Source: Candidatus Peregrinibacteria bacterium (GTDB lineage: Bacteria > Patescibacteriota > Gracilibacteria > UBA1369 > PNNO01). Taken from it: a DNA stretch of 64,000 nt. A program made the position numbers and the translations under genes. The stretch spans positions 124,347 to 188,346 of the forward strand of contig JAFGJT010000009.1 in assembly GCA_016928915.1 (NCBI GenBank). The letters are read 5' to 3'. The stretch's first letter is position 1, and each line of letters starts with the position of its first letter. Of this stretch, positions 1 to 64,000 are shown in pieces. The notes beneath the pieces are model-generated. The model worked only from the letters and a program-made list of their open reading frames with translations, searched no databases and was not told the DNA's origin.

Positions 1-1320
1 TCGGTGTTTTAAAAGAAGTTTTTTTATCTGATCAATATAATTTTTTCCCTGAATTTTGGCGATATCTATATGGTTCAGTCCCCAGATCAGCGACAGTTGA
101 TTTCTTGTTTTTTCATTTTTTGTGATAACAATTGTCGGGGTATATGGCCTGTGCTTTGCTACATATAAAGCGGATAATCCCGTGCCTGTAACGATAATTA
201 ATTTGTTCGCATTTATGGTTTCGGCAAGCTTGCAGGCATCATAACCCATTGCATCATAAATATTTATTTTATTATTTACTGTTCTTATTGGTAGCAGTTC
301 CTTGTTTTTTTTAAGTTCTTTTTCAACGGCTTCCGCAACTTTCGCAAAAACCTGTATTGCTTTAACGGGATATTTGCCGGTAGCTGTTTCATTGGAAAGC
401 ATTATTGCGTCCGAGTGATCGAAAATGGCGTTTGCCGTGTCATTGACTTCCGCCCTGGTGGGCTGCGGACTGTCAGTCATTGACTGCAGCATTTGCGTTG
501 CTGTTATTACGGGTTTTCCGGCCATATAACAAAGTTTAATCATTTTTTTCTGGATGATCGGCACTCTTTCAGGACCGACTTCCATTGCAAGATCTCCTCT
601 TGCAACCATTAATCCGTCCGCGGCTTCAAGTATGCTTTCAAGGTTTTGCACAGCTTCTTTTCTTTCTATTTTAGCGATTATTTTTACATTTTTCCCGGAT
701 TTTTTTATTATTTTTCTCAGATCGTGGATGTTTTGGGCTTCTTTTACAAAAGAAAGGGCTACATAATCAATGTTATTTTCAAGTCCGAACTGTAGATCTT
801 TTTTGTCTTTTGCTGTAACCGGATTGATTTTTATTGAAGCATCGGGAACATTTATACCTTTATTTTTTTTGATTATGCCGCTGTTTAGAATTTTGCAATA
901 TATGTCTTTGCCTGTAATTTTAATTATCCTGCATTCAATAAGACCGTCATCTATTAGCATGATGCCACCTTTTTTGACATCTTTGTAAAGGTTTTTGTAC
1001 TGTACAGGAATTTTTTTGGGATTTGTTTTTCCGCAGGTAAAGATTATTATTTGATTTTTTTCAACGTTTATCCCCTTGTTTTTAATATTGCCGATTCTTA
1101 TTTTAGGGCCTTGCAAATCCTGTAAAATCGAAAGAGGAACGCCGATTTTTTTTGCCGCGTTTCGAACATTTTTAATAAGTTTTGCGTGATTTTCGTATGA
1201 ACCATGCGAAAAATTAAGCCTTGCACAGTCCATGCCCGCTCTGATCATTTTTTCTATCATCTGCGGAGATTCCGACGACGGTCCAAGAGTGCAAACAAAC
1301 TTTGTATTTTGTACTTTCAT
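1..1320 (-). CDS. pyk: Pyruvate kinase, partial (C-terminus runs off the window)
   Basis: Reverse-strand translation begins MKVQNTKFVCTLGPSSESPQMIEKMIRAGMDCARLNFSHGS and contains DGLMVARGDLAMEVG and PVITATQMLQSM motifs. It is open to the window edge, so it is absent from the ORF track. Confidence 0.95.
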   Translation of the reverse strand, partial: MKVQNTKFVCTLGPSSESPQMIEKMIRAGMDCARLNFSHGSYENHAKLIKNVRNAAKKIGVPLSILQDLQGPKIRIGNIKNKGINVEKNQIIIFTCGKTNPKKIPVQYKNLYKDVKKGGIMLIDDGLIECRIIKITGKDIYCKILNSGIIKKNKGINVPDASIKINPVTAKDKKDLQFGLENNIDYVALSFVKEAQNIHDLRKIIKKSGKNVKIIAKIERKEAVQNLESILEAADGLMVARGDLAMEVGPERVPIIQKKMIKLCYMAGKPVITATQMLQSMTDSPQPTRAEVNDTANAIFDHSDAIMLSNETATGKYPVKAIQVFAKVAEAVEKELKKNKELLPIRTVNNKINIYDAMGYDACKLAETINANKLIIVTGTGLSALYVAKHRPYTPTIVITKNEKTRNQLSLIWGLNHIDIAKIQGKNYIDQIKKLLLKHR

Positions 1321-1378
1321 TTAAATATCCATTATTTCTTTTAATTATACCAAAAAATTGTGAAATAATGAATATAAA

Positions 1379-3160
1379 TTATTTTACCGTAACGCTTTTT
1401 GCCAGATTGCGTGGCATATCAGGATTGTTTTTTCTTAAAACCGCCAGCTGATATGCAAGAAGCTGCACAGGAATTATATTAACGATGGGAGAAGCATTTC
1501 CCGCATCAGGCACTTTTATCCAGAAATCAAAAATTTCGTTATTTTCGGGGGACACACCGATTATGTATCCGCCGCGTGCTTTAACCTCCATGGCATTTCC
1601 CAGTATTTCATGCTTAGTTTCATCATTGGCCACAATAGCTATACACGGGGTGTCTTTGCTTATTAATGCTATGGGTCCGTGTTTTAACTCTCCGCCTGCA
1701 AACCCTTCTGCGTGAATATATGATACTTCCTGCAGTTTTATCGCGGATTCAAGAGCCATAGGATAGTTTAATCCTTTTCCAATAACGTACATGCTTTCAT
1801 GATTCATAATTTTTTCCGCTAGAGTTTTTATACGTTCTTCGTATCTTGGGTTGAGCATGTCATTTATCTTACTCGCAGCTTCAACAAGCAGAATTTTTCC
1901 TTCGTCCAGTTTTCCGGCAACAGCATAAGCAAGAAGGGTTAGAATTGCCAGCTGAGAGGTGGTGGCTTTTGTTGATGCTACGGCCTTTTCAGGTCCAGCC
2001 TTAATATTGATTGAGTAGTCGGACATCCGGTCCATTGATGAGCCTTCAACGTTTATTATCGAGAGTACTTTTGCGTTTTTTTTCTTTGCAACTTCTATTG
2101 CTTCCAGTGTGTCCGCTGTTTCTCCGCTTTGTGAAACCGCTATCATTAAACTTTTATCCGTAATAAAATCCTGCAGACTCGGGAATTCCGATCCGAAAGC
2201 TGAATTAACATGCCTTTTTGCGATTTTGGCGAACAAATATGAACCCGCAAGACATACTTTCCCGGCTGTGCCGCATCCGATCAGATATGTTCCGTAGGCT
2301 TTTTTAATTGCCTCGGCGATTTTAAGAATTTTATCCTCATCCTGGTTAATCGCACGCGAAATTGTTTCTTTCTGCTCCATTATTTCTTTAATCATAAAAT
2401 GTGGAAATTCTCCTTTTTCCGCCTCTTTAGCATCCCAGTTTATTTCAACAATCCGTTTTTCAATTTGTTTGCCGGTTTCAAGATCAAAAAATTCAGGCCG
2501 GTCATTAATAACCACCATCTGATTATCATCCAGATACATTACTTTTCTTGTGTATTCCAGAAAAGCCGGAATATCCGATGCAATAAAAAATTCTTTTTCT
2601 CCCGATCCGACTATCAAAGGAGATCCTCTTCTTGCGGCGATTAAAATATTTTCATCTTTGCTGATTACAAGAACCGCGTAACGTCCGTGTAAATACCCGA
2701 TTGCTTTTTTAACCGCATCTGTCAGCCCCAGTTTTATATTGTCATGAATTAAATGGACAATGACTTCCGTATCGGTTTCTGACTTGAATTTATAGCCTTT
2801 ATTGATCAAATCTTTTTTTAGTTCAGCGTAATTTTCAATTATTCCGTTATGCACAATGGCAATTGAGTTGTCCGAAGAAAGATGGGGGTGGGCATTTTCA
2901 ACCGTTACTCCTCCGTGAGTAGCCCATCTTGAATGGCCGACAGCAAGAGAGCAGGGTAAGGAGAAATCAATTTTCCCTTCTGCATTTTGTAAATCGAAGG
3001 AGCCTATTTTGCCTACTTCTTTATATACATTGATTTTGCTGTCTGTTTTATATGCAACCCCCCACGAATCGTAGCCGCGGTATTCAAGTTTTTTAAGCCC
3101 CTGGATAACAAGTTCAGTGGCGTTTTTTTTACTGCCTTTGTAAGCGAAAATTCCGCACAT
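1379..3160 (-). CDS. glmS: Glutamine--fructose-6-phosphate aminotransferase
   Basis: MCGIFAYKGSKK N-terminal Ntn glutaminase, two SIS domains, C-terminal NLAKSVTVK. Confidence 0.97.
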   Translation of the reverse strand: MCGIFAYKGSKKNATELVIQGLKKLEYRGYDSWGVAYKTDSKINVYKEVGKIGSFDLQNAEGKIDFSLPCSLAVGHSRWATHGGVTVENAHPHLSSDNSIAIVHNGIIENYAELKKDLINKGYKFKSETDTEVIVHLIHDNIKLGLTDAVKKAIGYLHGRYAVLVISKDENILIAARRGSPLIVGSGEKEFFIASDIPAFLEYTRKVMYLDDNQMVVINDRPEFFDLETGKQIEKRIVEINWDAKEAEKGEFPHFMIKEIMEQKETISRAINQDEDKILKIAEAIKKAYGTYLIGCGTAGKVCLAGSYLFAKIAKRHVNSAFGSEFPSLQDFITDKSLMIAVSQSGETADTLEAIEVAKKKNAKVLSIINVEGSSMDRMSDYSINIKAGPEKAVASTKATTSQLAILTLLAYAVAGKLDEGKILLVEAASKINDMLNPRYEERIKTLAEKIMNHESMYVIGKGLNYPMALESAIKLQEVSYIHAEGFAGGELKHGPIALISKDTPCIAIVANDETKHEILGNAMEVKARGGYIIGVSPENNEIFDFWIKVPDAGNASPIVNIIPVQLLAYQLAVLRKNNPDMPRNLAKSVTVK

Positions 3161-3164
3161 AATT

Positions 3165-4454
3165 TTAGACTTTAAAAATATCCATTGCGTGGGGATTGTG
3201 GAAAATCTGGGTTTTTACAATTTCTTCGGAGATTGTTTTATCCGCATAAATTGTCCATTTTTTCCCCACTTTAATTGATTTGATTCCGTTAATATTAAAA
3301 TGACTGTTCAATGTCTGCAACAGGGTGTCGCCGACGATGTTTTCTTTGTCGAACGTTAAATAATCAATGCCGTTTTCTTTTATAGTAGTTTCTATTTTTT
3401 TAAAGCCGTCTCTAATAATTATTGTTGGTATTTCTTTTGCCAGATTAACAAGTTCTCCTGAATCTATAAGTTTTTTAGACAGCTCCTTAAAATCAACATT
3501 GTCTTCTGCGTCAATTTTATAACAGGTCTGTTTTTTTAGTTTAACATTTTTATACCCGATATCCTGAACTGCGTGTTCAATGGTTCTTTCTTCGTTATCC
3601 GTTATTACAAGGTCAACCAGAATTTCAATATCGGGCTGCTCGTAATTTTTAATTTCATCAATTAACTTTGATTCTCTTGCGGTAACTAATTGAGGAAGCG
3701 TTATATGGAAAGATTTGTCCAGATAAGCCTTCATTGAGTCAAAAATCGCCTGCCCGTTCACAGTTCTTTCGGGATGAGGCATCAGAGCCAGCACATTACC
3801 TTGAGGATTGCATATGCCGGCAATATTTAACACCGCTCCATTCGGATTAATAGGAAATTCATTTACAACCTCACCGTTTTTGGAACAATAACTGAAAACC
3901 AGTTGATCATTGTTTTGTAAAACATCAAGCAGGCCGGTATCAAGAGTTGTATATCTGCCTTCGCCGTGAGCAACGGGAATTCTCATAATATGATCGTCCT
4001 CAAAACAGTTAAAAGCACATCTGCCTTTTTTGGCGGTGCTTTTAATGTAAATCCAGTCATTATAAAAACCGTTCCCCAGAATTTTTCCTGTTTTATCAAC
4101 TCTTTCATTCCAGGCCAGAGCCATTTCAACATGATTTTTATCAAGACCGGGAATCATTTTTGCTTCAAGAACAACCTGTGCGCCGTTGCATACACCTATT
4201 ATTAGCTTTCCTTTTTCGGCCTCTGTTTTTATTTTTTTCACTAACGGATCTTTTGATGCGATAATTCCTGAACGGCCTCTGTCTTCATATGCAAATCCGC
4301 CGGGCATAAAAAATCCGTCAAATAAAGTGTAATCAATTTTTTGATCATTCCATCTTATTAAAGTTACATCAAAACCAGATCTTTTTAAGGCTCTGATTGC
4401 TTCGAGTTCGCAGTTTGTTCCGGGAAATAATATTACGCCTATTTTATGAGACAT
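3165..4454 (-). CDS. purQ: Phosphoribosylformylglycinamidine synthase glutaminase subunit (PurQ) with ~180 aa C-terminal PurS-like extension
   Basis: PGTNCE, GVCNGAQ (Cys nucleophile) and MPHPERT motifs of PurQ; the C-terminal extension resembles PurS repeats. Confidence 0.9.
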   Translation of the reverse strand: MSHKIGVILFPGTNCELEAIRALKRSGFDVTLIRWNDQKIDYTLFDGFFMPGGFAYEDRGRSGIIASKDPLVKKIKTEAEKGKLIIGVCNGAQVVLEAKMIPGLDKNHVEMALAWNERVDKTGKILGNGFYNDWIYIKSTAKKGRCAFNCFEDDHIMRIPVAHGEGRYTTLDTGLLDVLQNNDQLVFSYCSKNGEVVNEFPINPNGAVLNIAGICNPQGNVLALMPHPERTVNGQAIFDSMKAYLDKSFHITLPQLVTARESKLIDEIKNYEQPDIEILVDLVITDNEERTIEHAVQDIGYKNVKLKKQTCYKIDAEDNVDFKELSKKLIDSGELVNLAKEIPTIIIRDGFKKIETTIKENGIDYLTFDKENIVGDTLLQTLNSHFNINGIKSIKVGKKWTIYADKTISEEIVKTQIFHNPHAMDIFKV

Positions 4455-4456
4455 AT

Positions 4457-5524
4457 TTATATGTTGATAATGGCATTTTCGAGCTCTTTGTGAGCTTTTG
4501 TAAGGTTTATGTGTCCGCTACGTGTTATTTTTACCATATCTTCTATGCGAACGCCAAAGTTATTTTCAAGGTAGATTCCGGGTTCTATTGTCATAACCAT
4601 ATTTTCTTTTAATTTAATAGATTTTTCGGCTGTAAGATTTGGTGCCTCGTGTATTTCCAAACCCACGCCATGCCCCAAACCATGCTGAAAATTATTTAAA
4701 TAACCGGCTTCCTTTATAATTTTTATTGCGGCATTAATAACTTTTTTATGGGTTATTCCCGATTGGATCATTTTGATCGAATTTTTTTGCGCATCCAGCA
4801 CAGCCGCATACACTGTCTTCTGCAGTACGGTTGGTTTTGCTGTAAAGTATGTTCTAGTCATATCAGAGCAATAATTTTTATATTTCACTCCCATGTCAAT
4901 CAAAACAACATGTCCTTTTTTTAATTTCCTGTCCGTATTTTGATGATGGGGGATTGCCGTATGGTTCCCGAACGCAACTATCGGATTGAATGATGGTCCA
5001 TTGCCTCCGCAATTGTGAATTTCTTGAATTATCAGCCATTCAATTTGTTTTTCGCTGACACCGGCTTTTAAATGTCTTTTTATAATATTAAGTACTTTTT
5101 CATTAATTTGTTGAGCTTTTTTAATGAGCATAAGTTCTTTTTCGCTTTTTGTTTCCCTTAATGCTTCAATAATACTTTTGGATTCTTTTAATTTAACTCC
5201 TTTAGATAATTTTTTAAGGTCATTGTATTGCTTTAAACTAAAGAAATTTTCTTCTATGCCCAAAGATTTTATTTTTAGTTTTTTTAAAAGCCCTGACCAG
5301 TCTTTTTTCCATTTTTTATTGATTAATTGTACTTTGAAAATTTTCGGGACAGTTTTTTTTGCATATTCAAAATATCTGAAATCAGTATAAAAATATGCGT
5401 TTTTGTTTGTTATTAATATTAAACCCCTTGATCCGGTAAATCCTGTAAGGTAAAAAATATTTTCAGGTTTCATTACAAGCAGGGCACTGAATTTTTTAAT
5501 TTTTTTTCGTATTTCTTTAAGCAT
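4457..5524 (-). CDS. M24 family Xaa-Pro aminopeptidase/dipeptidase
   Basis: HGLGHGVGLEIHEAP, IDMGVKYKNYCSDMTRT and MTIEPGIY metal-binding motifs. Confidence 0.93.
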   Translation of the reverse strand: MLKEIRKKIKKFSALLVMKPENIFYLTGFTGSRGLILITNKNAYFYTDFRYFEYAKKTVPKIFKVQLINKKWKKDWSGLLKKLKIKSLGIEENFFSLKQYNDLKKLSKGVKLKESKSIIEALRETKSEKELMLIKKAQQINEKVLNIIKRHLKAGVSEKQIEWLIIQEIHNCGGNGPSFNPIVAFGNHTAIPHHQNTDRKLKKGHVVLIDMGVKYKNYCSDMTRTYFTAKPTVLQKTVYAAVLDAQKNSIKMIQSGITHKKVINAAIKIIKEAGYLNNFQHGLGHGVGLEIHEAPNLTAEKSIKLKENMVMTIEPGIYLENNFGVRIEDMVKITRSGHINLTKAHKELENAIINI

Positions 5525-6083
5525 TTTGGAGAAAATGACGTATTATATCTTCAGTCTTTGTTATGTTTTTCGGCATTAATTGGATTTTTTGAACAATCTG
5601 ATGTTTTCTAAAACCTAAATTTTGTAGAGCCAGTATAGCATCGGAATCAATATCTTTATAACACTCATAATCTGAAGGCTTATCTTCATTGATAACTTTA
5701 CCCTTTAAATCAATAATAATTCTCTCGGCTGTTTTTTTGCCTATGCCTTTTGTTTTGACAAGCAAAGATGAGTCGCCGCTGGAAATAGCATATTTAAGCG
5801 ATGAAAGGGGATTGTTCATGATCTCAAGCGCTGTCTTCGGTCCGACGCCCGACACTGTTATTAACAGTTTGAACATATTTAAAGATTCAATTTCTTGAAA
5901 TCCAAAGAGCCTTATATCATCCTCACTTACAGCCGTATGGATATACAGGGCCACAGGTTCGTTTTCTTCGGTTTCAGCTAAAAGATTTTTTGTAACATGA
6001 ACCAGATAACCGGTACCGCTGCATTTAACAATAATATTGTTGCCAATTTTTTTCTGAATTGTGCCTTCCAGATATCCAATCAT
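5517..6083 (-). CDS. ruvA: Holliday junction branch migration protein RuvA
   Basis: MIGYLEGTI start, VSGVGPKTALEIM and TKGIGKKTAERIIIDLK HhH motifs. Confidence 0.95.
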   Translation of the reverse strand: MIGYLEGTIQKKIGNNIIVKCSGTGYLVHVTKNLLAETEENEPVALYIHTAVSEDDIRLFGFQEIESLNMFKLLITVSGVGPKTALEIMNNPLSSLKYAISSGDSSLLVKTKGIGKKTAERIIIDLKGKVINEDKPSDYECYKDIDSDAILALQNLGFRKHQIVQKIQLMPKNITKTEDIIRHFLQNA

Positions 6084-6110
6084 AATAATTAGTTAAGCGT
6101 TTTAAATATA

Positions 6111-8780
<2,670 letters not shown>

Positions 8781-8789
8781 TATATTTGA

Positions 8790-9449
8790 TTATTTTGAAG
8801 CTTTTTTTGCGGGCTTTTTAGCTTTTGCAGTAGGTTTTTTTGCTTTAGGAACTGCGGATTTTTTAACAGGAGCTTTTTTGGGAGCAGCTTTTTTAACCTG
8901 TGCTTTTTTTGCATTTGCTTTTTTTGCCGCGGTTTTGATTGCTTTTGCTGCTTTTGGAACTTTTGGAGCTTTTGCTGTTTTTACCGGTGTTTTTACCGCA
9001 GGTTTCTTTTCTGATTTTGCAGTTTCAGTTACGGCCGCAGCAGGCTTTCTTTCTTCAAAAATCATTTCACCTTGCTCCGCAGGCACAATTTCTTCGGGCA
9101 CCGGCTGAACAGACTGATCCAGTTTTTCATGTTTTGGCTGATTTTTTTCCTTTATTGCTTTAATTTCTTCCATTGTCATGAATTTTTCACTTTTTTTCCC
9201 GCCTTTTTTATCCATAAGAGTTTGTTTCGCAATTTCCGCTCTTTCTTCGGCAACTTTTTGTTTTGCCAAAAATTTGTCAACACGTCCGGCTGAGTCTATA
9301 AGCTTTTGTTTGCCAGTATAAAAAGGATGGCAGGCGCTGCAGATATCGGTTTTAAGTTCTTTGTTTACCGATCCTGCCGTAATAATATTGCCGCATGCGC
9401 ATTTAATTTCAGCGTCTTTATAATAAACCGGGTGTATACCTTGTTTCAT
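8790..9449 (-). CDS. rpmE: Ribosomal protein bL31 with long Lys/Ala/Pro-rich C-terminal tail
   Basis: [28 protein letters not shown]...[25 protein letters not shown] is bL31; ~145 aa basic tail follows. Confidence 0.93.
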
Positions 9450-9461
9450 AATTCTTATTAA

Positions 9462-10706
9462 TTAATGCTTAAATTTTAGAAAAGCTTTTGAAATATACTC
9501 GAAAATAATTGCAATTGCAAGGAGAATTATTGTTATGAAAAGCCCTGCTGTAAGATAAAAATCAAGATCGAAGACATTAATTTCAAGTAAAATGTCAGAA
9601 GGCTCGTTTTTATCGTCAAAAGCCGTGATTTGAATCTTATGTGTACCCAAACTATTGAAGTTAAATATCAGTTCGTTTCCGGTTTGAACCTTTTCTCCGT
9701 CTATTATCCATTGGATTTCGTTTATTTCTCCGTCTTCATCGTAAGATCGTTCAGCTGAAAGCCTAAAATCTTTATTTAAAAAGGCGGTATTTATATTTCC
9801 GTCAATAATTATAACCGGGCATTTATTATTATCATCCTGATCAGTTTCATCCGGATTTCCGTCATTGTCATCATCCGGATCGGCATTGTCTCCTATTCCG
9901 TCCTTATCAAAATCGTACTGCTCTTCGGGATCAAGCGGAAATGCATCAAGCAAGTCATTAACACCGTCTCCGTCTGAATCGGGGTTTTTTGGATCTGTTC
10001 CTAAGATTTTTTCATCTTCATCGCTTAAACCGTCGTTGTCATCATCAAAATCAGCATTATCTCCTATCCCATCATTGTCGGTATCTTCATGCTCAGTCGG
10101 ATCAAGGGGGAATTTGTCGTCAGTATCAGGAATGCCATCATTGTCATCATCAAGGTCCTCATTGTCTCCCTTTGTATCGCCGTCAGTATCAGTCCATTCT
10201 TTTGCATCTAAAGGGAATGCATCAATTTCATCGGGGACCCCGTCATTATCATCATCCGGATCTTCAATATCGGGAATTTTATCGCGGTCGGTATCTTTTA
10301 ATACATTTATAGATTTTTTTATTACATTGTTTGAAGGGTCATCTCCTTTACTGATCCATGGTTCGATTGTAATCGAAATAACCTGGGTGCCGGCAAATCC
10401 GGGCATCCAGTCAACAAAAATATCGTCGGTTCCGCGTGCGAATATTGATACTGTCTGGTCGCTTCCAATCTGTCTGCCGGCTGTTTCATTAAAAAATTTC
10501 ACGCTTCCTAAAAGATCATTATCGCTGTTATTTATCACAGTGCAGTAAATTCTGTTTGCGCTGCCTTCAAGTATTCTATCGTTTGAAAATTTTATACTTG
10601 ATTCCGAAAAAGCCATGTCGCCGCCCGGATTTGCCGCGGAGCAAATTTGTATATTAAAAACCACAAAGACCAATGCGCATGAAAATATTGCTATAAACTT
10701 CCTCAT
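9462..10706 (-). CDS. Surface protein with thrombospondin type 3 calcium-binding repeats, PKD-like domain and C-terminal TM helix
   Basis: Repeated DxDxDGxxD / DDDNDGIPD motifs, signal peptide (MRKFIAIFSCALVFVVF), C-terminal FYLTAGLFITIILLAIAIIFEY. Start placed at the ATG 10704-10706, just past the gyrA stop; the ORF-track start at 10739 overlaps gyrA. Confidence 0.88.
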   Translation of the reverse strand: MRKFIAIFSCALVFVVFNIQICSAANPGGDMAFSESSIKFSNDRILEGSANRIYCTVINNSDNDLLGSVKFFNETAGRQIGSDQTVSIFARGTDDIFVDWMPGFAGTQVISITIEPWISKGDDPSNNVIKKSINVLKDTDRDKIPDIEDPDDDNDGVPDEIDAFPLDAKEWTDTDGDTKGDNEDLDDDNDGIPDTDDKFPLDPTEHEDTDNDGIGDNADFDDDNDGLSDEDEKILGTDPKNPDSDGDGVNDLLDAFPLDPEEQYDFDKDGIGDNADPDDDNDGNPDETDQDDNNKCPVIIIDGNINTAFLNKDFRLSAERSYDEDGEINEIQWIIDGEKVQTGNELIFNFNSLGTHKIQITAFDDKNEPSDILLEINVFDLDFYLTAGLFITIILLAIAIIFEYISKAFLKFKH

Positions 10707-10710
10707 ATTT

Positions 10711-13389
10711 CTAAAGTAAGCTTGTCTGCTGCGGATCAACAGGGGATTTTTTTGTAGCTTTTACAAGATTTTCAACACCTTTAACAACCTGTTTGATTTC
10801 TTTTTCTCGCTGTTTTTCCGCTGCTTTTTCGCTTTCTTCTATATCCTTAATAAGTTCATCGGTTCTTAAAATTGAAAGTGAGCTTACCTTGTCTCCCGAT
10901 TTTAATTTCATCAGATGCACTCCCTGTGTGGCTCTTCCGAGATCAGGAATGCTTGAAAGCCCCATTCGTATCATAATTCCTTTTTTGGAAGCTATAATAA
11001 CGTCACCTTCATATGTCTTTTCAATTACTTTTGCACCAACCACACAGCCTGTTTTTCCTGTGATTTTGGCTGTAATAACGCCTGTGCCTCCTCTGGTCTG
11101 CAGTCTGTAATTTGCAGTATTGGAGCTTTTGCCCAGTCCGTTTTCCATTAATACAAAAAGTTTCGCATCCGGGGTTGTAACAGAATCCATCTCAACAACA
11201 ATATCTTTATCTTTCAATTTTATTCCCCGCACCCCCATTGATGCGCGACCCATATCACGCACATCTTTTTCATTAAATTTTATTGATTTTCCGTTTTTTG
11301 TAACTATCATAATTTCATCGCCGGGGTTTACTTCGCGCACCCATTCAAGAGAATCGCCTTCACGCAGTTTAATTGCTATTAATCCGCTTTTTCTGACATT
11401 CTTGAAATCTTCAACAGCTGTCTTTTTTACTGTTCCTTTCTGGGTGGCCATAAACAGATACTTCCCGGCAAATTTTTCTTTTATTATAAGCATGGATGTA
11501 ACGAATTCATTTTCTCCAAGCTGCAGCAGATTTACAATCGGGTAGCCTTTGGCCTGTCTCATTGTTTTTGGGATTTCATAAACGGGGAGCTGGAATACGC
11601 GCCCCTTGTTGGTAAAGAACAGGGCGTTATCATGGTTTTTTCCGTGTCTTATTATTTTAATTTCGTCTTCTTCTTTTGTTGTAACGCCGGAAATACCAAC
11701 CCCGCCCCTGTGCTGAGCCCTGAAAGTGGATGGCGGAACACGTTTTATATATCCTTCTTTAGACAGCATTACTATCATAGGTTCATTTGGAATTGTGTCT
11801 TTTTCGGAGAATTTTCCAAGACCCTGCGGAACGATTTCAGTTCTTCGTTCATCAGCGTATTTTTCTTTTATTTCAGCAAGTTCGTCTTTAATTATTCCTA
11901 AAATCAGTTTTGGTTTTGCAAGGATTTCTTCCAGTTTTGATATTAACGCCATTTTTTCCGTATATTCATCTTCAATTTTTTTTCTTTCAAGCCCTGCCAG
12001 GGTCTGCAGCTTCATTTCGAGGATCGCAGTTGCCTGCTTTTCGGAAAGTTTAAATTTTTTCATTAATGCGGCATGCGCTTTTTCTTTGGTTTCAGACTTT
12101 CTTATGGTTTCGATAACCGAGTCGATATTATCCAAAGCTATCTTTAAACCTTCCAGAATATGAGCACGGTCCTGCGCCACTTTTAGTTCGTACTGTGTTC
12201 TGCGGGTAACCACAATTTTCCTATGCTCAATAAAGAGTTCGAGTACTTGTTTTAAATTAAGAAGCCTCGGCTGTATACCGTCAACAAGCGCGATCATATT
12301 CATGTTAAAGTTTGTCTGCATGGGAGTCATTTTGTACAGCTGATTCAATATTTTTTTCGGAAAAGCTTCTTTTTTCATTTCTATAACAACACGCAGTCCG
12401 TCTTTATTTGATTCATCACGCACATCGGAAATTCCAACAATTTTTTTATCACGTACAAGCTCCGCAATTTTTTCAACAAGCGCGGACTTGTTTACCTGGT
12501 AGGGGATTTCTGTAATGACAATAGCGTATTTACCGCCTTTTCTCTCTTCGATGTCTGCGCGGGCGCGCATAGTCATTCCGCCGCGTCCGTTAATATATGC
12601 GGCTTTAATCGCTTCCATATCATATATCTTGCCGGCAGTGGGAAAGTCGGGAGCCTTAATAAACTCCATCAATTCTTCTATTGTGGCTTCGGGATTGTTT
12701 ATTAAATGAACTGTTCCGTCTACAAGTTCACCAAGATTATGAGGAGGGATTGAGGTTGCCATACCAACGGCAATACCGGTTGTTCCATTAAGTAAAAGCT
12801 GGGGAATCTTGGATGGTAGAACGGTTGGTTCTTTAAGTCTTCCGTCGTAGTTGTCAATCCAATTTACCGTTTCTTTATCAATATCTGCAAGAATTTCATC
12901 GGAAATTTTTTCAAGTTTTGCTTCGGTATAACGCATGGCAGCTGCACTGTCCCCGTCAATTGAACCAAAGTTACCTTGGCCTTTAACAAGAGTGTATCTC
13001 ATTGCAAAATCCTGAGCCATACGCACCATAGAATCATATACAGCAGCATCTCCGTGTGGATGATATTTACCTAAAACTTCACCGACAACTGTTGCAGATT
13101 TTCTGAGTCCTCCCGTATATCTTAAGCCGAGGTCGTGCATTGCATAAAGTATTCTTCGATGAACCGGCTTTAAACCGTCCCTAACGTCGGGAAGCGCACG
13201 GGCAACTATAACGCTCATGGCATAATCAAGGTAAGACTCTTCCATTTCCTGTGCAATCGGTCTTATTTGAAGATTTTTCGCGAAAGTAACATTTTCTGAA
13301 CTTATATCATTGTTGTTGTTTTCGGCATTCTCTTCATTATTGCTTCCGTTTGATTCGTTTTGATTTTCTTTTGTGCTTTCATCAGCCAT
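10711..13389 (-). CDS. gyrA: DNA gyrase subunit A
   Basis: [43 protein letters not shown]-terminal beta-pinwheel; QRGGVGISG-like GyrA-box (QHRGGVG). Confidence 0.97.
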
Positions 13390-13500
13390 TTCTTTTCAAT
13401 TTAGGGTTAGGTAAACCGGCTTTTTTTTCAAAACCGGACGATAGATTAGCATATTTTATTTAAATTGCATATAAAATGTTGAAAAAAGTTATTATTTAGA

Positions 13501-13529
13501 TTGAGAAAACATGAAAAATTTGGTATACT
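13501..13529 (+). promoter_or_regulatory. Sigma70-like promoter of the VirB4-like gene
   Basis: TTGAGA (13501-13506), 17-nt spacer, TATACT (13524-13529), 24 nt upstream of the ATG. Confidence 0.65.
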
Positions 13530-13553
13530 AATAAGAAAATTTTATAAAAAATT

Positions 13554-15812
13554 ATGGCCGAAGATATAAAAACACAAACAGAGCCTGAGTCAAAAACCAT
13601 GATAACCGAAGAAGATGTACAGGTTCCGGAGTGGCTTGCCAAAAAAGAAGAACCCAAAAAAGAAGAGAAGAAACCGGATGCTTCGGCTCTTCCTGCATGG
13701 GTAAGCAGCGCCGCAAAGCATGAAGAAGTAAAAAAAACAGAACCTGTAGCAAAAAAAGAGCCGGAACCTAAAGCGGAAGAAAAAAAACAGGAAGCGCAAA
13801 AGAAAAATTCGATTTTTGACAATATTAAAAATTTCTTTACCGTTAGTGATCAGAACAGAGCAAAACTTGCCGAATCATCAGTTGCAAAAATAGAGAAGGC
13901 AAAGCAGGAGGGTAAAATAGAACAGCTTAATCCCGAAGAAAAACAAAATCTAATGGAAGCTGAAAAGCTTTATCAGGAAGGGATGGCCTCGGTAAGGGAT
14001 TTGATTGCGCCGTCTTCTATGCAGATTGATTATGACAAGATAAGGGTTGAGGGCATGACGGCCCAGAGTTTTTATGTATATGCTTATCCGCGATTTTTAG
14101 ATACGAACTGGCTTTCTCCGATAATTAATTTTGACGTTACAATGGATATGGCGCAGTTTATTTATCCAATTGATTCAGCCGCAATTATGCGTGTTTTAAA
14201 AAGAAAAGTTGCACAGATGCAGTCAGCGATTAGAATCGGCGAGGAGAAGGGCAACGTAAGAGATCCCGCTATAGAAACAGCGCTTCAGGATGCCGAGGAA
14301 CTAAGAACGGCCATTCAAAGGGGGCAGGAGAAATTTTTTCAGGTCGGTTTGTATTTTACTGTTTATTCCGATGATGAGAAAAAGCTTTCCAGAGTTTCAA
14401 AACAACTTGAAAGCCTGCTGGGCGGAAAGCTTATTTTGACAAAAAAAACCGAATACCAGACCGAACAGGCGTTTAATACAACTCTTCCTGTTTGTACTGA
14501 TGAACTTGAAGTTACATTAAATATGAACACTTCGCCTCTTTCAACTTTATTTCCGTTCAATTCATCGGAATTGACCTCAAATAAAGGTGTACTCTATGGG
14601 TTAAACAGACATAATGACAGTCTGATTATTTTTGACCGGTTTTCTTTGGAAAACGCCAATTCGGTTGTTTTTGCAAAATCCGGCGCAGGTAAATCTTATG
14701 CAGTTAAACTCGAAGTGCTCAGATCTCTTATGTTCGGCGTGGATGTTATTATAATTGATCCCGAAAATGAGTATGAAGCTCTTTGCGATACAGTGGGAGG
14801 TTCATATTTAAGAGTTTCTTTAAATGCCGACAGGCGTATTAATCCTTTTGATCTGCCGTCTCCTTTGAAGGACGAAATTGTGCAGCCCGGAGACCTTTTA
14901 AGAGCGAATATAATTACTCTTCACGGGTTGTTAAAAATTATGCTGGGAGGGGTTACGCCCCAGGAGGAAGCCATGTTGGACAAAGCGCTTACTGATGTAT
15001 ATGCGTTAAGAGGAATTACCATGGAGATTGAGGATCCGTCGTCTTTTCCACCTCCAACAATGGAAGATCTGTATGATATTTTGACTTCAATGGAGGGAGC
15101 AAGAAATCTTGCAACAAGGCTTGCAAAGTATACCAGCGGAACATATGCGGGTATTTTTAATAAACCAACCAATATTGATTTAACATCAGGTCTTGTTGTT
15201 TTCAGCATCAGGGATCTGGAAGATGCATTAAGACCGATTGCTATGTATATATTGCTAAATTTTATATGGAACAGAGTAAGAAGTACTCTTAAAAAGAGAA
15301 TTCTTGTTATAGATGAAGCCTGGTCTTTAATGCAGCATGAAGATTCGGCAAGGTTTTTATACGGTCTTGTTAAACGCGCAAGAAAATATTATCTGGGGGT
15401 CACAACCATTACGCAGGATGTTGAGGATTTCGTGCAAAATGCCTTCGGAAGGCCTATTATTACAAATTCGTCGCTTCAGCTTTTACTTAAACAGGCTCCG
15501 GCGGCTCTTGAAATGCTGCAGAAAATATTTAATTTAACTGAGGGTGAAAAATATATGCTTTTAAATTCCGGAATAGGACAGGGATTGTTTTTTGCCGGCA
15601 ACAAACATGTGGCTATTCAGGTTATTGCTTCATACGGGGAAGACAAGCTTGTTACAACAAATCCCGAGGAACTTTTAAGAGCAGAAGCTGAAAATGTTGA
15701 ATATGCAGCTGCAGAGACGGCAGCAACAGAAGCAACAGAAGAAGCTAAACCCGAAGAACCGGAAAGCGGCATTGATCTTGGACCGGCATCGGAAACTCCC
15801 GAAACCGTTTAA
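13554..15812 (+). CDS. VirB4/TraC-like type IV secretion ATPase with low-complexity Lys/Glu N-terminus
   Basis: Walker A AKSGAGKSYAVK, VIIIDPENEYEALC, Walker B ILVIDEAWSLM, ITQDVEDF: VirB4 family. Confidence 0.88.
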   Translation: MAEDIKTQTEPESKTMITEEDVQVPEWLAKKEEPKKEEKKPDASALPAWVSSAAKHEEVKKTEPVAKKEPEPKAEEKKQEAQKKNSIFDNIKNFFTVSDQNRAKLAESSVAKIEKAKQEGKIEQLNPEEKQNLMEAEKLYQEGMASVRDLIAPSSMQIDYDKIRVEGMTAQSFYVYAYPRFLDTNWLSPIINFDVTMDMAQFIYPIDSAAIMRVLKRKVAQMQSAIRIGEEKGNVRDPAIETALQDAEELRTAIQRGQEKFFQVGLYFTVYSDDEKKLSRVSKQLESLLGGKLILTKKTEYQTEQAFNTTLPVCTDELEVTLNMNTSPLSTLFPFNSSELTSNKGVLYGLNRHNDSLIIFDRFSLENANSVVFAKSGAGKSYAVKLEVLRSLMFGVDVIIIDPENEYEALCDTVGGSYLRVSLNADRRINPFDLPSPLKDEIVQPGDLLRANIITLHGLLKIMLGGVTPQEEAMLDKALTDVYALRGITMEIEDPSSFPPPTMEDLYDILTSMEGARNLATRLAKYTSGTYAGIFNKPTNIDLTSGLVVFSIRDLEDALRPIAMYILLNFIWNRVRSTLKKRILVIDEAWSLMQHEDSARFLYGLVKRARKYYLGVTTITQDVEDFVQNAFGRPIITNSSLQLLLKQAPAALEMLQKIFNLTEGEKYMLLNSGIGQGLFFAGNKHVAIQVIASYGEDKLVTTNPEELLRAEAENVEYAAAETAATEATEEAKPEEPESGIDLGPASETPETV

Positions 15813-17525
15813 TTACTTTAACAGCTCCATGGCTTTTTCGAGCTGTCTGTCAAAGTTATTTGCAATATCAGCATCTGATATTTGCACGGCGTAGTCGGGA
15901 GTAATCCCGGTTCCGTCAATATATGTTCCGGTGGGGGACGTCCATTTAGCAATGCTTAATTTTAATGCGGAATTATCGTAATAGGTGACTATTTCCTGTA
16001 TTTTGCCTTTTCCGTAAGTAACAGATCCCACAATCTTTGATTTATTGACATCTTTTAATGCCAGTGCGGCTATTTCGGAAGCTGACGCTGTTCCTTCGTT
16101 TATTAAAACGACCGTCTGATATTTGTTGAGTTCGCCTGGCCCGTAAGATTTATCTGCTTCTTTTGAACCGTCGGCAAAAATCAAATGTGCAAAGACCGTT
16201 TTTTCAGGCAAAAAATGAGACACAAGGTCCTGAGCGCTTGATAAATATCCACCAGGATTGTTTCTTAAATCAAGAATCAGAGCTTTTGGGTTCTGGTCAG
16301 TGAGTTTTTTTAGTTCTGAAACAAACTGTTCATGTGAATTCCCCGTAAATTGGTAATAATGTATAATTCCGATGCCGTTTTTAAGTTCTCCTTCAACATA
16401 AGGAACTTCTATTTGGCTGCGAATCACGCTGACTTCAAAAATATAATTGTCTCGTTTAAGTTTTAACTTAACAGAAGATCCGGCCGGTCCGCGCAGCATT
16501 GCAACCACCTCGGTAAGATTCATCTGTTCAATTGAAACATTGTCAATTTCCAGGATAATATCCCCGGGCTTAATATCGGCTTTTTCCGCCGGAGAACCTT
16601 TTAGGGGCGTAACGATAACCAGATCGCCGTTTTCCTCATTTAAATAAATGCCTATACCTTCAAAAGACCCATCAAGAGATTCTTGATAAGAAATGGAATC
16701 ATTCGGTTCAAAATAAACACTGTGCGGATCCCCAAGTTTTGCAACCATACCGTCAATCGCACCGTAAATCAGAGAATTTTTATCAATTTCATCTTTGCTT
16801 ATGTATTCGGTGGTAATTTTATTCCATACATCTAGAAATATGCTATAGGTTTCCTGATTTTCAATATCAGAGTAATACTGCTCAAAATAAATTATTCCGA
16901 TATCAGGCAGATATTCGATATTTTTATGGACATTTAAAAGTATATGTACGGCTTCTCCTCTTGTTAAAAGGTCGTTCGGATGAAGATAACCCGTTTTATA
17001 ATCACTGAAAAGCTGCATATTGTATGCGGTTTGCACCAGCCCCGCGTAGGGAACGGAAGAATTGATATCTTTATAGCCGAATGTTGATTCTGCTATATCG
17101 GCATATTCAAGTTCGTAAATATAAAAAATTTTCTTTAACCCCTCAAGTCTCGTTATGTGGCTTTCAGAATCGAAATACGGATTATATTCATTGCAATTAA
17201 TCAGGTTCAATTCAAGAGCTTTTTCAACATAAGGTACAAACCATTCATCGCCGTTAATATTTAAACATGGAGTATCATTTATAAATGTTGAATAAGGCTG
17301 GAACCCCGCGCTGCCAAGCAGTAATTTATAAAATTCCGCATTTGTAACGGGAACTGAAGGGTTAAAATTGTCTCTGTCAGTTGAGAGGATTGGGAAATCT
17401 TCTGAAAAATACTCTACAGCCTCATAGTATAAGCTGTCTGACGGCACATCCTGAAATGCAGCATAAGCTGTATGTGAAAAAAACGATATAACCGCCATTG
17501 ATGAAGCGAAAATTTTTTTATTCAT
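15813..17525 (-). CDS. S41 C-terminal processing peptidase with N-terminal SLH-like repeats and PDZ domain
   Basis: Signal peptide; SLH-like FQDVPSDSLYYEAVEYF and GYLHPNDLLTRGEAVHIL; PDZ GSPAEKADIKPGDIILEID; S41 NEGTASASEIAALALKD (Ser) and GSVTYGKGKIQ (Lys). Confidence 0.92.
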   Translation of the reverse strand: MNKKIFASSMAVISFFSHTAYAAFQDVPSDSLYYEAVEYFSEDFPILSTDRDNFNPSVPVTNAEFYKLLLGSAGFQPYSTFINDTPCLNINGDEWFVPYVEKALELNLINCNEYNPYFDSESHITRLEGLKKIFYIYELEYADIAESTFGYKDINSSVPYAGLVQTAYNMQLFSDYKTGYLHPNDLLTRGEAVHILLNVHKNIEYLPDIGIIYFEQYYSDIENQETYSIFLDVWNKITTEYISKDEIDKNSLIYGAIDGMVAKLGDPHSVYFEPNDSISYQESLDGSFEGIGIYLNEENGDLVIVTPLKGSPAEKADIKPGDIILEIDNVSIEQMNLTEVVAMLRGPAGSSVKLKLKRDNYIFEVSVIRSQIEVPYVEGELKNGIGIIHYYQFTGNSHEQFVSELKKLTDQNPKALILDLRNNPGGYLSSAQDLVSHFLPEKTVFAHLIFADGSKEADKSYGPGELNKYQTVVLINEGTASASEIAALALKDVNKSKIVGSVTYGKGKIQEIVTYYDNSALKLSIAKWTSPTGTYIDGTGITPDYAVQISDADIANNFDRQLEKAMELLK

Positions 17526-17597
17526 AATTTATTTTAGAAATTTTAATCAGTATATTTGAAATTGTCCTTAAAATCAGCTTTTTTATTTGCGCTTTTG

Positions 17598-17626
17598 TTT
17601 ACAGAGAGCAAAAAAAATGCTATAAT
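17598..17626 (+). promoter_or_regulatory. Sigma70-like promoter of the FecR-like gene
   Basis: TTTACA (17598-17603), 17-nt spacer, TATAAT (17621-17626). Confidence 0.65.
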
Positions 17627-17644
17627 AATAAGAAAATTTAATAT

Positions 17645-20161
17645 ATGCAAATGGCAAAAACCATCAAAGATGAAGCAAATAAACTGCACTTGTTTATTTT
17701 TGCTCCCAAACAGAATAAATCTGTTGCAGGAATGATAATAAAAAATTTATTTTTGGGCTTAATCGGTTTTGCTATATGTGCCTTAACTTTATACGCCGAT
17801 AACACGGCAATTTTAAAAAGTTATGGCGACAAACCCCTGGTGCCTCTTCTTAAAACTGGCAATGAATCGGTTTTGGTATCAGATACTGCGGGCCAAAAAA
17901 CAGTTGTCGGTGAGTACGAATTGAAAGCAGGAAATACTATTTCCACAGGAGCCAGCAAAAACGTTTTTATTATACTGCCTGAGAATGCCGTTTTAAGACT
18001 TGATGCTGATACTGATCTGCAAATGACGGAAATGAGCATCGATAAAATCGATAAAAAAGAATACCGGTTTTTATTGGAAAAAGGAAAAGCATGGGTAAAT
18101 ACGAAATATGATGATATAAATTTAATTTTGAATACCGAATATTTGACTTTGGAGCCAAGGAGAGCTTCTTTTAATGTTAGTTATAACGGGGAGTCCGCAA
18201 GTGTCTTCGCATATCAGAATGATGTGAATGTGAAAATAATTTTCAGTAATGAAGAAATTAATAGTTTTTGGCTGGCCGAGGGGAATAGTGTGCAAATTTT
18301 AAATTCTAAGATTATTCAGAAATATGAAACGATAAAAAAACTTTTGTATTCAAAACTCACAAAAGAATTTAATTACGGGCGAATGAGCCAGCAGGCTTTG
18401 CAAGCCGATCCGTGGATTCAAAATCAGATAAATTCAGACAATGAATATGCAAAAACCTTACAGAGTAATTATTATGCATCAATACGCGAATCCGGGCTTA
18501 AATCTGTTTCCGTAGGATCGATAGGATATGAATTTAAAAACATTGTTCTGGATTTGCGGACAATTTTAACCCTTACAGAAAGCAAGAAAATTGTTCATGT
18601 GGTTGATGCTTTGTTTGAAAATTTGAATGATTCAAAATATCTTTTTATACAGAACAATAATGTTGATGCAAATATCAGGCTTTCAATTTTCAAGGAAGAT
18701 ATTCTGCTTAATCAATTCGTTGATAATGACTATTTTACCGGGGAATTGTATTCAAGACTTAAAGCGGAATTTTATAAAGCTCTTGTATTAAATCCGTCCG
18801 ATAATCTTTATCCGGTTAAAAACGAGGTGCTTGATCAAATTTTAAAATCTCCGCCATTTAAATCCGAACCGCCCGCTTTTAAATTTCAGATTTTAACTGA
18901 CAGGTTAAATGATGTGAGCAGCGGTGTATCGGTCAATCCCGAAGCGTCTCTGCAGGTATTTAGAAGTTATTTCAAAAATTATAGAGGATATATTGATCAG
19001 TATAAAAATAACCTTAAAAGTATTTCGGATGAAATTAAAAGACAAAATATTTTGGTTGATAATATAATTTCAAAATATCCGAGGCTTTTTAATCTCGAGA
19101 TCATTCAAAACAAGCAGCTTATGGAAGAAGATTATATAAATACTTTACAGGGGGAGAACGACAAAAAAGAACAAAGGCAGACATTTATAAGTAATAAAAT
19201 CGATCTGTTAAGCAGAATAAAATTTTTCTTGTTTGACAACGTGATTTCTCTTGAAGACGCAAGGCAGACTGTTTTTGCGCTTATAGAGGATATCGAGGAG
19301 ATGAAAAAAGAAACTCTTGATGTAGCTGCCGTGAACGAACTTTTTAATAAAAGATTAAGTGACTTTGGTATTTTTTGGCAGTATTTAAATTCTCCTGAAT
19401 ATTCAACAACCCCGCTGCACGGAGCTTCCCACGAACAGCGTTATGAAGCGTTTAAAAAAGTTCATGCCGAGTATGTGTCTTTTCAGGAGGTGCAGAATGA
19501 AATATTAGGTTCGGGCGAAGCCGAAGAGGCAAAAACCGTGGAAAACATTTTAGTTGACGCGGAAAAATCGCTAAACGACGCATCAATACGTGATGTGGAA
19601 TTTGGATTTTATAATGATGTAAATCAAACCCGCATACCCCTTCTTAAGGCAAGGGCAAGCGGTATTGAATTCAGAGGGACTTATGACTGGGAAAAGAAGC
19701 TACTTGCAAATATTATGGTCGGAGACAAACTTATTTCAACTGACGGCATAAAACTTGAAAATGTTAATAAATTTATCGTGCAGACAATTACAGCTCAGAA
19801 CCAGATAATCACCGTGCAGCCTACAACTCCATCCCAGCAGCAAGCAGAAGATCCTCAGGGAACTCTAAAAAATGCCGCAAAAGTTTTTGTTGCGGAAAAA
19901 TTTTCCAAATCGGGAATGGTGATTACAAAAGACTCCGTAATCATAAAAGATTTTGATAATGGAGAATATGAAGTTAACGATGTATATTATTCAGAGAATA
20001 AAAACTGTGTTTTTTCTTTTATTTATAAATCAAAAGAAGATAAAATTTTAGATCTTGCCATTCAGACCGACGCAGGATTAAAGCAGGTTACGGATACTTT
20101 TGTTTCAACATTTTTAAAGCCTGTTGTATTAAAGATTTACGAAGAAGCTAAAATATCCTGA
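17645..20161 (+). CDS. Large secreted/membrane protein with FecR-like domain, function unknown
   Basis: N-terminal TM (IIKNLFLGLIGFAICALTLY) followed by FecR-like segment (LKAGNTISTGASKNVFIILPENAVLRLDADTDLQM...FLLEKGKAWVNTKY); remainder helical. Ends in TGA. Confidence 0.75.
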   Translation: MQMAKTIKDEANKLHLFIFAPKQNKSVAGMIIKNLFLGLIGFAICALTLYADNTAILKSYGDKPLVPLLKTGNESVLVSDTAGQKTVVGEYELKAGNTISTGASKNVFIILPENAVLRLDADTDLQMTEMSIDKIDKKEYRFLLEKGKAWVNTKYDDINLILNTEYLTLEPRRASFNVSYNGESASVFAYQNDVNVKIIFSNEEINSFWLAEGNSVQILNSKIIQKYETIKKLLYSKLTKEFNYGRMSQQALQADPWIQNQINSDNEYAKTLQSNYYASIRESGLKSVSVGSIGYEFKNIVLDLRTILTLTESKKIVHVVDALFENLNDSKYLFIQNNNVDANIRLSIFKEDILLNQFVDNDYFTGELYSRLKAEFYKALVLNPSDNLYPVKNEVLDQILKSPPFKSEPPAFKFQILTDRLNDVSSGVSVNPEASLQVFRSYFKNYRGYIDQYKNNLKSISDEIKRQNILVDNIISKYPRLFNLEIIQNKQLMEEDYINTLQGENDKKEQRQTFISNKIDLLSRIKFFLFDNVISLEDARQTVFALIEDIEEMKKETLDVAAVNELFNKRLSDFGIFWQYLNSPEYSTTPLHGASHEQRYEAFKKVHAEYVSFQEVQNEILGSGEAEEAKTVENILVDAEKSLNDASIRDVEFGFYNDVNQTRIPLLKARASGIEFRGTYDWEKKLLANIMVGDKLISTDGIKLENVNKFIVQTITAQNQIITVQPTTPSQQQAEDPQGTLKNAAKVFVAEKFSKSGMVITKDSVIIKDFDNGEYEVNDVYYSENKNCVFSFIYKSKEDKILDLAIQTDAGLKQVTDTFVSTFLKPVVLKIYEEAKIS

Positions 20162-20238
20162 CAAATTTTTTAAATTGTGCTAAATTCTTTCTGCTAAGCT
20201 TTTTATATGCAAGCATTTTATTATTAACGAAAGTTTAA

Positions 20239-22155
<1,917 letters not shown>

Positions 22156-22171
22156 TAAATTAAAATATGCA

Positions 22172-22182
22172 GAAAGGGGGTG
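22172..22182 (+). promoter_or_regulatory. Extended Shine-Dalgarno sequence of rpsU
   Basis: GAAAGGGGGTG can pair over 11 consecutive positions (one G-U) with the 3' end CACCTCCTTTC of the 16S in this window; 7-nt spacing to ATG. Confidence 0.8.
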
Positions 22183-22189
22183 TTAACAA

Positions 22190-22393
22190 ATGATTACAGT
22201 TGTAAAAAACGATAAGGAATCTGTTGATCGTGTAATATCCAGATTCAATAAAAAGGTACAGGCTTCAAGAATTTTGCTTGTTGCGCGCGGAAAAAGATAC
22301 AGACAGAAACCCCTGAAAAAAAGGCTACAGAGAAAACGGGCCATTATGAGAGAACATTACCGCACGCAAAGAGAAAAAAAGCGTTTTGTCTAA
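22190..22393 (+). CDS. rpsU: Ribosomal protein bS21
   Basis: MITVVKNDKESVDRVISRFNKKVQASRIL...KKRLQRKRAIMREHYRTQREKKRFV. Confidence 0.93.
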   Translation: MITVVKNDKESVDRVISRFNKKVQASRILLVARGKRYRQKPLKKRLQRKRAIMREHYRTQREKKRFV

Positions 22394-22405
22394 CGAAAGT
22401 TTAAG

Positions 22406-22433
22406 CCGCATTAATACCAAATGCGGTTTTTTT
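22406..22433 (+). terminator. Intrinsic terminator after rpsU
   Basis: CCGCATT (22406-22412) / AATGCGG (22420-22426) stem followed by a 7-T run. Confidence 0.85.
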
Positions 22434-22444
22434 GTATTTTATAT

Positions 22445-23284
22445 ATGATTATAAAAGAAGCTATACAAGCAGGACATGCAATCGTTAACAACAGTTTGGT
22501 TGTAAACATGATCCTTTCACATGTGATTAAGAAAGAAAAATCATATTTGATTTCTCATTCTGAAGAAAGACTTGAAAATATAGAGTATAAACGGTTTGTT
22601 TCTTTGCTTCACAGAATTCAAACCGGAGAACCTGCTGCTTATATTATCGGGAAAAAAGAATTTTTTTATATTGATTTTTTTGTGGATAAAAATGTTTTGA
22701 TTCCGCGGCCTGAAACAGAGCATCTTGTTGAGGAAATCATAGGGCTGGTTAAGCGGAATTTTGGTAACAGGAGGGTTAGAATTTTGGACATGGGCACCGG
22801 CAGCGGAAATATTGCGGTAAGTCTTGCCTTGAATATTAAAAATTCGTTGATAACCGCCGCGGACGTCAGTAAACCGGCGCTTGCGGTTGCAAAAAAAAAT
22901 ATCAAACGTCATATGCTTGAAGACAAAATAAAGCTAGTTTATTCCGATCTTTTGAACGAAATTAATGACGAATTCGATATTATTGTGGCAAATTTGCCTT
23001 ATATAGGGCGTACAGAAAACAATTTTATTGCAAAGGAGGTTGAAAATAATGAGCCTCATTTGGCTTTGTTTGGAGGTGCGAACGGTTTGGAATTATATGC
23101 AAAATTGTTTACGCAGATACGAAAAAAAAATTGTGTAACAGGTTATCTTTTGGGAGAAATAGGATTCTCGCAAAAAAAAGGTCTGAATATCCTTTTAAAA
23201 AAACATTTTCCTTTGTTTAATTACCGTGTATCTAAGGATTTGGCTGGCTTTGACAGATATTTCGTTGTAAATTGTTATAAATAA
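22445..23284 (+). CDS. prmC: Peptide chain release factor N5-glutamine methyltransferase
   Basis: [35 protein letters not shown] (NPPY-type motif). Start at 22445, because the ORF-track start at 22421 lies inside the terminator hairpin. Confidence 0.9.
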
Positions 23285-23295
23285 ATATTTTAATT

Positions 23296-24369
23296 ATGAT
23301 TGATAAAATAAACAAAATTATCGACGAGTACAGGGAAATCCAGGCGAAATTATCAGAGCCAGACGTGGTTAATAATATGGGGCGCTTTAAGCTTCTCTCA
23401 AAGCAGTTAAAGATGCTTGAAAATGCCTATGTTCTAGGTGTTAAGTACGTAAAAGCCGTAAATGAGATTAAAGAAGCTGAAGAAATTTTAAATAAAGAAA
23501 AGGATAAAGATTTTGTCGAACTGGCAAAAGAGCAGCATGATTCGGCAAAAATTATTAAGGCGGAGCTTGAGGAAAAATTAAAAATCGAACTTCTTCCGAA
23601 AGATCCTAATGATGGCAAGGACTGTCTTGTTGAAATCAGGGCCGGCGCGGGAGGAGACGAAGCTTCTTTATTTGCCGGAGAACTTGCAAGAATGTATATC
23701 AAATGGGGTGAAAATCACCGGTATAAGTCCGAAATAATTGAACAGCATGAGGGCACCACGGGAGGTTTTAAAGAAGTAATATTCAAACTGGAGGGGGATG
23801 GCGCTTACGGCAAAATGAAGTACGAAAGCGGTGTTCATAGAGTTCAGAGAGTACCGGTTACCGAAGGGTCCGGAAGAATTCACACATCCACTGTCACCTG
23901 TGCTGTATTGCCTGTTATTGAAGATGTTGAAATGGAAATTAATCCTTCTGATCTTAAGATTGATGTATTCAGAGCGGGCGGTCACGGAGGTCAAAATGTA
24001 AATAAAGTAGAATCAGCGGTCAGAATTACACACATTCCCTCAGGGCTTGTTGTTACATGCAGAGATGAAAGATCCCAGCTTAAAAATAAAGATAAGGCCA
24101 TGGGCGTCTTAAGATCGCGTTTATATCAGATGGATCAGGAAAAAAAACAGAAAGAGCATAGCGAGGCAAGGCTTTCTCAGATCGGGACGGGAGACAGGTC
24201 GGAAAAAATACGCACTTATAATTTTCCGCAGGACAGAGTTACGGACCACAGAATTAAAGCAAGCTGGAGCAATCTTCCCTCAATTATGGAGGGCGAGATT
24301 GATGATATGCTGGAAAAGCTTATTCTCGAGGACCAGGCTCAAAAACTTCTGCAGCTTGCTAAAAATTAA
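23296..24369 (+). CDS. prfA: Peptide chain release factor 1
   Basis: [39 protein letters not shown] (GGQ motif); next to prmC. Confidence 0.97.
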
Positions 24370-24373
24370 ATTT

Positions 24374-24589
24374 TTATTTAATTATGGCAGGCGGAATTGG
24401 ATTTGAATCAAAAAGCCATGTTCTTGCTGGAGGAAACGGATTTGCATCCATCACATATGATCCGAAAATTGTTGTTTTTAAATCTTGGATCATTACATAA
24501 ATTTGTGTTTGTAATACTAGAACTATTGCTACCAGCGCAATCAAAACCAGCATTACAATCCATAATTTTTTATTGTTTTGTTTTTCCAT
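24374..24589 (-). CDS. Small single-TM protein, unknown function
   Basis: 71 aa ORF filling the gap between prfA and the next gene; KKLWIVMLVLIALVAIVLVLQ TM helix. Confidence 0.4.
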   Translation of the reverse strand: MEKQNNKKLWIVMLVLIALVAIVLVLQTQIYVMIQDLKTTIFGSYVMDANPFPPARTWLFDSNPIPPAIIK

Positions 24590-24716
24590 CGTTTTACTTT
24601 ATTATATTTTTTTATTTTGATACGCATTAATTATAAAATATAATATTTACTATGTCAACTTGTTTGTTAACAATCTTCACAGTAAATTAAATAAAAATCA
24701 GCTAAGAACTTCCGGA

Positions 24717-27700
24717 ATGTCAGAAACACAATCACAACCCGATAGAGAACGCGTAGAACTTCGTGATAAGATAAAAACATCCGAATACGAAACATGTAAA
24801 CCTTTTCTTGCTAAGTTAAATCTGCTTTCCAGAGAGGAACTGGAAAAATCATGGGGATCCATATATCTTGAGGAATATATATTGGCAGATTCTTTCAGAC
24901 AGAAAGGTGCTCATGATTTAGCATTGGCGGGCTACAGAAAACTGCAGGTTCTTTTAGATTTTGTAAAGAAAGCAGGTATTGAATCCGACGATATTCTTTG
25001 CAGAGAAGGTGTCTGCCATTATCAGGTGATTCAATGTTATTATAATTTGCAGAGTGAAAATGATTCTGCAAAACGCGAACTTTATTTGTTTTCGGAGGTT
25101 CTTGTGGCTATGCTGAATTGCGCATTAAAAGGACATCCTAAAGCCCCGGCCATTGTATCGAAATTAACAAAATTATTATCTGAAGAAAAGCAGATTTCGG
25201 TATTGGAAATATATATAATGGTTACTGACTTTTGGACTGTGAGCAAAGGGAAAATGGATGTTGAAAATATGGGTTGGGTATGGAAGCTGGCTTACTTTAT
25301 TAACAGGTATTGTTCAATTTCCCATGATTTTTATTTGTTGTGTACTCCTCATGTTAAAGATGCAGACAGTTATAGTATTACCTCAAAAAGTTCCGGTGAT
25401 TTCGCCAGGGAAGTTTTAAAGCTGCTGCCTGATGAATATATTAAAAAAAGTAATCCCAATAAAGTTTTTGCCCAGCAAACACGAACATGGCTTTCGTTTT
25501 ATCCGGATGTCCTTTCGGCTCATAGAAACATATTAACCGGAGACGGTCTTAATACAACTTTGGATTTTTCCGAGGAAATAAGAGAGCGTCTTAAGAAATC
25601 CGTAAATAATTATGTAAGCCAGCAGGATTCTTATCAGGATGAATATATACAGGACTTTGAGTATAATTTGGAACTTTTGGCCTTATGCTATTTTGCTACC
25701 GCATATACTTATCCTCAAAAATATCAACAGGAGCTTATAAATCTTAAAATCATTTATTCAATAGCTGAAGAATATTATCTTGAACGTATACAGCAGATTA
25801 TACAGATCTATATCGCCCGTCTTGCAGTTGGAAACGGCTATTATCATGACGCTGATAAGGCTCTTGGAAAAGGATACGATTTAAGAAAACGAGATAGAAA
25901 AATTAATAATGGCTACGACCATATACTGGATAAATGGCTGGATGTTTTAAATTGCGAAAATTTATTGCAGAAACACAGAACTGAACAAACAATTGTTCAA
26001 CAAAAGGATAATATACATGCCAGCTGTATTGATGAAGCTGAGCTTGAATTTATTGAAGACACACAATTCAATTCGCATGATCATATTGATAAAATTAAAC
26101 AGATTGAAGAGTTTTTTGCTGAATATACTCATCCTAAAGCCAAAATAAATCTCAAAAGGGGGGTCTTTTTACCGCTTGAAGCGCGGACTTATTTTCTTCT
26201 TGGGCGGGTTAATGTTGAAAAGGTGAAGATTTTTAGAAAAGATTTGTCTGAGGATAAGGATTCGAAAATCGGCAGAGAACTCCTGGATGCCTTTGAAAAA
26301 GCGCGCAACTATCTTTGTGAAGCGTTCAGCATATTGAAACAGATGGAATACAGCGAACTTGAGATGCTTGATGATATAACCAATGAATATATTGAAATGG
26401 TCAGACTCAACTATCAATTATCCGGTCTTTTTGATAATGAAATTGACAAGAGGCTGCCTAAAAGAAACGAGATGGATAAAATTGTTACAAATTTTGAACT
26501 GCAGAAGTGTGTGGAAATTATTTTTGAAGCTATTCAAACAAATAGTATTGATCCGCGTACTGATTATTCTAAGCAGATTGCTACTTTTGTGGAAAAAGGC
26601 TTGATGCATATAATTCCTGAAGTTAGAAGTCTGTATATAGTTACCAGATCTGAAGAAGAATGGGATTTATCCCAGTTTCAAAAAGAAGATATGAAAGCTG
26701 CCGTTAATCATACTCTTGTAAATTCTGCCGGAGAGGGGTTGGCGAAATTTGATTTTTATCATACAAAACACGGGAAAATTATGCTTTGTATTAAACTAGA
26801 TAAAAGTGAAAAAAGAAAAATGATTTTGGAAATTGATATCCCTTTAAACGAGCACGCAAATAATCTTTTACTTGCAATAACAAATTTAATTACCAAACTA
26901 CTTAAACATTTTGATCTTCGAAAAGAACTTGAAGAATCAACGTATGCTGAGTATAAAAAAAATAAATCCAACGTTCTTGAATCAGCGCATGTCATATTTG
27001 AAGATTTATTTTTTATTCATAAACCAACCCTGACTCATTCCAGAGATGTTGCAAATATGCTTTTAATTTCCGCACATGAAATAAAGAATGAAGATCCTAA
27101 CGCGGCAATTGATGAGGAAGAAATTTATTATGCCGGACTTCTTCATGATATTGGCAAATTGGATCTTGATCCTTTTTTAATTTTGGATAAAGCCTCGAAG
27201 TTACTTCCATACGAGAGAGAGCGAGTCGAACAGCATGCTTTGTGTACTGTAAAAGTACTAAGAGGGCTTCTTGGATTTAAAGATTTTAAAAATCTTATTG
27301 CACTTGCAGTTTCACATCATATTAATTACGGCGTTGAGCAGGGTTATCCATTTTGTGCAATTGGAGATGATATTCAAAATGTATTAAGAAACCTTTGCAT
27401 GTATTTTTTTGAGCATGACAAAGATTTTTTAACAGACGAGGAAAAGATAATTTTAACCTCCGAAGAATCAAAATTGCCGGAGCCATACTGTAAACTGGCG
27501 CGTGATATTGTCATTTTAGACCAGCTTCAGGCAATTCGTGCAGCGGACAGAAATTATCGCATACCTATTCCTCTCGATCAATTTGAGGGTTATTTATTAT
27601 CAAGAATCGGTCGTGATTTTGATCCAAAAAGGGCTTTAAAAATTATTGAGTTAATCAAAAATGGTCAGTTTAGCGTTTTTATTGCACGTACTCCGACTGA

Positions 27701-28028
27701 AAGCAAAAGTTTAAAAAATTTAAAAACTACATTACTTATAGATTGGGATGATATTCTTGAGTTTTTAATTCAGAACAAAAACTTATTAGAAGAAATCTGC
27801 GGAATTCCATATAATGCTATGATTCAATATTTTAAAATCGGCAGGGGAAGGAATTTGCAGATAGGTTATTCGGCTTTGCGGTCAGGATTCTGTCAAATTT
27901 TTATCGACCATGAAAAAACAAATGGTTTATCTGATGATGAAGCAAGAGAAGCGGGCAAAAAAAAATTTTTCCCTCTTGAAGAAAGAATTTTTAATTTTGT
28001 AAAAGAATACTTTAAAATTGCTGCATGA
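24717..28028 (+). CDS. Large protein with C-terminal HD-GYP-like phosphohydrolase domain
   Basis: YYAGLLHDIGKLDLDPF, VSHHINYGVEQGYPF, IRAADRNYRIP. Start placed at MSETQSQ (24717); ORF track starts at 24660. Confidence 0.82.
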   Translation: MSETQSQPDRERVELRDKIKTSEYETCKPFLAKLNLLSREELEKSWGSIYLEEYILADSFRQKGAHDLALAGYRKLQVLLDFVKKAGIESDDILCREGVCHYQVIQCYYNLQSENDSAKRELYLFSEVLVAMLNCALKGHPKAPAIVSKLTKLLSEEKQISVLEIYIMVTDFWTVSKGKMDVENMGWVWKLAYFINRYCSISHDFYLLCTPHVKDADSYSITSKSSGDFAREVLKLLPDEYIKKSNPNKVFAQQTRTWLSFYPDVLSAHRNILTGDGLNTTLDFSEEIRERLKKSVNNYVSQQDSYQDEYIQDFEYNLELLALCYFATAYTYPQKYQQELINLKIIYSIAEEYYLERIQQIIQIYIARLAVGNGYYHDADKALGKGYDLRKRDRKINNGYDHILDKWLDVLNCENLLQKHRTEQTIVQQKDNIHASCIDEAELEFIEDTQFNSHDHIDKIKQIEEFFAEYTHPKAKINLKRGVFLPLEARTYFLLGRVNVEKVKIFRKDLSEDKDSKIGRELLDAFEKARNYLCEAFSILKQMEYSELEMLDDITNEYIEMVRLNYQLSGLFDNEIDKRLPKRNEMDKIVTNFELQKCVEIIFEAIQTNSIDPRTDYSKQIATFVEKGLMHIIPEVRSLYIVTRSEEEWDLSQFQKEDMKAAVNHTLVNSAGEGLAKFDFYHTKHGKIMLCIKLDKSEKRKMILEIDIPLNEHANNLLLAITNLITKLLKHFDLRKELEESTYAEYKKNKSNVLESAHVIFEDLFFIHKPTLTHSRDVANMLLISAHEIKNEDPNAAIDEEEIYYAGLLHDIGKLDLDPFLILDKASKLLPYERERVEQHALCTVKVLRGLLGFKDFKNLIALAVSHHINYGVEQGYPFCAIGDDIQNVLRNLCMYFFEHDKDFLTDEEKIILTSEESKLPEPYCKLARDIVILDQLQAIRAADRNYRIPIPLDQFEGYLLSRIGRDFDPKRALKIIELIKNGQFSVFIARTPTESKSLKNLKTTLLIDWDDILEFLIQNKNLLEEICGIPYNAMIQYFKIGRGRNLQIGYSALRSGFCQIFIDHEKTNGLSDDEAREAGKKKFFPLEERIFNFVKEYFKIAA

Positions 28029-28034
28029 TACCGG

Positions 28035-29483
28035 TTAGATAACGTAATGGCACCCCAGGGATTTTTGCCTTTTTCCTGAAGATTTTAATATTTCAACAGC
28101 GCAGTCCAGTATATTTCTTATTTCATACTGTTTGATATTATGTTTTGTTAATTTTAAATTGTTTTTTGTTAAAAGCAGCTGTTTATGAGCATTATTGATA
28201 TCTTTTTTAGTCCTAATAATACCAGCATTCTGCCACATTATATTTTTAATTTTTTTTTCAATATTCAAGTCGAACTTTTTTTGTTTATTGATTTTAAATG
28301 TACCGTTGGTTTTTGGAAATGTTTTAATTTTGTTTGATTTTGGCACGTTTGAGCTAAATACAATAGCCTCGAGAAGAGAGTTGCTTGCGAGCCTGTTTGC
28401 TCCGTGAACACCCGTACATGCAGTTTCACCGAACGCATAGAGGTTTTTGATTGAGGATTCGCCTTTAAGATTAACTTTTATTCCCCCGCATGTATAATGC
28501 GCTGCCGGGCTTATCGGTATCCGTTCTTTTGTAATATCAAGGCCTCTTTTTTTTAACTCTTCATATATTTTTGGAAATCTTTTTTTTATATAGTCTGGTT
28601 TTTTATGGCTTATATCAAGATAAACCTGTCCTTTTTTTTGTTCATTATAAATCGCTCTTGCAACAATATCCCTTGGCGCCAGCTCTCCCTGTTTATCATA
28701 TTTTTTCATAAATCTTTTGCCGTTTGAATTGATTAAAATAGCTCCTTCTCCGCGTAGAGCTTCTGAAAGCAGAAATCTTTTCATTTTTTTTACGGCAAGA
28801 GCCGTGGGATGAAATTGTATAAATTCTAAATCTTTAAGCTTCGCTCCCGCACGTGCGGCCATCGCAATTCCGTCGCCCGTTGAAATTTTGGGGTTTGTTG
28901 TATATTTAAAAACCTGCCCAAGTCCACCCGAGGCAAGTACAACGGCTCCTGAAAATATTTCTATAATTTTACCTTCTTTAAGCACTAAAAGTCCGTAACA
29001 TATTTTATTTTTAATGATTAAGTCAATTGCAAAACCGTTCTCCCAAATTTCAATATTTTTATTGTTTTTTACGGATTTAATGAGTGTTTTTTCTATGGCA
29101 TTTCCAGTATGGTCGCCCACATAAGCAATTCTTCGTTCGCTGTGTCCGCCTTCTTTTGCAAGCAGGAGTTTGTTGTTTTTATTTGCAAAAGGGACCCCAA
29201 GTGAAAGAAGCTTTAAAATCTGTTCCGGTCCGTGCTTAACCATATATTCAACCGCCTTTTTATTATTGTGGTGAGCCCCCGCATCAAGTGTGTCATTAAT
29301 ATGTTTATTAAAATTATCCAGCTGATCCATTACAGCGGCAATGCCTCCCTGAGCATAGTTGGTGGTGGATTCGATAATTTTTTTCTTTGTCACGATTAAA
29401 ACTTTGCCTTTTTTTGAGGCATTTATTGCAAAGTTCAATCCCGCAATACCCGATCCGACAACAATGTAATCATAATGTTTCAT
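28035..29483 (-). CDS. nadB: L-aspartate oxidase
   Basis: YDYIVVGSGIAGLNFAI FAD motif, NYAQGGIAAVM, EFIQFHPTAL, ACTGVHGANRLASNSLLEAIVF. Confidence 0.94.
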   Translation of the reverse strand: MKHYDYIVVGSGIAGLNFAINASKKGKVLIVTKKKIIESTTNYAQGGIAAVMDQLDNFNKHINDTLDAGAHHNNKKAVEYMVKHGPEQILKLLSLGVPFANKNNKLLLAKEGGHSERRIAYVGDHTGNAIEKTLIKSVKNNKNIEIWENGFAIDLIIKNKICYGLLVLKEGKIIEIFSGAVVLASGGLGQVFKYTTNPKISTGDGIAMAARAGAKLKDLEFIQFHPTALAVKKMKRFLLSEALRGEGAILINSNGKRFMKKYDKQGELAPRDIVARAIYNEQKKGQVYLDISHKKPDYIKKRFPKIYEELKKRGLDITKERIPISPAAHYTCGGIKVNLKGESSIKNLYAFGETACTGVHGANRLASNSLLEAIVFSSNVPKSNKIKTFPKTNGTFKINKQKKFDLNIEKKIKNIMWQNAGIIRTKKDINNAHKQLLLTKNNLKLTKHNIKQYEIRNILDCAVEILKSSGKRQKSLGCHYVI

Positions 29484-29579
29484 GCAGACTAACTTTATAG
29501 AAACGTAATACGGATTGCAATTTATTCATGTATTTGATAATTTTAAAACCTGTTTTAACTTATTTAAAGCCATAATAGT

Positions 29580-30821
29580 ATGAAAATTGCTTGTGCAAAG
29601 CCTGAACTTATACTTCCCGCAGGATCACCCGAAAAGATGGATTTTGCTTATATGTACGGCGCGGATACTGTTTATATGGGTATTACTGGTTTTAGTTTAA
29701 GATCGCGCGTTAATGATTTTTCACCTGATTTATTGAGAGTAAGCATTGAAAAAGCGCATAAAATGGGTAAAAAGGTTTATGTGACTATTAATGTATATCC
29801 GCACAATGTAAAAATTGATTCATTTCGTGAACATATAAAACTGCTTTCAAAAATTAAACCCGATGCACTTATAGTTGCCGACCCTGGAGTTTTTAGTTTG
29901 ATTAAAGAGGAATATCCGGATGCCAAGATTCATATTTCGGTGCAGGCAAACTGCCTTAATTATAAAACCGTAGAATTTTGGCATAAAATGGGTGCTAAAC
30001 GCGTAGTTTTACCGCGCGAATTAAGTCTTTCTGAAATACGGGAAATTCATGAAAAAGTTCCCGGAATCGAGCTTGAAGCGTTTGTTCATGGGGCAATATG
30101 CGTTGCTTATTCCGGAAGATGTCTGATGTCCAGTTATTTTACTCAGCGCGAAGCAAATCAGGGTATATGCGCCCAGTCATGTAGATGGAAATATAAAGTA
30201 TATCTTGAAGAAGAAAAGCGGCCGGGCGAGTTTATGCCTATCGAAGAGGACGATAACGGGACTTATTTGTTTAATTCTAAAGATATATGCGCTCTTCCGT
30301 ACCTTAAAGAGATGGTTGAGGCCGGGGTTCAGGCGTTTAAAGTTGAAGGAAGATCAAAATCCATTTATTATTTATCAACAGTGGCTTCGGTTTACAGAAA
30401 GGCAATTAATAATATGACGGAAGGAAAGACGTATGATCCCAAATTAATGGCAGAACTTGAAAAAATCGCCAATCGTGGTTATTCACCGGGTTTTTTAAAA
30501 GGTGTGTTGGACCAGAATGATATACACTATGAAAAAAACGAACCTGTACAGACACATAAATTTGTTGGGGTAATTCGTGATACAAGGGAACATAAATCAT
30601 TAAAAAAGTATTTGTACGAAGTAGAAATAAGGAACCGTGTGGAAAAAGGTGACAGTATTGAAATTATGACTCCGGAAGGAGTAAAAAAATCAAAAATTTT
30701 GAGTATTTATGATTTGAAGAAGCCCGAAGAGATTGGTGTTGCGCACGGTGGAGCCGGAAATAAATTTATTGAGCTTAAAGAGAAATTACAAAAAGGGGCT
30801 TTTTTAAGAAAGATTTGCTAA
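29580..30821 (+). CDS. U32 family peptidase
   Basis: ELILPAGSPEKMDFAYMYGADTVYMG, ELEAFVHGAICVAYSGRCLMSSYFTQREANQGICAQSCRWKY. Confidence 0.94.
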   Translation: MKIACAKPELILPAGSPEKMDFAYMYGADTVYMGITGFSLRSRVNDFSPDLLRVSIEKAHKMGKKVYVTINVYPHNVKIDSFREHIKLLSKIKPDALIVADPGVFSLIKEEYPDAKIHISVQANCLNYKTVEFWHKMGAKRVVLPRELSLSEIREIHEKVPGIELEAFVHGAICVAYSGRCLMSSYFTQREANQGICAQSCRWKYKVYLEEEKRPGEFMPIEEDDNGTYLFNSKDICALPYLKEMVEAGVQAFKVEGRSKSIYYLSTVASVYRKAINNMTEGKTYDPKLMAELEKIANRGYSPGFLKGVLDQNDIHYEKNEPVQTHKFVGVIRDTREHKSLKKYLYEVEIRNRVEKGDSIEIMTPEGVKKSKILSIYDLKKPEEIGVAHGGAGNKFIELKEKLQKGAFLRKIC

Positions 30822-30882
30822 AAATGCGAAGAATGAGGCCCTTTAAATGCTCACGGCCGCATGTAGCCCCTTCGGGGCTATA

Positions 30883-31218
30883 CTAATTCCAGAACTGCAC
30901 GTCCTGCCAGACATTATTTAAGCTTTGTCCCATACCCGAAAAGTCCGGTATGAGTTTTACAATAAAGTCTTTTAAAGCATCAACATTTCCTTTTAATGCC
31001 ATAATATTATTATTTACAAGCGTAAACAGGTAATAAGTAATTCCTATGGCAAGAAGCAGCGGGAGGAGGGTAAGAAAAACATGAATTACGGTTCCCCAGA
31101 TATGCGCGCGGTGTTCTTTTTTCTGGAGTTTTAACATCTGTTCAAGCAGCTCGTTGTTCTTTTTTAAAAGTTCGATAATTGTCAGATTAGGGTCGGTTAT
31201 TATTGATTCGTTTTTCAT
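30883..31218 (-). CDS. Small membrane protein, coiled-coil plus one TM helix
   Basis: IIELLKKNNELLEQMLKLQKKE coiled coil; VIHVFLTLLPLLLAIGITYYLFTLV TM. Confidence 0.6.
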   Translation of the reverse strand: MKNESIITDPNLTIIELLKKNNELLEQMLKLQKKEHRAHIWGTVIHVFLTLLPLLLAIGITYYLFTLVNNNIMALKGNVDALKDFIVKLIPDFSGMGQSLNNVWQDVQFWN

Positions 31219-31245
31219 AATTTTAGGGTCAGAGTTATTTAATTT

Positions 31246-32895
31246 TTATAATTCCATGATAATCTTTTCGCTTTTTTCTTCAATCCCAATATTTTTATTA
31301 AAATTCATAATTAAATCCGCGTTTTTTTTATAGAGTGCTTTCCTTTCTTTCCAGAGTTGTCTTAATTCTTCTTTTAGAGTCTTTTGATTTGTAATAAATG
31401 GTCGTTTAATTTTGTCATTTTTAATGTTTTGTTCGAGTTCTATTAAATTTCGATTAATAAAAATGATTTTTCCGAATTTTTTTAGTAATTTCTTATTATT
31501 ATTGTCTAAAATTGTTCCACCGCCCGTTGCAATTACCACATCTTTTTTGTTGATTAATTTTTTAACCGCTTGTTTCTCTTTTTCTCTAAAATAAGCCCAT
31601 CCATGTTGTTTAACAATTTCTGTTATTGCCATTTTTTCATGTTTTTCAATTTCTTTATCAAGGTCGATAAATTTATATCCCAATTTATTGGCAATTATTT
31701 TTCCGATTGTGCTTTTTCCGCTTCCGCGCATACCCGTTAAGATAATATTTGGAATTTTTTTTATTGAAAATTTTGCTCCGGTACTTTTTAAATCATTAAA
31801 AAATATTGGATAGCTTTTTGACACACAATCAGGATTTAGTATTTGCAGTCCGCTGAGTTTTGTACCAAGCAAAGCAAAGCTCATTACCATTCTGTGGTCA
31901 TTATGACTATCAATTAATACAGTATTTTTAATTTTTTTCGGATTTCCTTCAATTTCAAAACCGTCTTTTAGTTCTTTGCATTTAATATTTATTTTTTTTA
32001 GCTCCATTACTGTCGATTTTATGCGGTCGCACTCTTTATATCGCAGATTTTCGATATTTATTATCTTGGTTTTTCCTTTATTTAATGCGGCTAAAATTGC
32101 TACAGCTATTGCGGAATCTGGTGAGTTGTTCAAATCATTTTCAGCTCCGAACTTTATTTCTTTTATATTAAGTTCCGGTTTAATAGTTGTGATTTTTTTC
32201 ATATGTAATTTAGATAATACAGAAAAATATACCGCCTGCGTAGCATCACCGTTAATATTGTAGGATGATGCATGATAATTTTGACCTTTTTTGATAATAA
32301 ATTCTTTGTAGTTGATATTTTCCACTTTCACTCCAAAATCTTTCATTATTTTAATAGTCATATCGATATATGGTCTGGAAACAAGTTTTTCTGATACCAA
32401 AATTTTGATGTTTTTATCGAGGAGGGGAGCAATTATCAATATCGCAGATAAAAACTGGCTGCTTTGCCATCCTGATATTTTGAATAATCCATTTTTGTAT
32501 GATTTTAAACTTTTTTCTAAATCTTTTATTGGTCGCACCATCAATCTTTTACCTCCTTCTATCTGAATTTTGAATTTTGTTAGGAATGATAAAGCGGTTA
32601 AAAACCTTAAGCCCAAGCCGGAATAGCCTATATATAGTTTTTTATTCGGTTTTTTGAATTTTCCTTTCGCACCAATCACTTCCAGATGATTTTTTTTCTT
32701 AATTATTTTTATACCGAGATTTTTTAATGCATCAATTATATAATTAACATCATCGCAATATACAATGTTGTAAAGTTTTGTTATTCCATCTGCTAAACTC
32801 GCAATGAATAAAGCTCTTATGCTTAAGCTTTTTGAGCCCGGCAGGGTGATTTTTACATTTTTTATACGTGATGATTTGAAAATTACTTTCCGCAT
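31246..32895 (-). CDS. aroA-aroK: Fusion: 5-enolpyruvylshikimate-3-phosphate synthase (N) + shikimate kinase (C)
   Basis: N-terminal LPGSKSLSIRAL, SSQFLSAIL, NDHRMVMSFAL; C-terminal LTGMRGSGKSTIGKIIANKLGYKFIDLD, ATGGGTILDNNN. Confidence 0.93.
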   Translation of the reverse strand: MRKVIFKSSRIKNVKITLPGSKSLSIRALFIASLADGITKLYNIVYCDDVNYIIDALKNLGIKIIKKKNHLEVIGAKGKFKKPNKKLYIGYSGLGLRFLTALSFLTKFKIQIEGGKRLMVRPIKDLEKSLKSYKNGLFKISGWQSSQFLSAILIIAPLLDKNIKILVSEKLVSRPYIDMTIKIMKDFGVKVENINYKEFIIKKGQNYHASSYNINGDATQAVYFSVLSKLHMKKITTIKPELNIKEIKFGAENDLNNSPDSAIAVAILAALNKGKTKIINIENLRYKECDRIKSTVMELKKINIKCKELKDGFEIEGNPKKIKNTVLIDSHNDHRMVMSFALLGTKLSGLQILNPDCVSKSYPIFFNDLKSTGAKFSIKKIPNIILTGMRGSGKSTIGKIIANKLGYKFIDLDKEIEKHEKMAITEIVKQHGWAYFREKEKQAVKKLINKKDVVIATGGGTILDNNNKKLLKKFGKIIFINRNLIELEQNIKNDKIKRPFITNQKTLKEELRQLWKERKALYKKNADLIMNFNKNIGIEEKSEKIIMEL

Positions 32896-33947
32896 GCATT
32901 TAAAATGTCATTTTTTGTAATTCCCGTTGTTAAAATAACTTTTCCTGTTCTTTTTGGTAAAACAAAAACATTTTTTTCTTTACGTATTTTTTTATCAAAC
33001 TGCAGTAAATCCAGTATGTCTTGAGTCTTAATATGTTTTGGTAAGACAACCGGTAGTTTAAATGTTTTTATAACCATAAAAATCTTTTCTGCTTGTTTTT
33101 TTGACAATAATTTTTTATTTTCAGCTATTTTATTGATTAAAACCATGCCGATAGAAACGGCTTCTCCATGGGGAATTTTATATTTGGACAATTTTTCGAT
33201 GATATGACCGAAGGTGTGTCCGTAATTTAAAATTTTTCTGATATTTTTTTCTTTTTGGTCTTTTCTGGATATAGAATTTTTAATTTTTATACATGTTTTA
33301 ATAATTTTTAATAGAGTTTTTTCGGATTTTCTAGTAAGGTTTTTGTCTTTAATCTTATTATATTTTGCATAATTTGTTAGCATTTTAAAAATTCCTGCTT
33401 TTCTTATAACTCCGTATTTAATTATTTCCGCAATTCCATTGCTAATTTCTTTTTCTGGCAGTGTTTTTAAGAAATCCACATCAATATATATATTTTTTGG
33501 CTGATAAAATGTTCCGATCAGGTTTTTTCCATAAAAATTGTCCACACCGGTCTTTCCGCCAATTGACGAATCAACCATAGCAAGCAAAGTTGTTGGGATC
33601 TGAATACATCGCATGCCTCTCATATAAATTGAGGCAATAAAGCCCGCCAAATCACCGACAACTCCACCACCTAAAGCCACTATGCAGTCGTCCCTGTGAA
33701 ATTTTTTTTTAAAAAGCTGTTCGATTATTTGTTCAGCTGTTTTTAGTGTCTTATTTTTTTCACCGTTTGAAAAAGAAAAAATTTCAGCATTAATTCCGGA
33801 CGTTATTAATTGTTTTTTTAGTTTATTACCGTATAATTTTTTAACATTTGAGTCTGTGATTATTGCGTATTTACAGCTAAAATTCAATTTTTTTAAAGTG
33901 TCGGTGAAATTTTTACCTAAAACTTTTGTGAATTTAATATTTTTCAT
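32883..33947 (-). CDS. aroB: 3-dehydroquinate synthase
   Basis: ALGGGVVGDLAGFIASIYMRGM, PTTLLAMVDSSIGGKTGVD, LNYGHTFGHIIE. Confidence 0.96.
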   Translation of the reverse strand: MKNIKFTKVLGKNFTDTLKKLNFSCKYAIITDSNVKKLYGNKLKKQLITSGINAEIFSFSNGEKNKTLKTAEQIIEQLFKKKFHRDDCIVALGGGVVGDLAGFIASIYMRGMRCIQIPTTLLAMVDSSIGGKTGVDNFYGKNLIGTFYQPKNIYIDVDFLKTLPEKEISNGIAEIIKYGVIRKAGIFKMLTNYAKYNKIKDKNLTRKSEKTLLKIIKTCIKIKNSISRKDQKEKNIRKILNYGHTFGHIIEKLSKYKIPHGEAVSIGMVLINKIAENKKLLSKKQAEKIFMVIKTFKLPVVLPKHIKTQDILDLLQFDKKIRKEKNVFVLPKRTGKVILTTGITKNDILNACGK

Positions 33948-33965
33948 GAAAATTTCATGATAAAT

Positions 33966-34760
33966 CTATATTTTTTTCCCTACAGCTTTTGCAATTAGTT
34001 TTAATTCTTTCATCAATTTTAAAAATTCAACAGGAATAAGGGCCTGAAATCCGTCACATAAAGCTTTTTTAGGTTCGGGATGAACTTCAATTAATAGCCC
34101 GTCCGCACCCGCGGCAATTGCCGCTTTTGCCATTGGGGGTACAAGGGAGGGTTTGCCGGTTGCATGACTCGGATCGACTATAACGGGATAATCGCACATT
34201 TCTTTAAGCAGCGGCACGCTTGCCAGAGCCAATGTCGCACGCGTATCGTTTTCAAACGTTCTAATTCCGCGCTCGCAAAGGATTATATTTTGATTTCCAT
34301 TTCTGGCTATGTATTCGGCCGCATAAAGAAGCTCGCTTATCTGAGCGGATTTTCCTCTCTTTAACAATACTGGTTTTTTTGCCTTTCCCAAAGCTTCAAG
34401 AAGGAGAGTGTTTTGCATGTTTCTTTCTCCAACCTGCAAAACATCAGCATATTTTGAAACCAAATCAATATCTTTTGCATCGATTACTTCACTAATAACA
34501 GCCATTTTTTCTTCATTTGCTACCTTACGTAGAATTTTAAGCCCTTTTTCTCCCAATCCTTTAAATGTTCCCGGCATTGTACGTAATTTAAACGCTCCTC
34601 CCCGCAAAATTTTAGCACCTGCAATCCTGCAGGCATGTGCTGATTTTTTTGTGTACTCGTAAGTTTCCACTGTGCATGGACCAGCCATAATCTGGATTTC
34701 TTTACCGCCGATTACTATATTGTTTCCGATTTTTATCAAACGTGTTTTATGCTTTTTCAT
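33966..34760 (-). CDS. aroF: 3-deoxy-7-phosphoheptulonate synthase (AroA-beta/KDO8PS-like type)
   Basis: IMAGPCTVETYEYT, ILRGGAFKLRT, VDPSHATGKPSLV, GADGLLIEVHPEP. Confidence 0.94.
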   Translation of the reverse strand: MKKHKTRLIKIGNNIVIGGKEIQIMAGPCTVETYEYTKKSAHACRIAGAKILRGGAFKLRTMPGTFKGLGEKGLKILRKVANEEKMAVISEVIDAKDIDLVSKYADVLQVGERNMQNTLLLEALGKAKKPVLLKRGKSAQISELLYAAEYIARNGNQNIILCERGIRTFENDTRATLALASVPLLKEMCDYPVIVDPSHATGKPSLVPPMAKAAIAAGADGLLIEVHPEPKKALCDGFQALIPVEFLKLMKELKLIAKAVGKKI

Positions 34761-34866
34761 AGCGCAAATAATGTACCAGCGCCAAGTTTGTTTGTAAATG
34801 CAATGTATTTTCAGTTAAACTATGTAATGTATTTAGTTAAAAATTTGACGTACTGATTGAAAACTG

Positions 34867-35640
34867 ATGAGAGAAAAATTATTTACAAAAAAAAATTTAA
34901 GAATTTTAAAAGAAATCGCGGTTTCGGATTTTAAAGTGCGTTATCAAAATTCAATTCTCGGCTATGTGTGGACGCTTTTCAAACCCCTGCTTCTCTTTGC
35001 GGTTTTGTATGTTGTCTTTTCGGTGTTCATGCGGTTTCCTGTTGAAAATTATCAGCTTTATCTTCTTCTGGGCGTTATTATCTGGAATTTTTTTGCCGAA
35101 GCGACAGTTATTGCATTGCGTTCTTTTGAAACAAAACAGTCGCTTATAACAAAAATATATTTTCCGCGCATAATCATTGTACTTTCCTCAACACTTACTT
35201 CGTTTATGACTTTTGTTTTAAATATGCTGGTTTTCTTTGTTTTTTTAACGTTAAGCAACATCGGCTTTCATCTGTCATTTTTCTTTTTTATTGTTTATGT
35301 TGTTGAGCTTTATTTTATTATTCTTTCCGTTTCGCTCATTGTTGCGGCTTTGTATGTTAAATTTCGCGATCTTTCGCACATTTGGGAGGTTCTTTTGCAG
35401 GTTGGCTTTTGGCTTACACCAATAATATATCCGCTGTCTATGATCCCGGCTGATTATCACCGGTTTATATATTTAAATCCTCTTGCAAGGATAATAGAGT
35501 ATTCAAGGGTTGTTTTTATAGACGGATATATTCCCGCAATTAATTTAAATGTTGTTTTGCTGCTAGTTACAGTGTTGTTTTTTGCTTTAAGCCTTTTAAT
35601 TTTTAGAAAGTTTGAGCCGCAGATTGCGGAAAATATATAA
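34867..35640 (+). CDS. ABC-2 type polysaccharide export permease (Wzm/TagG-like)
   Basis: Six TM helices; KVRYQNSILGYVWTLFKPLLLFAVLYVVFS typical of the O-antigen/teichoate exporter permease family. Confidence 0.9.
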   Translation: MREKLFTKKNLRILKEIAVSDFKVRYQNSILGYVWTLFKPLLLFAVLYVVFSVFMRFPVENYQLYLLLGVIIWNFFAEATVIALRSFETKQSLITKIYFPRIIIVLSSTLTSFMTFVLNMLVFFVFLTLSNIGFHLSFFFFIVYVVELYFIILSVSLIVAALYVKFRDLSHIWEVLLQVGFWLTPIIYPLSMIPADYHRFIYLNPLARIIEYSRVVFIDGYIPAINLNVVLLLVTVLFFALSLLIFRKFEPQIAENI

Positions 35641-35670
35641 ATTCATGCAAATTTATTAACCTAAAAAAGC

Positions 35671-35750
35671 AAGAAGAAAGCAAACAAACAAATCAACAAG
35701 CATATAAACAAATCAACCAGCCCACCCCCCAACCAACAAGCAAGTATAAT
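35671..35750 (+). repeat. Four degenerate 20-bp direct repeats, A/C-rich
   Basis: aagaagaaagcaaacaaaca / aatcaacaagcatataaaca / aatcaaccagcccacccccc / aaccaacaagcaagtataat at 35671, 35691, 35711 and 35731, exactly 20-bp register. Confidence 0.7.
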
Positions 35751-35786
35751 TTAATTATATTAATCAAACTAATTGAAGAATAAATA

Positions 35787-36521
35787 ATGGACCAGATCAT
35801 AGAAATTAACGATCTTAGCAAAATATTCCGTATTCCACATGAAAGAAGGAATACTTTAAAGGAAAATTTTCTTAATTTTCATAGAAAAGTTAAGTTTGAA
35901 GATTTTTATGCGTTAAAAAATATTAATTTAACTGTTGAAAAAGGTGATTTTATCGGGATTATCGGCAGAAACGGTTCCGGCAAGAGCACCTTACTTAAAA
36001 TTATTGCGAATATTTACTCTCCAACAATCGGCAAAGTAATTGTTAACGGCTCGATTTCGCCTTTTCTTGAACTCGGGGTGGGTTTTAACGGAGATTTAAG
36101 CGCGCGCGAAAACGTTTATCTGAACGGAATAATACTGGGGCTTTCACGAAAAGAAGTTGATAGAAAATATAAAAAAATTGTGGATTATGCCGAACTTGCG
36201 GATTTTATGGATATGAAACTCAAGAATTTTTCTTCGGGCATGCAGGTAAGGCTGGCTTTCTCAGTTGCAATTCAGGCTGATGCTGATATTTATTTATGCG
36301 ACGAAGTTCTTGCGGTAGGGGACGCATCTTTTCAAAAAAAATGCTATGAAACTTTTAGAGAATTTATGAAAACCGGAAAAACAATAATATATGTTACTCA
36401 TGATCTGCCCAGCGTTAAGGAATTCTGCAATAAAACAGCTCTTCTTGATCATGGTGCGATTTTGTCATTCGGTCCGACCGAAGAGGTCGTTAAGAAGTAT
36501 TTGGAGAGCCTGGATGGTTAG
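35787..36521 (+). CDS. ABC polysaccharide export ATPase (Wzt/TagH-like)
   Basis: GIIGRNGSGKSTLLKIIANIYSPTIGKV, LKNFSSGMQVRLAFSVAI signature, CDEVLAVGDASFQKKC. Confidence 0.94.
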   Translation: MDQIIEINDLSKIFRIPHERRNTLKENFLNFHRKVKFEDFYALKNINLTVEKGDFIGIIGRNGSGKSTLLKIIANIYSPTIGKVIVNGSISPFLELGVGFNGDLSARENVYLNGIILGLSRKEVDRKYKKIVDYAELADFMDMKLKNFSSGMQVRLAFSVAIQADADIYLCDEVLAVGDASFQKKCYETFREFMKTGKTIIYVTHDLPSVKEFCNKTALLDHGAILSFGPTEEVVKKYLESLDG

Positions 36522-37614
36522 TTTTATTAAGAAAATTTGAAAACAATCTCACACGCTGATCAATCTTCTCTTTTGCATTATTAATTCCATCATAAAGACC
36601 TTTAAGCCATTTTTCGGGTGAATCGTTCTCGTTTTTTATCCAGCCGGTATGAATTATTTCATGATGTTCAGCGCATAAAGGTATGATATTTTCATGGTTT
36701 GGAGACAACGCAAACCTTTTTGTATGATGAAGTACTGTTGAGGGCTTGTTGCAGCCCGGATAACCGCACATTCCCTGATATTTATTTTGAATTTTACGTT
36801 TTATTTCCGCGGGTATATGCCTTGTTGTATTGCTTGCGTAAACAATTTTCTTATCGGATTCGGATTTGCTCATATTAGTAATAGTTGTATTAACCGGATT
36901 TTGAATCATTTGATTTGATTCGGATATTTTTTCCTTACATAATTCGTTTGCAATATCAAATTTATCTTTAATAAGTTTTTGCATTACTTCACACCAGGTT
37001 GCATATCTTTTTATGGCTTTTTCCATTTCCTGTTTGTATTTTCTGAGTTTAAAATCGGTTTTTTTATCAACGTCAAAACTATAATGAATCCTTTCGTCAA
37101 CACTTGACATATCAGAAAAATTTTCAAATCCTCTGTTGTTTCCGAATAATGAATTTTGGGCTTCAGTTAGGCTTTTTTGACTATCCGGATTTTGTAAAAT
37201 TTCAGGTCTGGGCCGGATTTCCCGAGCCCAAACCTGAAGGGCGGGTTTTGACATTTCCATAACCTTTTTTGCCAGTATTTCCTGATTTTCTTTTGTCGCA
37301 ATAGTTGCAACAACACGCATTTTATGAACTCCAACTTTTGGCAATATATTTAATAAAGCGGGCTTATCGTTGATATGCTTTTGCAGCTGCATTGCGACTT
37401 CAACCGTATATTCTCCGACTCCTCCAAGTCTTCCGGCAAAATCAACAATTGATGCAAAACCATATTTACGATAAAGATTTCTCTTTGCCACCTCCGGCAG
37501 AAGCGCGACAAAACGTTTTTTCCAGTCGCGGGCCTTTGCTCCGACATCCTGACAATATTGATATAGTTCCTTATCAGTCATTGTAACAATTTTTGATAAT
37601 TTATAAACCAGCAT
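36490..37614 (-). CDS. HNH endonuclease domain protein
   Basis: C-terminal CGYPGCNKPSTVLHHTKRFALSPNHENIIPLCAEHHEIIH (Cys-flanked HNH). Confidence 0.8.
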   Translation of the reverse strand: MLVYKLSKIVTMTDKELYQYCQDVGAKARDWKKRFVALLPEVAKRNLYRKYGFASIVDFAGRLGGVGEYTVEVAMQLQKHINDKPALLNILPKVGVHKMRVVATIATKENQEILAKKVMEMSKPALQVWAREIRPRPEILQNPDSQKSLTEAQNSLFGNNRGFENFSDMSSVDERIHYSFDVDKKTDFKLRKYKQEMEKAIKRYATWCEVMQKLIKDKFDIANELCKEKISESNQMIQNPVNTTITNMSKSESDKKIVYASNTTRHIPAEIKRKIQNKYQGMCGYPGCNKPSTVLHHTKRFALSPNHENIIPLCAEHHEIIHTGWIKNENDSPEKWLKGLYDGINNAKEKIDQRVRLFSNFLNKTNHPGSPNTS

Positions 37615-38026
37615 AAATTAAAAAATTAAGGATAAAATGTTGTGGAAATTTATGTAGGTTTTGAAATTAATTTTTAAAGAATTTTCGAAATTAATCGTAT
37701 AATCATTTATTGAAAATAATTATTGTTGAAGATAATATTTAATGTAAAATCGGCTAAATATTTATAAAGTCAAATTGATTTCCACGCTATTATTTTTTCA
37801 TAAGAAAGAAAAAATTTCAATGTTAACTTTTCGTTTCACATAGCGTAAATTTAAAAATTGTAGTGAATATATACTCACCTTAAGTATCTTTGTATAATTT
37901 TTTTATTCTTGAATAAATAAAATGTTCAAAAAGACCAGGCGCAAAAAAAAATTATTTCTTTAAAAAAATATAACTGACTACGGATTTAAAATACATGACA
38001 ATTATAAAAAATAACAATATACTTTT

Positions 38027-39256
38027 CTATAAAGATTTATATATTTTCAGCGTCTCTTTCGCGCATTTATTCCAAGTGAAATTTCGGGCCCGTTCAATTC
38101 CCAACTTTGAATACTTATCCCTCTCCGATGGTGATTTGACAAACTCTAAAATCCGACCCGCAATATCAGAATGATTCATTGGGTTAACATATTTTACCGC
38201 ATCTCCGCCGACTTCCGGCAAAGACGACATTGATGAAGTTACAACCGGCACACCGCACGCCATGGCTTCAAGAACCGGCAAACCGAATCCCTCATAAAAT
38301 GATGGATAAACAAACACTTCTGTTCCGTTTAACAGGTAAGGAACCTCTTCGTCGCTTACAAATCCCGTCCGTACAACGTCGTCGCCCAAACCGAGTTCAC
38401 CGATTTTGCGGTATATTTCCTCATAAAACCACCCGTCTTTTCCGATTAAAACAAGCTTATGAGGGATTTTTTCCTTATTTTTAAGCTCATAAAACGCCTG
38501 AAGCAAATTCACAAGGTTTTTTCGCGGTTCGATAGTTCCCAGATAACAAATATACGGCTCTTCTATGCCGTATTTCTTCAGAACACCTTGAAGAGCAATC
38601 CTTTCGTTTTTAGCTGAATCAGATTGAAAATCGGCAACTGCTTTAAGTCCGGAATCGTTCCCTAAAGTAATATCTGTTTTAACTCTCGAATTGTTTTTCT
38701 TTCCGATCGGCCTGAACCTTTCATGCACCCCGAACGGCGTCACAAAAATCCGCTCTGCCGGAATGCCGATTCGTTCAATAATATCCCGTTTTGTGTTCTG
38801 GGAATTCGTTAAAACCGCATTCGCATACTTTTTAATGCCTTTAAACCTGTAATGATAAAGAATTTTGTTTTTAAGAAGATGATACTGCGGGTAAAGAATC
38901 GTTGTAATGTCGTGAATAAACGCCACCGTTTTAGCACGCGTGGGCTGTTGGCATATCTCGGAAATCTGATAAAGATCGCATTTTTCGGTGATGTTCTCAA
39001 GACGAGGCCATCTTGCCATCAACCACCATGCCGTGATTAACCGTTGCGGGATTTTATATGCATGCATGCGCATATTTCCAAAAGGAATCTTAAAGTCTAA
39101 ACCACAGTACTTTGCATTATCCCGCAGATTAAAGGCATAAAGGTTGTACTGATTCTCGCGGTCAATCTTAAAAAGAGAATTTAAAAGATTAAATTGGTAC
39201 TGCCCGATACCCGTTTTTGGCATGCTTAGAGCCGTAATGTCGAATCCGATTTTCAT
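38027..39256 (-). CDS. GT4-family glycosyltransferase
   Basis: FVTPFGVHERF, CYLGTIEPRKNLVNLLQAFYEL, YPSFYEGFGLPVLEAMACGVPVVTS. Confidence 0.93.
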   Translation of the reverse strand: MKIGFDITALSMPKTGIGQYQFNLLNSLFKIDRENQYNLYAFNLRDNAKYCGLDFKIPFGNMRMHAYKIPQRLITAWWLMARWPRLENITEKCDLYQISEICQQPTRAKTVAFIHDITTILYPQYHLLKNKILYHYRFKGIKKYANAVLTNSQNTKRDIIERIGIPAERIFVTPFGVHERFRPIGKKNNSRVKTDITLGNDSGLKAVADFQSDSAKNERIALQGVLKKYGIEEPYICYLGTIEPRKNLVNLLQAFYELKNKEKIPHKLVLIGKDGWFYEEIYRKIGELGLGDDVVRTGFVSDEEVPYLLNGTEVFVYPSFYEGFGLPVLEAMACGVPVVTSSMSSLPEVGGDAVKYVNPMNHSDIAGRILEFVKSPSERDKYSKLGIERARNFTWNKCAKETLKIYKSL

Positions 39257-39347
39257 GCGTTTAAATAAATTATTGTATTCTTGTTGTGTTTATCGGACGA
39301 GTTTAATAGAATTAACTCGATCAATATTCGGATCAATAAACATTCTC

Positions 39348-39704
39348 ATGGCCAAACCAAGTTTAACAAAAACTTTATCAAATCTCGACAAGAAACGCAT
39401 TTTAAATTTTCTGGAAAAAGTTACGCGCGATATTGCCGCACTTAAGCGAAAAGAAACAAAAGACAAGAAAAACGTATATATAAATTCATTGAAAGAAGAG
39501 GCGAATTTGTTAAATTATTTCAGGCGCTTTGTTTCACCGCGTAAAGTCGTCGGAAAGGTCATAGACAAGGCAAAAAATAAGTTTTATTACGAAACCGAAT
39601 ATTTTATTGGTGAAATAGTGGCAAGGCAGGAAAGGTTTAACCAGAAGGTTATTAAGTATCTTGAAAAGCTGGAGGCGGAGATTAAGAGTTTAAAGAAGAA
39701 ATAA
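39348..39704 (+). CDS. Small basic helical protein, unknown function
   Basis: MAKPSLTKTLSNLDKKRILNFLEK...; start chosen at 39348 because the ORF-track start overlaps the divergent glycosyltransferase. Confidence 0.55.
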   Translation: MAKPSLTKTLSNLDKKRILNFLEKVTRDIAALKRKETKDKKNVYINSLKEEANLLNYFRRFVSPRKVVGKVIDKAKNKFYYETEYFIGEIVARQERFNQKVIKYLEKLEAEIKSLKKK

Positions 39705-41811
39705 CATCCTGTACTTCCGGTACATGATTCTTTTTTTCTCTAAACCCACTTATTATTGTTTCGATTAATTTTTTATAAGTTTTTTGAAACTTTTCTTTTG
39801 AATACTTATTGCTTGATTTTTTCGCTGATAATGATAAGTGCTTTATAGTTATTTTTTCCTTTATAAGCCGGATTGTAAGTCTTTTCATATCTCTTTCGTT
39901 CCTGAATCTAAATCCGTTTACACGGTTTTCCACTATTTCTTTCTGCCCGCCGCCGTCGAATACCACTGGTACGCAGCCGTTTTGCATTGCTTCGACTGTT
40001 GTCATGCCAAAGTGTTCGATTAATACGGGGTTTTTTCCCAAATTTTCATTTAAACCGCAGGCATGCCAGAAGATTTTGCTTTTTGCGTAAAGCTTTTTTA
40101 GGTCTTCATTTGATAAATTAGTAACAACTTTTATAGGGCAGCCGCATGATTTTATATAATTTTTTACCTGAGCAAGATACGCATTTTTTTTAAATGTTCC
40201 TCCGCATAATACAAGCTTCCATCCTTTTAAAATTTTTGGATTTTTTTTGTATAATGAGCAAAATATTTTGGCCATTTCAAGCTGTTTTTTTGAACCTTTT
40301 ACTTCAAAACGGCTTACAGAAAGAATTATATTTTCTTTAATAACCTTACCCTTGTATTTCATATCTATCGGCGGATAAATCATTAAATTGCTTTTTAAAC
40401 CCCACTTTTTTTTAATCCATTCGTCTGTGTATTTTGAATTTGAAATTAAAAAATCATACTTTGATGGATAAAAGTAATGACTTCTGTCTGTATCGGGAAA
40501 GTGGCATAAAAAAATATTTTTTAAAGCAAGTGCATTAACAGAAGGCACCATGTTTACATTTATAAAAAGGTCGTAATTTAAAACCTCATCCTCGATTTTT
40601 TCAAATGGATTTCGGGCAGCACCTATTGCCAGACTTGGATTGATTTCTGTGTCTTCTTTATATATTGGCAGTTCTATGATTTTTAATTTACAGCCTTTTA
40701 ATTTGAGATCATACCAATTTTCGAGCTGCGAAATCGTTACAGGTTTATTTGACACTAAAGTTATATCTCCTGTCTTTTTTATCGCTTCTGCAATTGTTAA
40801 GCCGTATTTCTGCCCACCTCCGATAAAATGCATGGCACGGTCATATAAACAGATTCTTGGTCTTCTTAAATTGCAAAAAAGTTCAATTTCGTTTGTTAGA
40901 TTCTGGATTTTATCCAATGGATATATTTTAGACAGCTCAAGCATTATTTTTGGGTATACTCTCTTTATTACAGCTTCATTTTGTGTTTTAAAAAGTTCAA
41001 TTACCCCGAATTTAATATATTTAAATAAAACATCAAATTGTTTATGAATATATGGATAAGACTTCGGAATTTGTTTGGCAAAATCATCGGGTTTTCGTTT
41101 AGCAATAAATAAGAATCTGTTACGGTTGCAGAAAAAACATGGAATTTTGTTCTCATCACCAGTCGTACCGTGGAGATCATGATAAATAATGCTTTTTGGA
41201 TTTATAATAATTTTCCACCCTTTATCGTTTAAGCGAAAGCCGAGGTCGACATCTTCGTAATACATAATAAAATCTTCATCGAGACCGTTAACATCTTCAA
41301 GAGCCTCCCTTCTATATAAAACACAGCAACCCGAAGCGGCTTTTATTTTTTTTCCTTTTGTATCCTTTTTATTATCTTCTTTATGGATATTAATATCTTT
41401 ATAATAATAATCTTCAGCATCCTGAATCCCCATACTGTTAATTTTTTTTGTTTTTGAGAAAAGGATTTTAGACATTACTCCGCCGATTTTATTATTTTTG
41501 CGGGCGGAATTTATTAGTTCCTTAAGCCAGTTTTTATCAGCCTTAATATCCGGATTTAAAAATACAATAAATTCGCCTTTAGATTCTTTCGTACCCAGAT
41601 TCAGCGCATAAGCATAATTGTTTTTATTTGTAATGATGTACCTGAGATTTTTGTATTTTTTAAAGTTACTGGTGTGATCTTTGCCGGGTGTATTATCCAA
41701 AATCAAAATTTCATAATTAATGCCTTTTAGATCTGATTTATAGACAGATTTAAGGCATTTTTTAGTAATTTTTGGGTTGCCAAAATGTACAATCAAAATT
41801 GAAACATCCAT
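39682..41811 (-). CDS. Two-domain glycosyltransferase (GT2 N-terminal + GT4 C-terminal)
   Basis: MDVSILIVHFGNPKITKKCLKSVYKSDLKGINYEILILDN and MYYEDVDLGFRL (GT2); SVSRFEVKGSKKQLEM...LIEHFGMTTVEAMQNGCVPVVFDGGG (GT4). Confidence 0.9.
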   Translation of the reverse strand: MDVSILIVHFGNPKITKKCLKSVYKSDLKGINYEILILDNTPGKDHTSNFKKYKNLRYIITNKNNYAYALNLGTKESKGEFIVFLNPDIKADKNWLKELINSARKNNKIGGVMSKILFSKTKKINSMGIQDAEDYYYKDINIHKEDNKKDTKGKKIKAASGCCVLYRREALEDVNGLDEDFIMYYEDVDLGFRLNDKGWKIIINPKSIIYHDLHGTTGDENKIPCFFCNRNRFLFIAKRKPDDFAKQIPKSYPYIHKQFDVLFKYIKFGVIELFKTQNEAVIKRVYPKIMLELSKIYPLDKIQNLTNEIELFCNLRRPRICLYDRAMHFIGGGQKYGLTIAEAIKKTGDITLVSNKPVTISQLENWYDLKLKGCKLKIIELPIYKEDTEINPSLAIGAARNPFEKIEDEVLNYDLFINVNMVPSVNALALKNIFLCHFPDTDRSHYFYPSKYDFLISNSKYTDEWIKKKWGLKSNLMIYPPIDMKYKGKVIKENIILSVSRFEVKGSKKQLEMAKIFCSLYKKNPKILKGWKLVLCGGTFKKNAYLAQVKNYIKSCGCPIKVVTNLSNEDLKKLYAKSKIFWHACGLNENLGKNPVLIEHFGMTTVEAMQNGCVPVVFDGGGQKEIVENRVNGFRFRNERDMKRLTIRLIKEKITIKHLSLSAKKSSNKYSKEKFQKTYKKLIETIISGFREKKNHVPEVQDVISSLNS

Positions 41812-41867
41812 ACTTTAATTTTATGCAAATCAATGATACATTAAATAATGATTTTTAAAAGAGTTAT

Positions 41868-42626
41868 ATGCTGATTGACACTCATTGCCATATTCAGATG
41901 CCGCCGCTTGATAAAGACATCGAAGGTGCAATTAAACGCGCCAATCAAGCCGGAGTTTATAAACTGATTGTTGTCGGATGCGACCTTGAACTTTCACGCA
42001 AAGCAATTGGAATTTCTGAAAATTATGACGGGGTTTTTGCTACAATAGCGCTTCATCCGCAGGATGCGAAAAAATTGACGGATAAAATGTGGGCTGAATT
42101 TGAAAAAATGGCTGAAAATAAAAATGTCGTGGCAATAGGGGAGACCGGTTTGGATTATTTTAAAGAATACAGCCCCAAAGAAAAGCAAATTGAGGTATTT
42201 AAAAAACACATTGAACTGGCTTTAAAGGTTGATAAACCGTTGATAATTCACAATCGTGATGCAGATGAAGATTCAATAAGGATTTTGCAGGAATATAAGG
42301 TGAAAAAAGCCGTTTTCCACTGCTATGCAAGCGGTGTCGAGTTCGCGCGAAAAGTCTGGCAGGCCGGATATTTTACGTCTTTTACAGGAATGATCACCTA
42401 TCCAAAAGCAAATGCGTTGAGGTCCGTTGTTGAAGAGTGTCCCCTTGAATGCATGATGGTGGAAACTGACTGTCCCTTCTTGGCCCCGCAAAAATACAGA
42501 GGAAATACAAACGAACCCGCCTATGTTGTTGAGGTCGCCGCGGAAATCACGAGAATAAAGAATAAAGATTTAAAAGAGATAGAGGAGATTACAACGAGGA
42601 ATGCGGAAGAGTTTTTTGGGATATAA
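41868..42626 (+). CDS. tatD: TatD family hydrolase
   Basis: MLIDTHCHIQMPP, AIGETGLDYFKEYSPKEKQIEVFKKHIELA, METDCPFLAP. Confidence 0.95.
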   Translation: MLIDTHCHIQMPPLDKDIEGAIKRANQAGVYKLIVVGCDLELSRKAIGISENYDGVFATIALHPQDAKKLTDKMWAEFEKMAENKNVVAIGETGLDYFKEYSPKEKQIEVFKKHIELALKVDKPLIIHNRDADEDSIRILQEYKVKKAVFHCYASGVEFARKVWQAGYFTSFTGMITYPKANALRSVVEECPLECMMVETDCPFLAPQKYRGNTNEPAYVVEVAAEITRIKNKDLKEIEEITTRNAEEFFGI

Positions 42627-42697
42627 AGAGACACAATTTGATTGACGGGAATCTATGTATGTGGTTTGATATTTGTCTATATTTAACAATTATTATC

Positions 42698-43489
42698 ATG
42701 TCTAAAAAACCTTCAAAACAAGCTTCAGATGTTAACGGAATTGAAAAAACAGATTTAAAGGATAGAATTAAAAATATGCAGGATTGTATTACTGATGCAT
42801 CTAATAAGGCTATACAAACCATAGCAGAGGGTCAGAGGGATGGTATCTTTTATATATTAATTATTGGTCAAAGCCCAGATGGATTTGTAATGACTAATAA
42901 TTATTATGGAGTAAAAAATCATACGGTTGAAAAAATAGAATTTTCATGTAAAAATAAGCAAACACCTTTAAAAGAACTTACACCAGAACAGCAATCCGAC
43001 CTGTTTGCGGTTCTTGAAGAACGATTTAATAAGAATCATAAAGAGTATTTACTTAAAAAAACAATCAAAACATGGAGTGATATTAAAGAGGCTTTTGAAG
43101 CAAATAAACAGGCTTTATGGAGTGTATATCAAATGGAACAAGCCGGTCACGAACCTGATGTATATTATTGTGATGATGATGGTTTTGATGTTGGAACATG
43201 TTCTTTAAATGCCCCGGAACCAGATTCATCTTTTGCGGATGCTACTAGAAGAGCAGATGAGATAAGAACAAACATTATGACAACAGAAGAATACCGTAAT
43301 AAATTATTAAAATTTAGAAATGATTGTGATAAAAAAACAAATTGTTGGCTTGTTTATAAAACATCTTCCAGATTTTCTCCAAAAACAGGTGGCCGTTTTG
43401 GATTTGGAGTACGCATAGGCGATGTGGATTCCAACAGTAAATTAGGTTGGCGCGGCACAGTAAGAGTCCCTTGGAAAAAAACTATTTAA
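42698..43489 (+). CDS. Hypothetical protein
   Basis: ORF of 263 aa from MSKKPSKQASDVN; no recognised family. Confidence 0.55.
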   Translation: MSKKPSKQASDVNGIEKTDLKDRIKNMQDCITDASNKAIQTIAEGQRDGIFYILIIGQSPDGFVMTNNYYGVKNHTVEKIEFSCKNKQTPLKELTPEQQSDLFAVLEERFNKNHKEYLLKKTIKTWSDIKEAFEANKQALWSVYQMEQAGHEPDVYYCDDDGFDVGTCSLNAPEPDSSFADATRRADEIRTNIMTTEEYRNKLLKFRNDCDKKTNCWLVYKTSSRFSPKTGGRFGFGVRIGDVDSNSKLGWRGTVRVPWKKTI

Positions 43490-43498
43490 ATTTGATTT

Positions 43499-44863
43499 TT
43501 ATAACGCTTTTACAACTTCAAAAATATCTTTAGTCTTTATTAAATTTTTCCCCGAAGTTGTTGTTATTTTTTCTTTTGTATGCGGCACAACGATTGTTTT
43601 GAATCCTAATTTTTCGGCTTCTTTAACGCGTTTTGAAAGTTGGCTTACATTGCGGATTTCGCCGGATAATCCTATTTCTCCTATGAATACTGTGTCGGAG
43701 GGTACTACTTTTTGCATGTAGGAAGATGCGATTGCGACGAGTACGCCGAGGTCACAAGCGGGGTCGTTTAGGCGCATACCGCCGACAACATTTACGAAGA
43801 CATCTTGGTTGGAGAGGTTAAAGCGGGCGTATTTTTGGAGAACTGATATTAAAAGTTGGAGTCTGTTTATGTCATAGCCGGTTGCGGTGCGTTTTGGGTA
43901 GCCGAACGGGGTAATGTTTGTTAGCCCTTGAGTTTCCACGAGAATCGGGCGGGTTCCTTCCATTGTTACCGTGATTGCCGAACCTATGGGGTTTTCTTTT
44001 CGTCCTTCAAGAAAGTGCGCTGAAGGATTTGCGACTTCCACCATCCCGTTTTCGTTCATTTCGAATATTCCGATTTCGTTGGTTGAGCCGAAGCGGTTTT
44101 TTTGTGATCTTAAGATGCGGAAATTTTGGTATCTGTCTCCTTCAAGAAATAAAACAGTATCAACCAGATGTTCGAGTACGCGCGGGCCTGCAAGATCGCC
44201 CTCTTTTGTTACGTGGCCGATTAAAATTATGGGTGTATTGGTTGTTTTCGCGAATTCCATAAACTGTTCGGTTGCGTAGCGGATTTGGCCTATGCTTCCT
44301 GAAAGTCCGGTTAAATCAGCGGAATTTAACACCTGAATTGAATCAATAATTACTATATTCGGTTTGAATTCGTTTAAAGTTGCGATAATTGTTTCAAGGC
44401 TTGTTTCGGACAAAAAAGATAGATTTTCGGAGTTGATTTTTAAACGCTGGGCACGGGAAGCAATCTGGTTTTGGGATTCTTCTCCTGAAACATATAAAAC
44501 CGATTTATTCAATGACAAAAGATCATTGCAAAGCTGGAGAGTAAGTGTGGATTTCCCGATTCCGGGTTCGCCGGTTAGTAATGATAAACTTCCCTCAATT
44601 AATCCTCCGCCGAGAACTCGGTTAACTTCGTTCATCTTTAAAACAAGGCGTTTTTCAACATTCGATGTTGAAATTAACGATACGGGAGTTTTAGGTTTAA
44701 TTGATTTATGTCCAACCGATTTATGCGCGCGTACCGAGGGTTCTTGAATTTCAGCTTCGGTAAAAGAATTCCACTCATCGCATCCGGGACATTTACCCAC
44801 CCATTTGGGGCTTTCAAATCCGCATTTGCTGCAGGTAAAAAGTGATTTGATTTTCATAAGCAT
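43499..44863 (-). CDS. radA: DNA repair protein RadA
   Basis: CSKCGFESPKWVGKCPGCDEWNSF zinc finger, LLTGEPGIGKSTLTLQL, KNRFGSTNEIGIFEM, C-terminal Lon-like domain. Confidence 0.97.
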   Translation of the reverse strand: MLMKIKSLFTCSKCGFESPKWVGKCPGCDEWNSFTEAEIQEPSVRAHKSVGHKSIKPKTPVSLISTSNVEKRLVLKMNEVNRVLGGGLIEGSLSLLTGEPGIGKSTLTLQLCNDLLSLNKSVLYVSGEESQNQIASRAQRLKINSENLSFLSETSLETIIATLNEFKPNIVIIDSIQVLNSADLTGLSGSIGQIRYATEQFMEFAKTTNTPIILIGHVTKEGDLAGPRVLEHLVDTVLFLEGDRYQNFRILRSQKNRFGSTNEIGIFEMNENGMVEVANPSAHFLEGRKENPIGSAITVTMEGTRPILVETQGLTNITPFGYPKRTATGYDINRLQLLISVLQKYARFNLSNQDVFVNVVGGMRLNDPACDLGVLVAIASSYMQKVVPSDTVFIGEIGLSGEIRNVSQLSKRVKEAEKLGFKTIVVPHTKEKITTTSGKNLIKTKDIFEVVKAL

Positions 44864-44880
44864 TGCGTTAATCCTGACTA

Positions 44881-46050
44881 CTATGCGGTGCCCGGCAACA
44901 TTGTATTGCTAAGTACCTCATCATATATCGCTTCGGTCTTTTTTGCCATAATTTTTGCGTCAAAGGCCTTTTTTAACAGTTTAAATCCTGTTGTTATAAA
45001 TTTGTCAGTAAGCTTTGGGTCGTTTAAAAGTTTAATAATTCCGTTTGCAAGACGGTCTTCATCATGCGGGGAAATGAGCATTCCATTAACCCCGTTTTCT
45101 ATAATTTCCGGTATCCCGCCCACTTCACTCGCAATAATCGGCAGTTCTGCGGCCATTGCTTCCAATAAAACCAGTCCGAAAGCCTCTTTTACGCTTGGCA
45201 GAACAAAGACATCAGCTGATTTCATTATTTGCGGAATATCTTTACGGAAACCGAGAAAAATCACATTGTTTTTGATGTTTTTTTCTTTAGCCAGATTTTT
45301 TAATTTATCTTCTTCAGGTCCCGCACCCGCTAAAACAAGTTTGCATGTAGGACAGCTTTCAATAACCTTAGGCATTGCATGAATAAGATATTTAAGACCT
45401 TTTCGTTCATGAAGCTCAGCCACGCTCAATATGATTTTAGAATTTTTTGTCGCATTAAAGTGCTGTTTTCTATATTCGTCACGGTGTTTAAAATTAAAAC
45501 TTAAAAGCTGAGATTCAAACCATGTAACATCAATTCCGTTGTGGATGGCCGTAATGCGGTTTTCAAGTTCGGGATAAAGGTTTAACAGGAGTTTTTGGTT
45601 GGAATCGGAAACCGCAATCACATGATTAACGTTTTTTAACAGCTTCCTTGTTATATATTTTTTAAAACGCGGAAGTTCAAAAGGATCATGTTCGGTTATC
45701 ACGGTTGGTACATTGTATTTGCCCGCTAGTTTAAGCGCATAACGGCACGAAGCGGGATTCCACACATGCACATGCATTAAATCAACCGCATTATGTCTTA
45801 AATATTCCTTTAATTGGAAATAATGACGGAGATCATGTTTATGAGCGACGTTAAGCCTGACAACTTGTATATTCTCGTTTTCAAATTTTTTGGCCCATTC
45901 ATCAAGATTTTTAAACCCGGAACATACCAGTGTGATTAAATATTTTTCCTTATCAAGAAATTTTGCCAGAAGATACATCTGGTTTTCAGCTCCGCCAAGC
46001 AGGGGAGTGTCTGTATAAAAAAGAATATGGATTTTTTCGTCCGTTTTCAT
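44881..46050 (-). CDS. GT4-family glycosyltransferase
   Basis: TDTPLLGGAENQMYLLAK, SVAELHERKGLKYLIHAM, PSVKEAFGLVLLEAMAAELPIIASEVGGIPEII. Confidence 0.94.
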   Translation of the reverse strand: MKTDEKIHILFYTDTPLLGGAENQMYLLAKFLDKEKYLITLVCSGFKNLDEWAKKFENENIQVVRLNVAHKHDLRHYFQLKEYLRHNAVDLMHVHVWNPASCRYALKLAGKYNVPTVITEHDPFELPRFKKYITRKLLKNVNHVIAVSDSNQKLLLNLYPELENRITAIHNGIDVTWFESQLLSFNFKHRDEYRKQHFNATKNSKIILSVAELHERKGLKYLIHAMPKVIESCPTCKLVLAGAGPEEDKLKNLAKEKNIKNNVIFLGFRKDIPQIMKSADVFVLPSVKEAFGLVLLEAMAAELPIIASEVGGIPEIIENGVNGMLISPHDEDRLANGIIKLLNDPKLTDKFITTGFKLLKKAFDAKIMAKKTEAIYDEVLSNTMLPGTA

Positions 46051-46150
46051 TATTTGTATGAATTTATTTTTAAGAATTACTTGCCTCTAATATAGCGATC
46101 ATGATAAATTTTTGCACGCGATTTTGTAGAAAATTCGGTTTAGTAATTTC

Positions 46151-46226
46151 GGGTCAGTAGCTCAGTTGGTAGAGCAGTTGCCTCTTAAGCAATTGGTCCC
46201 GGGTTCGAGTCCCGGCTGACCCACCA
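46151..46226 (+). tRNA. tRNA-Lys(CTT)
   Basis: Cloverleaf GGGTCAG...CTGACCC, anticodon loop CTCTTAA, encoded CCA. Confidence 0.97.
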
Positions 46227-46258
46227 GTGCCGCGACGGCAGTTAAAATAAAAATTTGT

Positions 46259-46335
<77 letters not shown>

Positions 46336-46393
46336 TATAGCTCATTCTTATTAGCTACATCCCCCCTGCATTTTTTTAATTCGGTTTTAAAAA

Positions 46394-46750
46394 TTAAAAC
46401 ATAACATTCCCTATAAACCATGAAAATGCGTTTGCCGCGACTGACAGAATAATCGCGCTGCTTATCCGCAGTTTTAGGGTAAACCAATAGAAAGCCGCTT
46501 CCGCCAGTGTTACTAAAATTTCGGCCGCAAGAATATAAGTAATCCCGCTTTTTACAAATGCCGGTAAAATAAACCATGCATAAGGAAGTGTTAAAGCGGA
46601 TGCGAGTGCAACAAGAATCAATAACTGAATGTATGAAACCGAGTTTATTTTAAGCCGCCCTCCGAAGTATTTTTTCAGGAGGGCGGCTGTTAAACATTCT
46701 AAAACAATGGTTAATGCAAGGGCCTTTAAAAAGGCCAGTTCGTATAGCAT
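46394..46750 (-). CDS. Small polytopic membrane protein
   Basis: 118 aa, about three to four TM helices; start overlaps the end of the SLH gene. Confidence 0.6.
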   Translation of the reverse strand: MLYELAFLKALALTIVLECLTAALLKKYFGGRLKINSVSYIQLLILVALASALTLPYAWFILPAFVKSGITYILAAEILVTLAEAAFYWFTLKLRISSAIILSVAANAFSWFIGNVMF

Positions 46751-47889
46751 TATTCCAATCCTTCGTAAGTCATTGACGGCAGATTCGTGACTTCGGCTTT
46801 TAATCTGTATGCAATTTCAGCCATTTCGCCGCGCGTAAGGTATTGTCCGAATGACAAAATTGAAGTCGGAATTGCATTTTTGTCTTCAAGTTCTTTAACG
46901 TAAGACATGTACCATGGGGTTAATTCGGGGGTTTGTTCGCCCATAGCATTAACAATAATTTTTGAGGCTTCCGCAAAATTGATTGTTTGTTCAGGTTTAA
47001 AAGAACCGTCCGGATAACCGCTAATTACAGCATTGAATTTTGCAACACAAACATAATCAAAGTACCATGGCGGCTCGTTTCCTCCGACCATAGCAAATAC
47101 CACATCCGTAAAGAGAGTGACATTATAATCATTTGCTACCGTGTAATTTTCCGCACAGGTTGTTAATGCTTCCTGTGTTGCAACCGCTCCCATTATTATT
47201 TTGGTAAATTCCGCGCGGTTGATAGTGCTTTCAGGTTTAAAAGAACCGTCGGGGTACCCTTCAATGATTCCTTCGTCTTTAAGGAATTTTAAAGCGGTAT
47301 AATACTTGTTTGTTGTATCAACATCAGTAAAAACATCTTCTGCGGGTTCTTCTTCGGAAGCGCCCGACACCGCGGTTACCATTCCTTCGGTAACCTCTGG
47401 TTCGGTTTCATCGGTAAAATATTTTGTTGTCTTAACCGGGATTACAAGAAGCATTTCATTTTCAAGATCAAGTTCAACAATTGTATATTCGTTTTCAATC
47501 CTATCAACATTGCTGTCTTCATCAACAAGAATTTCACCGAGTTCCAGTTCGATATTGGTCGGATATGCTTCGTCATCAGTGCTTGGGTCGTATGGATCAA
47601 GTTGTGCTACTTCCACAGCATGTTCGGCGGTTAATCCGAATACTTTATAAGTATTGAATTTATAAGCTTTTGTGAAACATTCATTACTAACAAATGATGA
47701 AATACTAACCATTGAGTCGTCCGGAGCAGTTTCGTATCCGTATATAGCCATGGTATCAAGCATACTTTCCGTATTATTAAAATACGCGCATACCGGAACC
47801 GCTTTTTTGCCTTCAGGCAGGATGTCCGCATAAGCAGTGCTTGCAAAAAGCATGCTTACAACAAGACCCAGTGACAATAACTTTTTCAT
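46750..47889 (-). CDS. Secreted S-layer-homology (SLH) domain protein
   Basis: Signal peptide MKKLLSLGLVVSMLFASTAYA; repeats GIIEGYPDGSFKPESTINRAEFTKII and AVISGYPDGSFKPEQTINFAEASKII. Confidence 0.9.
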   Translation of the reverse strand: MKKLLSLGLVVSMLFASTAYADILPEGKKAVPVCAYFNNTESMLDTMAIYGYETAPDDSMVSISSFVSNECFTKAYKFNTYKVFGLTAEHAVEVAQLDPYDPSTDDEAYPTNIELELGEILVDEDSNVDRIENEYTIVELDLENEMLLVIPVKTTKYFTDETEPEVTEGMVTAVSGASEEEPAEDVFTDVDTTNKYYTALKFLKDEGIIEGYPDGSFKPESTINRAEFTKIIMGAVATQEALTTCAENYTVANDYNVTLFTDVVFAMVGGNEPPWYFDYVCVAKFNAVISGYPDGSFKPEQTINFAEASKIIVNAMGEQTPELTPWYMSYVKELEDKNAIPTSILSFGQYLTRGEMAEIAYRLKAEVTNLPSMTYEGLE

Positions 47890-47968
47890 TGTGGGTTTGT
47901 TTAAATTATAAAAAAGTCATGTTTTATTATATAATCAATCGGGAAAAAAACAATTCCTAAAATTATTA

Positions 47969-48045
<77 letters not shown>

Positions 48046-48188
48046 AATATCCCTTCTTAGGGATACTTGGCGGCCCCTGCATTTAAAGGTCCGCGTTTTG
48101 TATTCTTCTTTAATATATCAAAAAAATATTGCTTTTATAAATAGGGGACTGTATAAATATTTTTAGTGATTTATTTGTTTAATTCTGT

Positions 48189-48277
48189 GCCGTGGTGGCG
48201 GAATTGGTAGACGCGCAGGACTTAAAATCCTGTATGGCTAAAACCATGTGAGGGTTCGATTCCCTCCCGCGGCACCA
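48189..48277 (+). tRNA. tRNA-Leu(TAA)
   Basis: Class II tRNA with long variable arm, anticodon loop CTTAAAA, encoded CCA. Confidence 0.97.
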
Positions 48278-48358
48278 TTTTTATATTAAAACCTATACTT
48301 GAAATCAGAATAAAAATGATTTAGAGTTATTTCTTATTTTTATTAATATTATAAGTTT

Positions 48359-48739
48359 ATGCTTGATTGTACATCATTGCCACCGTATCAGGATACCGAA
48401 CTTAATGAAAAAGTGCCGAATTTAATTGCTGTATCTAAATACATATTAACACAATTAGCAAACGAAGATGCTCCTCAAAAAAAAGAAACATTGTCAACGG
48501 AAATCAATGATTTTTTGACTCTTTTAAGGGATGTGCGTATTAGAATTCATCAGGTTTTATCTTTTTCAAGAAATACACTTAATAGTCTTATTAATGAAGA
48601 GCGTTCGGATGAAAACAAGCAACTAATCATTGATTTTAATCAGCATTTAACTGAATTAATTGAACTTCAAAGAGAATTAATAGATATCCATAAAGAAATA
48701 CGCGACAAGGTATTTATTATAGGAATTGATATTTTATAA
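48359..48739 (+). CDS. Hypothetical helical protein
   Basis: 126 aa ORF, predicted mostly helical; 3' end overlaps nifS by 6 bp. Confidence 0.5.
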   Translation: MLDCTSLPPYQDTELNEKVPNLIAVSKYILTQLANEDAPQKKETLSTEINDFLTLLRDVRIRIHQVLSFSRNTLNSLINEERSDENKQLIIDFNQHLTELIELQRELIDIHKEIRDKVFIIGIDIL

Positions 48740-49924
48740 ACGGACAGGAGATATCTTTCTTAAATCTTCCACAACCTTCGGAAGCACTTTTAACAAATAT
48801 TCAATATCTTTCTTTGTTGTATATTTCCCGAGTGTAAATCTTATGCTGCCGTGCGCGATTTCGTAACTGTGACCGAGTGCAAGGATTACATGAGATGGGT
48901 CAAGTGAACCAGAAGTGCATGCTGATCCTGATGATGCAGCTATTCCCAACATATCGAGTCTTAGAAGCATAGCTTCGCCTTCGATATCCAGAATTGAAAC
49001 ATTTACATTATTCGGGAGTCTTTTTTCAGGATGGCCGTTTAATTGAACCTTTGGAATTTTTGCGAGAATTCCTTTTATTAACATATCGCGGAGGTCCGTT
49101 AGTCTTTTGTTTTCTTTTTCTTTGTCTTTTTGCGTCAGTTTTAAGGCTTCCGCAAGGCCTATGATTGCGGGTACATTTTCGGTGCCCGGCCTTAATCTTT
49201 TTTCCTGTTCGCCGCCGTACATTACGGGCCATATATTTGTATGTTTTCGTATATATAACACTCCGATTCCTTTCGGCCCGTAAATTTTTCCTCCGTTTAA
49301 AGTCATTAAATCCACAATTAATTTATCAACATTCATTTCGAGTGTTCCGGCTGCCTGACACGCATCGGTGTGAAAGGGGATTTGCTTGTTTTTGCAGTAC
49401 CTACCTATTTTCCATATCGGCTGTATTGTGCCGATTTCGTTATTTGCATACATAATTGAAACCAAAACAGTATCTTTGCGAATCGTTTTTTTAACTTCAT
49501 CCGGATTAATAATTCCGTCTTTATCGCAGTTAATATAAGTAACTTCAAAACCCTCCCTTTCGAGCTGTTCGCACGGATGAAGAACAGCATGATGCTCAAT
49601 TGTTGAAGTAATAATATGTTTTCCTTTATGAGCGTTTGCCCTTGCCGTCCCCAGAATTGCAATATTGTCGCTTTCGGTTCCGCCTGATGTAAAATAAATT
49701 TCTTCGGGAGAGCATCCCAGAATTTTTGCAATATCAACACGCGCTGTATCAACAGCGATTTTTGCGATCTGTCCGGACTGATGTATAGATGACGGATTGC
49801 CGAAATTCATAGTAAAAAAAGGCTCCATTTTTTTTAGAACCCGCGGATCGCACGGAGTTGTTGCCGCATAGTCGAAATATCTCATTTTGTTATTCTCCAT
49901 AGTACTGCATTTTATATTGTTCAA
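48734..49924 (-). CDS. nifS: Cysteine desulfurase (NifS/IscS family)
   Basis: MRYFDYAATTPCDPRV, EHHAVLHP, FHTDACQAAG, SSGSACTSGSLDPSHV. Start may be internal (MENNK or MRYFDY). Confidence 0.95.
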   Translation of the reverse strand: MNNIKCSTMENNKMRYFDYAATTPCDPRVLKKMEPFFTMNFGNPSSIHQSGQIAKIAVDTARVDIAKILGCSPEEIYFTSGGTESDNIAILGTARANAHKGKHIITSTIEHHAVLHPCEQLEREGFEVTYINCDKDGIINPDEVKKTIRKDTVLVSIMYANNEIGTIQPIWKIGRYCKNKQIPFHTDACQAAGTLEMNVDKLIVDLMTLNGGKIYGPKGIGVLYIRKHTNIWPVMYGGEQEKRLRPGTENVPAIIGLAEALKLTQKDKEKENKRLTDLRDMLIKGILAKIPKVQLNGHPEKRLPNNVNVSILDIEGEAMLLRLDMLGIAASSGSACTSGSLDPSHVILALGHSYEIAHGSIRFTLGKYTTKKDIEYLLKVLPKVVEDLRKISPVRL

Positions 49925-50579
49925 TCATCCTTTCAACGCGCGGCCTGCATGCGCCGCAGCCTGTTCCGGCTTTTGTTCTTTTCTGAATATCCTCGAATTT
50001 TTTACCGCCTTCGAGTACGGCATTTTCAATTTCGGTATTTGTAACATCAAGGCATCTGCAGATAATTTCCGATTTTTCCTTAATAATCCTGTGTTCTTGT
50101 TTGGATTTTCTAAAATAGTCATTTATTGCGGCTCGGATCGCTTTATCACCAAGCACGGAACAGTGTATTTTTTTGTCGGGAAGACCGGATAGTCTGTTTA
50201 CAATATCCTGCGGCGTTATTTTCATTGCGTCTTCCAGAGCCATTCCTCCTTTTTCGGTAACCATTATTGAAAGAATTGAAGTTGACGCTATTGCGGAGGC
50301 GCAGCCAAAAGTCTGCCATTTGCATTCCGCAATCGTATCCGTAAGTTTATCCACCTTAATCCATATTTTCATCATATCCCCGCATGCGGGACTGCCGACA
50401 TAACCTACACCATCGGCTTTATAGTTTTTCGGATTTTCTTGTAAAAGATTTTTCGGATTGAAAAAATGTTCTTTTACAGTGTCTGAATAAACCCAGCCCG
50501 CGCCATCCTGTTGGTTAGCGTGAGAATTATTTGAATTAGTCATAAATGTGGTTTCAGTTAACTTTAAACGATTTAACAA
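49890..50579 (-). CDS. nifU: NifU-type Fe-S scaffold: IscU-like domain plus C-terminal BFD-like [2Fe-2S] domain
   Basis: GSPACGDMM, TFGCASAIAS, HCSVLG (three scaffold Cys); C-terminal IICRCLDVT...AGTGCGACRPRVE. True start may be MTNSNNS (50543). Confidence 0.92.
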   Translation of the reverse strand: MLNRLKLTETTFMTNSNNSHANQQDGAGWVYSDTVKEHFFNPKNLLQENPKNYKADGVGYVGSPACGDMMKIWIKVDKLTDTIAECKWQTFGCASAIASTSILSIMVTEKGGMALEDAMKITPQDIVNRLSGLPDKKIHCSVLGDKAIRAAINDYFRKSKQEHRIIKEKSEIICRCLDVTNTEIENAVLEGGKKFEDIQKRTKAGTGCGACRPRVERMIEQYKMQYYGE

Positions 50580-51135
50580 TATTTTTCGCGTTTTCAGTAG
50601 TTACCCCGTCTGCATCGCTTCTGTATGCGGCTGTTGCCGTGTATGCGTCAACGCCGTTTACAGCATATACCTGAATTAATCTGATTAAAGGATCTTGGGC
50701 GCTTTCTTTGCCCTCAAACATTATTAGCATTGATTTGTTCATTTTTCCGCCAATTAAAACATTAAACTCAGTGTCCCTTGAGATTTCTTTATAATTAACC
50801 AGAGATTTTTGGTTTTCAAGTATTTCGGATTTTGCAAAATCCACACTGCTCATGCCGGTTTTAAGTATTTTTTTTGTAACATTCGCGTTTTCGGTAAATA
50901 CATCACTTTTAATGTTGTTTCTAAAAATAACCTGTGTTTCTATGGGTATTTCTTTTGAGAAATCTTTGGCTTCTATTATTTCCCACGAGTTAGGAACACT
51001 TATTGAAAAGGTTGATGCGTTATATGTTTTAAAGTTTTTCAGATCAGCTGTCTGACCGGCATTATCTCCGCCTCCGAAACATCCCGTAAAAACCAACAGA
51101 CTTATTAATGAGCTTAAAAGGATTGCTTTTTTCAT
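50554..51135 (-). CDS. Lipoprotein, unknown function
   Basis: Signal plus lipobox LLVFTGC. Confidence 0.75.
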   Translation of the reverse strand: MKKAILLSSLISLLVFTGCFGGGDNAGQTADLKNFKTYNASTFSISVPNSWEIIEAKDFSKEIPIETQVIFRNNIKSDVFTENANVTKKILKTGMSSVDFAKSEILENQKSLVNYKEISRDTEFNVLIGGKMNKSMLIMFEGKESAQDPLIRLIQVYAVNGVDAYTATAAYRSDADGVTTENAKNIVKSFKVN

Positions 51136-51229
51136 GCTGAATTGTTATTTGCACCAGTATTTTACCCGATTTTTTTACATAATCAACTAAACATTGATTT
51201 TTATGAAAATCTACATATGATATACGCAT

Positions 51230-52150
51230 ATGAAAATTGGAATTTTACATTTTAAACCCGCTCCGACTCTGCGTTCAAGAAGGCTTCCTTCTGACGTTAA
51301 GATGCTCCGCAATGCTGTTAAGGAACTGGGGCATACACCTAAAGTTATTGCCGAAGACAAATGCCAGCTTTATTATACCCGCCATCATGCAAAAGTTTTA
51401 TATGCAGGGAAACCGTTTCCTAAAGTTGATATAATTATTCCCAGAGTTTCATTATTGAATAATGTGGGGCTTCACGCTTCAATTCTTGCGCAGTTTCAAC
51501 TGCAGGGAATACCGGTTTTGCAGAGTTACAAATCGGTTTTACGAGCTAAAAACAAATTAAGAACCCTTCAGTTTTTAAGTAAAAATTCTATACCGGTTCC
51601 AATAACAATTGTTGTAAAACGTTTTGAATTTCTTGATGTTGCCATCAGAAAAGTCGGAGGATTTCCGATTATTATTAAAACTCCTTTCGGCTCTCTTGGT
51701 AAAGGAGTGGCGATTGTTGAAAGCAAACGCGCAATGCACAGCGCGTTTGATCTTTTGCTCACCAGCCCCGATTTTTCATCTTTGTTAATTCAGGAATATG
51801 TAGAAGAAGCTGCCGGAAAAGATTTAAGGGCTTTTGTTATCGGAGGAAAAGTTGTCGCGGCCATGCAGAGAAACGCGCAGGGCGATGAATTCAGGTCCAA
51901 TTTGGCTCAGGGAGGAGTAGGGAATTCCATAAAATTAACAGATGAGGAAGAAAGAATTTCTTTGGCTGCCGCAGAAGCGCTAAAGCTTGATTTTGCGGGC
52001 GTTGATTTATTACGTACCAATAAAGGGCCTGTTGTAATGGAGGTAAACTGCAATCCGGGTCTTGAGGGAATAACCGAAGTTACGGGTAAAGATATTGCAA
52101 AAAAACTTATAAAATACGCTGTTTCAATAGTTGAAAAACGCAACAAGTAA
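51230..52150 (+). CDS. RimK-like ATP-grasp ligase
   Basis: ATP-grasp motifs FPIIIKTPFGSLGKGV, AFVIGGKVVAAMQR, FAGVDLLRTNKGPVVMEVNCNPGLEGI. Confidence 0.9.
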   Translation: MKIGILHFKPAPTLRSRRLPSDVKMLRNAVKELGHTPKVIAEDKCQLYYTRHHAKVLYAGKPFPKVDIIIPRVSLLNNVGLHASILAQFQLQGIPVLQSYKSVLRAKNKLRTLQFLSKNSIPVPITIVVKRFEFLDVAIRKVGGFPIIIKTPFGSLGKGVAIVESKRAMHSAFDLLLTSPDFSSLLIQEYVEEAAGKDLRAFVIGGKVVAAMQRNAQGDEFRSNLAQGGVGNSIKLTDEEERISLAAAEALKLDFAGVDLLRTNKGPVVMEVNCNPGLEGITEVTGKDIAKKLIKYAVSIVEKRNK

Positions 52151-52168
52151 GGTTTGTATCTTGATGAT

Positions 52169-52792
52169 TTATCTTTTTTCGATAATCATATCAATAATAC
52201 CGTATTTTTTAGCCTGTTCAGCGCTCATAAAGTTATCCCTGTCCGTATCTCTCTCGATCAGTTTAAGCTGCTGACCGGTGTGTTTTGCAAGCAGTTTGTT
52301 TAAGCGTTCTTTGGTTTTCAGAATATGATCCGCGTGAATTCGTATATCTGATGCCTGACCTTCAATTCCGCCCAAAGGCTGGTGAATCATTATTTCGGAA
52401 TTCGGCAGAGCAAATCTTTTGCCTTTTTCTCCACCTGCAAGCAGAACCGCTCCCATTGACGCGGCCATTCCCACACAGACTGTTGAAACATACGGTTTTA
52501 TAAGCTGCATTGTGTCGTAAATTGCAAGTCCCGCGGTTACATGTCCGCCCGGGGAATGAATATATAGCGTGATATCCTTGTCAGAATCCTGATTTTCAAG
52601 GAATAACAGCTGCGCTATCACGTTATTTGCCACAGCATCGTTAATTGCAGATCCAAGAAAAATTATTCTATCCTTTAAAAGTCTTGAATAAATATCATAC
52701 GCTCTTTCACCCGCGGTTGTTTTTTCAATAACAGTCGGAATTAAGATGCTTGACGTAGAAGGTAAAACTTTTTTAGAATCTTTTTTGTTCAT
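52169..52792 (-). CDS. clpP: ATP-dependent Clp protease proteolytic subunit
   Basis: [36 protein letters not shown] (Ser), [10 protein letters not shown] (His). Confidence 0.97.
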
Positions 52793-52874
52793 GGTGAATT
52801 TGTTTTAAGGGTTAACGTTTTTAATCACTTCTTATATTGTACCAAAAATCATGAAAAAAATCTTATAAAATCCC

Positions 52875-52904
52875 TTGACTTCCTTTTTACCATTACATTA
52901 AAAT
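52875..52904 (+). promoter_or_regulatory. Probable 16S rRNA promoter
   Basis: TTGACT (52875-52880), 17-18 nt spacer, TTAAAAT (-10-like). Confidence 0.6.
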
Positions 52905-52927
52905 AAGCGAGCATTTTTGAACGAATA

Positions 52928-52942
52928 TGTTCTTTAACATTT
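52928..52942 (+). promoter_or_regulatory. boxA-like antitermination element in the 16S leader
   Basis: TGTTCTTTAACATTT, close to the bacterial rrn boxA (TGCTCTTTAACA). Confidence 0.6.
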
Positions 52943-53043
52943 AGGGTGTAATAGAGAAACCTGTTTATTTTAATTGTTTATTTGTTTATTTAGCCAACGG
53001 CAATTACCAATTTATTGGTATTGTCGTAACTTCATAAATTTTT

Positions 53044-54508
<1,465 letters not shown>

Positions 54509-54629
54509 TAGGGAGATGAATGAACCTCTTACTTAATTGAAAGATGAGTTCTATATGGTTGAGAGTCCTTTTTAGGACTTGGTTTCTCTATTACGCTCTG
54601 GATGTTAAAAACATTAAAAAAGCAAAAAC

Positions 54630-54971
54630 ATGTTAGATGCTTATACAATTATCGGTTTTATTGGAGCTCTGGTGTTAATGGTAGCTGTTGTTATGAACCA
54701 GCTTGGCAGATGGCAGACAAATGATTTTGAATATGATTTTATAAATCTCATTGGAAGCGCAATACTGGCTGTCTATGCATGGCAGATCGGAAGTTATCCA
54801 TTACTTGTATTGTTCGTTGTCTGGGCTTTGTTCTCGGCAAAAGACGTTGTAGGCGACGGTTTTCATCAGCTTTTCAAGAAAGGCAAGAAGGATGAATCAA
54901 AAAAAGAAGAGCCGACAAAAGAAGAACCCAGAAACGAAGAACCTAAACAGGAAGAAACCAAGGGGCTGTAG
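54630..54971 (+). CDS. Small membrane protein (CBU_0592-like) with Lys/Glu-rich C-terminal tail
   Basis: LDAYTIIGFIGALVLMVAVVMNQLGRWQTNDFEYDFINLIGSAILAVYAW; stop codon lies inside tRNA-Ala. Confidence 0.8.
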   Translation: MLDAYTIIGFIGALVLMVAVVMNQLGRWQTNDFEYDFINLIGSAILAVYAWQIGSYPLLVLFVVWALFSAKDVVGDGFHQLFKKGKKDESKKEEPTKEEPRNEEPKQEETKGL

Positions 54972-55038
54972 CTCAGTTGGCTAGAGCGCCTCGCTTGCAC
55001 CGAGGAGGCCAAGGGTTCGACTCCCTTCAGCTCCACCA
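54962..55038 (+). tRNA. tRNA-Ala(TGC)
   Basis: GGGGCTG/CAGCTCC acceptor with G3:U70, anticodon loop CTTGCAC, encoded CCA. Confidence 0.97.
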
Positions 55039-55078
55039 GAAATTTTTATGTAAAAAATTATTTAAATCCAATATAAAA

Positions 55079-57064
55079 GTGCAATCCAAAGCTAGCCATT
55101 TTTTTGAGTATCTTACATGGGTGGGTTTTTTGGTAATAATCACTTTTTCTGTTTATAACGACGGGGGAATAGATATATTAAGCCATCTTTTCCTTTCAGG
55201 TTCACTGATCATTTTTGGCATTCTTTATCTTCTTTATAAAAAGCCTTTAAAATATGGAATAGAGTTAATTCCATTATTGTTTTTTTTAGTTTTCTTTTTA
55301 TTATCTTTTGTTTTTAGCCAGACAAAAAATGTCGGGCTTTTTGAATTAATTCTATTTATATCCGGGGCGTTTGTTTATATATATGTTTCAAGTCAAAAAT
55401 GGGACTTTTCCATATTTGAAAAATTCATGAAATGGATAGTTGTCATTGCGGTAATAATTACTTTGTACGGTTATTTCCATTATATATTTGACCCGTTTAA
55501 CAGGTTTACATCTACATTTGTAGAGCGTATTTATAATTTTGTAGGATACCCCAACGCATATGCAAACTTTATTCTCGCCGTAATCCCGATTCCTTTTTAT
55601 TTCCTTTATAAAGACGTAAAACCATCTGTCAGGCGGGCATTATATGTTTCTTTAATATTAATCATTTCCGCTTTCTTTTTAACTTATTCAAGAGGAGCGT
55701 TTATTGCTTTATCTGTGATTTCTATCCCTTATATTTTAGGTATTTTATTTTCGAGCAAAGGACATTTAAAACAAGGTATTAAAAAACTCAAGACCATTGT
55801 GTTGTTAGTAGTCTTATCAGCTATATTAACAATTCCTGTAAACTATTTGCGCAGTATGAATAATTCGGAGGTTGCTTCTTTTGCTGATAAAATCACACTT
55901 GAATCCGGTGAAAAGGACACATCTACAAGCGACAGATTGGAATTTTGGGAAGGAAGCATAGAGATGTTCATGGATAATCCTGTGTTTGGAACCGGACCTG
56001 GAAGTTTTCAGTATGTTTTTCCTGCTTATCAAAAAACACTGCTTGCAAATTCAAACAGCCCCCATAATTTGTTTTTGAAATTGTTGGTTGAAAATGGCGT
56101 ATTTGCAATGGCTTTTTTTGTTTTATTTATGCTCATACTGTTTTTGCGTGGAATAATGGTATATAAAAATTTTACAAAAAACGAACGATTACTGATTTTT
56201 ACCCTTGCCGCAAGCATTATTGGCAGTTTGCTTCATAATATGGTTGATTATAATCTGAATTTTGTTTCAATAATTTTGCTGCTTTTTATATTTTTTGGAG
56301 TTATAGGTTTTATAATAAATAAAAATTCCGACAAATTTGTTACAGAATTAAAAGTAAGATTTGTTAAATATTTATTGGTTTTAGTTGGTTTATTAATGTG
56401 TTTTGTTGCATTGCACGAAGTATATTATTCATATGTTTTTATTCAGGCCCGAGCAGCTCATAAAGCAGGGGATTATACGGCAGCCGAAAGTTATTATACG
56501 AAAGCAAAGGATATTTTTTTAAAACGTGATTTATTTATTGGTTTTGCTCAAATGAATGTTAAAAAGTTTGAAACAGAAGGTGATATTAAATATTTAGAAA
56601 ACGCAGAAAAGTTATTACTGACAGGCTTTTCATTAAACAGTCACGATGCTTTTATTGTTAATTATCTCGGAGATATTGCTTTTGATATGAATAAAATTGA
56701 GCAGGCAAAAAATTATTATGCACAATCATTAAAATTAGATCCCAAAAATAATCTTGATTATTATTATGATAATTTGAATGTGGATGATGCTTTGACTAAG
56801 GAAGAGATAGATGACTTAATTGCTCTTCTTGATGATTACCATGATAAACTCGCTCAAAATGCGCATCTTACAATTCTTACCGGAAATCCCGATTCAGCCG
56901 TTATGATTTATGAGCTTTTACTCTCTAAAATTAAAGATACTGAATTTGCTTTTGTTTATAATGATAAATTATTGGAAGGTCTAAAGCAGATGCAGGATAC
57001 ATACGAACTGGAAAAATCCAAATTCGAAAAACACTATAATTTAAAGCTGACAAAAGAGGATTAA
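55079..57064 (+). CDS. O-antigen ligase/polymerase-like membrane protein with C-terminal TPR
   Basis: Polytopic; GTGPGSFQYVFPAYQKTLLANSNSPHNLFLKLLVENGV WaaL-type loop; TPR-like tail. Start uncertain: the ORF-track ATG (54977) is inside tRNA-Ala, so GTG at 55079 is proposed. Confidence 0.82.
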   Translation: MQSKASHFFEYLTWVGFLVIITFSVYNDGGIDILSHLFLSGSLIIFGILYLLYKKPLKYGIELIPLLFFLVFFLLSFVFSQTKNVGLFELILFISGAFVYIYVSSQKWDFSIFEKFMKWIVVIAVIITLYGYFHYIFDPFNRFTSTFVERIYNFVGYPNAYANFILAVIPIPFYFLYKDVKPSVRRALYVSLILIISAFFLTYSRGAFIALSVISIPYILGILFSSKGHLKQGIKKLKTIVLLVVLSAILTIPVNYLRSMNNSEVASFADKITLESGEKDTSTSDRLEFWEGSIEMFMDNPVFGTGPGSFQYVFPAYQKTLLANSNSPHNLFLKLLVENGVFAMAFFVLFMLILFLRGIMVYKNFTKNERLLIFTLAASIIGSLLHNMVDYNLNFVSIILLLFIFFGVIGFIINKNSDKFVTELKVRFVKYLLVLVGLLMCFVALHEVYYSYVFIQARAAHKAGDYTAAESYYTKAKDIFLKRDLFIGFAQMNVKKFETEGDIKYLENAEKLLLTGFSLNSHDAFIVNYLGDIAFDMNKIEQAKNYYAQSLKLDPKNNLDYYYDNLNVDDALTKEEIDDLIALLDDYHDKLAQNAHLTILTGNPDSAVMIYELLLSKIKDTEFAFVYNDKLLEGLKQMQDTYELEKSKFEKHYNLKLTKED

Positions 57065-57070
57065 TATATT

Positions 57071-58963
57071 TTAAAAACACACATCGTATTGATATCCGTT
57101 TTTGTTATATTTTTGTTTGTACAAATTGAGTTTTTCTATGAATTGATTCCAGTCTTTGGCTATATCGCCGGAACTTTCAAGTATTTCAATAATACACTGA
57201 GCATGTTTAATTTCCGGTTTCATTGATACAAAATGCAGATTATTCTTTGCATAAAACATAAAATCTTCGATAATAGGATATAGCATTTTATCAAGATATT
57301 CATCAGGAGGAGATTGATTGATTGCTTTAAGGGTTTTAAGGTAATAATAATGGACCGCAAGCGAGTTCTTTGGATCTATTTGGAGAGCTTGTTTAAAGGA
57401 TAAAATGGCTTCGTCATATTTTTTAAGATCATATAAAATTCTGCCTTTATTTAAAGGTCCATATATATCGTGTGGATTAATTTTAATATGTTCTTCAACC
57501 ATTTTCATTGCATTTGAAAGATCATTTTTTAAAAAGTAATAGTCGCTTAATTGTATCCAGAATTCCCTGGGATATAAACTTTTTGAATATTTAGAAATAT
57601 GGCTTTCAAGTTCTGAACTGGTATATCGTTTTATTGTTTGAAAATCCGAATAAGGGTCTGTGTTAAAATAATCTCTTATTCCTACCAACGATAAAATTAC
57701 TGATATGGCACAAAATGCCAGAAATACTGCTTTTTTAGTAATTTGAAACTTTTGTTGTAATCGTTCAGCCTTTCCTTCATTTATTTGATTTATTAAAAGC
57801 CCGAGAGTTATAGCAAATACAATATAAATTAAAAGAAAATTTAAGTTATAGTCAATCATGTTGTGCGCAAGCCCTCCGAAAATTGCCACGGCCATAAAAT
57901 TTTTCTGCGGTGTGGATTTTTTTATGCTTTTAACCGCGATTAAAACGAAAAATACTATTAACAGTGCTGCGCAAACTACCCCGCTTTCAAACGCTGTTTT
58001 TAAAAAGATATTATGAGGATGATCCGAGTTTGCATATAAAAGTTCCTGTTTTGACGGATAAATAAATCTGAAGGTCTGGGGTCCGTAGCCGAAGATCGGT
58101 TTTTCCAATATCAAACCAAGGGTGATTCTAAAAAAATCGCTCCTTTCTTCTATCGATGTAATATTTTCATTGTTTGAAAATGTAAGCTTATCTCCAATGT
58201 CGTAAGTTTGGATATTATGCTCTGAACGTATAAATAAAGTCAGAGATATAAAAACTGCGCCGACAATTATTGCTATAATCCATTTGTACTTATATAACAG
58301 AAAATATTTATAATTAAAATAAGCTAAAATAATTAACTGGATTATAAAAGCTATATATGCGCCTCTTGAAAATGTTAAGTATAGAGCTGCTATTATTAAG
58401 CCTAAAATACCTATATTGAGTATATTTTGAAGCCTTAATTTTGACTCGGTTATTTTCAGTCCCACATACGGCCACATAACAAGCAAAAACATCGCTACTG
58501 CATTTGGGAATCCCTGAGCTTTGGCTAAAGGATTAATTATATTGCTTATAACTCTTATGTCGGAATTAAAAGCGAAATGGTAAAGACCGTAAATGCTTAA
58601 TACTGAAGCTGTTAAAATCAGTCCCCATTCTAATATTTTAGTATTTTTTAACTGGGAAGTTATAAGTATTGTGTTTGCAGCCGTGAAAAATACAAAAATT
58701 TCGGCAATTCCGTATGCTTTTATATCAGATAACAAAAATGAAACAATTATGGGTATTCCTATAATAAAAAATAATTCGGTTTCAAGATATAGTTTAATTT
58801 TTTTAATAAAAAATAAATTTAAAAGTGTAGTTCCTGCAAGCATTAGTATCACTTCACGATAACCCAGGCCGATATCATATTTAACACCGTATCTTAAAAA
58901 CATCGCAAAACACGCAGCTGCAAAGAAAATTTGAGGGATAGCCCATTTTCGCTCAAGTTGCAT
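57071..58963 (-). CDS. O-antigen ligase/polymerase-like membrane protein with C-terminal TPR
   Basis: Polytopic; GYGPQTFRFIYPSKQELLYANSDHPHNIFLKTAFESGV; TPR IYGPLNKGRILYDLKKYDEAILSFKQALQIDPKN. Confidence 0.88.
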   Translation of the reverse strand: MQLERKWAIPQIFFAAACFAMFLRYGVKYDIGLGYREVILMLAGTTLLNLFFIKKIKLYLETELFFIIGIPIIVSFLLSDIKAYGIAEIFVFFTAANTILITSQLKNTKILEWGLILTASVLSIYGLYHFAFNSDIRVISNIINPLAKAQGFPNAVAMFLLVMWPYVGLKITESKLRLQNILNIGILGLIIAALYLTFSRGAYIAFIIQLIILAYFNYKYFLLYKYKWIIAIIVGAVFISLTLFIRSEHNIQTYDIGDKLTFSNNENITSIEERSDFFRITLGLILEKPIFGYGPQTFRFIYPSKQELLYANSDHPHNIFLKTAFESGVVCAALLIVFFVLIAVKSIKKSTPQKNFMAVAIFGGLAHNMIDYNLNFLLIYIVFAITLGLLINQINEGKAERLQQKFQITKKAVFLAFCAISVILSLVGIRDYFNTDPYSDFQTIKRYTSSELESHISKYSKSLYPREFWIQLSDYYFLKNDLSNAMKMVEEHIKINPHDIYGPLNKGRILYDLKKYDEAILSFKQALQIDPKNSLAVHYYYLKTLKAINQSPPDEYLDKMLYPIIEDFMFYAKNNLHFVSMKPEIKHAQCIIEILESSGDIAKDWNQFIEKLNLYKQKYNKNGYQYDVCF

Positions 58964-59126
58964 ATTTAAATTTTGTTTATATTGAGGAAACTACCAACTA
59001 TTTTATAACTTTCATGTTTTTAATCAATCAAATCTTCCTCTTTAAAACGGGGCTGCAGACTCATTGAGATAGGCCTGATTCTCTGGTATTATCAAAATAA
59101 GAAATTCAGCAGCTAAAACTTATAAA

Positions 59127-60383
59127 ATGTTTTTGCACAAATATAAAAATTTCGCATTAGGCACCGTGTTTGTTTCACCGATATTAGTGCATTTTTGGAC
59201 CATTTTAAAATATGGCTTAAATATTCCTTTCTGGGATGATTTTGATACTGTATTTTCATTCTTAATCAAATATTTAAACACTAATTCTTTATTTGAAAAA
59301 TTAGCATTGGTTTTTGCCCAGCATACTGAACATAGATTTGCCTTAAACAGAATAGTGAGTTTATTAAATTATTATATCAGTAATGTTGACTTTAAATTAC
59401 TTCTGATAATCGGAAATCTGGCTCTTATCGGTGTTTTAATAATTCTTTACCGCGCTTGCAAAGTTTCAAAAAATAAGCTTTTTTTTCTTATCCCGATCCC
59501 TTTTCTTCTTTTTCAGCCGCAGTATAATGAAAGTATTTTCTGGGCAACCGCGGCGCTGGCAAATTTTTTTATTTTATTATTTGCTTTTTTGGCTATTTAT
59601 TTTCTTCCAAAAAATAAAAAAAAATTCTTTATTTTATCAATAATTTTTGCCCTGTGCGCCACATTTACAATGGGCAACGGAATATTTGTATTTCTTATCG
59701 GCTTATTGGTTTTGGTATATCAAAAACGTTATCGTGAAACCATTATTTGGTTTGTGGTTACAGCAGCGGTCATTGCATTCTATTTTTATAATTACATCAA
59801 TCCGGCAAGCCATCCCAGCCTATTGCAGGCATTGCTCCATCCTCTTGATATAATAATTTGTTTTTTCTCTTTAATAGGCGCGCCTTTAGCTTCGCTTCAC
59901 CCATATTTATTAAGTCTTTCGCCATATTTCGGCATTTTAATTGTTTTATATTTTATTTATTTAACTTATAAAGCTTATTTTAAGAAAAATATCGTTATTT
60001 ATTCGTTTTTTCTTTTTCTTTTGATTTCAGTGTTTTTAATAGCTTTTGCTCGCAGCGGTTTTGGACTGGAACAGGCCTTTTCTTCAAAATACATGATAGT
60101 AGGTATTTTGTTTTATATCCTCAGCTATATTTCACTTGTTGAGATTTTTCCGTTTATTCAGAAAAAAAAATACGTGTTTGTTTTTATGATTTTTGCCTTG
60201 GTATTTAATGTTGTTGCATATTATTCAAATTTTAAATACATAAAAGACCATCATGATAGTTTGGCGGGCAGCATGGAACAATGGCGCGAGACCAAGTCCG
60301 GCTTTTTGTTATATCCTGACCAAGACAGAGCAAATAAGCTCCTTTTAGAAGCGATGGATAAAAATATATATACGGTTAACTAG
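59127..60383 (+). CDS. Polytopic membrane protein, possible GT-C-fold glycosyltransferase
   Basis: About 10 TM helices; acidic motif IPFWDDFDTV in the first extramembrane loop. Confidence 0.6.
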   Translation: MFLHKYKNFALGTVFVSPILVHFWTILKYGLNIPFWDDFDTVFSFLIKYLNTNSLFEKLALVFAQHTEHRFALNRIVSLLNYYISNVDFKLLLIIGNLALIGVLIILYRACKVSKNKLFFLIPIPFLLFQPQYNESIFWATAALANFFILLFAFLAIYFLPKNKKKFFILSIIFALCATFTMGNGIFVFLIGLLVLVYQKRYRETIIWFVVTAAVIAFYFYNYINPASHPSLLQALLHPLDIIICFFSLIGAPLASLHPYLLSLSPYFGILIVLYFIYLTYKAYFKKNIVIYSFFLFLLISVFLIAFARSGFGLEQAFSSKYMIVGILFYILSYISLVEIFPFIQKKKYVFVFMIFALVFNVVAYYSNFKYIKDHHDSLAGSMEQWRETKSGFLLYPDQDRANKLLLEAMDKNIYTVN

Positions 60384-60427
60384 GTTTTTAGTTTATAATC
60401 TGTTCGAATATTTGTTTAAAACCTAGA

Positions 60428-61291
60428 ATGAAAAATTATCTTGCTTTGCTTCGTCCCACACAATGGATTAAAAACCTGTTTATTTTGCTGCCTTTGTTTT
60501 TCGGCTTAAAAATTACAGACTTGAACCTTCTTTCTACAGCCCTTTTGGCGGTATTTTTCTTTTCGTTCGTAACAAGCGCCGTCTACATTTTTAATGATTA
60601 TTATGATCTTGAGGAAGACAAAAAGCATCCCATTAAAAGAAACAGGCCGTTTGCCGCCGGAAAAGTTTCTATTAAAAAAGCATTTATACTCATGGCGGTG
60701 CTTTTTGTTATTGGATGCGCAGGTTCCTGGGTAATGGCTCCTTCGATGTTTTATTTGGTTTTGAGCTATTGCTTTTTTAACGTGTTGTACACCCTGAAAT
60801 TTAAACATATTGTTCTTATAGATATCGTAATCGTAGGGATTGGCTTTGTAATCAGGCTTTTAATAGGTGCTGTTGTTACAGGGTTGGCTCTTTCGCAATG
60901 GATTGTTACAATGATTTTTTTGCTTGCTCTTTTCATTTCCATTGCAAAACGCAGAGACGACATGTTGATTTATCTTAACGAAGGCAAAATGACGAGGAAG
61001 GTGATGGATGGCTATAACATGGAATTTTTGAATGCTTCTATGGTTTTGGCGGCATCAGCTGTTGTTGTTTTTTATATCATCTACACTGTTTCACCAGATG
61101 TAATCGGCAAAGTTCACACAGATAAGCTTTATTTTACATCTGTATTTGTTGTGCTCGGCGTTCTTCGATATTTGCAAATCGCTTTTGTTGAAAACAACAG
61201 CGGTTCACCCACTGAAATTCTTTTGAAAGACAAGTTTATTTTATTCACGATTTTGGGATGGGCAGTCACATTTGTTGCTCTTACATATTAA
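60428..61291 (+). CDS. UbiA-superfamily prenyltransferase, decaprenyl-phosphate phosphoribosyltransferase-like
   Basis: LLRPTQWIKNLFIL, YIFNDYYDLEEDKKHPIKRNRPFAAGKV (NDxxDxxxD), YTLKFKHIVLIDIVIVGIGFVIRLLIGAV. Confidence 0.85.
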   Translation: MKNYLALLRPTQWIKNLFILLPLFFGLKITDLNLLSTALLAVFFFSFVTSAVYIFNDYYDLEEDKKHPIKRNRPFAAGKVSIKKAFILMAVLFVIGCAGSWVMAPSMFYLVLSYCFFNVLYTLKFKHIVLIDIVIVGIGFVIRLLIGAVVTGLALSQWIVTMIFLLALFISIAKRRDDMLIYLNEGKMTRKVMDGYNMEFLNASMVLAASAVVVFYIIYTVSPDVIGKVHTDKLYFTSVFVVLGVLRYLQIAFVENNSGSPTEILLKDKFILFTILGWAVTFVALTY

Positions 61292-61297
61292 AGAAAA

Positions 61298-62152
61298 ATG
61301 TCAAAATTAATTATTAAATATAGTGCATTTGCTCTCATTGCGATTTTTGGCAATATAATCGTGCAATTCATGGTTTTTAATAATTATACCGGTCCATATC
61401 AGCTACTCGTTGCCATGGCTTGCGGTACGGTGGCCAGCCTTTTTATTAAATATTTTCTGGATAAGAAATTCATTTTTTATTTTAACAATAAGAGAAATAA
61501 TATTTATAATTTTGCGCTTTATTCATTTAACGGCGTTTTTACTACATTAATTTTTTGGGGCATAGAAACAGCCTTTTATATTTTCCTGCCGTTTGGGGCG
61601 GCAAAATACATTGGGGCATTTATTGGGTTATGCATTTGTTATGTGATTAAGTACCACCTTGATAAACGTTTTGTCTTTGTGGAGTTTCCGTATGACAAAC
61701 TGCCTGCATTTGAAGATATTGGAGATATTCTGGATATGACTGTTATTCTTGATATTGACGGAACTATTGTGGCTGATAATTGTGATGAAATTGCCGCAGA
61801 AACAATGGTTGCAGTTGAAACGTTAAAGAAACACAACACGGTTTATTTATGCACAAATTCATTTAACCGCATTCGCAACGCCAAAGTAGAGAAATTATTG
61901 GGGCTGAAAATTGCCGACATGAAGCATAAAAAACCGAGCAAAAAAATTTTGGAAACAATGTTTGTGGAAAATCCGAGTCGCCTAGTTGTAATTGGTGATA
62001 AGTTTTTAACTGACGGTTTGTTTGCCAAACGCATAGGCGCGCAATTTTTAATGGTTAAAAGAAAACTTTCATTCAACGAGCCTTTATTGGTAAAAGTAAT
62101 TAATTTTATTGATGGTATGGCATATCATTTCGCTTATTTGTCTAAAAAATAG
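61298..62152 (+). CDS. Fusion: GtrA-like membrane domain (N) + HAD-superfamily phosphatase (C)
   Basis: Four TM GtrA-like region ending IKYHLDKRFVF; HAD motifs VILDIDGTIVADN, LCTNS, KHKKPSKK, VIGDKFLTDGLFAKRIGA. Confidence 0.82.
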   Translation: MSKLIIKYSAFALIAIFGNIIVQFMVFNNYTGPYQLLVAMACGTVASLFIKYFLDKKFIFYFNNKRNNIYNFALYSFNGVFTTLIFWGIETAFYIFLPFGAAKYIGAFIGLCICYVIKYHLDKRFVFVEFPYDKLPAFEDIGDILDMTVILDIDGTIVADNCDEIAAETMVAVETLKKHNTVYLCTNSFNRIRNAKVEKLLGLKIADMKHKKPSKKILETMFVENPSRLVVIGDKFLTDGLFAKRIGAQFLMVKRKLSFNEPLLVKVINFIDGMAYHFAYLSKK

Positions 62153-62215
62153 ATTTATTTTTTCTTGCAAATATATGATATTTTTGGCAAAATTACGTGG
62201 CAGAAAAAACAACAG

Positions 62216-62292
62216 GGGCTTGTAGCTCAGCTGGTTAGAGCGCGTCGCTGATAACGACGAGGCCCGTGGTTCAAGTCCACGCAAGCCCACCA
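62216..62292 (+). tRNA. tRNA-Ile(GAT)
   Basis: GGGCTTG/CAAGCCC acceptor, anticodon loop CTGATAA, encoded CCA. Confidence 0.97.
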
Positions 62293-62331
62293 TTTAAATA
62301 TTTGACATTTAACAGGTCTTGTTAAGTTTTT

Positions 62332-62360
62332 TTGACAATTGTTTTTATTGATGTTATAAA
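62332..62360 (+). promoter_or_regulatory. Sigma70-like promoter
   Basis: TTGACA (62332-62337), 17-nt spacer, TATAAA (62355-62360). Confidence 0.7.
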
Positions 62361-62391
62361 TTTAACCTTTAAAGAGTTAATATTTATAATT

Positions 62392-63150
62392 ATGAATCCT
62401 ATTGATAAAAAGAATTGCAGTAATGATTATAAAAACGTAAACAGAGTTACTTTGAGCGGTGTTGATTTTTTGTTAAGGCTTAATGAAGACGGCACCTATT
62501 ATGTGTCATTGGAAAATCCGGATTTAAATGACCTGCCAGACGAGCTTAAAACAATCGACCTGTCTTGTTTGAAAATTGAGGATCTTGAAAGAATCGGATT
62601 TTGCCCGATTGTTGAAACAATCAGATTTGATGAAAACAGCAGTCCAAAAACCGATGATTATTATTTGAAATCCACCAAGCATTCTGTTCATAGACTGGGC
62701 ATACATTTTGGCGAAAATACTGAAGATGAGAAATTATTAGCAAATGAAAGAATTTGTCTTAATAAACTGTATCGTTTATATATGGGAAGAAATTTTTTAA
62801 AAACATCCTGTATTTACAGACACGGGATGTTTGGCGGTGAATATGTAAGTGAGTTTTTTTTGGTTGTTAAAATTGAAAACGATAATGTGTTTACTTTGGA
62901 ATCATGTTATCGTCCCGGACATATTGAAGAAATAACTTTAACACAGCTTCTTGATTCCTTGGATCTTTACAGCCCCGTTGAACTGAATAATGAGATTATT
63001 ATTGAAAACGGACAGGTGACTTCAAGAAGAATATTCAAAAAAAGCAGACCATGTAGGCTTGAACATTTACAAGACGGAAAAGTCTTTTGTACACAGGAAT
63101 TAGACGGAAGCGTTAATAAAAAGAGGCCACCTCCGGATCGGTTAAATTAA
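62392..63150 (+). CDS. Hypothetical protein
   Basis: 252 aa from MNPIDKKNCSND, directly downstream of the promoter at 62332-62360; no recognised family. Confidence 0.6.
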   Translation: MNPIDKKNCSNDYKNVNRVTLSGVDFLLRLNEDGTYYVSLENPDLNDLPDELKTIDLSCLKIEDLERIGFCPIVETIRFDENSSPKTDDYYLKSTKHSVHRLGIHFGENTEDEKLLANERICLNKLYRLYMGRNFLKTSCIYRHGMFGGEYVSEFFLVVKIENDNVFTLESCYRPGHIEEITLTQLLDSLDLYSPVELNNEIIIENGQVTSRRIFKKSRPCRLEHLQDGKVFCTQELDGSVNKKRPPPDRLN

Positions 63151-63151
63151 T

Positions 63152-64000
63152 TTATTCATATCGCAGCGCTTCTACGGGGCTTAAGTGAGATGCTTTTCGT
63201 GCAGGGTATAGACCGAATGCAATGCCAAAGAGTAAAGCCGCCGATATAGCGAGCAGTACGGCATCCAGAGTTATTGTTAAACCAAATGAATATCCCAGAC
63301 TGCCTGACACCCACTCAATCAGAACTACTACAATGCTCCCAAAAATAATTCCTGCTACTCCTCCCAAGCCGGTAATTATAATGGTTTCTAATAAAAATTG
63401 TCTTTCAATTATTTTATTTTTTGCTCCCAGCGCTTTACGAAGGCCGATTTCGCGTGTTCTTTCAAGCACCGTAAGGTACATAATGTTCATAATACCAACT
63501 CCACCGACAACAAGTGATATCCCTGCAACCGCAAGAACGAGCAGAGTTATTCCAAATGTTACAACCCCCATCATTTCCAGGGCTTCCTGCATGCTTGTTA
63601 CCCTAAAATCGTCTTTATCGGGATTATCTGGCGGCAGGGAATGCCTTTTCCTCATAATGGATGTTATATCGGCAACTGTTTCTGATGTTTTTGACAAATC
63701 TTTTACCTGTAAAAAACCATAAATTACATGGTCAACGCCAAGCAGTTGTTTTTGGGCTGTCTTAAGCGGCACAAAAATCATTTTGTCATAATTGAAATAA
63801 AAAATTCCGCCGCGTTTTTCTGTAACGCCGATTACTTTAAAATTCACTTGGTTTATTTTTATTGATTTGCCTATCGCATTTTCTGCTCCGAAAAGTTCCT
63901 CTTTAAGATCGTAACCCAGCACTGCAATTTTTGCCTGTGATTTCTCTTCTTTCTCATTAAAAAATCTGCCTTGGCCTATTTTTATTTGTTTATCAATTTC
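63152..64000 (-). CDS. MacB/FtsX-type ABC transporter permease, partial (N-terminus off the window)
   Basis: GRFFNEKEEKSQAKIAVLGYDLKEELFGAENAIGKSIKINQVNFKVIGV, VGGVGIMNIMYLTVLERTREIGLRKALGAKN; frame open to 64000. Confidence 0.9.
   Translation of the reverse strand, partial: EIDKQIKIGQGRFFNEKEEKSQAKIAVLGYDLKEELFGAENAIGKSIKINQVNFKVIGVTEKRGGIFYFNYDKMIFVPLKTAQKQLLGVDHVIYGFLQVKDLSKTSETVADITSIMRKRHSLPPDNPDKDDFRVTSMQEALEMMGVVTFGITLLVLAVAGISLVVGGVGIMNIMYLTVLERTREIGLRKALGAKNKIIERQFLLETIIITGLGGVAGIIFGSIVVVLIEWVSGSLGYSFGLTITLDAVLLAISAALLFGIAFGLYPARKASHLSPVEALRYE

Follow-up and report, generated by a model that had tools for sequence, protein, structure and literature searches.

An extended Shine-Dalgarno sequence of rpsU and probable bS21 autoregulation in a Peregrinibacterium

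The rpsU locus

The window analysed here is a stretch of 64,000 nucleotides from a genome of 1.13 Mb (20 contigs, 38% GC), and its host is a Peregrinibacterium (Patescibacteria/CPR), not a member of Bacteroidota. On the forward strand, rpsU (22190..22393), encoding ribosomal protein bS21 of 67 amino acids, lies downstream of gyrB (20242..22155, forward strand; gene name according to the first-pass annotation), the product of which has the C-terminus NVKNLDI. The gyrB-rpsU gene order is seen in only 5 of 70 genomes when searched with a crude motif. The rpsU product matches Pfam PF01165 with an E-value of 1.3e-4 and 22.1 bits, under the curated cut-off of 27, and the ORF is assigned to bS21 on the basis of this match together with clear homologues in relatives (recovered in 37 of 40, with 55-72% identity between the proteins) and weak hits to bS21 structures in PDB. 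Its nearest named relatives are from Candidatus Peregrinibacteria and Patescibacteria MAGs. Genes for bS21, bS18 and bS6 are all found in the host genome. The strong terminator that had been noticed just past rpsU is present on the same strand at 22403..22429, where a 10-pair stem is followed by a T run (fold z-score -3.84). On the 5' side, TATAAT (22151..22156, forward strand) overlaps the gyrB stop codon and starts at -39 from the ATG; as the -10 box of rpsU it would possibly give a leader of ~27 nt, and no -35 hexamer for this putative promoter passed the consensus scan.

The rpsU leader has the sequence AAAATATGCAGAAAGGGGGTGTTAACAAATG, in which an extended Shine-Dalgarno (SD) element, AGAAAGGGGGTG (22171..22182, forward strand), is separated from the ATG at 22190 by a spacer of 7 nt, TTAACAA. 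Its partner is the anti-SD in the 3' tail of 16S rRNA, CACCTCCTTTCT (54498..54509, forward strand), at the end of a gene identified by an RF00177 match at 53043-54507; the 16S gene of the window terminates in GGATCACCTCCTTTCT. An 11-position pairing of GAAAGGGGGTG (22172-22182) had been claimed earlier, and it extends even to 12 since A22171 pairs too: AGAAAGGGGGTG and CACCTCCTTTCT form 12 consecutive pairs, one of them G-U, if mature 16S rRNA extends to position 1544. The duplex of the element against UCACCUCCUUUCU is calculated at -19.3 kcal/mol.

Standing of rpsU in the host genome

SD strength was scored genome-wide at 895 starts out of 899 genes from a simple codon model with home-made gene starts, where rpsU was entered by hand because it is too short for the gene caller. 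With -19.3 kcal/mol, rpsU ranks first of the 895 starts over the whole 1.13 Mb. The next native called start is at -10.7 and resembles a spurious ORF, and within the window the second-best scored start is merely at -7.5. A few uncalled short ORFs reach -13.9 to -15.3 (best, -15.3), which is not surprising given 1822 arbitrary candidate starts. As a composition control, every leader was dinucleotide-shuffled (20 rounds of 891 leaders); none of the shuffled leaders reaches -19, the best being -16.1. Native leaders other than that of rpsU are as frequent as shuffling predicts, both at -5 or below (52 observed vs 54 expected) and at -8 or below (8 observed vs 8.4 expected). "SD-less" as applied to the other genes of this host means an SD match at chance level, from which rpsU alone departs. 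No SD is visible by eye for rpsF or rpsR. Active avoidance of SDs was suggested by a comparison with mock windows and is gone after dinucleotide shuffling of leaders, the matches being fewer than in mock windows because the leaders are AT-rich.

The earlier statement that rpsU alone carries a strong SD can be extended from the window to the genome, in that no other native called gene is comparable, and many equally strong SDs elsewhere were not found among the 895 starts. Strong SDs besides that of rpsU are just two, at 48838-53331 and 53391-54629 of contig C16, and these are treated as exceptions because both belong to an island of 62% GC whose content is unrelated. This island, a 7-kb segment of ~62% GC in a 38% GC genome (G000, contig C16, 47-55 kb, locus L059, outside the window), encodes a 1498-aa ECDDGN-repeat protein; from its sequence it would be either horizontally acquired or a chimeric assembly.

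Distribution of the rpsU element among relatives

The relatives are represented by draft MAGs with unmapped 16S 3' ends. An rpsU SD, at -15.6 to -20.0, is carried by each of the seven genomes sampled within the family, and close relatives devoid of it, which would have contradicted the first-pass annotation, were not found among them. Over the order, where a pairing of -11 or better is counted as SD-positive, rpsU leaders are divided into 44 with the SD and 26 without it (70 in total), no value lying between -11 and -7; pairing at or below -13 kcal/mol is found in 38 of the 70, in a minority of which the genome-wide rank was tested. The element is kept across the order while the flanking leader sequence diverges widely. 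Eleven relatives in the order (50-123 genes each) are SD-poor with or without an rpsU SD. Beyond the order, an rpsU SD of -14 to -22 occurs in many other Patescibacteria, and the element probably predates the order. Ten Patescibacteria sampled there include SD-poor genomes (G155, G158, G125) and SD-using ones (G133, G140, G093), and in SD-using G140 the rpsU SD itself is just -8.2. In G009, G020, G033 and G043, three of which are rated 99-100% complete, a search for bS21 gave no match even at E <= 10, and the 16S tails are mostly missing from the assemblies.

The position of TATAAT differs with the state of the SD. In 70 rpsU leaders, with related genomes mixed, its start lies at a median of 51 nt before the ATG in SD-positive genomes and 30 nt in SD-negative ones, between which the host rpsU (-39) is intermediate. 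Across the genes of the host at large, the peak position of TATAAT is -26 to -35, and many of them seem, as judged from this position, to have leaders of just ~12-22 nt. Since TATAAT is ~20 nt closer in SD-negative genomes, rpsU genes that lost the SD have turned into ordinary short-leader genes.

Covariation with the 16S tail and joint loss

Changes in the 16S tail are often answered in the rpsU SD. The tail is UCAUCUCC (C1535U) in G044 and G045, the SD of which, GGGGAUGA, has A facing U1535; it is UUACCUCC (C1533U) in G066, G068, G072 and G073, where the SD contains GGUAA or GGUAG with A facing U1533. The compensatory G-to-A change is found in 4 of the 5 SD-positive genomes with C1533U and in both with C1535U, the exception being G026 (U1533), in which rpsU pairing ends short of position 1533. 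The base facing C1533 is G in 26 of 28 genomes, and that facing C1535 is G in 31 of 31. By taxonomy, at least three compensations are independent (f2, f13, f14). The covariation score, from a formal pair count over 24 distinct SD-tail pairs all selected for having an SD, is 0.200 vs 0.162 when shuffled; 0 of 500 shuffles are as high, and every slid register gives a lower value. As far as comparison of the two RNAs goes, the rpsU-16S pairing is real.

The core of the anti-SD is eroded to CUCU or AUCUCU in eight genomes (f13: G018, G029, G063; f14: G037, G058; f15: G031, G076, G077), in none of which rpsU shows an SD, whether scored against the genome's own tail or against the canonical one. They belong to f13 g17, f14 g32 and f15, while the sister genera f13 g50 and f14 g18 retain both SD and core, and erosion of the core without an rpsU SD is found in at least three separate lineages. 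An intact AUCACCUCC tail is present in 22 of 33 SD-positive vs 0 of 17 SD-negative genomes (Fisher 2.4e-6 by genome and 3.6e-4 by genus, phylogeny being handled only by genus collapsing). Nine SD-negative genomes retain a pairing-competent core, so that SD loss apparently precedes anti-SD loss, and from this pattern rpsU pairing appears to be the main factor preserving the anti-SD.

Nothing of the anti-SD is left in family f16, where GGAACATTCCC stands in its place. The f16 genomes G021 and G032 (L276, L277, L280, L281) have both a replaced 16S 3' end, GGAACATTCCCTTATAGGGG, and a bS21 without the C-terminal tail. The 16S tail is missing from the assembly in 20 rpsU-bearing genomes; a relaxed-pattern search recovered two f16 genomes only, and the remaining tails are probably not assembled. 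Two different 16S 3' ends lie within the G052 MAG (contigs C40 and C16), which suggests contamination from another family.

A possible autoregulatory loop and rival explanations

In Bacteroidota, the 16S tail is sequestered in a pocket of bS21, bS18 and bS6, and in Bacteroidia Tyr54 of bS21 stacks on A1534 to redirect the tail. We regard it as likely, by analogy with Flavobacterium, that bS21-less ribosomes preferentially make bS21 in this Peregrinibacterium. In such a loop, rpsU would be the one native gene whose start is selected by extended mRNA-16S pairing. On the complete 30S subunit, the 16S tail would be unavailable or unneeded, and most mRNAs would be initiated SD-independently, on leaders that are short and AT-rich. 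On a 30S subunit without bS21, the tail would be free to pair with the 12-nt rpsU element, leading to preferential translation of rpsU. bS21 would in this way be produced when missing, and the loop would turn off once subunits are completed. An analogous loop had been proposed in the first-pass annotation, and it is supported by the pairing as read from sequence, by the near-uniqueness, conservation and covariation of this pairing, and by the finding that the anti-SD core has decayed only in genomes without the rpsU SD; the hiding of the anti-SD by bS21, and the feedback itself, we infer from the Flavobacterium case. Against it, the residue aligned to Tyr54 of F. johnsoniae is Met or Lys; a Tyr or Phe sits a few residues downstream. 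Any anti-SD occlusion must therefore differ in detail from that in Bacteroidia. The loop would also be dispensable, because bS21 persists where the rpsU SD was lost.

The same element might simply confer constitutively strong translation on rpsU, with the anti-SD always free and feedback absent. Pairing by itself accounts for the covariation, and a strong rpsU SD is also found in some Patescibacteria with general SD use, such as G133 and G093, where the logic of the loop is weaker. However, a free anti-SD should serve other highly expressed genes, and no other native called gene makes use of it, rpsF and rpsR being without an SD by eye; nor does constitutive translation explain why the exception is bS21, the protein adjoining the anti-SD. 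Such an arrangement is unlikely in our view.

More doubtful still is a relic: the ancestors of the order would have been SD-using Patescibacteria, and the SD of rpsU would merely be the one lost last, without any regulatory role. The phylum-wide occurrence of rpsU SDs would fit such a history, as would the several losses of the SD in the order with apparently later decay of the anti-SD, but the compensatory changes with 16S rRNA, which hold up in simple counts, and the helices of 9-12 pairs in many families imply continued selection, and a relic would not fall on the same gene every time. The purine-rich composition of the element might also suggest a binding site for a protein or RNA, or a chance match, in place of a ribosome-binding site; its placement 7 nt ahead of the ATG, the way it covaries with the 16S tail in particular genomes and the absence of any shuffled leader as strong make this hardly credible.

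Returning to the autoregulatory loop, a wider proposal can be framed for Patescibacteria, in which bS21 autoregulates via a solitary extended SD independently of Bacteroidota, the anti-SD being hidden by other means; this gene would be the main reason why the anti-SD core survives, and loss of the SD would be followed by that of the anti-SD and, in f16, also of the bS21 C-terminal tail. Our judgement of this whole proposal is evenly balanced. That the host is a CPR bacterium and not a member of Bacteroidota makes the case of rpsU more interesting. If the loop is true, specialised bS21-less ribosomes would exist beyond Bacteroidota, in one of the largest uncultivated bacterial groups; it would suggest a reason for an anti-SD to be retained by an SD-poor bacterium at all, namely that one gene requires it, and the repeated natural losses of the rpsU SD would become test cases for this idea of anti-SD retention.

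Comparison with known systems

Autoregulation of bS21 in Flavobacterium johnsoniae was reportedly described by Jha et al. in 2021. The self-repair loop of bS21 has until now been reported only for Bacteroidota, and an open-access literature search returned nothing on rpsU SDs, or on the regulation of bS21, for Patescibacteria. Ca. Peribacter riflensis, a member of Peregrinibacteria, is listed among SD-scarce organisms without CCUCC (PMC10783764); f13 g17, f14 g32 and f15 resemble the organisms of that list in being SD-scarce with a degenerate anti-SD, and the available portion of that paper draws no connection between anti-SD loss in Peregrinibacteria and loss of the rpsU SD.

The rpsU architecture of F. 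johnsoniae has been shown experimentally to be autoregulatory, bS21-deficient 30S subunits favouring rpsU (McNutt et al., 2023, PMC9976891), and it is through its C-terminal tail that bS21 contacts the 16S tail there (PMC9976891). The Peregrinibacteria resemble it in that the genome is SD-poor with rpsU as the single clear SD, and in that the helix has 9-13 pairs and is stronger than -13 kcal/mol. As in Flavobacteriales, in which changes in the rpsU SD compensate for the anti-SD variant UCUCA (PMC8710568), anti-SD variants in Peregrinibacteria are accompanied by rpsU SDs with compensatory changes. In contrast to F. johnsoniae, they belong to an unrelated phylum (Patescibacteria) and have a bS21 without Tyr54, and in several of their lineages the rpsU SD and the anti-SD core are both gone. 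In all Chlorobia, which the same paper groups within Bacteroidota, rpsU qualifies by the standards set there despite the absence of Tyr54 (PMC9976891). Peregrinibacteria share with them an rpsU SD in the absence of Tyr54, although they are placed in Patescibacteria and not, as Chlorobia are, in Bacteroidota.

Follow-up and report, generated by a model that had tools for sequence, protein, structure and literature searches.

A candidate three-gene pathway for lipid-linked ribofuranose with a GtrA-HAD fusion protein in a Candidatus Peregrinibacteria genome

Results

Organisation of the locus

We analysed a 64,000-nucleotide stretch of DNA (the window) from a Candidatus Peregrinibacteria bacterium. 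The source genome is a 1.13 Mb assembly of 20 contigs with an estimated completeness of 95.6%, and the window is part of its contig 13. Three open reading frames were found on the forward strand separated by gaps of 44 bp and 6 bp, in agreement with the original prediction of a compact co-directional trio. Directly upstream of the trio are two genes for membrane proteins with Wzy_C (O-antigen ligase) and TPR domains. In window coordinates, the features are as follows.

54977-57064, forward strand: Wzy_C (O-antigen ligase) and TPR membrane protein A
57071-58963, reverse strand: Wzy_C (O-antigen ligase) and TPR membrane protein B
59127-60383, forward strand: gene 1, ORF of 418 aa, polytopic membrane protein, candidate GT-C glycosyltransferase
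60428-61291, forward strand: gene 2, ORF of 287 aa, predicted UbiA-superfamily polyprenyl-phosphate phosphoribosyltransferase (DPPRS/PPPRS type)
61298-62152, forward strand: gene 3, ORF of 284 aa, GtrA-HAD fusion
61298-61702, forward strand: N-terminal part of gene 3 (residues ~1-135), GtrA domain, putative lipid-linked-pentose flippase
61718-62152, forward strand: C-terminal part of gene 3 (residues ~141-284), HAD domain, predicted cytoplasmic phosphoribose 5-phosphatase

The two Wzy_C/TPR genes are convergent and homologous to each other, and their products may be ligases or oligosaccharyltransferases. As listed, the 54977-57064 ORF overlaps a tRNA-Ala gene at its start, so its true start must be downstream. 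A scan for promoters and terminators gave no excess over shuffled sequence, and a TTGAGA-17-TATTAT element upstream of gene 1 (59064-59092) was not significant.

The trio is located between two spacer tRNAs, within a 15-kb 16S-23S rRNA spacer. The 16S rRNA gene lies at 53043-54507, tRNA-Ala(tgc) at 54962-55038 and tRNA-Ile(gat) at 62216-62292. The 23S rRNA gene, on the same strand, begins ~15.3 kb past the end of the 16S gene (L054, contig 13, 390-19929), giving a stretched rRNA operon with the order 16S, tRNA-Ala, Wzy pair, trio, tRNA-Ile, other genes, 23S. The arrangement gives the impression of an insertion of a surface-glycan block into the spacer.

Gene 2 retains the phosphoribose site of Rv3806c

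The middle gene had been described as strongly similar to decaprenyl-phosphate phosphoribosyltransferases, and this was borne out. Gene 2 scored 251.7 bits against the corresponding model NF008977, above the NCBIfam cut-off of 234, compared to 35 bits for ubiA_proteo and 39 bits for cyoE_ctaB. A quinone- or haem-type UbiA identity was ruled out, as those models remained below 40 bits, and gene 2 did not group with quinone or other prenyltransferases. The best PDB match by far was Rv3806c (8j8j, E 7e-38), compared to 1e-6 for the prenyltransferase 4tq3. The motif NDYYDLEEDKKHPIKRNRPFAAGKV, quoted in the original prediction, is present in gene 2.

Active-site positions were checked using the PRPP/Mg contacts of the Rv3806c structure (PMC10994848) and the NDxxDxxxD motif, which matters in the Citrobacter youngae enzyme (PMC11127046). 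Identical residues were found at 12 of the 14 positions (R9, K15, Y53, N56, D57, D60, D64, K70, R73, Y121, K126 and K191), and the residues kept include the Rv3806c 5-phosphate contacts Lys28 and Tyr70. The two differences, N118 (Q135N) and F140 (Y157F), are conservative, and Phe occupies the Y157 position in some mycobacteria (PMC10994848). Since other UbiA enzymes do not share the phosphoribose-binding sites of Rv3806c (PMC10994848), their retention is good evidence for PRPP as the donor of the predicted gene 2 enzyme. No second UbiA-family protein was found in the source genome, which also encodes a PRPP synthetase.

In a maximum-likelihood UbiA tree, in which the root and the long branches (Mtb) are unsure, gene 2 paired with the protein of one other Peregrinibacteria genome, G038 (support 100/99). 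The pair fell inside a 20-row clade (100/100) together with proteins of G102, Spirochaetes, Campylobacterota and gammaproteobacteria, apart from most other Peregrinibacteria UbiA proteins. This position suggests lateral transfer or ancient paralogy. The tree also held a second, divergent Peregrinibacteria UbiA clade (L048 147-1789, L049 5345-7430 and L050 5576-7806), whose genes have a DAGK/YegS-type lipid kinase nearby (PF00781 in G012 and G047). The G047 locus of this clade additionally has a HAD protein of the gene 3 HAD family. The second clade and its kinase perhaps represent a route that phosphorylates salvaged polyprenol.

For the carrier lipid, no UppS/cis-prenyltransferase (PF01255) was found in the source genome. 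PF01255 was missing from 86 of the 89 genomes of the order and present in all 14 control genomes. Both the mevalonate pathway and peptidoglycan genes have been reported in the class Peribacteria (PMC4736985), so some polyprenyl carrier should exist.

Gene 3 is a fusion of GtrA and HAD domains

The third gene had been proposed to join a GtrA-type membrane domain to a HAD phosphatase, and both halves were recovered. Gene 3 scored 128.6 bits against the NCBIfam GtrA model NF037976 (cut-off 50) and 22.9 against PF04138, slightly under its cut-off of 26.1. The HAD domain matched PF09419 at 34.9 bits (cut-off 20.4) as well as YqeG/HAD-IIIA models. A structure model built from 15 sequences (pLDDT 85) had four transmembrane helices in the GtrA domain (2-29, 35-58, 65-96 and 102-126) followed by an alternating strand/helix HAD domain. 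Foldseek with the whole model returned HAD-type phosphatases (pyridoxal phosphatase, nitrophenyl phosphatase) among unrelated folds, all at E >= 0.015, and so contributed little. The catalytic Asp residues on which the predicted phosphatase depends are present: the HAD motifs are intact (D152-I-D154-G-T, T186/S188, K212 and GD234....D239) and conserved in the G038 relative. G038 carries a full-length counterpart of the fusion with 60% identity throughout, indicating that gene 3 is a genuine two-domain protein rather than an annotation artefact. Basic stretches follow helix 4 and also occur in the loop that connects helices 2 and 3. Together with the four helices, and following the positive-inside rule, they predict a cytoplasmic HAD domain, on the side of the membrane at which the phosphorylated intermediate would arise.

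Gene 1 has a GT-C-like layout

Gene 1 had been put forward as a polytopic GT-C candidate with a WDD motif. The motif and the layout were confirmed; a confident family assignment was not obtained. The protein has ~10 hydrophobic segments, the first of which is followed by a loop of 61 residues. This first extracytoplasmic loop holds PFWDDFD and HTEHR motifs, and an S-K-Y motif lies near residue 322. As the GT-C plan places a catalytic Asp close to the first transmembrane helix (PMC11127046), the layout fits this plan, and position and topology together suggest a transferase role. Gene 1 matched no Pfam family and no PDB sequence, and searches of the PDB, plasmids, the order and the phylum sample gave nothing useful. 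Its match to the putative glycosyltransferase family NF047440 was weak (E 7e-5, far under the cut-off); the same model also weakly matched membrane proteins adjoining UbiA in G082 and G106. The single-sequence AlphaFold model had a pLDDT of 52, too low for use in a fold comparison. No convincing relative was found in the 89 genomes of the order or in a 382-genome phylum sample, where the lone match (G091, 24% identity) was to a different, TPR-bearing membrane protein.

UbiA neighbourhoods in relatives

UbiA occurrence was surveyed in 117 genomes (the source genome and relatives), and the protein was present in 29, with a patchy distribution. The linkage between HAD and UbiA took three forms. 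HAD homologues were separate neighbours of UbiA in G017, G025, G012, G047 and G041, and such separate proteins in other Peregrinibacteria were 33-45% identical to the window HAD. In G006 the HAD homologue was fused to UbiA, and in the window and G038 it was fused to GtrA. UbiA, GtrA and HAD were three consecutive separate genes in G102. In several Peregrinibacteria loci, a small ArnE/ArnF-like transporter near UbiA took the place held by GtrA in the window, so one flippase type seems to have been exchanged for another. Several of the UbiA loci also held an SDR sugar epimerase and polytopic GT-C-like proteins, the latter adjoining UbiA in G006, G082, G102 and G106.

The UbiA and GtrA-HAD pair recurred in one other Peregrinibacteria genome, G038 (MAG contig JACRID010000013.1), which belongs to the same taxonomic order. 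There, an SDR epimerase directly follows GtrA-HAD, and a membrane protein other than gene 1 adjoins UbiA. Conservation of the set was therefore partial: the pair is shared with G038, while gene 1 is without a convincing relative and the trio itself is not conserved. The G038 membrane protein is present as two overlapping frames, 6194-7141 and 7063-8085 (L033, 6194-8085), reflecting a frameshift, an assembly error or two genes.

GTDB r220 was scanned for the fusion with two short peptide patterns, by which further GtrA-HAD fusions can be missed. The scan returned 21 loci, of which one was G038; the others matched over the GtrA part only and were almost all from Sulfurovum and relatives, Methylococcaceae and Spirochaetes. 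UbiA directly adjoined the GtrA match in 18 of the 21 loci, and in most of them DprE1-like and DprE2-like genes came next. Separate GtrA proteins, most of them adjoining UbiA, were 48-55% identical to the window GtrA domain. In Sinorhizobium alkalisoli, the noeCHOP genes follow this same arrangement, UbiA-GtrA-FAD oxidase-SDR. The window GtrA and UbiA thus belong to the arabinose-type lineage, from which they differ in lacking DprE1/E2 and in the phosphatase that is attached.

Search for an epimerase

The original prediction noted the lack of a DprE1/E2-like epimerase in the window and favoured a ribofuranosyl over an arabinofuranosyl donor. A search of the whole source genome supported this. 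The DprE1 model, which matched the Corynebacterium glutamicum positive control, had no match in the 95.6% complete genome, and the single FAD_binding_4 match was MurB, as read from its sequence. A DprE2-like query, run with no positive-control genome, also had no match in the source genome. The G038 epimerase query gave three SDR matches of just 30-35% identity, and no orthologue of that epimerase was found. The side chain of C. youngae turns from Xylf to Ribf when the SDR gene orf13 is lost (PMC11127046). With no DprE1, detected DprE2 or G038-epimerase orthologue, our best guess is that the sugar stays ribofuranose in the window system; given the incompleteness of the assembly, an epimerase could be missing from it. 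By analogy, with its SDR presumably acting on lipid-linked ribose, the product in G038 would be xylofuranose or another epimer.

DprE1 matches below the cut-off were obtained in seven other genomes of the order. The best of them, at 192 bits, was in G052. Its DprE1-like gene and UbiA are both on contig 1, ~30 kb apart (6997-8226 and 38100-38906), and some Peregrinibacteria may thus make lipid-linked arabinofuranose.

Discussion

Proposed pathway and alternatives

We consider it probable that the trio forms a compact extracytoplasmic pentofuranosylation pathway, in which lipid-linked ribofuranose is made, flipped and used on a surface glycan. In the first step, strongly supported by sequence, gene 2 would convert PRPP and polyprenyl phosphate to polyprenyl-phosphate-ribose-5-phosphate at the cytoplasmic face. 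The second has good support from motifs and genomic association: the 5-phosphate would be removed by the gene 3 HAD domain, which GtrA would keep at the membrane. For both phosphoribosyl transfer and dephosphorylation, the C. youngae enzyme provides a direct biochemical precedent (PMC11127046). The GtrA domain may then move polyprenyl-phosphoryl-ribofuranose to the outer face, where a surface glycan or glycoprotein would receive the ribofuranose from gene 1, a putative GT-C-type enzyme. Even in the case of Rv3789, flipping by a GtrA protein is still unproven, and AftA recruitment has been proposed as well (PMC7502851).

It is possible, but on balance unlikely, that gene 1 is not the user of the polyprenyl-phosphoryl-pentose made and flipped by genes 2 and 3. 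Gene 1 would then be, for example, an accessory protein or a GT-C with another donor, and the pentose would go to another membrane enzyme, such as either of the adjacent Wzy_C/TPR proteins or an unlinked GT-C. The weak family assignment of gene 1 is consistent with this, as is G038, which has the closest UbiA and GtrA-HAD but lacks gene 1 and has a different membrane protein beside UbiA. However, gene 1 is in the same operon, 44 bp upstream of gene 2, and polytopic GT-C-like proteins repeatedly adjoin UbiA in four other genomes. Acceptor-specific GT-Cs would also be expected to diverge fast.

A more speculative version of the pathway, which we regard as doubtful, makes GtrA-HAD a flippase coupled to its phosphatase: GtrA would receive no lipid other than that dephosphorylated by the HAD domain of the same protein, export would be vectorial, and the carrier would not come from a standard UppS.

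We think it rather improbable that the pathway ends in D-arabinofuranose or xylofuranose, through an epimerase whose gene escaped assembly or through a generic SDR enzyme. The incomplete genome and its three SDR matches leave room for such an enzyme, the closest GtrA/UbiA relatives outside the CPR are mostly in operons with DprE1- and DprE2-like genes, and G038 has its SDR epimerase right after GtrA-HAD. Against this, the genome-wide searches gave neither DprE1 nor DprE2, and in relatives such enzymes were clustered with UbiA, with the exception of G052, where the two are on the same contig. Action of the gene 3 HAD on another phosphate, in the manner of YqeG or phosphatidylglycerophosphate phosphatase with GtrA anchoring it or recruiting another protein, is very unlikely: the best family matches are indeed mitochondrial PGP phosphatase (PF09419) and YqeG, and a recruitment role has been proposed for Rv3789 (PMC7502851), but a PGP role would not explain why homologous HADs are repeatedly near or fused to the UbiA family of gene 2.

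Comparison with known systems

The ribofuranose pathway that we favour is of a type already known, described in 2024 for the three-component pentofuranose system of C. youngae O1/O2 (Kelly 2024, PMC11127046). That system shares with the window the UbiA-type polyprenyl phosphoribose synthase, a HAD phosphatase, a flippase and a polytopic transferase candidate. The likeness of the HAD to the C. youngae PRP domain is by motifs, the window having DxDGT, with the catalytic Asp, and the other HAD motifs. The components differ in their arrangement. In C. youngae the HAD is fused to UbiA, whereas in the window it is fused to GtrA and UbiA stands alone. The C. youngae flippase is a MATE protein, whereas the window operon has the GtrA domain and no MATE protein. 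The transferase is GT136 in C. youngae, and in the window gene 1 is a candidate by its GT-C-like layout only. Whether the SDR epimerase is present or absent decides between Xylf and Ribf in C. youngae O1/O2, and a parallel difference separates G038 from the window.

The mycobacterial decaprenyl-phosphoryl-arabinose pathway (Rv3806c, Rv3807c, DprE1/DprE2 and Rv3789) has the same phosphoribosyltransferase type, with a conserved PRPP site, and a GtrA-family protein. It uses an Rv3807c-type phosphatase and DprE1/DprE2, whereas the window has a HAD phosphatase and neither DprE was found in the genome. In the noeCHOP Nod-factor arabinosylation genes (Azorhizobium, Sinorhizobium alkalisoli), as in the UbiA-GtrA-DprE1-DprE2 operons of Sulfurovum and Methylococcaceae, UbiA is directly followed by a homologous GtrA ~40-55% identical to that of the window. 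Unlike the window, these loci have DprE1/DprE2-like genes and a single-domain GtrA, and several loci of Campylobacterota and Methylococcaceae encode a HAD-IB protein in a gene of its own. By description, the pilin D-Araf genes of Pseudomonas paraeruginosa PA7 (PSPA7_6245-6251) with TfpW are also alike, in that a UbiA-type synthase feeds lipid-linked pentofuranose to a GT-C (PMC12369383, PMC11127046). There, arabinofuranose is placed on type IV pilin, unlike the ribofuranose predicted for the window.

Significance

A single protein that combines phosphatase and putative flippase appears to be a new arrangement. In the literature searched, whose coverage leaves out most subscription journals, we found neither a GtrA-HAD fusion nor a UbiA, GtrA-HAD and GT-C candidate set without an epimerase in a CPR genome. 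A natural fusion of a phosphatase to a putative flippase would offer a handle on GtrA function, since separation of function could be tested on one protein. The window and G038 would also amount to a natural experiment, with the same synthase and fusion found with and without an epimerase, in parallel to C. youngae O1/O2. The surface glycans of CPR bacteria are thought to be important for cell contact, and little is known of their chemistry. Together, these results would extend lipid-linked pentofuranose chemistry to the CPR.
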